A stretch of DNA of 44,267 bases from positions 1 to 44,267 of the forward strand of contig CALUSB010000017.1 in the NCBI GenBank assembly GCA_944323335.1, read 5' to 3'. This document shows positions 1-44,267 of the stretch, piece after piece (within the stretch, counting starts at the first letter, position 1; every line of letters begins with the position of its first letter). A program made the translations under genes and the position numbers. The notes below the pieces were generated by a model. That model ran no database searches, had not been told where the DNA came from, and worked only from the letters and a program-made list of their open reading frames with translations. The DNA comes from Candidatus Gastranaerophilales bacterium. GTDB taxonomy: Bacteria > Cyanobacteriota > Vampirovibrionia > Gastranaerophilales > Gastranaerophilaceae.

Positions 1-117
1 GTATAAAATAATTAAGATTTGTACCAAAATAATCATACTAACCGTACACCATAATCAAACCATGTGTTCCTTTACAACCATTTATCAAAAGAGGGTTTCA
101 AGGTTTTTGAAGCCCTC

Positions 118-1299
118 TTATTTGCTGCATATGTTCTTGGTGGTTTTGATTATTTTGTCTTTTTTATCAATTACATCTTTAATGACCAACTTTTTAACGG
201 CTGTAATGTATGTATCTATAAAGTTAAAATCTATTTCATTATTGATGTTAATAGGTAATTTAATAAGCAGGTTGCTTGCAATTATTCGATTGAATTTGTT
301 TGCATAGTTGAATCTATTGTTTGTGCTTTTTTTAAATAACGCAACAACATATAGTAGTCTTTCTTTACTAGTTAATTCTTTATTATGAGCGTACAATCCT
401 TGCACATGGGAGTATCCTATAAAGTCATTTGGTTGATAAAATATTGCGTCTGATGTTGTGGTGTCGCTATATGTTATAATGCCACCTTTTTCGGTTGGTG
501 CAAGATTAACATACCCTGTGATTCCATTATTGATGCTCGAATTACTAACAACAGGGGTTGCGCCCTTTGTTTGTAATAAATTGTAGTTTGTCATTTTATA
601 GGATATTGTGGGATGTATATCAAATAATTCTCCAATCTTATACTTTTTGAACTTAATTTTTTTATTACTAATTAAATCAAGAGCGTTTCGTTCTTCATTT
701 GTCAATTTATAATCATCAAGCTTGCCGGCTTTTAGATAATTTTTAAGTTCAAGAATTCTTTCTTGTTCCAGTTCGCGTATTTGTTCTTCTTCTAATATTT
801 CTATGTAATTTTCAATAAAATTTAAATCTAGTTTGCTATTTTTTATCGGCACATATATTTTAGAAGTTGTAAATAATTTTTCAAAATCTCTTACAAGACC
901 TGTTAAATAATGTTCAGAATGTTTATTAAATTGGCTATTAAAATAAAGTGAAATTTTATATGAAAAATTTTCAAACACAGGATTGATTGTTTTTGTAAAT
1001 TGCCCTGCGTAAAAATCATGTTCCATGTAAAAAAATTTCATGCCTAGCATTCCAACAGCAATACAATTTCCGGATATTTTATGTTCTTCATCTAAGTAGT
1101 CAACATATCCTAAAATTCCATTATTTGAAACTGTTCTGGTGAAATAAGGATATATCCCGTTTTTTGAAAAATTAAAACAGTCTTTATTTAGTTGAGGATT
1201 ATTTTTTACTGTAAATAATTTCCCTGCTTCAATTTGTTTGATTTTGCCCCCGTTTGCTTCAAATTTTTCTACCAATTCTTTCAAACGAGGGCTTTTTAA
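118..1299 (-). CDS. hsdS: Type I/IIG specificity (S) subunit, BcgI-B-like
   Basis: DNA-recognition subunit of a restriction-modification system. Two target-recognition halves are visible. Each opens with a related phrase (IEAGKLF and KIGELF) and continues with a matching block (SNNGILGYV in the first, SINNGITGYV in the second). A helical, Glu-rich linker (EEEQIRELEQERILELKN) separates them, as in HsdS and BcgI B proteins. The open frame runs back to an ATG at 1419, but the segment 1300-1419 lies out of frame inside the RM gene and reads like a shadow (Arg/Asn/Lys-rich, no family similarity). No ATG, GTG or ribosome binding site is found near the natural domain start; only two TTG codons (1284, 1275) lack any Shine-Dalgarno. 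I therefore begin the coding stretch at 1299, where a -1 shift from the RM frame would enter, giving about 393 residues. A TTG start at 1284 is the alternative. Confidence 0.8.
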   Translation of the reverse strand, partial: LKSPRLKELVEKFEANGGKIKQIEAGKLFTVKNNPQLNKDCFNFSKNGIYPYFTRTVSNNGILGYVDYLDEEHKISGNCIAVGMLGMKFFYMEHDFYAGQFTKTINPVFENFSYKISLYFNSQFNKHSEHYLTGLVRDFEKLFTTSKIYVPIKNSKLDLNFIENYIEILEEEQIRELEQERILELKNYLKAGKLDDYKLTNEERNALDLISNKKIKFKKYKIGELFDIHPTISYKMTNYNLLQTKGATPVVSNSSINNGITGYVNLAPTEKGGIITYSDTTTSDAIFYQPNDFIGYSHVQGLYAHNKELTSKERLLYVVALFKKSTNNRFNYANKFNRIIASNLLIKLPININNEIDFNFIDTYITAVKKLVIKDVIDKKDKIIKTTKNICSK

Positions 1300-1320
1300 A
1301 AATTTTCGTTTGATTCCCCT
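1246..1320 (-). promoter_or_regulatory. Putative programmed -1 frameshift signal joining RM and S genes
   Basis: Read on the minus strand, three elements occur in dnaX-like order. First is an SD-like AAGGGGA at about 1321-1315. Second is the slippery heptamer A AAT TTT (1305-1299), in the RM frame and immediately before the RM stop TAA. Third, after a six-base spacer, comes a stem formed by GCCCTCGTTTG (1292-1282) and CAAACGGGGGC (1256-1246). All 11 pairs form in the minus-strand RNA with one G-U wobble, around a 25-base loop. A -1 slip continues directly into the S reading frame as ...NENF-LKSPRL.... The positions are read from the sequence; frameshifting itself is inferred. Confidence 0.6.
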
Positions 1321-3329
1321 TTTAATATTGTTGAAACTTTCCAACTTAGGTAATCGGCCACTGTTTTTTTGAAATCTTCTTCCGTAGGAGTTGTGTCTAT
1401 TGGGGCGCTTTGGTTCCAATCTGCACCGTTTTGGGGGTCAATAGAGCCTTCGTAGTAATCATTTTCGGATAAATAATGCAGTTTTTTCTTGCCATATTTG
1501 ACTAAATCCACTACTTCCTGATAGCGCTCTTTAGCGTTGTTTGTATCTTTTAAGTTTACGCTGGATTTTTTTCTGTTTGTTCTTGTGTATCCGTCTTCCG
1601 TAAAATTAATAAATTTAACTACGTTATCTTTTTCGTGTGCTTGCGCAACTTGAAATACATAAATATACGTTTGAACACTGGATTTACCAACGAATAAATC
1701 ACTAGGCATTTTAATACTTGCCAGTAAAGTATTATTTTTCAGAATTTCTTTATTTATCTCTGTTGCTTTGCCTGTTCCGGCTGAGCTTTGTATAATTACT
1801 GCCGCATAGCCTTTATTCATCATACTCAGGGCTTTTTTTACAAAAATCATTCCGTTGCCAGCTGCAGAATATGGAGGGTTTAATATAAACGCTGTTGCAG
1901 GGAATTTTTCTTTTGTTTTTCCAAATCCGTATTTGCCGTCAAAGTTTCTTAAAGAATCTTTATTTAGTATGTTTGTACTTCCATCGCCCATTAAAATCAT
2001 ATTTAATACGGCAAGCATATATATACTGGGCAATACTTCAAGTCCTAAAAGTTGCTCGGTTTTGATTAGTAATTCTTTTTCTAAAAGTTCTTTGGGTGAT
2101 TTAATTGTTTCTTTAGCGTCGTTGAGCATTTCATTCATTGCCGCAACCAAGAGTCCCGCAGAACCTGTTGCAAAATCCCAAACATAAGAGTCTTTGTTGA
2201 CTCTGGCAAGTTTTACCAATAATTTTGCTACATATGAAGGTGTTAGAACCACATCGTTTAATTTGTCTTCAGAAAAACCAAGCCAACTGTACATTTCGTT
2301 AAACAGTTTGCCGGTAAAATCTGTTGTCAAGCCTATCTTATAATAAGAACCCAAGTCGTCTACAATTTTTGTGAAAACTCTTTTGACCTGTGTTTCTCCC
2401 TTTTCTACTTTATTTATATTCTCAGTAGTCAGAGTATTTTGCAGGGTTCTTATGATTAAATCTTTTTTGTCTTTAGGAATTTCTTTGTTGCTCAAAAAAG
2501 CATTAATCTTGCGTAAAATTATATCGCCGTCACGATTTCCGTCTTCGTCTAATGATTTTAGCTCATCTTTGTCAAGCGGTGCGACTTTGTTTGGAATTCC
2601 AAGCGTTGCTATTATTGAGGCTGCTACAAGATACACCCTGTCGCTTTCGCCAAGTCCTTTTTCTTCTTTATAAATGTCATTATTTAGTTTAATGAGGCTT
2701 TTGTTGATTTCTGCTTCTTTTATGGCCTTGCGCTGTTCCAGTTCTTCAGGGTCTAAACTCAGTAAATTAATTTTCTCGATGAAATTATCAAAATTATCTT
2801 TTGATAAAAATGAAAGGTCTGTGTAGTTGTCAACTTTTTGCCCCATGCCAAAATTGCTTTTTGAGACATAGTAAACGCCAATTTTGTGCAAGAGTTTTCC
2901 ATCTTCGTCTTTGCACCCTGTAATTCCTATGGAAATAATATCTGTATAATTTGTATATTGTAAAATCGCATTTGCATAGTGAACTGCGCCATTTACCGCA
3001 TATTCTTTAATATTTTTGAAATTTAGTTCGTTTTTATCATTCCTGTTTGCAATAAAACCGTTAGTATCAAGTTTTTCCAGTTTATCTATATAGCCTTTAT
3101 ACTCTATTAAAATCGGATAGTCTTTTTGGTTTTTATCTCGCAGCAATAATTTTGTATCAGGTCTGTTTCCGCCTTTGCCGCCATTTTTTGAAAAATAGTT
3201 GTTTAGCGCTTTATCAATTTCTGTATTTAGATTTTCTTGTTCTAATTTATAATCCAGACCGTATGATTTTAACCACCCGTTTGCTAATTCTGCAATGTTT
3301 GGTTCTACAGATTGAACTTTTGTTACCAT
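1296..3329 (-). CDS. Restriction endonuclease-N6-adenine methyltransferase fusion, BcgI-A-like
   Basis: 677 residues combining cleavage and methylation. The N-terminal nuclease domain shows a PD-(D/E)xK pattern: P57-D58 and E76-Y-K78 in the phrase LIEYKG. The central helical region (about 200-360) resembles HsdM N-domains. The methyltransferase core has AdoMet motif I DFATGSAG (385-392) and catalytic motif IV NPPY (484-487). This nuclease-plus-HsdM architecture with a separate S subunit matches the BcgI type (A subunit about 640 residues), whose enzymes cut on both sides of the site. The start ATG at 3329 is preceded by GAGGTG at good spacing. The stop TAA falls immediately after a slippery heptamer leading into the S frame. 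No separate HsdR gene is visible in the window, consistent with nuclease activity in this chain. Confidence 0.88.
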   Translation of the reverse strand: MVTKVQSVEPNIAELANGWLKSYGLDYKLEQENLNTEIDKALNNYFSKNGGKGGNRPDTKLLLRDKNQKDYPILIEYKGYIDKLEKLDTNGFIANRNDKNELNFKNIKEYAVNGAVHYANAILQYTNYTDIISIGITGCKDEDGKLLHKIGVYYVSKSNFGMGQKVDNYTDLSFLSKDNFDNFIEKINLLSLDPEELEQRKAIKEAEINKSLIKLNNDIYKEEKGLGESDRVYLVAASIIATLGIPNKVAPLDKDELKSLDEDGNRDGDIILRKINAFLSNKEIPKDKKDLIIRTLQNTLTTENINKVEKGETQVKRVFTKIVDDLGSYYKIGLTTDFTGKLFNEMYSWLGFSEDKLNDVVLTPSYVAKLLVKLARVNKDSYVWDFATGSAGLLVAAMNEMLNDAKETIKSPKELLEKELLIKTEQLLGLEVLPSIYMLAVLNMILMGDGSTNILNKDSLRNFDGKYGFGKTKEKFPATAFILNPPYSAAGNGMIFVKKALSMMNKGYAAVIIQSSAGTGKATEINKEILKNNTLLASIKMPSDLFVGKSSVQTYIYVFQVAQAHEKDNVVKFINFTEDGYTRTNRKKSSVNLKDTNNAKERYQEVVDLVKYGKKKLHYLSENDYYEGSIDPQNGADWNQSAPIDTTPTEEDFKKTVADYLSWKVSTILKGESNENF

Positions 3330-3458
3330 ACTTCACCTCATAACAATTATAATGCAATATTGCTTGTCATAGAGTTTATGAGCTAAATATACATTGTTTA
3401 TATGAGTGCCTTATTTGGTTTTAGTAAATATTATTTTATTCCCTGTTTTTAAAATAGT

Positions 3459-6400
3459 ATGAACGTAAACCCGATAGACTTTTATACAATAAAGCAAGAC
3501 AAAAGCCCGCGAAGGCCTATACCTGTTTCATTTTGTGCTAAAGACGCTTTTGAAAAGTCCCAAAGAAGCCCTTTAACGCTTAATGACAAGTCTGACCCAA
3601 TGCTTGATAAATGGGTGAGTGCTTATCTTGAGCTGCCAAATGCAACAATTGGGCAGATTGAACTTTTAAAAAACCTGTTTAAGGCTATCTCTGGTGATGA
3701 ACAATATTTTGCAAAAACTATCATAGAATATTATGATAACTCATCGCCCCAAGATATAGTAAAAGAGCTAAACAACCTTGGTTTAGATTTGCTTTCTTTG
3801 GATAAAAAAGAGCTTGAAATCTATGGTAAAAATATTGAGAATTTTTCAAAAATTTCTCTTCCGAATAATGTTGATTTAGATTATTACCCGCTCATTCCTC
3901 TTTTAGATGAAGAGCAGATTAAAAAAGTTGCTCCATATTGCGATGATTATACTCTTAGTGAATCTTTTTTTGATATGGTAAACGGGGATGAAGAGTATTT
4001 TAGAAAACTTGAATATCTAAGAAGTTTTAGCAGTAATTTAGAATCTTGTTTCAATGAAAAATTGGGCGGTCCTGTAGTTAAAGATTTGCTGCATGCTGAT
4101 GTTGATTTTGAAACGGTGAAAGCTCGCATGGAAGAGCTTTTAGGATACTACAAAGCACTTGAGGAAAAGACATTTTTGGGCTTTTATGATGCGTCAAACA
4201 GTATTAAAAATATTGCTTTGGCAACAGATGAAAAATGGGAAAAAGCAAAATATTTTATGAGTATTCAAGATTACCACAGCAATGTTGTTCCAATAGAGCT
4301 AAATAAGCTTGATGAGTTATCCGATTTAGATGAGCAACAAATGCAAAGAGCCAAACTATATATTGATTCAAGGATGCAAAATGGCGAATATATAAGCGCA
4401 TACGATATCTTAGCTCTTGCAAAACTTGATGAATCAAAATTTGAGCGTGCAATAAATTATATAGATAAAGGTGCACAAAGAGTGCCAAGTATTGTCGGTT
4501 ACTCTTCTCCGCTTTTTGTTGATGACGTTGTAAAACTTGTTAACATGGACGATAAAACCGCAGATAAACTTTTTGAAAACACTAAATTTCTTGACTGGGA
4601 TGAAAGACGCGCTTATATTGATATTTACTCTATTTCAAACACTTTTGACCTGCCGTTAGTTAAACGTATCGAGATGGCATCAAAGTTTAAGGGCGTAAGG
4701 GACAAATTTGAAATATTAAACATTAAAGACCCTTATTTTGAAAAAGCGGCACTATCTCTTGAGGCTTCTTTAATGGGTTCTGATGTTGCAATTGATGTGC
4801 CAAAGGTAAATGTTGTAAAACTGTTTCAAAAATTCTTGTCAAATGTGCCTGTAGCAGAAAGTGCAAAAGAAGGCTATGCCCCCTCTTTAACAAATTTTGA
4901 AAATGTGCTTATAGAAAATGACAGGCTTATAAGGTCATTTGGCAAAAGCGGTATACCATTGTCTTATTCAAGGGAAGAATACATAGATGACTTAAATGAG
5001 CTTACAAAGACTCTTGATAAACAAAAAAAAGAAGAAATATACTCTAAACTCGGTATAATTCCCGTTATTAAAAATGAAGAAATTACGGGTTATAACGGCC
5101 TATTAAGGCTAAATAAGTTTGATTTAAATTCTCCCCAAGAAAAAGCTGTGTATGATATAACTTATAATTTCTTGCACTCTAACAGAGTCCAAACCGGCTC
5201 AAGCGAGCTTGATGATTGCCTAAATACAATAATTTCAGCTTTTCCCGAGTTTATAAATTCAATAGGAAAACTTCAAAACCCGACACATATCTATTCAAAC
5301 GATATACACACTCTGGTTGTATTAAACAGTTGTATTTCAAATCCTATGTATAAAGAGCTTAATCCTACCTCGAGAACTTCTCTCAAGTTGATGGCGCTTT
5401 TCCATGACTTAGGTAAGGCCGACGGCGTTGTAGATAAGGGGCATCAGAATACAAGCGCTTATTATGTAAAATCTATACTCGATAAACTAAATATCGGCTC
5501 TGAAATTTCAGATAGAGTTTTTGAATTAATAAAAAACCACCACTGGTTTGAAGACTACAATACAGGCTGTTGCGAGGCTGATACTCCTGCTTTTATGTTT
5601 AGAAGACCTCAGGATTTTAAAGTTGCACAAATATTTGCCAGAGCTGATTTATTAGGCGTAGGCTCATCTCTTTTTAGTCAATACTGCGACGATTTAAACC
5701 ACTATAGGATGCAGCCTATACAAGATAAAATAGATAAAATTAATCAAAGCGGCAATGCTGTTTATTCAACAGGGGCAGTAATGCCGGCAAAAATTCCTGT
5801 CGAGAAATCATCTGACGGCAGAGAATATAAAGTGGTTAATTTTACCAAAATAAACAATGATGAAGACCTTTATCAATACGGTTTTTCAAAAGGTATAAAA
5901 AAAGATGATATAAGGCTGCTTGTTCATATGGTAGGAGAAGAAAGCGACCTAAACAAGCTTAAATACCTTGCTGACATTAATAACGCAGGGGTTCTAAGTG
6001 AGTCTTTAATAAGTCTTGATAACAAAAGAACATACTGCAACAGAAGATATGGTGTTGTGCTTAGTAATATGCCCTATAATGTGGTACAAATGTCAGGAAG
6101 CAACATTGGTTCAGGTACAAAAAAAGACTTTAAATATGCAATAAGCGCTTGCCAGAGTGATTCGGAAAGAAACAACTTTAGGGATGCATTTTTAGAAGAA
6201 TTAAATATTTTAGGTAAAGTTAGCGAAGATGAGTATAGCGAGTTTTATCTCAGGGATTTAATTTACAGAAACAAATTAACTCAATTTGGCATAAACAGAA
6301 AATACAAAATAGGGCAGTATGAATTTGACTCGGAAGAAATTAAAAAAGCCCTCTTAAATGTTATGGATGATTTTATCAGCACAGGCAAGCAAGAAGACAG

Positions 6401-6539
6401 CCATTGCGAGTTTGTTGCTTATTATCCTAAGATTGAGGCGGTAGTTGCAAAAGAGGATAAGCTTGATGATACACCGCAGTATTTAAGAGATTATGCTAAT
6501 GAGAATAATCTCCCCATTTTCTTAATCGGAAAAGATTAG
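3459..6539 (+). CDS. Large HD-domain protein, putative metal-dependent phosphohydrolase
   Basis: 1026 residues. The recognisable part is an HD module in the C-terminal half: H617 (DIHTL), H649-D650 (LFHDLGKADG), H694/H695 (NHHW) and D730 (RADLLG). These are the spaced metal ligands of HD phosphohydrolases, so hydrolysis of a phosphoester (nucleotide or nucleic-acid end) is likely. The substrate is unknown. Residues 1-600 are helical, acidic and repeat-like, with no domain I recognise. The N-terminus has no signal peptide but carries PVSFCAKDAF, an Ile/Val-x-Phe type motif also seen near the start of the M41 protein in this window. No strong Shine-Dalgarno precedes the ATG. It is transcribed away from the RM genes and followed 46 bases later by the phosphatase gene. 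Confident that it is a gene; function uncertain. Confidence 0.85.
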   Translation: MNVNPIDFYTIKQDKSPRRPIPVSFCAKDAFEKSQRSPLTLNDKSDPMLDKWVSAYLELPNATIGQIELLKNLFKAISGDEQYFAKTIIEYYDNSSPQDIVKELNNLGLDLLSLDKKELEIYGKNIENFSKISLPNNVDLDYYPLIPLLDEEQIKKVAPYCDDYTLSESFFDMVNGDEEYFRKLEYLRSFSSNLESCFNEKLGGPVVKDLLHADVDFETVKARMEELLGYYKALEEKTFLGFYDASNSIKNIALATDEKWEKAKYFMSIQDYHSNVVPIELNKLDELSDLDEQQMQRAKLYIDSRMQNGEYISAYDILALAKLDESKFERAINYIDKGAQRVPSIVGYSSPLFVDDVVKLVNMDDKTADKLFENTKFLDWDERRAYIDIYSISNTFDLPLVKRIEMASKFKGVRDKFEILNIKDPYFEKAALSLEASLMGSDVAIDVPKVNVVKLFQKFLSNVPVAESAKEGYAPSLTNFENVLIENDRLIRSFGKSGIPLSYSREEYIDDLNELTKTLDKQKKEEIYSKLGIIPVIKNEEITGYNGLLRLNKFDLNSPQEKAVYDITYNFLHSNRVQTGSSELDDCLNTIISAFPEFINSIGKLQNPTHIYSNDIHTLVVLNSCISNPMYKELNPTSRTSLKLMALFHDLGKADGVVDKGHQNTSAYYVKSILDKLNIGSEISDRVFELIKNHHWFEDYNTGCCEADTPAFMFRRPQDFKVAQIFARADLLGVGSSLFSQYCDDLNHYRMQPIQDKIDKINQSGNAVYSTGAVMPAKIPVEKSSDGREYKVVNFTKINNDEDLYQYGFSKGIKKDDIRLLVHMVGEESDLNKLKYLADINNAGVLSESLISLDNKRTYCNRRYGVVLSNMPYNVVQMSGSNIGSGTKKDFKYAISACQSDSERNNFRDAFLEELNILGKVSEDEYSEFYLRDLIYRNKLTQFGINRKYKIGQYEFDSEEIKKALLNVMDDFISTGKQEDSHCEFVAYYPKIEAVVAKEDKLDDTPQYLRDYANENNLPIFLIGKD

Positions 6540-6585
6540 TTTTTGTAGTATATTTGTTTTAAAAGTTACAGTTTGTGAGTTTAAA

Positions 6586-7242
6586 ATGAAGTGCGTTATT
6601 TTTGATTTAGACGGTACGCTTCTGTACACGCTTGAAGACTTATGGATAAGTGTTAATTTTGCTCTGGATAAACTCGGCTATAATAAACGCGCTTTAGATG
6701 AAGTCAGAAATTTTGTCGGTAACGGAGTAAAAAAACTTATCGAACGTTCGCTGCCTCAAGGGGTTGATGAAAAAGAAATTAGTGATTGCTTAGAAATTTT
6801 TAAAGAGCATTACAGTAAAAATTCTGCTAAAAATACCCGCCCTTACGATGGTGTAATTGAAATACTTCAATATTTAAGGTCAAAAAATGTTTATACGGCG
6901 GTAAATTCCAATAAATTTGATGCTGCGGTAAAAGATTTGTGTGACAAATATTTTAAGGATTTGATACTGTTTAGTGTGGGAGAATCCCCTAATTGTGCCA
7001 AAAAACCCTCTCCTGACGGTGTTTATAAGATTTTAGAACATTTTAATATTTCAAAAAAGGACGCTATATACATTGGTGATTCTTTGGTTGATATAAATAC
7101 GGCAAAAAACGCTCAAATCCAATCAATAAGTGTTTGCTGGGGCTATTGCGATAAAGAATTGCTTATAGAGCAGGGTGCTTTTGTTGTAAGCACAAAAGAA
7201 CAGTTAAAGTTTAAGCTAGATGAGTTTATTAACAAAAGTTAA
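6586..7242 (+). CDS. gph: HAD-family phosphatase, phosphoglycolate phosphatase-like
   Basis: 218 residues, the usual length for the Gph/PGMB branch of HAD hydrolases. All four HAD motifs are present: motif I FDLDGT (D7 nucleophile, D9 general acid), motif II NSN in VNSNKF, motif III Lys in KKPSPDG, and motif IV GDSLVD with its acidic residues. The helical cap lies between motifs I and II (about 20-85). The enzyme should dephosphorylate a small phosphorylated metabolite in the cytoplasm; phosphoglycolate is the family default, and the actual substrate cannot be read from sequence. Motif II has Ser where Thr is also common, which is normal variation. The gene follows the HD-protein gene closely and could share its transcript. 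Confidence 0.85.
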   Translation: MKCVIFDLDGTLLYTLEDLWISVNFALDKLGYNKRALDEVRNFVGNGVKKLIERSLPQGVDEKEISDCLEIFKEHYSKNSAKNTRPYDGVIEILQYLRSKNVYTAVNSNKFDAAVKDLCDKYFKDLILFSVGESPNCAKKPSPDGVYKILEHFNISKKDAIYIGDSLVDINTAKNAQIQSISVCWGYCDKELLIEQGAFVVSTKEQLKFKLDEFINKS

Positions 7243-7271
7243 TAAAAGAAAATAAAAATGTAAATTTTTTC

Positions 7272-7293
7272 CTTAGTATATACTTAGTATATA
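7272..7293 (+). promoter_or_regulatory. Tandem 11-bp repeat and palindrome upstream of the muramidase gene
   Basis: CTTAGTATATA occurs twice back to back (7272-7282 and 7283-7293). The overlap creates a 17-base perfect palindrome, TATATACT-T-AGTATATA (7277-7293). It sits 25 bases before the ATG at 7318, which has its own GAGGA ribosome site at 7308-7312. The position fits an operator or -10 region controlling the muramidase gene; the binding protein is unknown. Confidence 0.5.
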
Positions 7294-7317
7294 TATAGTA
7301 TAGCACCGAGGAAAATT

Positions 7318-9228
7318 ATGGCTTTTGATAAAATCAGACAATTAATGGCAGATGTGCAAAATGCAATCTCGTCTTCATCTAAAAAAGATGCAATTGATAA
7401 AGCATCAAGCTATGTTGATTCAATAGATTCTGATTTAGCAAAACTTGCCGAGCAAAACGGCATTGATATTTTTGCCTCAGGTCAAAACTTTAAAAACTAT
7501 CTGACTTCATCTACAGGTGTTGATGAATCTATTTTTACAAAATCGATAAAAGAACTTGAAAGCCTTGATTTGTCAGGTCTAACCGTTGAAAAACAAGCTT
7601 CTCAAGATAATGATGACTCGGCTTTTTATACCATGCTTGATAAAATCTATGACAATGAAGTATTTTCCCGGGCAATCGATGCCAACGGCGATGGCAAGAT
7701 AAGCGATGAAGAGGCAAAAGATTTTATTAATGCGTTTAAAGGAATGGATTCTGATTCAAATAATTTTTCACTTGACGATATTGCAGTCGCAATAGATAAA
7801 ATTGCGCAGCAAAACAAACAAGATGACCCGTTGAGCAAAATGTTTGATAATTTTAAAAACTCTTTTGATAATTTTGCGGATAAAATGATTGAGCAAATAG
7901 ATAATGCTAAAAACCAAGGCCCCATTAACCTCCCAACAGGCGGCGGTATAGCTTCCAATCCTTATTCTTCATCTCAAGGAACAAATGCAAATTCTAATAC
8001 TCAAAGCACTGCCGAAACAAAAACTCCCGAGCAGACTAAAGAAGAGCTTGAAACAAAAATAGAAGAGCTAAACGAAGAAATGGCAGGGATAAATAACGGC
8101 ACGGACAGCGAAGTTAAGGCTGCTCTTGAAGAGCAGGAAGCTGCAAAAGAACAAATGGAAGAACAACTTAAAAACGATGAAAAAGTAGATAAAAAGACAA
8201 AAGAAGATTTTATGCAACTTACAGGTGATATTGAAGTAAAAGAAGCTGAAATATCCGAAGTAGAGTCGCAAATTTCTCAAACCGAATCTGACCTTACAAA
8301 AGGCGAAAATACCCTAAGTTCTCTAAAACAAGCCCTTGATTCTCTCGGTGAACCCGAAGAAGACAATGAGGACGCTAAGGCAAAATTTGAAGAAAGAAAA
8401 TCTGAACTTAACTCTCAAATAGAAGAACAAGAAAAGAAAAATAAAAAGCTTGAAGAAAAACTAAATGACCCTGAAAATGGTTTATTAGCCAAAAAAGAAA
8501 CTCTTGAGAAAGAAAAATCAGAGCTTGAAACTAAAAAGGCCCAATTGCAGGAAAAAATTAATAAAAATTGCTCTGATGAAACAAAGCAAGCTATAGAAAA
8601 TTATGAAAATAAAAAAGCGGCAGTTGAAGAAGTTAAGACAAAAAGACTTAACGAGGTACAAACAGAGCTAAAGACTACTCAAGAAGAGCTTAAAAAAGTA
8701 GAAGATGAAATACAAACATCTGAAAACAAAAAGGCTCAAAATACATTTGATGCCGATTTTGATGAAATGCTCGGACATATTTTAGGCTCCGAAGGCGGAT
8801 TTTCAGACCATCCGGCTGATAACGGCGGTGCTACAAACTACGGTATAACGGAAGAAACATACAGAAACTATACAGGTGACCCTAATGCCGATGTAAGAAA
8901 TATAACAAAAGAAGAGGTAATGGATATTTACTATAAAAATTACTATCAGGCATCAGGCGCACAAGAGTACGCTGAAAACGGTGACAGTGCATACGCTTTT
9001 GCGGTATTTGATGCTGCAGTAAACCACGGTGTCGGCGCTGCTAAGAAAATGGATTCACAAGCCGGCGGCGATGTTGATAAATTTATGGAAATAAGAAAGC
9101 AAAAATATATAAGCATAGTTGCAAATAACCCGTCTCAACAGGTCTTTGAAAAAGGCTGGCAAAACAGATGGAACAGTGTTTATGCTTTCATTGACCCAAA
9201 TCACAGTTACGAAAATTATATAGGTTAA
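7318..9228 (+). CDS. EF-hand / coiled-coil protein with C-terminal GH108 muramidase domain
   Basis: 636 residues, likely a peptidoglycan-cleaving lysozyme of unusual architecture. Residues 121-132 (DANGDGKISDEE) form a textbook calcium-binding EF-hand loop, and a weaker one follows at 144-155. Residues about 200-235 are a Ser/Asn/Gly-rich linker. About 240-475 is a long Glu/Lys-rich coiled coil. The C-terminus matches glycoside hydrolase family 108: SEGGFSDHPADNGGATNYG, with E492 as expected catalytic acid, then the peptidoglycan-binding helices around AVFDAAVNHGVGAAKKMD. GH108 is typically phage endolysin or secretion-associated (about 180 residues), so the 450-residue N-terminal addition is the odd part. 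No signal peptide is visible, so export would need a holin, a dedicated secretion system or lysis. The start has GAGGA at 5-base spacing. Confidence 0.88.
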   Translation: MAFDKIRQLMADVQNAISSSSKKDAIDKASSYVDSIDSDLAKLAEQNGIDIFASGQNFKNYLTSSTGVDESIFTKSIKELESLDLSGLTVEKQASQDNDDSAFYTMLDKIYDNEVFSRAIDANGDGKISDEEAKDFINAFKGMDSDSNNFSLDDIAVAIDKIAQQNKQDDPLSKMFDNFKNSFDNFADKMIEQIDNAKNQGPINLPTGGGIASNPYSSSQGTNANSNTQSTAETKTPEQTKEELETKIEELNEEMAGINNGTDSEVKAALEEQEAAKEQMEEQLKNDEKVDKKTKEDFMQLTGDIEVKEAEISEVESQISQTESDLTKGENTLSSLKQALDSLGEPEEDNEDAKAKFEERKSELNSQIEEQEKKNKKLEEKLNDPENGLLAKKETLEKEKSELETKKAQLQEKINKNCSDETKQAIENYENKKAAVEEVKTKRLNEVQTELKTTQEELKKVEDEIQTSENKKAQNTFDADFDEMLGHILGSEGGFSDHPADNGGATNYGITEETYRNYTGDPNADVRNITKEEVMDIYYKNYYQASGAQEYAENGDSAYAFAVFDAAVNHGVGAAKKMDSQAGGDVDKFMEIRKQKYISIVANNPSQQVFEKGWQNRWNSVYAFIDPNHSYENYIG

Positions 9229-9240
9229 TTATTGATAATA

Positions 9241-9256
9241 TTGCCCATATGGGTAA
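9241..9256. promoter_or_regulatory. Palindrome between muramidase and response-regulator genes
   Basis: TTGCCCATATGGGTAA is a near-perfect palindrome with core CCCATATGGG (9244-9253). It lies 12 bases after the muramidase stop and about 70 bases before the regulator start. The following bases are A-rich on the plus strand, so it is a poor terminator for the upstream gene. It is more likely a protein-binding site, possibly for the response regulator encoded next to it. Confidence 0.35.
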
Positions 9257-9323
9257 TGTAAAAAAATTCTTCTTGTAGTTTTCTATAAATATAATTTATA
9301 CTATTAAAAACTGTGAGGCTGGT

Positions 9324-9989
9324 TTGAAAAAAATTTCCATCTACCTTGTAGAAGACTACTTTTTAGCGAGAATTTCATACAGATACGCTCTTGAGAAGTT
9401 CGAAGAAATAGAACTCATCGGCGATTTTGAAAGCGCGGATGAGTGTATTTGTGCTATGGAAAAAAGGCAGGCTGATGTTGTTCTTATGGATTTAGGCTTA
9501 GAAAATATGAATGGCATTGAAGCGACAAAAATAATTAAGGAAAAATACCCCAATACAAAAGTTGTCATACTAACCTCTCATGAAAACGATAGCGAAGTAA
9601 GGGCTTCAATTGCCTCAGGTGCAAGCTGTTACGCCCTTAAAGATATAAAAATTGAAACCCTTGTTGAGGTTATAAAGGCCGCAAGTTTTGGTGCTCACTG
9701 GTATGACCCGCAAATAGAAAAAGTTCCCTTCAGCTCTATACCAAAGCCCGAGTCATACGAGTTTGATAAATTATACCCCGACAGAGAAAAAATTAAAAAA
9801 GTCCTTACTCCAAGAGAGCTTGAAGTGCTTGAACTTTTGGTTGACGGTAAGTCAAATGTTGAAATAGCAGATGAAATATCAATAAGCGCGCACACGGCTA
9901 AGGCTCATGTGGGCGCAATTTTAGATAAATTAAATGTGGATGACAGAGTGCAAGCTGCGGTAAAAGCAGTCAGGTCGCAGCTTTTTTAA
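9324..9989 (+). CDS. NarL/FixJ-type two-component response regulator
   Basis: 221 residues. The receiver domain has acidic pocket E10/D11, phosphoacceptor D56 in VLMDLGL, switch residues T84-S85 and conserved K106. A LuxR-type helix-turn-helix follows at about 161-215 (LTPRELEVLELLVDGKSNVEIA...AHTAKAHVG). It should be a cytoplasmic DNA-binding regulator phosphorylated by the histidine kinase encoded 9 bases downstream. The start codon is TTG, chosen because it gives the complete first beta-strand (KKISIYLVED) and is preceded by GAGG at 5-base spacing. Targets are unknown; the adjacent muramidase gene and the palindrome at 9241 are candidates by position only. Confidence 0.92.
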   Translation: MKKISIYLVEDYFLARISYRYALEKFEEIELIGDFESADECICAMEKRQADVVLMDLGLENMNGIEATKIIKEKYPNTKVVILTSHENDSEVRASIASGASCYALKDIKIETLVEVIKAASFGAHWYDPQIEKVPFSSIPKPESYEFDKLYPDREKIKKVLTPRELEVLELLVDGKSNVEIADEISISAHTAKAHVGAILDKLNVDDRVQAAVKAVRSQLF

Positions 9990-9998
9990 GAGAAAATT

Positions 9999-11642
9999 AT
10001 GAAAAATAAAAAAACAACCCTGAAAATAATATTTTATGCAATACTGTTTGCGTTTTTTGTTTTGTCTTTGACGCTAAATGCGCTAAATGAACCCTATATA
10101 GGTATAAAAAGCGCTATTGTGGTGTTTATAATAGCTTGGCTCATACATTCAAATTTTGAAAACAGGTTTTTGCTTAAATCATTGAGTGTTAAATATGATA
10201 ACTCTCAACAACTGCTTAAAAGTATCTGTAAATACTGTCCTGATTTAATTTCATACAAAGATTATAAAAGGCGCTACATAGTTATGAACGAGGCACTTTT
10301 AAATCTTATAGGAGCAAAAGAAGATGATGTTATGGGAAAAACCGATACTGAAGTTTTGCCTGCTCATATTGCCGATATTATTGTAAAACACTCTGAGTAC
10401 GTTATAAAAACTGCAAAGTCGGTAGATTTTAAAATCAGTTTTAATGCTAAAGACGGCGAGAGAAAACACTTTAATACATTTATGGCGCCAATGATAGAGG
10501 ATAATAATGTTGTTGGCATAATGAGTATTTCAAGAGACATTACTAAAGAAGAAGAATTAAAAAAAGTCCTCTTGCAAAAACAATACTACATGAATTCTAT
10601 TCTGGATAATCTTCCTTTTGTTGCTTTTCTTAAGGACTTGGACGGCAAAATTGTCGGCGCAAATAAAAGACTTGAAGAGCTAAGCGGCATAAAGTGCTCG
10701 GAACTTGTCGGTATGAGTACAAATGATGTCTTTAAAAACGAGAAAATATTTACCAAAGTAAAAGATGAGGACATTATAAGGTATAATCAATCTCTTGTTG
10801 AAGAGTGCAAGTTTAATCTTGCAAACGCAGGTGAATACTGGTATAGGATAGAAAAATCTCCAATTAAAAACAAAGACGGACAAATTAAAGGTATAACCGT
10901 TTTTGTAAGAAATATTGAGCAGGAAAAAATAATAGAAACCCATAAAGAAACATTTGTTGCAACTCTTACTCATGACCTAAAAACTCCTACAATAGCGCAA
11001 ATTCGCTCGCTTGAGCTGCTTTTAGGGGGAACTTTCGGTAAATTAAGTGAAGAGCAAAGCGAGATGATATCTCAAACTCTTGATTCATGCAGGTATATGC
11101 TTACTATGATTAGTGATGTTTTATCTACATATAAGTACGAAAACGGGGATGCAAGACTTGTCAACGAGGATTTTGATTTTTATAATCTTGCAAAAGAGTG
11201 CTGCCTTGAGCTTACTAATCTGGCAAGCACCAAGGGACAGAAAATCAATCTTAAATGTGCGGATAAAACCCCTCTTGTATACGGGGATAGGACACAGCTT
11301 AAAAGAGTTGTTATGAATCTTATATCTAACTCAATATCCCATGGCTATGAGGGAAGCGACATAAACGTAGTTATAGAGCAGACAAATGAGGGTATAGTAT
11401 TTACTTCAAATAATCAAAGTCCTGATATTCCTGATGAAATATTGGATAAAGTTTTTGAAAAATATGTATCGGGTGCGGCTAAATTTAACAAAGTAGGCAC
11501 GGGGCTCGGGCTATATTTGTCACAAAGAATAGTAAGTGCTCACTTAGGTTCAATGATAGCTTCATCAAAAAACAATCACACATCTTTTGGTTTTATTATT
11601 CCTCATCACAAAAAAGCAAGAGAAATTTTCTCTCTCAGGTAA
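9999..11642 (+). CDS. Membrane-anchored PAS-PAS sensor histidine kinase
   Basis: 547 residues. Two transmembrane helices lie near the N-terminus (about 9-29 and 33-50) with almost no loop between them, so there is no sizeable periplasmic sensor. Two PAS domains follow (about 72-185 and 195-310; PAS-C signature GIMSISRDIT at the end of the first), suggesting cytoplasmic or membrane-proximal sensing. The HisKA H-box is ATLTHDLKTP with phosphoacceptor H325. The HATPase domain shows the N-box (MNLISNSISHG, N440/N444) and G-box GTGLGLYLSQ. It is paired with the response regulator just upstream in the same transcript. The signal is unknown. Confidence 0.92.
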   Translation: MKNKKTTLKIIFYAILFAFFVLSLTLNALNEPYIGIKSAIVVFIIAWLIHSNFENRFLLKSLSVKYDNSQQLLKSICKYCPDLISYKDYKRRYIVMNEALLNLIGAKEDDVMGKTDTEVLPAHIADIIVKHSEYVIKTAKSVDFKISFNAKDGERKHFNTFMAPMIEDNNVVGIMSISRDITKEEELKKVLLQKQYYMNSILDNLPFVAFLKDLDGKIVGANKRLEELSGIKCSELVGMSTNDVFKNEKIFTKVKDEDIIRYNQSLVEECKFNLANAGEYWYRIEKSPIKNKDGQIKGITVFVRNIEQEKIIETHKETFVATLTHDLKTPTIAQIRSLELLLGGTFGKLSEEQSEMISQTLDSCRYMLTMISDVLSTYKYENGDARLVNEDFDFYNLAKECCLELTNLASTKGQKINLKCADKTPLVYGDRTQLKRVVMNLISNSISHGYEGSDINVVIEQTNEGIVFTSNNQSPDIPDEILDKVFEKYVSGAAKFNKVGTGLGLYLSQRIVSAHLGSMIASSKNNHTSFGFIIPHHKKAREIFSLR

Positions 11643-11681
11643 TTTTTTGCTATACTAAAAGAAAACACCAGAGGAGATAAT

Positions 11682-12230
11682 ATGCTAAATACTCAAGATT
11701 CAATTGTTTTAGTTATTGATATACAAGAAAAACTTACAAAAATGCTAAGAGAAGATGTGAGCGCTCAAGTGGTGGAAAAATCTTCTAAACTTGTGCAGGC
11801 TGCAAAGACTCTCGGTATAGATGTGGTTTTAACCGAGCAGTATCCAAAGGGATTGGGACAAACGGTTGATGAGATAAAAAATGTACTTGCTCAAGATTAT
11901 AACCCTTATGAAAAAACTGCTTTCAGTGTTTTATACGAGCAGCCAATAGCTGATAAAATTAAACACTCGCATAAGAAACAAGTTGTCATCTGCGGTATAG
12001 AATCTCACATCTGTGTACTGCAAAGTGCTTTAGCGCTTATAAATGAAGGGCATGAGGTTTTTGTCGTACAGAATGCTTGTGCTTCAAGAAGTAAGTATGA
12101 ATTTAAGTGTGCAATGGAGTATCTGAAGCAAGCAGGAGCTAAGGTTCTATCTCTTGAGATGGTTCTTTTTGCTTGGTTAAAGGGTGCTAAACATCCTAAC
12201 TTCAAGGAAGTTCAAGCATTAATAAAATAA
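11682..12230 (+). CDS. Isochorismatase-family cysteine hydrolase
   Basis: 182 residues, cytoplasmic. The family triad is visible: D13 in VLVIDIQEKL, K78 in YEKTAFS and nucleophile C111 in CGIESHICV. Known relatives (YcaC-like) hydrolyse amides or related compounds; the substrate cannot be told from the sequence. A strong GAGGAG ribosome site at 11671 precedes the ATG, and a TATACT box around 11651 suggests its own promoter after the kinase gene. Length and motif spacing are normal. Confidence 0.88.
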   Translation: MLNTQDSIVLVIDIQEKLTKMLREDVSAQVVEKSSKLVQAAKTLGIDVVLTEQYPKGLGQTVDEIKNVLAQDYNPYEKTAFSVLYEQPIADKIKHSHKKQVVICGIESHICVLQSALALINEGHEVFVVQNACASRSKYEFKCAMEYLKQAGAKVLSLEMVLFAWLKGAKHPNFKEVQALIK

Positions 12231-12323
12231 AATTTTAATTTTATGTAACAAAAAAACTAAAACACAAAAGCTTTTTAAAAAAAGTCTGATAAAATGAGTT
12301 TAAGAATTTATTGGGAGAATATT

Positions 12324-12608
12324 ATGAAAAAGTTTTTTGCAGTTTTAATGTTGGCTCTTATGTTGTCTTTGTCTGCTCCTTGTTTTGCAGGAACTCACGG
12401 TGTTGACGGACATGTTAGCGCAAGGTCGGTCGGCGCAGGTTTGCTATCTCTTATTATTTGGCCGGGATTAGGTCAGATAGTAAATGACCAGCATGAAGAT
12501 AAAGTTGTTACTCACGCGCTTTTAGGTCTAACAGGTATTTTTAGATTTTGGTCATTTTATGACGGCTTAATTGACCGTGACGGCGGTGTATGGCATAACA
12601 GAATATAA
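12324..12608 (+). CDS. Small exported protein of unknown function
   Basis: 94 residues. The start is the ATG at 12324, preceded by GGGAG (12313-12317). An upstream in-frame ATG at 12294 would bury the signal peptide and is not preferred. Residues 1-22 form a clear signal peptide (MKKFFAVLMLALMLSLSAPCFA) with likely cleavage after Ala22. The mature part holds two hydrophobic stretches (VGAGLLSLIIWPGLGQIV and ALLGLTGIFRFWSFYDGLI) joined by a charged loop, resembling a TM2-like hairpin with the phrase GIFRFWSFYDGLIDRDG. It is probably an inner-membrane protein after cleavage. It stands between an isochorismatase gene and the convergent exporter operon; no function can be assigned. Confidence 0.72.
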   Translation: MKKFFAVLMLALMLSLSAPCFAGTHGVDGHVSARSVGAGLLSLIIWPGLGQIVNDQHEDKVVTHALLGLTGIFRFWSFYDGLIDRDGGVWHNRI

Positions 12609-12626
12609 TTTTACTTTTACGGGAGT

Positions 12627-13727
12627 CTAGTCAAGTTGTTTTCTAAACAGCCACAAGGCTCCCGTAAGTGTACATATGGCAATTAACACAAGCGGTATAA
12701 TATTTGCTAAAACGTCATATACCCCCATGTCTTTAAAAATTATTCCTTTGCCTATTACCATATAAAACCTCAAAGGGTCAAGGTATGTGAGATATTGAAA
12801 AAATACGGGCATATCATCAATAGGAGAAATAAACCCTGACAGAAGAGAAGCGGGAGTCTGAAAGGTAAAAGCTCCCAAAATCGCCTGCTGCTGAGTTTTA
12901 GACAGTGCTGAGATAAAAAGCCCTACTCCCGTTATAGATAAAAGTGCTGCAATAGTGCTTATAAAATACAAAAACAGCGAGCCTCTAAAAGGCATTTTAA
13001 AAAATGTTACCGCAACAACAAGCATAAACCCTGATAGTCCAATAGCTACTGCCATAGGGGCAATGGTCTTTCCTGCAAGGATTTCAAAGGGGGTGCAAGG
13101 TGAAACTACAAGCTGCTCGTATGTTCCCATTTCTCTTTCTCTTGCTATAGAAAGTGAAGTTAAAAGAAGAGTTACTACCATTGCAAGAAGCACAAGAAGA
13201 GATGCAAGGGTGTAGAAAAGGTATTCAAGGTTTGGATTGTACCAGCTCCTTATGTCTGTTTGTATGTTTGAGCCTTTGTCTTTTTTAAATTCATCCGAAT
13301 ACTGCGCTATTATCTCGCTTGCATAAGAGCCTGCAATAGCTGCCGTATTTGTTTGTCTGCCATCTGTAATAACCTGCACATCGGTGGTTTTTCCTCTTTT
13401 TAAATTTGTTGCAAAATCGGAGTTAATCTCAAGTGCCATAGAGGTTTTTTGTGTTTCTATATTTTTTCTCAGCTGTTTTTCGTTTTGCACATAAATTATC
13501 TTTCTAAACCACTTTGAGTTTTGAAATCTTGAGATAAGTTCTCTTGATTCATAAGTGTTTGACCTGTCAAGCACGCTTAAATCTATATTTTTTATCTCCA
13601 TAGTCATGGCATGAGCGAAAATAAAAAGCTGCATTAAAGGCGGTAAAACAATTAGCATGCGGCTTTTTGGGTCGCGCCAGATTGTAAGAAATTCTTTTTT
13701 TACAAGAGATAATATTCTTTTAAACAC
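12627..13727 (-). CDS. ybhR: ABC-2 type permease of a drug-efflux exporter (YbhR-like)
   Basis: 366 residues. The N-terminal cytoplasmic helix (LVKKEFLTIWRDPKSRM) and TM1 are followed by a large periplasmic domain (about 45-175). Five TM helices follow, with the ABC-2 signature AREREMGTYEQLVVSPCTPFEILAGK. It is the last gene of the exporter operon and should form the membrane channel as a heterodimer with the upstream permease. The start is GTG at 13727, sharing one base with the previous stop (TAGTG), so translation is coupled. E. coli YbhGFSR has the same gene order; orthology is inferred from layout. Confidence 0.88.
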   Translation of the reverse strand: MFKRILSLVKKEFLTIWRDPKSRMLIVLPPLMQLFIFAHAMTMEIKNIDLSVLDRSNTYESRELISRFQNSKWFRKIIYVQNEKQLRKNIETQKTSMALEINSDFATNLKRGKTTDVQVITDGRQTNTAAIAGSYASEIIAQYSDEFKKDKGSNIQTDIRSWYNPNLEYLFYTLASLLVLLAMVVTLLLTSLSIAREREMGTYEQLVVSPCTPFEILAGKTIAPMAVAIGLSGFMLVVAVTFFKMPFRGSLFLYFISTIAALLSITGVGLFISALSKTQQQAILGAFTFQTPASLLSGFISPIDDMPVFFQYLTYLDPLRFYMVIGKGIIFKDMGVYDVLANIIPLVLIAICTLTGALWLFRKQLD

Positions 13728-14833
13728 TATTGTATCCTTGTTTTTGTGTTTTTATAAACGATAAATGCCATTAAAACCCCTAAAATAAAAAGAAAAACAG
13801 AATTTATAAGGACTATTTCCCATATTGTTCCTGCCAAAAATTCACTCTGTATAAAAGTTACAAAGTATCTTGTTGGGATAATTGTCGTTATGCTCTGCAA
13901 AATCTGAGGCATTGAGTTTATCGGAAAAGTTAACCCGGATAGCATAAGTGCGGGTAAAAAACCAATAGACAGAGCACTTTGGCTTGCAAGAAACTGGTCT
14001 TTAAAGTTTGATGAAATTAAAAGTCCTATTCCAAGTGCGCAAAAAAGAAAAAGCGCGCAAACGCCAAAGAGTACAAAGTAATTTCCCCTAAATGGGATTT
14101 TAAATATTACGGTGCATACAAAAACATTAAATGCCATAGAGAGCATACCTAAAATAAAATAGGGAATGTACTTGCTTGCAATGATTTCAAGTTTGGTTAT
14201 TCTTGTAGATAAAAGCGCCTCCATTGTCCCTCTTTCCCATTCCCTTGCCATAACAAGAGTGGTTAAGAGCATACCGATTAGAGTCATTGTAATTGCAAGA
14301 GACCCCGGCAGTATAAAGTGGTGGCTGTTTATGTCTTGATTGTACCAGTATCTTATCTGTGTATTTATCGGCTCTTTTTGAATATTGTATTTATAGCCGC
14401 TTTGGCTGAACCACTGCCTCATAATGCTTGGAGGGTAGCTTTTTATGTAATTAGAAAGATTTACCTCTGACCCGTCTGTTACAATCTGCACGTGTGCCTG
14501 TTTTTTTCTTTGAATATTTGAACTAAAATCGTTTGGAATGACTACAAAGCCGTTAATTTTACCCCTTGTTAAGTCTTTATACATTTCATCTCTTGAAGCA
14601 TATATTTTTGCTCTTACGTATTTACTTGTGTCAAAAGAGCGCATAAGGGTGGAAAGTTCAGGGCTTGTGTCCTCAAATTTTAACCCCAGTTTAATTTTTG
14701 AGGTATCAAGGTTTACCCCGTACATATAAATCAAAAGTAATAAAAGCGGCATAACAAAAGCTATCATTATGCTTGAGGGGTCTCTTATTATCTGAAAAAA
14801 TTCTTTTTTTATAAGTGCTTTTAATTTACTCAT
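13727..14833 (-). CDS. ybhS: ABC-2 type permease of a drug-efflux exporter (YbhS-like)
   Basis: About 368 residues with the same plan as its downstream partner: cytoplasmic helix LIKKEFFQIIRDPSS, TM1, a periplasmic domain (about 50-170) and a C-terminal five-helix bundle containing AREWERGTMEALLSTRITKLEIIASK. I chose the ATG at 14833 because it overlaps the ATPase stop as ATGAGTAA, a typical coupled start. A TTG at 14851 would add six residues (KNRKK) and has no close Shine-Dalgarno. It pairs with the next permease; the tandem ATPase upstream powers both. Confidence 0.88.
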   Translation of the reverse strand: MSKLKALIKKEFFQIIRDPSSIMIAFVMPLLLLLIYMYGVNLDTSKIKLGLKFEDTSPELSTLMRSFDTSKYVRAKIYASRDEMYKDLTRGKINGFVVIPNDFSSNIQRKKQAHVQIVTDGSEVNLSNYIKSYPPSIMRQWFSQSGYKYNIQKEPINTQIRYWYNQDINSHHFILPGSLAITMTLIGMLLTTLVMAREWERGTMEALLSTRITKLEIIASKYIPYFILGMLSMAFNVFVCTVIFKIPFRGNYFVLFGVCALFLFCALGIGLLISSNFKDQFLASQSALSIGFLPALMLSGLTFPINSMPQILQSITTIIPTRYFVTFIQSEFLAGTIWEIVLINSVFLFILGVLMAFIVYKNTKTRIQ

Positions 14834-16334
14834 TTTTTTGCGATTTTTCAATTAGTCTTGAAAAAGCCTCCTCCATGTTATCAGCCGACACCTTTTCTTT
14901 AAGTTCAAAAGGTGTTCCCGTGGCTATGGTTTCTCCTTTAAAAAATAAACTTATTCTGTCACAGTATTCCGCTTCATCCATAAAATGAGTAGTCACCATA
15001 ACACTTACACCCTTTTTGGATAAGTTTTTAATATGTGACCAAAAATCCATTCTTGCTATTGGGTCTACCCCTGATGTAGGTTCATCAAGAAATAAAACAG
15101 GGGGCTTGTGCATAATGGCGCAGGCAAGGGCGAGCCTTTGCTTAAAGCCTAAAGAGAGCTCTTTTGTGTCTCTTTTTAAATACGGTTCAAGTTCAAAAAT
15201 CTCAACCATTTTTTTTATTTCTTCTTCTTTTTTTTCACCGGTTAGTCCGTATACGCTTGCAAAAAAGTCCAGATTCTGTGCTGTGTCAAGTGAACCGTAA
15301 AGAGAGAACTTCTGTGCCATATAGCCAATGTAGGAGCGAGCTTTTGTGGGGTTTTCAACTATATCAACACCCATAATCTTAGCGCTTCCCGATGTTGGTT
15401 TTATAAGTCCGCACATCATTTTAAAAGATGTGGATTTCCCCGCTCCGTTAGGCCCTAAGAGCCCGAATATCTCTCCTTTTTTAATACAAAATGTGTTATT
15501 TTTAACCGCAAAAAAATCTCCGTATTTTTTCTCAAGATTAATAGCTTCAATCGGGTATTTTATGCTGTTTTCTTTTAATTCAAAATCTTTAGTAAGGAGG
15601 CTTTGAGTTTCTCTGTAGCCTCCCATAAGCTCTATAACACTTTTTTGAAAGTCTTTGGAGTCCTTGCCAAGCTCTTTTGGCTTGCCGCAAAAGATAATTT
15701 TCCCTTTGTCCATAACAACACACATATCAAAGCTCATAGCCTCATCTAAGTAAGAAGTTGACCATATTGTCGTTGTGTTTTTTAAAGAGAGCTCTCTGAC
15801 CATTTTCATAAGTTCTTTCCTTGAAATAGGGTCAACACCAACTGATGGTTCATCTAAGACCAAAAGCTCGGGCGTGCCTAAAAGCGCACAGGCAAGCCCC
15901 AGTTTTTGTTTCATTCCTCCCGATAATTTTCCCGCGCGGCGCTTTTTAAAAGGTTCAAGATTAGTAAATTTTAAAAGTTTTTCAAATATATTTTCTTTTT
16001 CGCTTAAAGGGAGTTCTTTTAATTTTGCATACAATTCAAGGTTTTCTATAACGCTTAAATCTTCATAAAGCCCGAATTTTTGAGGCATATAGCCAAGAAT
16101 CGAGTTAAGTTCATCCCTCTGCTCGACAGGGTCAAGATTAAGTGTGGTAATTTTTCCCTTATCGGGCACAATAAAGCCTGTAATACTTCTTAAAAGCGTT
16201 GTTTTGCCTGCACTATCCGCTCCAACGATACCCGTTATAAGCCCTTTTTTAATGTTAAGACATAAATCCTCAAGCGCTTTTGTATCTTTATTAAAAGTCT
16301 TTGTGATATTTTTAATCTCTACTGCGCTTGTCAT
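14826..16334 (-). CDS. ybhF: Tandem-domain ABC transporter ATPase (YbhF-like)
   Basis: 502 residues containing two complete nucleotide-binding domains in one chain. Domain 1 has Walker A GADSAGKTT (K44), signature LSGGMKQ and Walker B LLVLDEPSVGVD. Domain 2 has Walker A GPNGAGKST (around residue 290), a variant signature LSLGFKQ (usual LSGGQ) and Walker B VLFLDEPTSGVD followed by the H-loop (VTTHFMDEAE). This fused ATPase pairs with the two separate permeases to drive export. An AAGGA ribosome site lies just before the ATG at 16334. The start overlaps the end of the fusion-protein gene by 23 bases. Confidence 0.92.
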   Translation of the reverse strand: MTSAVEIKNITKTFNKDTKALEDLCLNIKKGLITGIVGADSAGKTTLLRSITGFIVPDKGKITTLNLDPVEQRDELNSILGYMPQKFGLYEDLSVIENLELYAKLKELPLSEKENIFEKLLKFTNLEPFKKRRAGKLSGGMKQKLGLACALLGTPELLVLDEPSVGVDPISRKELMKMVRELSLKNTTTIWSTSYLDEAMSFDMCVVMDKGKIIFCGKPKELGKDSKDFQKSVIELMGGYRETQSLLTKDFELKENSIKYPIEAINLEKKYGDFFAVKNNTFCIKKGEIFGLLGPNGAGKSTSFKMMCGLIKPTSGSAKIMGVDIVENPTKARSYIGYMAQKFSLYGSLDTAQNLDFFASVYGLTGEKKEEEIKKMVEIFELEPYLKRDTKELSLGFKQRLALACAIMHKPPVLFLDEPTSGVDPIARMDFWSHIKNLSKKGVSVMVTTHFMDEAEYCDRISLFFKGETIATGTPFELKEKVSADNMEEAFSRLIEKSQKNE

Positions 16335-17187
16335 TTTCCTTGCCTTGTTTTAGTTTGATGATGACGGTAGTGGGCATTCCCTGTCTTAGATATTGGTCTT
16401 TTTTATCTACATAAATTCTTATTCTGTAAACAAGGTCAGTCCTTAGCTCCTCAGTCTGTACGGTTTTTGGGGTAAACTCCGCAACAGGTGAGATGTAGCC
16501 TATTTTGCCTTCGTATTTTCTTTTTTCTTTGCTAATAGGGTCAGTTGAGTCTGTCAGTACAAGAGCTTTCATACCGTAGCTTATGTTGCCTAAGTTTTTC
16601 TCTGATACATAAGCTCTAATCCAAACGGGATTGTTAAGAGATATTGTATAGACAGGATTTTGAGCTCCCACAACAGTTCCCTCCTCTACTATTCTTGTTG
16701 TAATAATCCCGTCATTTGGGGCGTAGATTTTAGTGTTATCCAAGTCATCTTTGTAGATTTTATTTTGATTTATTTCAGATTTAAGTTTTGCAATGCTCTC
16801 GTCCTTGTCTTTTAAAATCTCGCTGCAGCGCTCTTTTGACGTTGTGCCCTCAGCACATAGTAATTTGTGCATTTGATAAATAGAGTTTGAGTTTATGCTT
16901 TGTGCTCTATATTGTTCAATATCCGAGAGGGATTTTTTATATCTTGCGCTATAGGTTGTATCGTCAATTATTGCAAGCAGTTCGCCTTTTTTTACCTCGT
17001 CCCCTTCTTCTCTAAAGAGTTTTTTTACTCTTCCCTCTACCCTAAAACCTACATCTGCCTGACGTATCTCTATATTTCCATATAGCACAAGCTCATCGGG
17101 GTTTTTTCCGTTTAGTTTTATAATCAGAAAAACAATAAGAAAAACTATAAGAAAAACAGCTAATAGTATAATTATTTTCTTTTTCAT
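16312..17187 (-). CDS. ybhG: HlyD-family periplasmic membrane-fusion protein
   Basis: 291 residues. A single N-terminal transmembrane anchor (about 4-24) is followed by the first half of the biotinyl-lipoyl domain (NIEIRQADVGFRVEGRVKKLFREEGDEVKKGELLAIID). A short alpha-helical hairpin (about 80-145) is next, then the second lipoyl half (IYAPNDGIITTRIVEEGTVV) and the beta-barrel. It should bridge the inner-membrane ABC exporter to the TolC-type channel. The ATG at 17187 overlaps the preceding stop as ATGA, so translation is coupled. The hairpin is shorter than that of AcrA-class proteins. Confidence 0.9.
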   Translation of the reverse strand: MKKKIIILLAVFLIVFLIVFLIIKLNGKNPDELVLYGNIEIRQADVGFRVEGRVKKLFREEGDEVKKGELLAIIDDTTYSARYKKSLSDIEQYRAQSINSNSIYQMHKLLCAEGTTSKERCSEILKDKDESIAKLKSEINQNKIYKDDLDNTKIYAPNDGIITTRIVEEGTVVGAQNPVYTISLNNPVWIRAYVSEKNLGNISYGMKALVLTDSTDPISKEKRKYEGKIGYISPVAEFTPKTVQTEELRTDLVYRIRIYVDKKDQYLRQGMPTTVIIKLKQGKENDKRSRD

Positions 17188-18536
17188 AGCGCTCCTCCCA
17201 CAGATTTGTACAAAGATACCATATCTATTAGTTTTTGAGCTTTTGTAAGAGCGCAGCTTTGTATTGAGGTTATAAGTTTAGATGATTGCTCGGCTAAATC
17301 TATAAAACTTTTTGTCCCTTGACTAAATCTCTTGTTCTCAAGTTCCCAGTTGTTTTTTTCAACTTGGTATTTTTCAAGCTCCTGATTATAGATTTTTAAA
17401 TCGCATTTTGCCCTATACAGTGCATCATTTACTTCTTTCATTGCAGTTAGATTAGCCTCTAAAAATAACTCAAAAAGCTCGCCATAGCGTGCTTTAGCGT
17501 ATTTTAGGTTTGCTATTTTTTCTCCGCCTCTAAAAATATCCTGTGTTGCACCTGCAATAAGGGCTGCAAAGCTTGAGCTCCAAGCAAAAAAGTTGCCCGC
17601 ACCAAAGGTATCAAAGGCTAAAAAACCGTTAATATTAAATGTCGGGAGAAAGTCTTTTTTGGCTATTTTTATATTTATTTTTGCACTTTCAAGTTTATAA
17701 AGTGCTGATAATACATCGGGGCGAGAGTATATTAGGCTTGAGTTAATTTCATTTGGAGCATTTATATTATTTGCAAATTTGTCAAAATCTGTTCTTTTTA
17801 TGGTTTTGTCACATTCGCTTGTATCTCCTAAAAGTAGTTTCAGGTTATTTATGGCAAGTTTTCTTTGTTTTTTTAGCTCTTCAAGTTCTTCTTGCGCGTT
17901 TATTAGCTCTTTATATTTATCGTTTTGCTCGCTTTTAGATATTACTCCGTGTTTGAATTTATTTTTTGTTCTTAAGAAAATATCTTCCTTGTTTTTAATC
18001 AGTTTTTCTTGCAGCTCTATTGTTTTATCAAACTTTAAAATGTTAATGTATACGGTTGCAACATCAGAAGCAAGTACAATATATGCCATGTTTTCATCTT
18101 GTTTTTGAGCTTTGTAGAGTTTATTTTTAGATTTTGTTTTGTCTTTGTTTTTTAAGAGCAAATCCGCTTCATATCTGAATTGAAAAGGCAAAATAAACCC
18201 GTTTTTATCCAGTTGAAAATTATCAAGAGAGGGGATATTTACTCCAAGGTAATTAGAAGCAACGCTAAGGGTCGGAAACTGCTTTGCAAGGGTCATTTTC
18301 ATCTCTTGCCTTAACTGTTCGCTTTTGTATATGGCGCTTTTTGCCTTGTGGTTATTTTTTATTGCGCATACTATATAGTAAACAAGAAACTCGTCTTCAA
18401 ATTTTTCCCAAAAAGGCAGGTTAATAAGAGTTGTTTTTTCGTTAATATCAATTTGAAAGTCCTTAGAGTATAAGGGTGTTGAGAATATAAAAACAACTGA
18501 AATCAGCAGTAGTAATTTTTGCACTTTTGTTTTCAT
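17184..18536 (-). CDS. TolC-family outer-membrane efflux channel
   Basis: 450 residues. The N-terminal signal peptide (about 1-24, ending PLYSKDF) is followed by two repeats of the OEP domain with long amphipathic helices. These include the turn GVISKSEQNDKYKELINAQEELEELKKQRKLAINNLKLLLG in the first half and the SYSRPD-type phrase SLIYSRPDVLSALYKLESAKINIKIAKKDFLPTF in the second. It forms the outer-membrane duct for the exporter encoded downstream and is the first gene of that operon. It indicates a Gram-negative envelope. No Shine-Dalgarno is visible before the ATG; promoter and palindrome placement suggests a near-leaderless mRNA. Confidence 0.9.
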   Translation of the reverse strand: MKTKVQKLLLLISVVFIFSTPLYSKDFQIDINEKTTLINLPFWEKFEDEFLVYYIVCAIKNNHKAKSAIYKSEQLRQEMKMTLAKQFPTLSVASNYLGVNIPSLDNFQLDKNGFILPFQFRYEADLLLKNKDKTKSKNKLYKAQKQDENMAYIVLASDVATVYINILKFDKTIELQEKLIKNKEDIFLRTKNKFKHGVISKSEQNDKYKELINAQEELEELKKQRKLAINNLKLLLGDTSECDKTIKRTDFDKFANNINAPNEINSSLIYSRPDVLSALYKLESAKINIKIAKKDFLPTFNINGFLAFDTFGAGNFFAWSSSFAALIAGATQDIFRGGEKIANLKYAKARYGELFELFLEANLTAMKEVNDALYRAKCDLKIYNQELEKYQVEKNNWELENKRFSQGTKSFIDLAEQSSKLITSIQSCALTKAQKLIDMVSLYKSVGGAL

Positions 18537-18541
18537 TTTGT

Positions 18542-18559
18542 TTCAAATTATAATTTGAA
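18542..18559 (-). promoter_or_regulatory. Perfect 18-bp palindrome containing the -10 box of the exporter operon
   Basis: TTCAAATTA and TAATTTGAA abut exactly, giving a perfect palindrome whose centre is a consensus TATAAT on the minus strand. A TTTACG lies about 16 bases upstream as a possible -35. The exporter start ATG (18536) begins only 13 bases after the TATAAT. Transcription would therefore start within a few bases of the ATG and leave no room for a ribosome site. A repressor dimer bound here would block the promoter, as TetR- or MarR-type regulators do; no such regulator gene is adjacent. Confidence 0.55.
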
Positions 18560-18609
18560 TACTAAGTGCGTAAATTAGCACACTGCGCTATAGACACAAG
18601 GCTAAGAGA

Positions 18610-21600
18610 TTATTTTTTTGCTACTTCGCCTTTTTTGGTTTTTGCAATTATATCAAGGATTTCACCCTCAAGTGCGTCAAGCTCTTTGAGTTTTTCTTCG
18701 CTTTGAGTTTTTCTCCAATCTTCAAGCATTTTATTAAATTCATCCGAGCTTATAATACAATCACCCGTTCCTACAATGTCTTTGTATTTTTCAGCAAAAA
18801 CATCAACAAAATCGCTATACGCTTCAACAATTTTATCCGAAACAATCTCGGCATTTTTGAGGAACACTTCCATATCAGAATCCATTCTGGCTTTTAGCTC
18901 TTCAGAGATATCACTTATACCCAGTTGGTTTCTCTCAACAGATATTCTTCCTGTTTTTGGCCCCATACCCATTTTCTGTACGGCAAGTTTTGCCATATGT
19001 GTAGCCATCGCCATATCTTGAGTTATGCCCCAGCTGCCATCCATGTTATAAAATCTCTTTTCGCTTGCGTGGCCTCCAAAGTTGGTTACAAGGCTTGAAA
19101 ATACTTTTTCAAAGCTCCACTGTTTGTTTTCGGAGTCTTTATGATATACAGCTCCACCATAATCGCCCCTCGGGTCAAGTGTAATAAAGTCAACTGTATC
19201 GGGCAGATGCCAAGGTTTTTCTTCTTTTTTTGCTATATCATACATAATCTGAAGTGTAAGAGCATGACCACATTCGTGTTTTGCTACAAGTTCATTATCA
19301 TGTTCAGCGCGAGCTTCTGTAGATACTCTGCCTGTTGTAACCTGTAGATAGGCTTCTGTGAAATCGGACTTATCTATTGCATCTTTTCCTCTTTCACGAG
19401 ATATGTCATCAGCTTTTTCAAGAAGATAAATTAAATCTACAACGCTGAAGTAATTAGTTGTTTCGGCAACATTTCTTATTAGCTGTTCTTTTTCTTCTTC
19501 GTTTTTGGCAGCTATTTTAAGATTATTCTTATCTATATAGTATTTAAGTATGTCGCTTCTGTCCCTTACATCCTGTGGTGAGTAGATTATAATTTTATCC
19601 AAGAATTTATAGGGTTTCATGATATTTTCATCTAAATAATCAGGATAATTTGTTGAACCTACCACTATGAGGTTAACATTTTCGTTCCTCCTTACCTGCT
19701 CCATTTCGGATAGCAGTTGAGAAAATGCCTTTTGTTCATATATTGAAGATATTCCATATAGAGGATTTGAGCCGAAGTTATCGAAGTTTTCAATTAATAT
19801 CATAGCAGTTTTGTTTTTGTTTGCTTCGGCTTGAGTTTTTGCGGTATTTATAAGTTTTTTGATTTTAATTTCAGATAAGTTGGCGTTTTGCGAGAGTGCT
19901 TCAATGTCTTTTAGGGCAAATTCTTTGGCGTCTATCATAACCATCGGTATATTTGCTTCCCCCGCAATTGCTTCAGCCGTGTGCCTTCTACCGCCGCCGT
20001 ATGAAGTTCCGTTATCAAGGAATGTTGTATAACCTCTTGTAAAGCCTTTTTTCTTCATGAGTATTTGATTTACTATACTTTGAGCTTCAGCTTTTGTCAT
20101 CGGGTTGCCTACAATATCATCAAGTTTTTTGCCTGTGTCAAAAACAACCCTAAATTCACTTTGGGATTCATCTGTTTTTTTGATGTCTGAAGTTTGTATT
20201 TCGTATTCTTGAACATCATCTGCAGTTATTTTTTCTTTATCAGAGTAAAATGCAGCAATTTTTTTCATGTATCTTAGAGCTTTTTCAGGGTAATAGCCTT
20301 CTTGCTTATCTGTTGCATTTACTATTGAATCAATAGCCTCAGGGTCAAATTCTTTTTTAATTTGTGTATCAATAAAAGCTTTGCCTGTTTCACCTTTTAG
20401 TATTTCTTTTGCATCTGAAGAATTTACCATAGGTATAGACAAAGTGTTATAGTGTTCAATATATGGTTTTACGCCTGCACCCGCTTGAGTGTTACCGTAG
20501 TATGTGTCTTTATTTGAAATAAGTACCATTCTAATGTTAGAAGGCACACCTTTTTTGCCTTTGTTTTCAAGTAATGCAAGTTCGTTTTCATCTAAATACA
20601 TTGATTCGCGTCGTTCCGCCACCGTATTTGCTTTTAGCAATTCGGCAAAATTAGCCATGAAGATATATGTTGTATCAGGGTCTTTTTTAGCTTCTTCTGC
20701 CATAGATTTTATGATATCAAAAATTGTTTTGCTGTTGAATAACACTATCTTTGTATTTTGCTCGTTTAATTTATTGTATTTTTGTCCGGGTTTTTTAATT
20801 AAATTTGTAAAGCTTGAAATTAAATGTTTGACTGATGTTTTATTGTCACCTTCATAAGTAATGTATGTATCATTGCCATGGTCTAAGCTTTTCCAGAGCT
20901 GGTCAGCTTTATCATCATAAAAATTCAAATGCGTTTTTTGTTTTTCGGGCAAACTGTCAATCATAATTTCTCTTTGCATTTCAAATTTAAAATCTTTTAA
21001 TTTACCCAAAAGTTTTCTGTCATTTGAAGACAACAACGCCACCATAAAGTTGTTATCAAGGAATTCGTCCGTCTCAGCAATTTGAGTTGTGGCAGAGTAT
21101 GCTATGTTTAGGTCTGCAATAAGTTCGTCAGTAGGCTTAGGTGTAAAGAACTTAGACTTTGGCAAGTTTGATTTTTTGATTTCCTGAGCGGTTTCTCTTA
21201 TGTATTTTTTTATGATGGGTTCGATCTTTTTTCTTGTTTCTTCGTTTTTTAATACATTAAAATCTCCAATAAATGATTCAAGGCTTTTTGCGGTCAAGTA
21301 TTGTTCTTCTTCGTCATATTTTTTAGTGCCGGAGTTTAAGCTTTCGATAAAATTGTTCAAATCTAACAACACCGCTAAAAATACGTGTTGGTGCGTGATT
21401 TTTGTGTGTCCGAATTTTTTTGTTGCATCCCCTATTTCCTTCCACATTCTGTGTGCCTCAGGGGTAAAATTTGCGCTTGCCTTTGCAAATTTTCTTTTGT
21501 TGTTTGCTTCATAGCTTCCGCCAAAGTTTATATCGTAATATGCGGCATTTATGCCGTTTAGCTCATTGAGTGAAGATTGAATATTTGTTTTAACGGGATT

Positions 21601-21669
21601 ATTTGTTGATTTAGCTTTAAAATTTTTGCCGGTATTTGCTTTCAGGCTCTCAATGCGCTCTATTTTCAT
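18610..21669 (-). CDS. M41 (FtsH-like) metalloprotease with degenerate AAA modules
   Basis: 1019 residues. The N-terminal part (about 68-105, FTPEAHRMWKEIGDATKKFGHTKITHQHVFLAVLL) resembles a Clp N-domain repeat. A first AAA-like region (about 265-490) has no Walker A. The second (about 508-770) aligns with FtsH, but its Walker A is GGGRRHTAEAIAGE with the essential Lys replaced by R561 and Thr by R562. Its Walker B is ILIENFD (E627-N628 in place of Asp-Glu), and the arginine-finger region reads KPYKFLDK in place of RPGRFDR. The M41 peptidase domain keeps the zinc motif HECGH (798-802) and the third ligand D885 (GITQD). FtsH's N-terminal transmembrane helices are absent. GAGGA precedes the ATG. 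It is probably a zinc protease with structural, non-hydrolysing AAA domains. Confidence 0.85.
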   Translation of the reverse strand: MKIERIESLKANTGKNFKAKSTNNPVKTNIQSSLNELNGINAAYYDINFGGSYEANNKRKFAKASANFTPEAHRMWKEIGDATKKFGHTKITHQHVFLAVLLDLNNFIESLNSGTKKYDEEEQYLTAKSLESFIGDFNVLKNEETRKKIEPIIKKYIRETAQEIKKSNLPKSKFFTPKPTDELIADLNIAYSATTQIAETDEFLDNNFMVALLSSNDRKLLGKLKDFKFEMQREIMIDSLPEKQKTHLNFYDDKADQLWKSLDHGNDTYITYEGDNKTSVKHLISSFTNLIKKPGQKYNKLNEQNTKIVLFNSKTIFDIIKSMAEEAKKDPDTTYIFMANFAELLKANTVAERRESMYLDENELALLENKGKKGVPSNIRMVLISNKDTYYGNTQAGAGVKPYIEHYNTLSIPMVNSSDAKEILKGETGKAFIDTQIKKEFDPEAIDSIVNATDKQEGYYPEKALRYMKKIAAFYSDKEKITADDVQEYEIQTSDIKKTDESQSEFRVVFDTGKKLDDIVGNPMTKAEAQSIVNQILMKKKGFTRGYTTFLDNGTSYGGGRRHTAEAIAGEANIPMVMIDAKEFALKDIEALSQNANLSEIKIKKLINTAKTQAEANKNKTAMILIENFDNFGSNPLYGISSIYEQKAFSQLLSEMEQVRRNENVNLIVVGSTNYPDYLDENIMKPYKFLDKIIIYSPQDVRDRSDILKYYIDKNNLKIAAKNEEEKEQLIRNVAETTNYFSVVDLIYLLEKADDISRERGKDAIDKSDFTEAYLQVTTGRVSTEARAEHDNELVAKHECGHALTLQIMYDIAKKEEKPWHLPDTVDFITLDPRGDYGGAVYHKDSENKQWSFEKVFSSLVTNFGGHASEKRFYNMDGSWGITQDMAMATHMAKLAVQKMGMGPKTGRISVERNQLGISDISEELKARMDSDMEVFLKNAEIVSDKIVEAYSDFVDVFAEKYKDIVGTGDCIISSDEFNKMLEDWRKTQSEEKLKELDALEGEILDIIAKTKKGEVAKK

Positions 21670-21840
21670 ATTTTTCCTCGCTATAAAGTGTATTTGTCAC
21701 TACAAACAATGTGAAAAAGTTTTTTTGTTAATATTTTGGTCTTCCAAAAAACATGTTTTACATAATTTAATATTTTGTAGTTTCGGGCAATGGTTTTTTT
21801 GAGCTTTTATTTTATAAATTCTAAAAAAGAAAGGAATACC

Positions 21841-22599
21841 ATGTTTAAAAAAATAATGCTTACATCACTTGCTCTGGCTGCAGGTGCTATAGGAGTTAAA
21901 GCTGTAAAAAAACTCTATAAAATGCCCTTAATAGGCGATATGGCACCATACTTTAGTGCTCAAACTACACAAGGTAAAGTAAATTTCCCTTGTGATTATA
22001 AAGGAAAATGGGTGGTTTTCTTTTCTCACCCTGCGGATTTTACTTCAGTTTGCACAACAGAGATAATGTTTTTTCAAAAATATTATGATGAATTTAAAAA
22101 AATAAATACGGAACTTATAGGCTTATCTGTAGATAATCTTGAATCTCACATGAGCTGGTTTTCATCAATTAAAGATAAAATCAAATACAAAGGTTTAGAA
22201 AATTTAGTGATAACTTTTCCTTTAATTGATGATGAAAAAGGTGAAATAGCTAGAAAATACGGTATGCTACAAAATGATTCAAAAACGGTAAGAGCTGTTT
22301 TTGTCATAGACCCGAAAGGTGTCGTTAGGGCAATTATATACTACCCCCAAACTACAGGCAGAAATCTGGATGAGATTTTAAGACTTACAAAGGCGCTTCA
22401 GGTAACAGACAATTTTGAAGTTGCAACCCCTGCCAACTGGCAGGAGGGAGATGATGTTATAGTGCCGACATCACAAAGACCTTTTCAATTAAGCGAGCAA
22501 GAAGCAAGTGAAAAGCAGGTATACTGCAGTGATTGGTATCTTTGTACAAGACCAATATCAAGAGATGAAATAGAAAATAAATTAAACAATCAAAACTAA
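21841..22599 (+). CDS. Membrane-anchored peroxiredoxin, Prx6/archaeal type
   Basis: 252 residues. Start ATG at 21841 follows AAGGA (21831-21835); an in-frame ATG at 21790 lacks this and is rejected. The peroxidatic site is PADFTSVC (P64, T68, C71). Two further cysteines in CSDWYLC (C229, C235) match the resolving-cysteine spacing of the archaeal Prx6 group. The enzyme reduces hydrogen or organic peroxides. Unusually for this family, residues 1-22 form a hydrophobic segment (MLTSLALAAGAIGV flanked by lysines) with no clean cleavage site, so it is probably tethered to the inner membrane. It is the main oxygen-defence gene in the window and diverges from the M41 protease gene. Confidence 0.9.
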   Translation: MFKKIMLTSLALAAGAIGVKAVKKLYKMPLIGDMAPYFSAQTTQGKVNFPCDYKGKWVVFFSHPADFTSVCTTEIMFFQKYYDEFKKINTELIGLSVDNLESHMSWFSSIKDKIKYKGLENLVITFPLIDDEKGEIARKYGMLQNDSKTVRAVFVIDPKGVVRAIIYYPQTTGRNLDEILRLTKALQVTDNFEVATPANWQEGDDVIVPTSQRPFQLSEQEASEKQVYCSDWYLCTRPISRDEIENKLNNQN

Positions 22600-22621
22600 A
22601 ATTCAAAGAAACGGTTGATGC

Positions 22622-22672
22622 AAATAATGCCCTTGAGTAATAAGATTTTATTATGTCGGGCATTATTTTTTT
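22622..22672 (+). terminator. Hairpin with T-tract overlapping the start of the transporter gene
   Basis: AAATAATGCCC (22622-22632) pairs perfectly with GGGCATTATTT (22658-22668), followed by further T residues to 22672, around a 25-base loop. It has the form of an intrinsic terminator for the peroxiredoxin gene, although the loop is long and the stem AT-rich. The apparent transporter ATG (22653) lies inside the loop. The structure could instead attenuate, or mask initiation of, the transporter. Confidence 0.5.
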
Positions 22673-23534
22673 GGAAAGTTTTAAAGACGCGTTTTCGGAT
22701 TTGGTTCCTATAGTTCCTCTGTTGTTTTTAACTTTTCTTGTAATAGAGTTTATCGAGTATTATCAGTTTGACAATGTTTCAAGCTATATAAGGCGCTCGG
22801 GCAAATACGCACCTTTAATCGGCGCTTTTGTTGCTTCTTTTCCGCAGTGCGGATTTTCAATTATAGCAAGTGTTTTATACATCAGAGGTTTAATTACAAG
22901 AGGTACTTTGCTTGCAGTTTATCTGTCAACTTCAGATGAGGCCATACCTGTTTTGCTCTCTATGCCTGATAAGTCATCTCTTGTTATTCCTGTTGTTTTG
23001 ATAAAAATTTTAATAGGAATTATGGCGGGATATGCTTTTGACTTTATTTTTCCAAAAGAAATAAAAGAAGATAAAACGCTTAAAATAGTGCCTGAAGTTG
23101 GCTGCTGCGAACATAATATAGGCAAAAAAATAAAAAAAGAGCTTATTTTGCACCCTTTGGTTCATACTTTTACAATAAGTCTTTTTATTTTTGTTTTGAC
23201 TTTAATAATTAATATTTTAATAACTCTTTTTGGCTCAGCAGAAAATCTGGGCACGCATCTTATGTCAGGCTCTATCGTTCAGCCCTTTATGGCAGCGCTT
23301 TTTGGGCTTATTCCAAATTGTGCCGTATCTGTTGCACTTATTATGCTCTTTATAAAAGGTTCAATTGCCTTTAGCTCATTAATAGCGGGTCTTTGTTCAA
23401 ACTCGGGGCTTGGAATATGGATTATTTTAACAAGAAACAAGGATAAAAAAGACTCACTCATCCTGATTAGCGCATTGTTTTTAATAAGTGCGCTTGCGGG
23501 TGTTATAATTTATTTAACAAAATTTGCACTATGA
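22653..23534 (+). CDS. Putative multi-TM metal transporter (manganese/arsenic-efflux family)
   Basis: About 293 residues with 8-10 hydrophobic helices in two halves. Each half carries a matching Pro-Gln/Asn-Cys motif: FPQCGFSIIAS in the first and IPNCAVSVALI in the second. This two-fold repeat with a central cytoplasmic loop (KEDKTLKIVPEVGCCEHNIGKK, containing Cys-Cys and His) is typical of the family annotated as putative manganese transporter or arsenic efflux protein. The family call rests on recall and is moderate. The start is uncertain: the ATG at 22653 lies in a hairpin loop with no Shine-Dalgarno, and a TTG at 22671 is the alternative. The substrate ion is not readable. Confidence 0.75.
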   Translation: MSGIIFLESFKDAFSDLVPIVPLLFLTFLVIEFIEYYQFDNVSSYIRRSGKYAPLIGAFVASFPQCGFSIIASVLYIRGLITRGTLLAVYLSTSDEAIPVLLSMPDKSSLVIPVVLIKILIGIMAGYAFDFIFPKEIKEDKTLKIVPEVGCCEHNIGKKIKKELILHPLVHTFTISLFIFVLTLIINILITLFGSAENLGTHLMSGSIVQPFMAALFGLIPNCAVSVALIMLFIKGSIAFSSLIAGLCSNSGLGIWIILTRNKDKKDSLILISALFLISALAGVIIYLTKFAL

Positions 23535-23579
23535 TATAAATAAGTTTACTGTAATATTAAAATGATTGAGGTTAAAAAT

Positions 23580-24845
23580 ATGCAAGACGAAACTAAATGC
23601 CTGCACTCAGGCTACACACCGGAAAACGGCGGCCCAAGGGTAATGCCTATATATCAAAGTACTACTTTTCGCTACACTTCTACTAAAGAGATAGCAGCGG
23701 TTTTTGATGACCCTACAAAATCTCACATCTATTCGAGATTTACCAATCCTACCGTTGATGTTGTAGAAAAGAAAATTGCGGACCTAGAGCACGGTGTAGC
23801 TGCTATGTGTACTTCATCTGGGCAGATGGCGTCTTTGATGTCTATATTGAACCTGTGTCAGGCGGGAGATAGTTTTATCAGTACAAGCGCAATATATGGC
23901 GGTACGGTAAATCTTTTTGCATATACTCTAAAAAAACTTGCAATAGAGTGTATATTTGTAGATGTTGACGCAGACGAGGATGAAATACAATCCAAGATTA
24001 AGCCTAATACCAAAGCAATATTTGGTGAAACTCTAACTAACCCTTCGCTACAAATATTAGACATTGAAAAGTTTGCTAAAGTTGCACATAAAAACGGACT
24101 TCCCTTTATTGTAGATAATACCTTTGCTACACCAATACTATGTAAGCCCATAGACTTTGGTGCAGATATAGTAATTCACTCTACTTCAAAGTATATGGAC
24201 GGACATGCTCTGCAAGTAGGCGGTGTAATAGTTGATGGAGCCAAGTTTGACTATACTAACGGTAAGTTCCCTGAGTTTTGTGAACCTGATGAGTCTTACC
24301 ATGGGACAATATACACAAGGGATTATTCATTTGCTCCATACATAATAAAAGCAAGAATGCAGCTAATGCGCGACTTTGGTGCATACCCCTCAGGTCATAG
24401 CGGTTTTCTTTTGAACCTTGGGCTGGAAACACTTGCGGTTAGAATGAAAAGATACTGTGAAAATGCTATAACAGTAGCTAAATACTTAGAAAAACACCCT
24501 AAAATTGAACATGTTAACTACCCCGGTTTGGAGAATAACAAGTATCATAAACTGGCTATGAAATACTTACCTGACGGTCAAAGCGGTGTTATGGCAGTGA
24601 CCGTTAAGGGCGGTAAAGAAAACGGCATCAAGTTTATGGACAGTCTAAAAATGGCGTCAAACGAAGTGCATGTTGCGGATATTAGAACTTGCGTACTTCA
24701 CCCCGCTTCGGCTACACACAGACAATTAACCGATGAGCAGCTTGTAGCTTGCGGTATAAACCCCGGTCTTGTAAGGCTTTCTGTCGGTTTAGAAAATGTT
24801 GACGATATTCTAAATGATATTGAAGACGCCTTAAAAAGCGTATAG
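23580..24845 (+). CDS. metY: O-acetylhomoserine sulfhydrylase / Cys-Met metabolism PLP enzyme
   Basis: 421 residues, the usual length of this family. Start ATG at 23580 is preceded by GAGG (23567-23570); an in-frame ATG at 23562 would place the ribosome site inside the gene. The PLP-binding lysine is in HSTSKYMDGH. Other family marks are YSRFTNPT near residue 60, TSSGQMAS (PLP phosphate binding) and the C-terminal HPASATHRQL. Substrates are most likely O-acetylhomoserine plus sulfide to give homocysteine; methionine gamma-lyase is a close relative that cannot be excluded by eye. It ends 2 bases before the convergent hydrogenase-like operon. Confidence 0.88.
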   Translation: MQDETKCLHSGYTPENGGPRVMPIYQSTTFRYTSTKEIAAVFDDPTKSHIYSRFTNPTVDVVEKKIADLEHGVAAMCTSSGQMASLMSILNLCQAGDSFISTSAIYGGTVNLFAYTLKKLAIECIFVDVDADEDEIQSKIKPNTKAIFGETLTNPSLQILDIEKFAKVAHKNGLPFIVDNTFATPILCKPIDFGADIVIHSTSKYMDGHALQVGGVIVDGAKFDYTNGKFPEFCEPDESYHGTIYTRDYSFAPYIIKARMQLMRDFGAYPSGHSGFLLNLGLETLAVRMKRYCENAITVAKYLEKHPKIEHVNYPGLENNKYHKLAMKYLPDGQSGVMAVTVKGGKENGIKFMDSLKMASNEVHVADIRTCVLHPASATHRQLTDEQLVACGINPGLVRLSVGLENVDDILNDIEDALKSV

Positions 24846-24847
24846 AC

Positions 24848-25606
24848 TTATTTATCGGATATAAATCCCAGCACCCCGTTAATAAAGGTTAGCGGGTGCA
24901 CAGGGCAACCCGGGATGTATAGGTCTATAGGATACTTATCTAAAAATTCACGATTCAGTTTGTCGCTGTTTTGGAAAACTCCTCCTGAAATAGCGCAAGA
25001 GCCGCAAAGTATAACGATTTTTGGGTCGGGAGTTGACTTGTAGCAGTCTTCAAGCGCATATGCCATATTTTCTGAAATAGGCCCTGTTATTACAAGCCCG
25101 TCGGCGTGACGGGGCGATGCGACAAAGTCTATACCAAATCTTCCCATATCAAAGTTTACGTTAGAGCAAGCGTTAAGCTCCATTTCACATCCGTTGCAGC
25201 CTGCAGCCGATACTTGTCTTAATTTTAGAGATTTTTTGAATACTCTTTTGATTTCTTTTCTAACCTCAATAGCTGTTTTTTCATACTCTTGAGGAGTCAT
25301 ATTTTCTTTTATGATTAAGTTTTCTCTTTTTGTAGAGCTTAGTTTGTAGAAGTTTGTAAAATCAATTGCTCCGTGTTTGCATATGTTTTTGCAAGCTCCG
25401 CAGAATGTGCATTTTCCCATATCAATTGAGAAAGGTTCAAGGCTAAGCGCTCCTGTAGGGCAGACTGAGAGGCATTTTTTGCACTCTGTACAGTTTTGTT
25501 TGCAAAGTTTTGGCAATCCTCTGAATTGTTCTCTCATAGGGGCGTTTTTAATGTCTTTTATAAATTGGTTTCCCTGATAAATTCTTGATTTTAGCGTATC
25601 AAACAT
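24848..25606 (-). CDS. hyfI: Fused ferredoxin / small subunit (HyfH-HyfI-like) of Ehr-type complex
   Basis: 252 residues combining two proteins usually encoded separately. Residues 30-85 are a two-cluster ferredoxin module: C39-C42-C45-C49 and C66-C69-C72-C76. Residues 130-250 are a NuoB/HyfI-type small subunit with C137-x-x-C140, C204 in GSCAISGG and C234 in PGCPVHP, the ligands of the proximal [4Fe-4S] cluster. The electron-transfer path thus appears intact although the large subunit's metal site is not. It is the last gene of the operon, 11 bases after the large-subunit gene. The partner redox protein that would supply electrons is not in the window. Confidence 0.88.
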   Translation of the reverse strand: MFDTLKSRIYQGNQFIKDIKNAPMREQFRGLPKLCKQNCTECKKCLSVCPTGALSLEPFSIDMGKCTFCGACKNICKHGAIDFTNFYKLSSTKRENLIIKENMTPQEYEKTAIEVRKEIKRVFKKSLKLRQVSAAGCNGCEMELNACSNVNFDMGRFGIDFVASPRHADGLVITGPISENMAYALEDCYKSTPDPKIVILCGSCAISGGVFQNSDKLNREFLDKYPIDLYIPGCPVHPLTFINGVLGFISDK

Positions 25607-25617
25607 AATTTTTTTCC

Positions 25618-27081
25618 TTATAAATCATTTCCGCAGTACGATAGGTTAAAGCTCTTGTTGCAAAGCGGGAAGTCGGATACCCCGTTGTTTCTAACCGCAA
25701 GAGCAAGACCGTACCAGTTGTTAAACGACGGGTCTTTAATTTTGTATCTTGAAAGGTTTGCGTTCATATCAGTCATTCCTATATGAACAACTTCGCCTCT
25801 CCAGCCTTCAACAATTGAAATAGCCATGGAATCTGCACTAAGCGCATTTTGTTCGGTGTTTAAAACTTCTTCTTTATAGCCGTTTTTAAGCATATCTAGT
25901 ATTCTTTTTGCTATGCTTAAAGATTCCATGGTTTCTTGATATCTTAATTTAAATCTTGAATTAACATCTCCTTTTCCTTTAAATAGTTTTCTTGGCAGTG
26001 CCAAGCTTTTAAAGCATTCATCGGCAAAGTCAAAACGAGAGTCTAAGTTAACTCCGCAAGCTCTTGCTGCCATACCTACAAGTCCTATTTCAAGGGCTTT
26101 TTCAGTACTTACTGTACCTGTTTTTTCTAACCTTGACATAACAGAAGAGTTCTTTAACATTGTTTTAACCATTCTGTCTACGTCTTTTTCAACTTTGGTA
26201 AGGGTTTTTATGGCACGTTCAATCTTTTCGTTATCTATATCAAAATTAACACCGCCTACATTTATTAAGCCTCTGCCAAAGCGGCTGCCCGAGAATTCAA
26301 GCATAGTGTTGATTACAAGAGTTCTTGTAGCGCCAAAGACCGATGCTCCCATAAGATAAGCTATATCACCGGCTATAGCGCCTAAGTCACCTATGTGAAT
26401 TGCAGCCCGTTCCATCTCAAGCGCCATAGTCCTTATAAGTTGAGCTCTTTTTGGAACTTTTACATCTTTTAGACATTCCATAACTTTTGAATAAGCAAGG
26501 TTATGAGCAATTACACTGTCGCCGCAAATTGACTCTGCAAGCTGGTTTGTGGGGTGTTCAACCATAAGTTTTTCAACCCCTCTGTTCTGGTAGCCAAGCA
26601 TAATTTCAAGGTGATAAACGATTTCTCCGTTGCACATAAACCTAAAATGCCCGGGCTCAATAACGCCGGCGTGAATTGGCCCTACTGCTACTTGGTGGAC
26701 TTCTTCACCTTCCATTTCAAAAAACTTGTATTCTTTTTTGTGAGAGCGTAAAGGTTTTAGCCAAGGGTGGTTGAGTGGTTTTATGCCGAATTGTTCGTAA
26801 AACTCTCTCTCGAATATGTGGAAAGACGGTATTGTCTGCGTCAGTGACTCATAGCCTTTTTCATCTGCGTCAAATATGCAAGATGAAACGTAAAGGTCTG
26901 AGTTTTCATCATCTGCAAGAATAACAAAAAGTCTTGTAGAACCTTCGCCCCATTCTTTGCCAAAAAAACCTACAGGGCGCTTATTTAGCTTAATTATCTC
27001 ATCCCTTAGGGTATCTATATCAAGGGAGGGAATTTCATTTAAGTTAATTTTAGTATTATTTTTTGTTTTAATCCAGTTCAT
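25618..27081 (-). CDS. hyfG: HyfG/HycE-like large subunit lacking most NiFe ligands (Ehr type)
   Basis: 487 residues: a NuoC-like N-terminal domain (about 20-110, FHIFEREFYEQFGI) fused to a NuoD/hydrogenase large-subunit domain, as in HycE. True [NiFe] enzymes have a CGxC motif near the first conserved block and a DPCxxC motif near the C-terminus. Here the first block reads ESICGDSVIAHNLAY (C186, S189) and the chain ends FNLSYCGNDL, with S481 where a cysteine is expected and one Cys at 483. At most two of four ligands remain, so NiFe binding is unlikely. This matches the known energy-converting hydrogenase-related (Ehr) complexes. The real electron acceptor or substrate is unknown. Confidence 0.88.
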   Translation of the reverse strand: MNWIKTKNNTKINLNEIPSLDIDTLRDEIIKLNKRPVGFFGKEWGEGSTRLFVILADDENSDLYVSSCIFDADEKGYESLTQTIPSFHIFEREFYEQFGIKPLNHPWLKPLRSHKKEYKFFEMEGEEVHQVAVGPIHAGVIEPGHFRFMCNGEIVYHLEIMLGYQNRGVEKLMVEHPTNQLAESICGDSVIAHNLAYSKVMECLKDVKVPKRAQLIRTMALEMERAAIHIGDLGAIAGDIAYLMGASVFGATRTLVINTMLEFSGSRFGRGLINVGGVNFDIDNEKIERAIKTLTKVEKDVDRMVKTMLKNSSVMSRLEKTGTVSTEKALEIGLVGMAARACGVNLDSRFDFADECFKSLALPRKLFKGKGDVNSRFKLRYQETMESLSIAKRILDMLKNGYKEEVLNTEQNALSADSMAISIVEGWRGEVVHIGMTDMNANLSRYKIKDPSFNNWYGLALAVRNNGVSDFPLCNKSFNLSYCGNDL

Positions 27082-27092
27082 TTTATTATCCC

Positions 27093-28523
27093 CTAAAATC
27101 CTGCAGTTGCGCAGTTAATTATGCTATTTAAGAAAGGAGGAATGTATACACCCAAGACAAATACTATAATAAGCATAATTGCTTGAGGTATAAACATACA
27201 AGCGCAGAGTTTTTTCTTGTTTTCTTGTACGCTTTGAACTTTATCCTCGCTTAATTTATCAAATGTAGTTTTTATAACAACTCTTCCTATGCCCCAAAGT
27301 ACTATTGTTAGAAGAATTACAAATAAGGCGCATAGCAGGTAGTGTTTTTCTATAATCATTGTTTTTATCATTATAAATTCGCTGATAAACAAGACTGATG
27401 TAGGGAAAGCACATATTGCAAGGAATGAAAATATCCACAACCAGCCAGTTTTCTTGTCTGCTTCCATAAGACCGTGAACGGATTTTATTCTTTTTGTATT
27501 GAAAAGTTCAAGCACGTTTCCTGATGTTAAAAAGAATGATGCTTTTGCAAGCGAGTGACCTATAAGGTGTAAAATAACGGCATACAAAGCTGCTCCGCCA
27601 AGAGCCGTACCTATTGCCAAAATGCCCATATTTTCAATTGAAGAATATGCAAGCATTCTTTTGTAATTTTTTATGTGATAAACAAATACTGCCGTTACAA
27701 AAAGTGATACAAAACCTGTTATTAAAAGCATTGTTCTTGCCCAAGCGTCGCATTGAGCAATGTCTAGGACTTTAAATACTCTTACAATAACTAAAAATGC
27801 AGAGTTTAAAAGTGTTGCAGATAAAAGTGCCGAAATAGGTGAGGGTGCTTCCGAGTGCGCGTCAGGCAGCCAGAAGTGAACCGGCGCAAGACCCATTTTT
27901 GTGCCGAAACCAAAGAGCATAAACACAAAAGACAACTTTAACCAGAAAGGGTCAAAAAGCAGAGCATTTTTGTAGAGTTGTGCAAAATCAAGTGTGTTTA
28001 TATTGCCCTGTGCTATGTTTAAGAAGATTATTCCCACAAAAGCAAGCGCAATACCTATTGAGCAGATGAAAACGTATTTCCAAGCGGCTTCAATTGAGTG
28101 TTTTGTTTTGTTGAAATAAATCAAATAAGCGCTTGATAGTGTTGTTGCCTCAACAAAAATCCACGCCATACCCAAGTTGCTTGATAAAATAGTTCCTGTC
28201 ATTGCAAGGACAAAAACCATTATCATAAACGAGTAGTGCCCTATTTTTTTGTCAGAATAGTCAAGAGTCTTTGTGTATCCTGTGTTATAAATTGCAACCA
28301 TAAAAAATACCAAAGATAAAATTATCAAAAATATCAAATTGGTATTATCTACCGTAAAGTAGGGTATATTGTTTTCTCTTCCTATGTTTAGCGCAAGCAA
28401 TGTTGTTGATACGATGTGTAAAAGCGCATAAACATTAACCATTGCACAGTCGAAGGCTCTTTTTTTAATAAGTGCCATAAGTATGCAAGCTACAATCGGA
28501 AATATCAAAATCACATTAATCAT
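27093..28523 (-). CDS. hyfF: HyfF-like antiporter-type membrane subunit
   Basis: 476 residues, about 13-14 transmembrane helices, of the NuoL/M/N-MrpD superfamily. The conserved channel segment reads HFWLPDAHSEAPSPISALLSATLLNSAF with nearby lysines, typical of proton- or sodium-translocating subunits. It should carry out ion pumping coupled to electron transfer in the soluble arm. It overlaps the HyfE-like gene by 8 bases and is followed by the large-subunit gene at 11 bases. Confidence 0.88.
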   Translation of the reverse strand: MINVILIFPIVACILMALIKKRAFDCAMVNVYALLHIVSTTLLALNIGRENNIPYFTVDNTNLIFLIILSLVFFMVAIYNTGYTKTLDYSDKKIGHYSFMIMVFVLAMTGTILSSNLGMAWIFVEATTLSSAYLIYFNKTKHSIEAAWKYVFICSIGIALAFVGIIFLNIAQGNINTLDFAQLYKNALLFDPFWLKLSFVFMLFGFGTKMGLAPVHFWLPDAHSEAPSPISALLSATLLNSAFLVIVRVFKVLDIAQCDAWARTMLLITGFVSLFVTAVFVYHIKNYKRMLAYSSIENMGILAIGTALGGAALYAVILHLIGHSLAKASFFLTSGNVLELFNTKRIKSVHGLMEADKKTGWLWIFSFLAICAFPTSVLFISEFIMIKTMIIEKHYLLCALFVILLTIVLWGIGRVVIKTTFDKLSEDKVQSVQENKKKLCACMFIPQAIMLIIVFVLGVYIPPFLNSIINCATAGF

Positions 28524-29169
28524 TGTCGTAGTCCTTTAAATCTGACAGGTTAGAAACTTCTAGGTCTTTAAATTCTCTGTTTATTTCATTTACGAATAAA
28601 CCGAGAATGTATATAGCAATAAATACATCGAGCAAAACGCCCATATTCACAAGCACGGGCATTTCTTTTGCAACTGATAATGATAAAAGAAAAATGCCGT
28701 TTTCCATTGTGATAAATTCAATGACGTTAGAGATGATTTTGTGCTTAATTGTGATAAGCCACAAGCTTATTATTATTGTTGCAATTGAAACTCCAAAATA
28801 AATAGGAGATATCATTTTCATTGTGCTTGAGCCTGTGAAGTAATTTGAAACCAAAAAACCTGCTATGAGTATTATACTTGCCGTTACAAGGCAGTAAAAG
28901 TGAGGTATGTTTGCCCCAATATCACGGTTAGCGTGGGTTTTTTTAACAACTTTAAACAAAAACCAAGGTATAACGATTGATTTTACGATGAGTGTTTCAA
29001 CGGTTAAGAAAGCTATGTTTAAAGCGTGTTGATGTTCAAAATTGCAAGCGCAAATCAAAAATAGCAATACACCTTGTACTACAAGCAGTCTTATATGTGC
29101 TACCAGCCTGCTTGTTGCAGCTAAGTAGAGCATCGTTAGCCCGAATAGTATTATAAAACCATTTTCCAT
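28516..29169 (-). CDS. hyfE: HyfE-like membrane subunit
   Basis: 217 residues with about 6-7 hydrophobic helices, corresponding to HyfE (related to NuoK/MrpC plus extra helices). The phrase FITMENGIFLLSLSVAKEMPVLVNMGVLLDVFIAI is the NuoK-like helix with its buried glutamate (MENG). The C-terminus ends in an acidic tail (DLEVSNLSDLKDYDND). It starts 3 bases after the stop of the HyfC-like gene. This is a small core subunit of the proton channel. Confidence 0.85.
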   Translation of the reverse strand: MENGFIILFGLTMLYLAATSRLVAHIRLLVVQGVLLFLICACNFEHQHALNIAFLTVETLIVKSIVIPWFLFKVVKKTHANRDIGANIPHFYCLVTASIILIAGFLVSNYFTGSSTMKMISPIYFGVSIATIIISLWLITIKHKIISNVIEFITMENGIFLLSLSVAKEMPVLVNMGVLLDVFIAIYILGLFVNEINREFKDLEVSNLSDLKDYDND

Positions 29170-29172
29170 AAA

Positions 29173-30090
29173 TTAGCCTCCAAACATCCTTGCCACAACA
29201 AGAGCAAGTACAACGAGCGCAAATGAGCTCATTACAAAAATAAACTCAAAAACGTGCGACATACGAATTCTAGCGGTAGCGGATTCAATAGTTCCGATAA
29301 TAACGGATATTATAAACATTAAAGCAAGGTAAGCTAAAACAGCTATCCACTGAGGAAGCCCTTGCGGTATAACAATTGCTGCAATAAGCGATGATAAAAG
29401 CAGCATCTTGATACCCGATGCCCAAGTAATGAGTGCTAAATCCGCAGCAGAGTTGTCTAAAATCATAACTTCATGAATCATAGTGAGCTCAAGGTGAGTA
29501 GCAGGGTCATCCACGGGAACTCTTGAGCCTTCCGTTAAAATCATTATAAATAGTGCAATTAGCGCAAATATACAAATCAATATGCCGTAATTTCCCGAGT
29601 TTTCTATAATTTTTGAAAGAGCATCAAATGTGTAATTTCCGCTTAGTGCCATAATTGAGGCCAAAAGCATAAAAAACGCAGGCTCTACAATTGTTGTAAA
29701 ACAAGCCTCACGAGAAGCGCCCATACCCTCAAAGCTGCTGCCTGTATCCATTGCACCTATTAGAGAAAAGAACTTTGAAAGTCCTAAAATATACGCAAAG
29801 ATTATAAATCCTGCAGGGATATTAATTATGGCGCTTGATGAGGCAAGCGGTACAAAAAGTGCTGCAAATAAAGCGCTTGCGATAACAATTACAGGTGTAA
29901 TCCTAAAAATACCGCTTGTGGTTTTGCTTATTACAAAATCTTTTTTCATAAGTTTTACAAAGTCATATAGCGGCTGCAAAACCGGTGCGCCGTACCTTCC
30001 GCCCCAGAATGCCTTAGTTTTTTTGATTACTCCAAGCATTAGGAAAGGTACAAATAAAACAATTATCAAATTTAAAATCTTAATCGCCAT
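29173..30090 (-). CDS. hyfC: HyfC-like (NuoH-type) membrane subunit
   Basis: 305 residues, about 8 transmembrane helices. The NuoH/HyfC hallmarks are present: GRYGAPVLQPLYDFVKLMKKDF near the N-terminus, and EGSRVPVDDPATHLELTMIHEV in the middle, the conserved loop that contacts the soluble arm. This subunit links the redox module to the antiporter-like subunits. It lies 6 bases downstream of the HyfB-like gene. Confidence 0.9.
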   Translation of the reverse strand: MAIKILNLIIVLFVPFLMLGVIKKTKAFWGGRYGAPVLQPLYDFVKLMKKDFVISKTTSGIFRITPVIVIASALFAALFVPLASSSAIINIPAGFIIFAYILGLSKFFSLIGAMDTGSSFEGMGASREACFTTIVEPAFFMLLASIMALSGNYTFDALSKIIENSGNYGILICIFALIALFIMILTEGSRVPVDDPATHLELTMIHEVMILDNSAADLALITWASGIKMLLLSSLIAAIVIPQGLPQWIAVLAYLALMFIISVIIGTIESATARIRMSHVFEFIFVMSSFALVVLALVVARMFGG

Positions 30091-30096
30091 TTTTAC

Positions 30097-32085
30097 TTAT
30101 CCTATATAGAAACTTCCAATTATTATCAGTACTAAAAATATCAAGCCGTATTTTATGTAGCTTTGAATGTTGCCACTTTGAATGCTTTCAAATTTTGATA
30201 AGAACCATTCGTCAAATTTAACAAGCGGATTTATTATGTATGCTTCTTCAATATCATCAATGTGCAAGCTGAAATGAGCTTTTTTGGGGAAGAGTTGTTT
30301 TGGTTTTTCTATGTCAAAAACTTTCTTAAATAAAGGCTTTAACATAGATAAAAACGGGCTTGCATACGATGAAGCGCTATATTGCATAAAGTTATTGGGT
30401 TTATCGTAACCGCAGCCCCAAGTTTCATGCAGTGCAACTTTGTTTGAGAATTTTGCTTTTATAAGAAGTAAAACAACTACAAAAGCCAAGAATGACAAAG
30501 CACAGATTGAAATTGTCTGCATAATATCGCCGTATTGAGCAGGTATTGCCAGTGTTTGTGCTCCCATAACAACTTGAGCGGGTTTTAGAACAAAGTTAAA
30601 CATATATTGAGGTGCTACACCTATTAAAAGTGTCAAAAGCGCTAAAAATCCCATTGGTATAAGCATTACTCTGTCGGAGTCTTTGGTATTGTTTTTGGCA
30701 TTTTCGCTCCTTGGCATACCTAAGAATATTATGCTGAATGCTTTTGTAAAGCATAATATAGCCATTGTACCGACAAGAGCCAAACCTGCTATTGAGAATA
30801 AAAGGACAATTAATGTAAAGAAGTTATTTATCAAAAGTCCTTTTAGCATAGCAAAGTATATTAAAAATTCACTTATAAATCCGTTAAAAGGAGGAAGAGC
30901 GCATATTGCAACCGAACCTATTAAAAACAGTACTGCACTATATGGCATAGACTTAATAAGTCCGCCTAATATTTCAATATTTCTTGTATGAGTTTTAATA
31001 TAAACGCTTCCTGCGCTTAAGAACAGTAATTCCTTAAATATAGAGTGGTTTAATATGTGTAAAATTGCACCGCCAAAACCAAGAATCGCAACAGAGGGAT
31101 TATTGTAGCTTAAAGATAGCATACCAACCCCTATACCGATACCTATTATACCTATATTTTCTATTGAGTGGTAAGCAAGCAAGCGTTTTAAATCGTGTTG
31201 AGTTATGGCGTAGAGCACACCATAAAGGGCTGATATAACAGAGATAATTAAAACGGCATAAGCGATACCTTTTGAGGGTGTACCCATAATTGATAGCATT
31301 CTTAAAATACCGTAAATACCTGTTTTAATCATAACACCTGACATAATCGCACTCACATGGCTTGGTGCAGCGGGGTGAGCGTCAGGCAGCCAGTTGTGAA
31401 AAGGAACAAAACCTGCTTTTGTGCCAAAGCCGATAAAAGCAAAGGCAAAAACAAGATTTGCAAGGTGTGAGTTATTTTTTAATACTTCAGAGAATGCACT
31501 AAAGTCATAGCTACCGGAGTTTATCGCACAAAGTGCAAAAGCAAGGATTATAAATATCACGCACACATGCATAAATACAAGATATTTTATACCTGCTTTT
31601 AGAACCTCTTTTTTATCCGATTCAAAAATAACAAGGAAAAACGAGCTAAGTGACATTATTTCCCAAAAGATAAGAAACATAAGCGCGTTTGAGCAAGTCA
31701 CGACTAACTGCATTGAAGCTATTAAAAGCGGTAAAAATACAAGGTGCGAGTTTATATTTTTTGATTTTTCAAGGTAGGGTTTTAAATATCCGTTAGAATA
31801 AATAACCGCCATAAGGCTCATTATTGATATTACTATTATAAAAAATGCGCCAAGCGGGTCTATAGTAAAATTAACCGTCTGAAAAATCGGGTTAAAATTA
31901 GCGCTATAGGTTAAATTTTCTCCCTCAATAAAAACCTTAAAAGCAGGTATTAAACAAAAAACAGATGCAACTGTTGTTAAAAACGATAAAATTGCAACTT
32001 TATATTTTTTGCTAAAAAGCGCTGCTATAAAACCACTTAAAACAAGTGTGATTATTCCTGTAAAAAAACTGTTCATTACTTCCAT
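30097..32085 (-). CDS. hyfB: HyfB-like (NuoL-type) antiporter subunit, first gene of the Ehr operon
   Basis: 662 residues, about 16 transmembrane helices. The core antiporter block reads PFHNWLPDAHPAAPSHVSAIMSG, followed by a long C-terminal extension with charged cytoplasmic stretches (HETWGCGYDKPNNFMQYSASSYASPF, a typical HyfB/HycC phrase). It heads the six-gene operon. Two ATGs (32085 and 32076) are possible starts; the second has GGAAG just before it, while 32085 is kept as the longer form. The gene diverges from the formate channel gene across a 250-base promoter region. Confidence 0.9.
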   Translation of the reverse strand: MEVMNSFFTGIITLVLSGFIAALFSKKYKVAILSFLTTVASVFCLIPAFKVFIEGENLTYSANFNPIFQTVNFTIDPLGAFFIIVISIMSLMAVIYSNGYLKPYLEKSKNINSHLVFLPLLIASMQLVVTCSNALMFLIFWEIMSLSSFFLVIFESDKKEVLKAGIKYLVFMHVCVIFIILAFALCAINSGSYDFSAFSEVLKNNSHLANLVFAFAFIGFGTKAGFVPFHNWLPDAHPAAPSHVSAIMSGVMIKTGIYGILRMLSIMGTPSKGIAYAVLIISVISALYGVLYAITQHDLKRLLAYHSIENIGIIGIGIGVGMLSLSYNNPSVAILGFGGAILHILNHSIFKELLFLSAGSVYIKTHTRNIEILGGLIKSMPYSAVLFLIGSVAICALPPFNGFISEFLIYFAMLKGLLINNFFTLIVLLFSIAGLALVGTMAILCFTKAFSIIFLGMPRSENAKNNTKDSDRVMLIPMGFLALLTLLIGVAPQYMFNFVLKPAQVVMGAQTLAIPAQYGDIMQTISICALSFLAFVVVLLLIKAKFSNKVALHETWGCGYDKPNNFMQYSASSYASPFLSMLKPLFKKVFDIEKPKQLFPKKAHFSLHIDDIEEAYIINPLVKFDEWFLSKFESIQSGNIQSYIKYGLIFLVLIIIGSFYIG

Positions 32086-32143
32086 CCCGGATTATCTGTC
32101 CATTAACAAACGGTGTTATAAATCTAACAAAAATGAAAGTCAA

Positions 32144-32202
32144 GTGTAAATTTTACAATTAAAATTTTTGCTTGAAATTAAAATTTTACGATATAAAATT
32201 TT
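32144..32202. promoter_or_regulatory. AT-rich repeat cluster between Ehr operon and formate channel gene
   Basis: The divergent intergenic region (32086-32335) contains a perfect inverted repeat TGTAAA-T-TTTACA (32144-32156) and three copies of TAAAATTTT (starting 32160, 32179 and 32194). The remainder up to the formate channel start is ordinary AT-rich sequence with no further clear structure. These are candidate regulator sites or UP-element-like promoter DNA shared by both transcripts. Confidence 0.4.
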
Positions 32203-32335
32203 CATCGGACTTTGGTCATTAACAACTTAAGATTTTTATACAGAGCCGTATTTTATATATGCACCGTATACTCGCAAAAGTTATGTTTTGCGCTCTTGTT
32301 GATGTCTTAAAGGTATGGAATTAAAGGAGAAAAAG

Positions 32336-33211
32336 ATGACTGAACAACAAAACTTAGATACAAAAGATTGTATTTCACCAAATCATGTTGCCCATGAACT
32401 TGCTGACAATGTTATGCCTGCAAAAGCTAACTTTAGAAAATCAAAAACATTTGTACTTGCAATAGCAGCGGGTGCGCTGATTGCTTTTGGTGCGCAGGTT
32501 TCACTTAATGTTATGACAGGGACGGAAGCTGTAAGCTGGGGCTTTGCAAAGTTAATCGGAGCTATGACATTTGCTACAGGTCTTATGATGGTTGTTTTAA
32601 CGGGTGCTGAACTATTTACCGGTAATGTTATGATGACTTTTTCGGTAATTGAGAAGAAAACAAGCCTTGCTAAACTTCTTCGCAACTGGACAATAGTTTA
32701 TATAGGAAACTTTGTAGGTTCTGTGATTTTGGCTACAATAATATACTTTACAGGCTGCTCTCATAACTCCCATGAAGCTCTTGGTGTTTTAGGTTTAACA
32801 ACTGCTTATACAAAAGTAAACCTAACTTTTGTTGAAGCATTTACAAGAGGTATCCTGTGTAACTGGCTTGTATGTCTTGCTATCTGGATGGCTTCATCTT
32901 CTCGTCACGTTATAGGTAAGATTTTTGCAATATTTTTCCCTATCACAACATTCGTTGCATCAGGCTATGAACACAGTATCGCAAATATGTACTTTATATC
33001 AAACGGTTTATTCCTAAAAGCTACTCCTGCTATCGCCGCAGCTTCAGGCTTGAGTGCTGAGCAACTTGCAACACTTAACATAAAATCATTCTTACTTGGT
33101 AACCTGTTGCCTGTTACATTAGGTAATATGGTAGGTGCTTTTGTATTTGTTGTTCTTTTGTTCTGGACAGCATATCTAAGAGATGACCACGGAAAAGACT
33201 TAAGTAAGTAA
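32336..33211 (+). CDS. focA: Formate/nitrite transporter (FNT) family channel
   Basis: 291 residues, six transmembrane helices in two inverted halves. FNT marks include GAQVSLNV, the re-entrant loop AELFTGNVMMT (first half), the central NFVGS segment and GILCNWLVCLAIWMA with FVASGYEHSIANMYF (second half, carrying the pore histidine). The start is the ATG at 32336, preceded by AAAGGAG at 6-base spacing; an earlier in-frame ATG at 32315 is not supported. The protein forms pentameric channels for formate or related monocarboxylates or nitrite. Divergence from the Ehr operon favours formate, but this is inference. Confidence 0.9.
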   Translation: MTEQQNLDTKDCISPNHVAHELADNVMPAKANFRKSKTFVLAIAAGALIAFGAQVSLNVMTGTEAVSWGFAKLIGAMTFATGLMMVVLTGAELFTGNVMMTFSVIEKKTSLAKLLRNWTIVYIGNFVGSVILATIIYFTGCSHNSHEALGVLGLTTAYTKVNLTFVEAFTRGILCNWLVCLAIWMASSSRHVIGKIFAIFFPITTFVASGYEHSIANMYFISNGLFLKATPAIAAASGLSAEQLATLNIKSFLLGNLLPVTLGNMVGAFVFVVLLFWTAYLRDDHGKDLSK

Positions 33212-33220
33212 CTTATACAC

Positions 33221-33242
33221 AGGCGGTCTATTTAGACCGCCT
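33221..33242 (+). terminator. Hairpin after the formate channel gene
   Basis: AGGCGGTCTA (33221-33230) pairs perfectly with TAGACCGCCT (33233-33242). It is a GC-rich 10-base stem located 10 bases after the channel stop. Only a weak T-run follows (TATAAATT), so it may terminate partially or stabilise the mRNA 3' end before the porin gene. Confidence 0.65.
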
Positions 33243-33260
33243 TATAAATTAATCGGGACA

Positions 33261-34463
33261 ATGAAAAAGATTTTATCCGCTCTTTTATTTCTTTTTATTT
33301 TTTCTCCCTGTGCTTTTGCTATTGAGGAGGAAATTCACCTTGAGCAAAATCTTGACGGGGACTTTGTGCAAAGTATTACGGGGCATACAAAAGAAGAATT
33401 TGAACAACAGCTGCAAGCGGATAAAGATACGTTTTTATCTAACTTAAAAAGTGCTCCAAATGATGTCTTAAAGCTTCAAATCGAGCGCACCGATGTACCT
33501 TCGCAGCTGCTTAAAAAACAACTTACCATGAAATTTGACAGAGGGCCTCTGGAGAGTTTTCAAACATGGGTAGCACTTCAAGGTAATATAACAACTCAGA
33601 TGAATGAAAACTCAGATACCGACACTAAATTTAATATGGCGCTTATAAATATCATATTTGACGGTAAATTTAGAGGCGGTAAAGAAGGTTTTCGCTTGAT
33701 GTTAGACCCGACACCAACCCATGCAAGAGGCTTTTTACAACAGTTTATACAAGATGCTTACTTTGAGACAAACAGAATACCTCACCATAACGTGTTAATA
33801 GGTAATTCTCGACCGGGGGTAGGATATGAAGGTGCTCAATCTCCCTATACATTACCTTTTGTTGCTCGCTCTCAAATATCAAGAAACTTGGCAAACGTCA
33901 GAAAATTCGGTCTTAGAGTAAGAGGGGATTATTCCCTTGTAGATTATGACTTTGGCGGATATAGTTCCGATACGTTTTTTAGAGAATTTTTCCCGGGCTT
34001 TGAATTTGACGGCTGGGTAAATATTAAACCTCTCGGCAAGACAGATGGCAAATGGGGAAAAATAGTAGCCGGCGGCGGCATTGTAGCGGGCAAAAAACAC
34101 TCTCTTGACTACTTTATGACAGGTGCTGCGCTAAGTTATGAATATAAAAGATTTTGGGCAAGAGCTGAATATGCTAATTCTGACGGCTCTAACGGCGGAA
34201 GCGGCTCAACCTCAAACAGGGCAGAGGGTTTTTATGCTACTGCGGCTTATCGTTTGACAAAAAAAATAGAAGTTCTGGCAAGATACGATGAATTTAACCC
34301 CGACAGGTCAAAAGACCATAACAACCAAAGAGAATACACGGCAGGGCTTAACTATTATATTAAAGGGCAGGCGCTAAAGCTTATTTTTAACTATGTATTT
34401 TGCCAAAATGACGCAAAACCCGATTCTCATAAGTTCATAGTCGGCACACAAATTGTATTATAG
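33261..34463 (+). CDS. Outer-membrane porin, phosphate-selective (OprP/OprO) type
   Basis: 400 residues. Signal peptide about 1-20 (MKKILSALLFLFIFSPCAFA). A short coiled N-terminal segment (30-75) is followed by alternating hydrophobic/polar beta strands with aromatic belts, such as GAALSYEYKRFWARAEYANSD, AEGFYATAAYRLTKKIEVLARYDEFNPD and the family-typical AGLNYYIKGQALKLIFNYVF. The last residues IVGTQIVL form the closing strand. The fold suits a trimeric 16-strand porin for small anions, possibly phosphate or organic acids; selectivity cannot be read. It sits between the formate channel and CoA-transferase genes. Confidence 0.82.
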   Translation: MKKILSALLFLFIFSPCAFAIEEEIHLEQNLDGDFVQSITGHTKEEFEQQLQADKDTFLSNLKSAPNDVLKLQIERTDVPSQLLKKQLTMKFDRGPLESFQTWVALQGNITTQMNENSDTDTKFNMALINIIFDGKFRGGKEGFRLMLDPTPTHARGFLQQFIQDAYFETNRIPHHNVLIGNSRPGVGYEGAQSPYTLPFVARSQISRNLANVRKFGLRVRGDYSLVDYDFGGYSSDTFFREFFPGFEFDGWVNIKPLGKTDGKWGKIVAGGGIVAGKKHSLDYFMTGAALSYEYKRFWARAEYANSDGSNGGSGSTSNRAEGFYATAAYRLTKKIEVLARYDEFNPDRSKDHNNQREYTAGLNYYIKGQALKLIFNYVFCQNDAKPDSHKFIVGTQIVL

Positions 34464-34500
34464 TATTATTTATGGTAGAATTTTGCGCAAGGGATAAAGC

Positions 34501-35151
34501 ATGAAAAAAATTGTCTGCGCAAAAGATGCCATAAATTTAATAAAAGACGGCTCAAGTGTTATGATTGGCGGCTTTTTAAGCTGCGGAGCGCCGGATAAAC
34601 TTATTGACGAGCTTGTGGTTCAGGGTAAAAAAAATCTTACAATGATTTGCAATGACACATCATACCCTAATGTCGATAAGGGTAAAATCATCACAAATAA
34701 GCTTGCAAAAAAAGTAATAGCAGCCCACATCGGTACAAACCCCGAAACAGGCAGGCAAATGCAAAGCGGCGAGACTGAGGTTGAGCTTGTTCCTATGGGA
34801 ACTCTCGTAGAAAAAATAAGAGCAAAAGGTGCAGGGCTTGGCGGTGTTCTTACTCAAACGGGCATTGGTACAATCCTTGAAGATAACAAAGAAATTATCG
34901 AAGTTGAGGGTAAAAAATTTATTTTCGAAAAGCCGCTGGGAGCTGATTTTGCACTTATTTACGGCACAAAAGCAGACAAGTACGGCAATGTTTCATTTTA
35001 CGGCACAACAAGGAATTTTAACACGGTTATGGCAACAGCGGCTGATGTTGTAATTGTTCAAGCTGATGAGATTGTTGACTGTATTGACCCTAACGACGTT
35101 GTTATACCGGGGCTTTTTGTAGATTACATTGTAAAGCGCGAGGAAGATTAA
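34501..35151 (+). CDS. atoD: Acetate/acetoacetate CoA-transferase, alpha subunit
   Basis: 216 residues, the normal length of the A subunit. The family motif GSSVMIGGFLSCGAPDKLIDEL lies near the N-terminus. Downstream, GVLTQTGIGTILEDNKE and EKPLGADFALIYGTKADKYGN are typical. Together with the B subunit encoded next, it moves CoA between acetoacetyl-CoA (or butyryl-CoA) and acetate. An AAGGGAT ribosome site precedes the ATG. The stop shares one base with the B-subunit start (TAATG), so the pair is coupled. Confidence 0.9.
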   Translation: MKKIVCAKDAINLIKDGSSVMIGGFLSCGAPDKLIDELVVQGKKNLTMICNDTSYPNVDKGKIITNKLAKKVIAAHIGTNPETGRQMQSGETEVELVPMGTLVEKIRAKGAGLGGVLTQTGIGTILEDNKEIIEVEGKKFIFEKPLGADFALIYGTKADKYGNVSFYGTTRNFNTVMATAADVVIVQADEIVDCIDPNDVVIPGLFVDYIVKREED

Positions 35152-35831
35152 TGCCTGTTGTGCAAAGTGAACTCACAAAAGAAAAAATAAGAGAAATTAT
35201 AGCAAAAAGAGCTGCAAAAGAGTTTAAAAGAGGCGATGTTGTGACTCTTGGTATAGGACTGCCTACAGAAGTGGCCAATTATGTCGATGATAGTGTGGGT
35301 GTAATTTTTCAATCGGAAAACGGACTTTTGGGTGCAGGCAGACTACATCAGGGAGAAAGCCCCGACCCGAGGATAATAAACGCGGGAGGCGCTTTTGTTG
35401 AGCCTATTAAGGGATGTTGTTTTTATGACACGCAAATGGCTTTTACGATTATGCGAGGCGGGCACATTGATGCTACTGTGCTTGGTGCACTGCAGGTAGA
35501 TGAAGAGGGTAATCTTGCAAGCTGGATGATTCCAAACAAGCTTGTACCAGGCATGGGCGGCTCTATGGACCTTGTTGTGGGTTCAAAAAAAGTCATTGTT
35601 GTAATGGAACATTTATCAAAAAATCAGATAAAAATTGTTAAAAAGTGCGATTTACCCCTTACCGCCACATCTGAAGTGGATTTGATAATAACCGAAAGAT
35701 GTGTTTTTGAAGTCACAAATCAAGGGCTTTTAATGAGCGAAATTAACCCGATGTTTACTATTGATGATATAAGACAATCTACCGGTGCTGATTTTAAAGT
35801 AAGCCCCGAGCTTAAAAACATGCAGGTGTAG
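35151..35831 (+). CDS. atoA: Acetate/acetoacetate CoA-transferase, beta subunit
   Basis: 226 residues. The catalytic glutamate that forms the CoA thioester is E56 in QSENGLLGAG. Other family phrases are IGLPTEVANYV, GGHIDATVLGALQVD and NKLVPGMGGSMDL. With the alpha subunit it makes the heterotetrameric enzyme used in acetate/butyrate or acetoacetate metabolism. It fits a fermentative lifestyle next to a formate channel. Known relatives include CtfB and AtoA; substrate preference is not resolved by sequence. Confidence 0.9.
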   Translation: MPVVQSELTKEKIREIIAKRAAKEFKRGDVVTLGIGLPTEVANYVDDSVGVIFQSENGLLGAGRLHQGESPDPRIINAGGAFVEPIKGCCFYDTQMAFTIMRGGHIDATVLGALQVDEEGNLASWMIPNKLVPGMGGSMDLVVGSKKVIVVMEHLSKNQIKIVKKCDLPLTATSEVDLIITERCVFEVTNQGLLMSEINPMFTIDDIRQSTGADFKVSPELKNMQV

Positions 35832-35833
35832 TT

Positions 35834-36385
35834 TTATTTTTCATCTAAATATCTTATTACCCTGCAAGGGTTCCCCGCAGCAGTACAGTTTTTCGGGATA
35901 TTTTTTGTAACGACGCTGCCGGCGCCTATTGTTGTGCCATCTCCTATCTCAACTCCCGCAAGCACTATAACCCCGCCGCCAAGCCAGCAGTCTTTACCTA
36001 TTTTAATCGGTTTTGCCATATTTATACCTTTATTTCTTCTCTTTGAGTCAAGCGGGTGCTGGGCGGTGTATATTTGGACATTCGGGCCAATATAGCAATT
36101 GTCGCCTATGGTTACTTTTGCACAGGATAAGACTGAGCAGTTAAAGTTTATAAAGACATTTTTTCCTATTTCTATATTTTCTCCGTAATCGCAGTAAAAA
36201 GGAGGATTTATTATAAAATTTTCAAATTTTCTTGAAAAAATTTCTTCTATATATTTTTTATCCCCGCTTGTGTTAAATTTCATAGTTGCGCTAAACGACT
36301 TCTGGCGCATTTTTGTTAGTTCTTCATCAAAAGCAATGTACTCTTCGCCTAAGAGCATTTTTTCTCTTTGTGTTTTTGTATTCAT
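35834..36385 (-). CDS. maa: Sugar O-acetyltransferase (maltose/galactoside type), left-handed beta-helix
   Basis: 183 residues with a Maa/LacA N-terminal domain (KMLLGEEYIAFDEELTKMR) and hexapeptide repeats (I-G-x-x-V/C-x type: ENIEIGKNVFINFN, VTIGDNCYIGPNV, IKIGKDCWLGGGV, VEIGDGTTIGAGSVV). The catalytic histidine is in YTAQHPLD. It acetylates sugars from acetyl-CoA in the cytoplasm. GAGGTG precedes the ATG. It diverges from a LysR-type regulator gene, which may control it. Confidence 0.9.
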   Translation of the reverse strand: MNTKTQREKMLLGEEYIAFDEELTKMRQKSFSATMKFNTSGDKKYIEEIFSRKFENFIINPPFYCDYGENIEIGKNVFINFNCSVLSCAKVTIGDNCYIGPNVQIYTAQHPLDSKRRNKGINMAKPIKIGKDCWLGGGVIVLAGVEIGDGTTIGAGSVVTKNIPKNCTAAGNPCRVIRYLDEK

Positions 36386-36448
36386 AAAATCACCTCATTT
36401 ATTTTTATTATTTATTGCTTTTGAAAAATAGCAAATACTTATATTAAA

Positions 36449-36490
36449 TATTAATCTATGCTTGACAAGCATAGATTAATAAAATATTAT
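36449..36490 (+). promoter_or_regulatory. Palindromic operator with embedded promoter of the LysR gene
   Basis: Two perfect 15-base arms (36449-36463 and 36467-36481) flank a 3-base spacer. The centre forms a consensus -35, TTGACA (36462-36467), followed after exactly 17 bases by TATTAT (36485-36490). Transcription would start near 36497, the first base of the regulator's ATG, so the mRNA is probably leaderless. The arrangement suggests autorepression and possibly control of the divergent acetyltransferase gene. Confidence 0.65.
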
Positions 36491-36496
36491 TTTTTT

Positions 36497-37369
36497 ATGG
36501 AACTTAGGGTTTTAAAGTATTTTCTTGCGGTTGCTCAAACAGGCAGTATAACAAAGGCTGCAAATGTTTTGCACCTTACTCAGCCGACTCTTTCAAGGCA
36601 GTTGATGGATTTAGAGCTAGAGTTGGGGCATAAGCTTTTTGTAAGAGGAAAACACAGTATTTCTCTAACGCAAGAAGGTCTTGTACTCAAAGCAAGGGCG
36701 CAGGAGATAGTAGAGCTTGCGGATAAAACTTATTCGGAATTTAAAAACGATAAAAACTCGGTTTCGGGTGATGTTTATATAGGTGGCGGCGAGAGCGAGT
36801 CAATTTTTCACATAGCTGAAATTATAAGAGAAATTCAACAAGAATATCCTCAAATTAAGTTTCATATGTATAGCGGCAACGGTGAAGACGTTGTAGAAAA
36901 GCTTGACAAGGGACTTTTAGACTTTGGAGTGTTAATACAGCCTATTGATTTATCAAAATATAACTCTGTATCACTTAACTCAAAAGACACTTGGGGCTTG
37001 ATTTTAAGAAAAGATGACAAGCTTGCGCAAAAGAAATTTGTAACGGTTAAGGATTTAGAAAACATCCCGCTTATCGCCTCAAGACAATTATCAAAAAAAT
37101 ATCTTGTGCAAAATGATTTTACAAAGTGGTTTGGCGAATATATAGATAAGTTAAATATTGTAGCGACATATAATCTAATATACAATGCCTCTGTTATGGT
37201 AGAGGCTAAAATAGGCTATGCTATAGGGCTTGATAAACTTGTTTCAAATAAAAACCTCTGTTTCAGACCGTTTTATCCAAAACTTGAATCCGCTCTTGAT
37301 GTTGTGTGGAAAAAAGAGCAGGTCTTAACTAAGGCATCAAGAATTTTTCTTGAAAAGTTAAAAGGCTAG
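36497..37369 (+). CDS. LysR-type transcriptional regulator
   Basis: 290 residues. The winged helix-turn-helix at 1-60 is canonical (MELRVLKYFLAVAQTGSITKAANVLHLTQPTLSRQL), and the effector-binding domain spans about 85-285. The start is the ATG at 36497, because the canonical LysR N-terminus begins there; the open frame back to 36458 reads through the palindrome. There is no Shine-Dalgarno; the promoter placement suggests a leaderless mRNA. The divergent O-acetyltransferase gene is the natural candidate target. The effector is unknown. Confidence 0.9.
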   Translation: MELRVLKYFLAVAQTGSITKAANVLHLTQPTLSRQLMDLELELGHKLFVRGKHSISLTQEGLVLKARAQEIVELADKTYSEFKNDKNSVSGDVYIGGGESESIFHIAEIIREIQQEYPQIKFHMYSGNGEDVVEKLDKGLLDFGVLIQPIDLSKYNSVSLNSKDTWGLILRKDDKLAQKKFVTVKDLENIPLIASRQLSKKYLVQNDFTKWFGEYIDKLNIVATYNLIYNASVMVEAKIGYAIGLDKLVSNKNLCFRPFYPKLESALDVVWKKEQVLTKASRIFLEKLKG

Positions 37370-38625
37370 GTTGAATATTTTTCTATATATTTTTTAATAT
37401 CAAATTTTTTTGCAATAGATTTTTTTGTCATTATTCTTATTTTACCCGTTATATACCTGTCTTTAAAGGCTCTGTCATGCAGCCCTGCTATTGCCCAGAG
37501 GATTGATACATAGCCGTTAGTGCTTTTTGCGTCATATGCGTATTTGTCATTCAGATAAATTGCATTTTTAAGGGCGCAATTTGGGTCATTTGACCACCTT
37601 AGTATTTGTTTTGCCCAATACATTCTTAAATACCCCTGTATTTTGCCTTCTCTTACAAGCTGCCTTTGTGTTGCGTTCCAGAGTTCATCGTGGGTTTTAG
37701 AGTGTTCAAGTTCATCTTTTGAATAAATATATTCTCTTAAATCATTTTTGTGCTCTTTAAGTGACATTTTTGCCCACTGTGGCGCGCAGGTAAGACTTTT
37801 AAAGTCTTTGCAGTATAGGCAAAAGTTATCCGAGAGTTCTTTTCTTATGATTAATTCTTCAAGGAACGCCTCTTTGTTTTCTCTTTTTGCATTTGATTTA
37901 ATAACTTCAAGAGCTGCTTTTTTTGAAGAAATAAAGCCTAAATTAAGGTATTTTGAAAGATTTGATTGCACATCTTTTGTCGGGTCGTTTCTAAATTCTC
38001 TATAGTAATCAAGTTTGTTTTTAATAAAATCTTCAAGTACAAAATCCGCCTCAACTTTAGCTTTTGTAAGGTCTTTATCCCAAGTTAAAAAAGATGCGAT
38101 ATTTAGGTAGATTTTTCTTCTTATGGTTGCGGCACTGTATTCCTGTTTGTCGGATAAAAATCTTGCGGGGATTATATTGTGCCCGTCAATTTCAACAATT
38201 TTAAAAGGAAAGTCATGGAAACGGTTTTTATCCTCAAGCGGGTTAAAGTCAATAATTAAAAGCCCTATATTGCTCTCTTTGAGGAATTTTGTATCAACAA
38301 AAGAAAAATCAAAACCCGAGTTTAAAAAATTTTTTGCGCATTGCAAAATCTGCCTTTGAATAAACTCCTGCTTATTTTTGACATCGTATGTAAGTCTTGG
38401 GCAGATTATTTTTAATTTTACATTAAGCTCTTTTGCTTTTTTGATTGCATATAAAAGTGCAGGGTTGTTATTTAGCCTTAATTCTCTTTCAATAAGATAA
38501 AAAACGTCCCCGTCTGAGTATTTTTTGTTGTTGTAATGATAAACTCTTTTTGGATTTATTTCATTTTCAAACTCAAAAACATCTTTAATGTAGTCAATGA
38601 GAGTTTCTCTTAATATTCTTGGCAT
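37366..38625 (-). CDS. phrB: Class II CPD photolyase
   Basis: 419 residues, slightly shorter than the usual 440-460. The C-terminal FAD-binding region has the class II hallmark block TRQ-type phrase ELWNATQRQLVREGKIQGYLRMYWAKQILRW, followed by AIYLNDKYAYDAKSTNGYVSILWAIAGLHDRAF. The N-terminal Rossmann domain (about 20-150) is present but degenerate in its first strand. The enzyme repairs UV-induced cyclobutane pyrimidine dimers with light. It overlaps the LysR gene end by 4 bases in a convergent layout. It is odd for a presumed gut anaerobe; it may be a relic or signal time spent outside the host. Confidence 0.88.
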   Translation of the reverse strand: MPRILRETLIDYIKDVFEFENEINPKRVYHYNNKKYSDGDVFYLIERELRLNNNPALLYAIKKAKELNVKLKIICPRLTYDVKNKQEFIQRQILQCAKNFLNSGFDFSFVDTKFLKESNIGLLIIDFNPLEDKNRFHDFPFKIVEIDGHNIIPARFLSDKQEYSAATIRRKIYLNIASFLTWDKDLTKAKVEADFVLEDFIKNKLDYYREFRNDPTKDVQSNLSKYLNLGFISSKKAALEVIKSNAKRENKEAFLEELIIRKELSDNFCLYCKDFKSLTCAPQWAKMSLKEHKNDLREYIYSKDELEHSKTHDELWNATQRQLVREGKIQGYLRMYWAKQILRWSNDPNCALKNAIYLNDKYAYDAKSTNGYVSILWAIAGLHDRAFKDRYITGKIRIMTKKSIAKKFDIKKYIEKYST

Positions 38626-38689
38626 AATGTATTTTAAGAGTATTATGAGCTGTTTTTAATTGTATAGGAGGGGGATTTTTGGCTGTAAA

Positions 38690-39262
38690 TTAAATTTGAT
38701 TTATTTTAAGGATTTTTTCATAAACCTGCTCAATGTGCTCTATATCCTTGTGCACGCAAAAGAAAAATTCTTTTATGAAATTTGTAATTTGTTTTTTTGC
38801 AGGTGTATTTTTGCTGTATGGTAAATAATACAAATCAAGCGGTATATAGCCGTTTTGATTTGGATAAAGATAGTTAAAGTTAAGTTTATTTGCATTTTGT
38901 CTTTGGTAAAATTTTGCTCTTCTTTGAGTTTGTATATTATTTGCTTCAATCGGTTCAACTTCAAAAAAGCAGCCGAGCTTTTCAGGGTATAGGTGTTTAA
39001 GCTCTTCAATGATTTTTGCACCGAAGCCTTTTGAATGAAATTTTTTAAATATCGCTAAATAATCTGTCAGAATATACTCTTTCCCTTCAAAAACAATACA
39101 GTAGCCTTTTGTATTAGTATCTTTTTCTTCGCTGTATTCATAGAGCACATAGTTGTTATTAAAAAGTTTCAGAAAATGCTCTCTTTGTTTCAACTCCTCT
39201 TTTGGAAATTGTTTAAGCATGTCATCATATATTATGTTAAAGTTTTTTGTTTTAGTCAGCAT
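38690..39262 (-). CDS. GNAT-like acetyltransferase, unassigned substrate
   Basis: About 190 residues starting at the ATG at 39262; the open frame extends to 39343 but the extra 27 residues (YSISIYTCRAYTINCAK) look like read-through of upstream DNA. A weak GNAT fold is suggested by TDYLAIFKKFHSKGFGAKIIEELKHLYP, the beta4-alpha3 region where acetyl-CoA pyrophosphate binds (pattern R/Q-x-x-G-x-G/A, here HSKGFG). FFEVEPIEANN and the following FYQRQNANKL resemble the GNAT beta5/alpha4 segment. No Shine-Dalgarno is visible. It is a single gene between photolyase and hydrolase genes. Confidence 0.65.
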   Translation of the reverse strand: MLTKTKNFNIIYDDMLKQFPKEELKQREHFLKLFNNNYVLYEYSEEKDTNTKGYCIVFEGKEYILTDYLAIFKKFHSKGFGAKIIEELKHLYPEKLGCFFEVEPIEANNIQTQRRAKFYQRQNANKLNFNYLYPNQNGYIPLDLYYLPYSKNTPAKKQITNFIKEFFFCVHKDIEHIEQVYEKILKINQI

Positions 39263-39383
39263 AGGATTTATTTTAGCACAATTGATTGTGTATGCTCTAC
39301 AGGTATAAATTGAAATAGAATATAAGTATTTGCTATTTTGCAAAGCATAGTAAATAATAAAAAAATAGTTTCATGGTGAAGTT

Positions 39384-40415
39384 ATGGTTAAAAATGTTTT
39401 ACTTTTTTGTTTGGTAATTTTTCTTTTTACGGGAGTTCAAAATATGGTTAGCGCAAAAAACGATTCTTGGGACAAGGTTTTTCCTAAAAGTGACAAGGTT
39501 GAAGTTAAGAAAGTCAATTTTAAAAACAGATTTGGCATAGTGCTGTGTGCTGATATGTATTTGCCAAAGGGGATAAAAGATAACGATAAACTGCCTGCAA
39601 TAGCTGTTTCAGGGCCTTTTGGCGCAGTGAAAGAGCAGGCTTCAGGTATGTATGCTCAGACATTAGCCCAAAGAGGTTTTATAACTCTTGCTTTCGACCC
39701 TTCTTATACGGGCGAAAGTTCAGGAGAGCCAAGACATGTGGCGTCTGCTGACATAAATACGGAAGATTTTAGCGCTGCGGTTGATTTTTTGAGTAATTAT
39801 AAAAATGTTAACCCCGATAAAATAGGAATACTCGGTATTTGCGGTTTTGGCGGCTTTGCTCTAAATGCCGCTCAAATTGATACAAGAATTAAAGCAACTG
39901 TAACATCTACTATGTATGATATGACAAGAGTCAGTGCTAAAGGCTACAATGACACGATTGACAAAAAAGCTCGATATGATATGAAAGTTGCACTAAACAA
40001 TCAAAGAACAAAAGACTTTACCCAAAATACTTATGCAAAAGCTGACGGATTACCTCAAAAGCTTGATGGTAGCGAGCCTCAGTTTGTTAAAGATTATTGG
40101 AATTACTACAAAACAAAAAGAGGATTTCATAAAAATTCTATTAATTCAAACGGAAACTGGAATTCAACCTCTGCGCTTTCTTTAATAAACCAACCCATAC
40201 TTTGCTACGCCGATGAAATTGAAAGTGCCGTTTTAATAATACATGGTGAAAATGCTCACAGCAGATATTTTAGCGAGGATGTATTTAAAAAATTAAAAGG
40301 AGAAAATAAAGAGTTATTTATTGTTAAAGATGCAAATCATACCGATTTATATGATAATCTTGAGAAAATACCCTTAGATAAAATAGAAGAATTTTATAAA
40401 AATAATTTGAAATAA
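39384..40415 (+). CDS. Exported alpha/beta hydrolase with Cys nucleophile elbow (YcjY-like)
   Basis: 343 residues. Signal peptide about 1-24 (MVKNVLLFCLVIFLFTGVQNMVSA). The fold is an alpha/beta hydrolase: oxyanion strand AIAVSGPFGAVKE, nucleophile elbow GICGFGG with C153 in the usual serine position, then VTSTMYDMTRVSAKGYNDT and GFHKNSINSNGNW, phrases shared by the YcjY-like group. The catalytic His is in KDANHTDLYDN near the C-terminus. A Cys nucleophile is known in dienelactone-hydrolase relatives. Its likely location is the periplasm. The substrate is unknown. It precedes a flavodoxin-fold reductase by 10 bases and may share its transcript. Confidence 0.85.
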   Translation: MVKNVLLFCLVIFLFTGVQNMVSAKNDSWDKVFPKSDKVEVKKVNFKNRFGIVLCADMYLPKGIKDNDKLPAIAVSGPFGAVKEQASGMYAQTLAQRGFITLAFDPSYTGESSGEPRHVASADINTEDFSAAVDFLSNYKNVNPDKIGILGICGFGGFALNAAQIDTRIKATVTSTMYDMTRVSAKGYNDTIDKKARYDMKVALNNQRTKDFTQNTYAKADGLPQKLDGSEPQFVKDYWNYYKTKRGFHKNSINSNGNWNSTSALSLINQPILCYADEIESAVLIIHGENAHSRYFSEDVFKKLKGENKELFIVKDANHTDLYDNLEKIPLDKIEEFYKNNLK

Positions 40416-40425
40416 AGAGGTGAAT

Positions 40426-40968
40426 ATGGCAAAGAAAGTTTTAGTAATATCAACAAGCATGAGAAATAACGCTAATTCTGATATTTTGGCGGATGAGTTT
40501 ATAAAGGGTGCAATCGCAGGCGGTAGCGACGCGCAAAAAATTACCCTAAAGGATAAAAAAATTGCTTTCTGTAAAGGGTGTTTATCATGTGCTCATACAA
40601 AAAAATGTGTAATAGACGATGATGTTACGGAAATTTTTGAAAAAATAAAAGAAGTTGACGTTGTAGTTTGGGCAACTCCTGTTTATTACTATGCTATGTC
40701 GGGACAGATGAAAACGCTTATCGACAGGCTAAATCCGCTTTATGTATCTGATTATAAATTTAGAGATGTTTACCTTATAGCAACTGCAGCAGAACCTGAC
40801 GAGTCTGCAATTAACGGTACAATAAAGGGTGTTGAAGGCTGGATAGAGTGTCTTAGCCATACAAGATTAAAAGGGGTTATAAAGGCAGTTGGTGTAAGCT
40901 CGCCAAATGAAGTTAAGCAGCATCAAAACTACTTAAAAGAAGCTTATCAGACGGGGCTTAATATTTAA
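40426..40968 (+). CDS. Flavodoxin-fold NAD(P)H-dependent FMN reductase / iron-sulfur flavoprotein-like
   Basis: 180 residues. The start is the ATG at 40426, with AGAGG 5 bases before it; a GTG at 40420 is in frame but overlaps the ribosome site. The FMN phosphate loop STSMRNNANSD is near the N-terminus. A cysteine cluster CKGCLSC...KKC (about 50-63) resembles the Cys motif of iron-sulfur flavoproteins and related reductases. ATPVYYYAMSGQMKTLIDRL is the family's flavin-binding loop. It is probably a redox enzyme using FMN in the cytoplasm, perhaps with the hydrolase just upstream. Confidence 0.85.
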   Translation: MAKKVLVISTSMRNNANSDILADEFIKGAIAGGSDAQKITLKDKKIAFCKGCLSCAHTKKCVIDDDVTEIFEKIKEVDVVVWATPVYYYAMSGQMKTLIDRLNPLYVSDYKFRDVYLIATAAEPDESAINGTIKGVEGWIECLSHTRLKGVIKAVGVSSPNEVKQHQNYLKEAYQTGLNI

Positions 40969-41333
40969 AATTCTAACTCAATAAGGTTTAATGAGACATT
41001 TGAGATGTGAAATTATAGCCTGTATTAAGGAATGTGTTTGAATATTGACGATATTTTTCAAATTGACTGTAATCACTCAAATTGGTCTTTTGCTACTCTT
41101 TTTGTCTCTCAAAATCCAACAAAAATTCAAATAAGCTACCTGAAACTTAGGCACTGATAGGGCTGTAGCGATTTTAAATAAAGGACAAAAATGTCCCATT
41201 TAAAAAGTCCAAATTTAAGTCGGAACAAAGTCGGAAAGGTTTATTATATTAAAAAAATACAAAATTAATAATCATAAAAAACTGACAAAATACTTGAATA
41301 TTACTATAAAGTATACTAGTTTCAGTCAAGATT
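40969..41333. other. Gene-free 365-base stretch with small repeats at cassette border
   Basis: No convincing gene. A direct repeat AAGTCGGA occurs twice (41217-41224 and 41228-41235), and a hairpin GGACA-AAAA-TGTCC lies at 41183-41196. A 41-codon frame (41032-41157) is open but has poor initiation context. Composition shifts to more AT at the right, where the three-gene cassette begins, so this may be the border of an inserted block; no attachment site, integrase or tRNA is visible. Confidence 0.45.
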
Positions 41334-42656
41334 CTATATATTTTTTAGTTGTTCCTGCAGGTTTTGCACTAAGCCATCTATTTCTTTATCTAGATAATGT
41401 CTTAATCCTTTTTTTATACGGAGAAAATCGTCTACTATATGGGCGCATTTTGTCTTATCAGGATAATTTATAATATAAAACACAATTGTATAAAAAATAG
41501 CTTTAGCAATGTATCTATTCCATTTGTCATGTTTCCTTGAATAAAAATATGGTTTTGATAAATCTCTTTTTATCGCAGAATAATTCTTTTCTGCATCATC
41601 TAAACAATTTTCTGGTAGATTTATTATAATGCGTCCATATAAATTAGCCAATAATATCTCACTAATTGTAATAACATCCTTTTCTTGTGATTTATCAATC
41701 AATCTTAAAATGTATTTAAATATGTCATCTTTTGCATCAATTTCAATATTTGCAATAATTTCAAAGACGATATAGTATTTGTATATCCATAAATTTAAAT
41801 TTTTTAGATAATCTAATGTAAAATAATCATTGATATCTAATTTTTTTAGTAATTCAATTAGCTGTCCAAATTGTTCTTTATTTTCTTCATCATAAGCTCC
41901 AGTTAATGTCCCAAAATTTTGGAACAAATAATATAGTATTAAATCAAGTTTCTCTTTATTAGGTATTGCAGAAGTTATTATATCTGATACTTTTTTGTCT
42001 TTATCAGCAAAAGGAAAAGTATTAGAAATAGGATATATTACAAAATTGTTCAAGCATCTAAGCCAATTAATTTTAGAATTAGTAAAATTTTTATTTTTTG
42101 CATTATAAATATAGTGTGATTCCAAAATTGTAGCTATGAAATATAGTAATAAATCTTTTCGTTCTGTTTCTTTATACCATTTTTCAAAATCATCATAGCA
42201 ATTTGTTGCCCACAATAAAAGTAAATATTTGAGACCATAATAATATTTTTGTGAAAGACGTGGTGGATGTGCAATATCAAGAGTATTAATTAATTTATAT
42301 GAAAATTCACTATTTAATAATTTATTATAGTATTGAATACCCTTTTCATCGTATTCATTCCATAAATCTGGAATAACTTTATCTATTTGTTGTTTTATGT
42401 GTAATGAATTGTTTTTTATGTGATTTATAATTACAGTCCTATCGTCTTTGAACCCGTATGCTAAAAGACTTAACCCTCCTAATAAAATTTTTAAATTTAA
42501 ATTAGAATTATTTTTTAAATAGTTATCAAAAATCTTATAATCATTCTCTGAAATATTAGGATGTTCATTAGTACCACAAAAATTATGATTTGCGGGGCTT
42601 TCGATTTTGTATATATCTGTCATAGCTTCATTTATATACAATTCTTCACTAAACAT
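41334..42656 (-). CDS. Uncharacterised all-helical protein of edge cassette
   Basis: 440 residues, predicted mostly helical, no signal peptide. I recognise no family. The middle part is rich in Tyr, Trp and Asn (KYYYGLKYLLLLWATNCYDDFEKW), and helical-repeat-like stretches continue through to a charged C-terminus. The start ATG at 42656 overlaps the end of the preceding gene by 8 bases (ATGTTTAG), so the two are translationally coupled and probably act together. DNA here is noticeably AT-richer than the rest of the window, suggesting horizontal acquisition. It is the last gene of the cassette on its strand. Confidence 0.75.
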   Translation of the reverse strand: MFSEELYINEAMTDIYKIESPANHNFCGTNEHPNISENDYKIFDNYLKNNSNLNLKILLGGLSLLAYGFKDDRTVIINHIKNNSLHIKQQIDKVIPDLWNEYDEKGIQYYNKLLNSEFSYKLINTLDIAHPPRLSQKYYYGLKYLLLLWATNCYDDFEKWYKETERKDLLLYFIATILESHYIYNAKNKNFTNSKINWLRCLNNFVIYPISNTFPFADKDKKVSDIITSAIPNKEKLDLILYYLFQNFGTLTGAYDEENKEQFGQLIELLKKLDINDYFTLDYLKNLNLWIYKYYIVFEIIANIEIDAKDDIFKYILRLIDKSQEKDVITISEILLANLYGRIIINLPENCLDDAEKNYSAIKRDLSKPYFYSRKHDKWNRYIAKAIFYTIVFYIINYPDKTKCAHIVDDFLRIKKGLRHYLDKEIDGLVQNLQEQLKNI

Positions 42657-44169
42657 TTTCTACCTCAGGGAATATTCTGTTCATTTCTCTACAATTTGTT
42701 TTTATATTGTTAATATATTTTATTGCTTTCTCTTTAGTAACTCCTTTTAATTCAGAAATTACAAAATTATAGTGTTTTAATAGATTATTTATGCTATTAG
42801 ATAGCAGAAATATTTTATCTTCCTTTTGACTTGATATGTATATAAATCTATCGTGAAAATTATCTTTACCTAAATTATGCCACACTAATTTTCCAACAGG
42901 AAATGAAGTATTTGCAAATTTTTTAATTAGAGCTTTTGTTTTTTCTATAATTTCTTTTGTTGACGATTTATCATTTGAATCAGGGTCATTGTTTCCCCAA
43001 CAAGAAATGATATTTATACTGATACTTGTATTGTTTATATTCATCAATAATTCAAGAGATTCTGGTGAAATAAAAGGATCAACAATTAAAATTTGTGCAT
43101 TGTATTGCAAGTGTTCTTTTATAAAATTAAAAATTTCTTGTATGGTATTTTCATTCTTGTCAAACCATTTTTGTTGTGGAAAAGATTCCCTTAGATTAAT
43201 ATTTTGGGATTTTTTAATATTTTTTATAATATTTATATTTGAATCAATATCTTGAATAATTTGATTAGCAGGGTATTGTATATCTATCGGTTTGGTTGGC
43301 GTATATGCAGATATTGTTTTAATTCCATTTGCAGAATTAATTTTTACTGTATCAGAAATTATATTCATTTGTAAAGAGAGACCCAACATCCAATAGCCAG
43401 AATCTTTATAAATTAGTTTTCCTTGTGAATCAAATATACTGTATTTATATTTAGTGTCATTGTATATTTCTGTATCAAATTGAAGTTCACAAGTATTTTC
43501 TTTAAATATTTTAAACTCATCTAATAACACATCATTGTGTTTAGAGTAAACAATTAAATGCACAAAGACTTTTTCTTTTAAATATTCTTTATCCCTCTTA
43601 ATACTGTATTTATTAGGAAAGCCTCTTGAAGTAGATATTGTAAATGGTGCAGAAGTCTCTGCCCAAGGCATAGCTTCTATATATTCAAAACACCCTAATC
43701 GTTGAAAATAACTTTCATTAAAGTGTTGGCCGCTATCTTGCTCCATTTTTGATAAAATCAATAGTAGTAATTCTTTGTTTTCTTCTTTTAAAAACATACC
43801 ATTATTGAAATTATAAAATTCTAAAGAATAATAACTGTTTACGTATACAGTCTGTCCTATTGGCGATTCAATACGCACATCGTTTGGTTCATTACTTTGT
43901 ATATATTTATTTTTATAAACAATGAAAACATCCTTATTAAGATCTTTATGATAAATATTTAGTTGAACCACATTATTACTTATATTGGGAATGTTTATAT
44001 CATTAGTAACACTTTCAAATGCATATAATCTTTTATCACCAATTTTTCCAAGATCATGTTTATGGTTAAAACAAAATCCACTAGATGTGGGTAATGATAT
44101 TCCATATACAAAAAGTTCGCATTTATTACTTTTGGTTCCTAAAAAATAAAGCCAATTCGCGCGTCCCAT
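42649..44169 (-). CDS. Protein with C-terminal phospholipase-D-like domain, edge cassette
   Basis: 506 residues. Residues 1-330 match nothing I recognise. The C-terminus (about 335-500) resembles a PLD-like fold: strand ILIVDPFIS (D364), then the active-site-like phrase NFHDRFIYI (H439-D440-R441) and LLSNSINNL (457-462), where PLD enzymes carry GSxN. An HDR in place of the standard HxK pattern occurs in PLD-like domains of prokaryotic defence proteins. Nuclease or phosphodiesterase action is possible, but catalysis is not proven. Its start shares one base with the stop of the upstream partial gene (TAATG). Confidence 0.75.
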   Translation of the reverse strand: MGRANWLYFLGTKSNKCELFVYGISLPTSSGFCFNHKHDLGKIGDKRLYAFESVTNDINIPNISNNVVQLNIYHKDLNKDVFIVYKNKYIQSNEPNDVRIESPIGQTVYVNSYYSLEFYNFNNGMFLKEENKELLLLILSKMEQDSGQHFNESYFQRLGCFEYIEAMPWAETSAPFTISTSRGFPNKYSIKRDKEYLKEKVFVHLIVYSKHNDVLLDEFKIFKENTCELQFDTEIYNDTKYKYSIFDSQGKLIYKDSGYWMLGLSLQMNIISDTVKINSANGIKTISAYTPTKPIDIQYPANQIIQDIDSNINIIKNIKKSQNINLRESFPQQKWFDKNENTIQEIFNFIKEHLQYNAQILIVDPFISPESLELLMNINNTSISINIISCWGNNDPDSNDKSSTKEIIEKTKALIKKFANTSFPVGKLVWHNLGKDNFHDRFIYISSQKEDKIFLLSNSINNLLKHYNFVISELKGVTKEKAIKYINNIKTNCREMNRIFPEVENV

Positions 44170-44267
44170 TAATTCGTTCCCAGATTCTTAATATTTTCAA
44201 GAGTATATAACGGCAAATCAATTAAGTTATCCGTTTTCTTATAATCTGCCATTGACGTTCTTATTGC
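44169..44267 (-). CDS. C-terminal end of an upstream cassette gene, cut by window
   Basis: The minus-strand frame open from the window edge gives 32 residues ending ...ADYKKTDNLIDLPLYTLENIKNLGTN and a TAA at 44171-44169. That stop overlaps the next gene's ATG by one base, exactly the tight packing seen between the following two genes. It therefore looks like the 3' end of a third, upstream member of the same operon. Too little remains to name a family. Confidence 0.6.
   Translation of the reverse strand, partial: AIRTSMADYKKTDNLIDLPLYTLENIKNLGTN

Follow-up and report, generated by a model that had tools for sequence, protein, structure and literature searches.

FtsH is an ATP-dependent membrane protease in which proteolysis is coupled to ATP. 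Proteolysis by known FtsH also requires the assembled oligomer (PMC9020784). The chloroplast proteins FtsHi1-5 have kept the GxGKT P-loop and lost HExxH (PMC11266112, PMC8197885). VIR3 is a plant chloroplast M41-type putative metalloprotease with no ATP-binding domain, and its zinc motif is needed for its function in planta (PMC9166295). No description of a bacterial FtsH relative with a dead ATPase and an intact protease was found in the open-licence literature.

The gene studied here lies at positions 18610-21669 on the minus strand of the window, the whole 44,267-nucleotide stretch of Candidatus Gastranaerophilales DNA that was analysed. It encodes a 1019-aa protein made up of an Hsp100-like head, an FtsH-like pseudo-ATPase and an M41 zinc protease, as evidenced by the ORF, the Pfam AAA and M41 matches and an alignment of 58 copies. 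It is best explained as a soluble, ATPase-dead M41 zinc metalloprotease which would cut without ATP and use its AAA-fold domains as a scaffold or gate (probability about 0.6).

The AAA-M41 order and fold (3kds Z 25.0) and the HExxH and Asp zinc site are shared with FtsH (TIGR01241, MEROPS M41). HExxH, the third-ligand Asp, the profile match and the fold together place the protein in MEROPS M41. It differs from FtsH in having no transmembrane anchors, Walker A Lys or Walker B Glu, in the replacement of the Arg fingers (RPGRF) and the FVG pore loop, and in its extra Clp-N-like and D1-like head. Like FtsHi1-5 and the Ycf2-FtsHi motor it is an FtsH relative that appears to have lost one of two activities while keeping the fold, but it is their mirror image, with HExxH retained and the P-loop Lys absent. 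In contrast to the FtsHi membrane proteins, the 1019-aa protein is predicted to be soluble and carries an Hsp100 head. VIR3 is a precedent for an M41-type protein functioning without an ATPase. However, VIR3 is a membrane protein with no ATP-binding domain at all, while the predicted soluble protein described here has an AAA fold which is highly constrained. The order of Clp-N-like segment and D1 AAA fold (Z about 17-18) is shared with the Hsp100/Clp proteins ClpC, ClpA, ClpB and Hsp104, but here D1 is without Walker A, and an FtsH-type AAA domain and M41 in the same chain stand where D2 and the ClpP partner would be. M41 and AAA proteases are already known and this is not a categorically new system.

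Gene and Domain Organization

The ORF starts with ATG and is preceded by a GAGG Shine-Dalgarno-like stretch. All of its features are encoded on the minus strand. Residues 1-51 (21517-21669) form a disordered leader (pLDDT < 50) with the recurrent tag motif INFGG at its end. A Clp-N-like helical segment covers residues 60-235 (20965-21492). The single-sequence scan gave no Clp-N Pfam match and a profile was needed for detection. The profile of 40 orthologues matched ClpC N domains (E 4.2e-6) and the ClpC D1 small domain. An HMM of the Clp-N-like region had matches only in the ATPase-dead clade and in the Clp_N proteins of the same genome.

The segment is followed by an Hsp100 D1-like AAA-fold domain (residues 236-497, 20179-20964). 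Residues 60-508 were folded separately with AlphaFold2 at a pLDDT of 90.8, and residues about 233-497 had the Hsp100 D1 AAA fold (Hsp104 Z 18.3, ClpC1 Z 18.0, 237-241 residues, 3.0-3.1 Å). GxxGxGK[ST] was absent from residues 236-497. By position, the missing P-loop would fall at residues 265-278 (GNDTYITYEGDNKT, 20836-20877), a stretch not conserved as a P-loop in the orthologues.

The FtsH-like AAA domain, with its ATPase motifs disabled, spans residues 512-780 (19330-20136), and Pfam AAA matched residues 558-692 (E 4.6e-12, above the cut-off). It contains the former Walker A GGGRR (558-562, 19984-19998), the former Walker B ILIENFD (624-630, 19780-19800) and the former arginine-finger segment KPYKF (685-689, 19603-19617). 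The former pore loop 1 (584-597, 19879-19920) reads FALKDIEALSQNAN where FtsH has (F/Y)VG, and pLDDT was < 50 at residues 587-593. The M41 zinc-protease domain covers residues 785-1014 (18628-19317). Peptidase_M41 (PF01434) matched residues 789-960 with an E-value of 3.9e-16 and 59.9 bits against a cut-off of 29.9. The zinc-binding motif is HECGH (798-802, 19264-19278) and the third zinc ligand is D885 (19015-19017). The best PDB sequence matches were FtsH-type proteases, while the score against the FtsH model TIGR01241 was 128.9 bits, below the cut-off of 600.

The AlphaFold2 model built from the 58 aligned copies was confident (pLDDT 83.2), with a pTM of 0.51, and the arrangement between domains is less certain than the domains themselves. 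Residues 512-984 of the model superposed on FtsH 3kds with a Z of 25.0 over 418 residues (3.6 Å), and the FtsH AAA-M41 fold is predicted to be intact. No transmembrane helix was found, with a highest 19-residue hydropathy of 1.04 compared to 2.85 in the FtsH of the same genome, and the protein is predicted to be soluble.

The original prediction for this gene had described a Clp-N-like head, a second AAA-like region lacking Walker A and an absence of FtsH transmembrane helices, and these were recovered. It had also named HECGH and D885 as retained zinc ligands, R561 in place of the Walker A Lys and ILIENFD as Walker B, and each was found in the ORF. The loss of the (F/Y)VG pore loop is an additional motor element that it did not include.

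A pattern for the N-terminal tag, [IVLP][SNP]F[GTKCS][GASN], recurs near the N-termini of unrelated proteins in this and related genomes, often preceded by a polar leader beginning M(K/R)(I/V)xxI. In this genome it had 13 matches in 266 bins of the first 75 residues compared to 7 in 876 later bins; the pattern was devised after examples had been seen, and an earlier loose pattern showed no N-terminal enrichment. The tag is carried by two proteins in the window, at 3459-6539 (plus strand) and 18610-21669 (minus strand), and further carriers occur in L116, L118, L120, L121 and L124. The tag might serve in protein targeting or sorting. The gene at 3459-6539 encodes a 1026-aa HD-domain protein (PF01966) with no other Pfam match at E 0.01.

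Conservation of Motifs and Selection

The bacterial family was searched in 191 genomes, which gave 58 full-length copies for alignment, consisting of the window protein and 57 orthologues with 28-60% identity to it. HExGH and the third-ligand Asp were invariant (58/58), as were the general-base E799 (58/58) and the LDPR and GG residues near the zinc site. G558, G560 and R561 were likewise present in 58/58, with Lys at the Walker A position in 0/58. R561 was encoded by five different Arg codons (AGA, AGG, CGT, CGA, and CGC). The following position, Ser/Thr in Walker A, was R, K, Y, T or M, with R/K/Y/M in all but one of the 58. The catalytic Glu of Walker B was replaced in every copy, by Asn (54) or Lys (4), and the position of the Mg-binding Asp held Glu (45), Asp (7) or Asn (6). 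In all ATPase-dead clade members examined, another sequence stood in place of the FtsH pore loop (F/Y)VG. Lysines had been claimed in place of the arginine fingers. This holds for the window protein, with KPYKF, but the position is variable in the family (KPNRF, KSFKF, and VRGFN).

Ten more full-length copies were aligned later. All had HExxH and the third-ligand Asp and none had the Walker A Lys. Scattered loss of HExxH in homologues, which the original prediction had named as a sign of decay, was thus absent from the 58 aligned copies and the 10 further copies.

Pairwise dN/dS of the AAA domain was 0.01-0.08 for pairs with informative dS and was mostly equal to or below that of M41. For M41 the values were about 0.03-0.13, apart from 0.32 in one very close pair with few differences. 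The leader often evolved faster than the domains. As dN/dS is low in both, purifying selection is indicated for the AAA and M41 domains, in agreement with the earlier claim of selection with the protease spared. By these estimates, constraint on the disabled AAA domain roughly equals or exceeds that on the protease domain. The alignment and dN/dS values point to fixation and maintenance of the ATPase-motif loss, not decay.

Origin and Distribution

L074 and L075, two full-length orthologues from a second family (f7), came from a profile search across the order. The same search also turned up soluble AAA-M41 proteins in other parts of the order that are more distantly related. Beyond the order, a search of the class at E 1e-60 listed no matches, and by these searches the ATPase-dead M41 family is seen in one bacterial order only.

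The closest relatives outside the ATPase-dead groups are soluble AAA-M41 proteins with an intact ATPase (L064, L066-L071, L076, L077, L079, L080, and L083-L085). They also have the protease in one chain with HExxH; a similar N-terminal leader is present in most, and a D1-like region is detectable in L076 (E 5e-20). They differ in that GTGKT, the Walker B Asp-Glu and the Arg fingers are all intact; so is the (F/Y)VG pore loop wherever it was aligned. The Clp-N-like segment was not detected in these relatives. L066-L071 and L083-L085 are about 730-780 aa in length with ATPase and protease motifs intact. By eye they have no FtsH-like anchor, and in several genomes they occur alongside other M41 proteins. 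They are unusual FtsH relatives in their own right. In a further trio, L078, L081, and L082, the Walker A Lys is still there but the Walker B Glu, Arg fingers and pore loop are not. The D1-like region was detectable in this trio also.

With the motif columns left out of the phylogenetic tree, the ATPase-dead proteins formed one clade (SH-aLRT 100) which contained all 38 members placed. On this tree the clade has a single origin among soluble AAA-M41 proteins with intact ATPase motifs. The half-degraded trio was placed as its sister with an SH-aLRT of 92, below the threshold of 95, and is likely to be so related. If this relationship holds, the pore loop, Walker B and fingers were lost first and Walker A last. 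The original prediction had spoken of losses at three independent motifs. Three motifs are indeed lost, but these need not be independent events as the 38 tree members make up one clade.

Carriers are patchy, with about 58 full-length copies in 191 genomes of the family. In G133, a species of the same genus, only a relic was present (L065, 3010-3387), in which residues 767-783 and 906-1019 are left and the M41 core is deleted. This is gene loss and not selective motif loss. The near-identical metagenome assembly L033, the sole near-identical record in the genome-wide scan, has a one-base frameshift. The gene may be dispensable in places, given the relic and the frameshift. Spread by mobile elements was considered and rejected, with none found in viral contigs and the plasmid matches shown being FtsH-like, at 24-28% identity over half of the query or less.

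Genomic Context

The genome (1.67 Mb, 49 contigs) encodes one canonical FtsH, with a 641-aa frame, besides the 1019-aa protein. Canonical FtsH was also present in 10/10 further carriers tested, in frames of 608-654 aa. Membrane FtsH was the sole other M41 protein in 10 of the 11 carrier genomes checked, this genome included. Downstream genes in the window encode an outer-membrane efflux protein, an HlyD-type protein and an ABC ATPase. An operon partner was rejected, since these efflux, HlyD and ABC neighbors are conserved only within genus g1 and the neighbors in other genera are different. Neighbor conservation in general was limited to the genus or near relatives. The genome also encodes Clp_N proteins in frames of 830 and 872 aa. 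Another locus of this genome, L131 (G000:C30:14304-15593), has a 456-aa frame with about five Clp_N matches and is apparently too short for an additional AAA domain.

Alternative Explanations

The 1019-aa protein might co-assemble with canonical FtsH or ClpC, or dock on such a ring, and the active AAA ring would supply the force, while the 1019-aa protein added protease sites or substrate specificity through its Clp-N/D1-like head. The likeness of the Clp-N-like and D1-like parts to ClpC, the Clp_N proteins of the genome (830 and 872 aa frames) and the canonical FtsH in all 11/11 carriers checked fit this arrangement, and Ycf2-FtsHi is a known AAA hetero-oligomer that includes dead subunits (PMC11266112). 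However, the protein has no transmembrane anchor for sitting in an FtsH hexamer and, with the pore loop lost, the parts for passing on a pulled chain are gone. No neighbor gene was conserved beyond the genus and membrane FtsH was the only other M41 protein in 10/11 carrier genomes checked, so that partnership of this kind is unlikely. The choice between an ATP-independent and a partner-driven protease, offered by the original prediction, is supported in its first half. The ATP-independent form is favored, since the protein has lost the pore loop that grips the substrate, no linked partner gene was seen outside the genus and membrane FtsH is the one other M41 protein in this genome. An improbable alternative is that the invariant Gly-x-Gly-Arg P-loop binds ATP, ADP or another phosphate ligand without hydrolysis and gates the protease. 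G558, G560, and R561 are invariant in the 58 copies despite the loss of the hydrolysis residues, and the AAA domain is very constrained, which fits nucleotide sensing. On the other side, all of the 58 copies but one carry R/K/Y/M at the Walker A Ser/Thr, most carry E or N at the Walker B Asp, and the Lys of the pocket has become Arg. Weaker Mg-nucleotide binding is expected from these replacements, and structural constraint alone could account for the invariance.

Protease activity is itself read from the sequence, and pseudo-enzymes are known among AAA-M41 proteins (FtsHi). The protein could then be a scaffold or chaperone-like pseudo-enzyme with a merely structural zinc site. This is very improbable, as the general base E799 is invariant along with the ligands (58/58) and the nearby LDPR and GG are invariant also. 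A decaying pseudogene or an assembly artefact is hardly credible. The one-base frameshift in L033 and the relic in G133 are what such an explanation can draw on, but 58 open frames were aligned, full-length copies occur in two bacterial families, and low dN/dS and invariant motifs refute it for the family.

Proposed Mechanism and Significance

The preferred reading is an ATP-independent zinc protease. The ancestor would have been a cytosolic FtsH-like AAA protease which lost ATP hydrolysis and substrate threading and retained the zinc protease. The protein probably binds zinc and cleaves protein, and probably does not hydrolyze ATP, judging from the motifs kept and lost. The FtsH-like AAA domain, with R561 in its P-loop, and the Hsp100 D1-like domain would be non-motor structures acting as an oligomerization scaffold, a gate and/or a platform for substrates or adaptors. 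We infer an oligomeric state in which the two AAA-fold domains have a structural role as ring scaffold or gate. The Clp-N-like head would be the likely site at which substrates or adaptors are recruited. Since FtsH is oligomer- and ATP-dependent, an unpowered M41 domain would be limited to segments that are flexible or unfolded. Its substrates would be few, namely proteins that are unfolded, flexible or docked specifically, and these would be cut without ATP beside the normal membrane FtsH. For the same reason, that FtsH proteolysis is oligomer-dependent and coupled to ATP, the protease here may be inactive when it has no motor. G558-x-G560-R561 is under strong constraint, which could reflect continued nucleotide binding and would then make the protein ATP-gated rather than ATP-indifferent.

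We tentatively suggest, with the odds somewhat against it, that these proteins form an undescribed class of bacterial AAA-fold protease. Such a class would combine Hsp100 and FtsH parts in a chimera, its live M41 domain topped by a stack of two AAA-fold domains that are not motors. The protease would work without ATP, and docking, or a ligand bound in the Gly-x-Gly-Arg pocket, would control its activity. A lineage in which the protease was kept and the motor discarded would be a natural experiment on the roles of the AAA ring beyond ATP use, and would bear on whether M41 domains can work unpowered. It would complete the symmetry with chloroplast FtsHi, a motor without the blade. Together, the order's ATPase-intact and half-degraded relatives would provide a stepwise series for the order in which the motor elements were lost.
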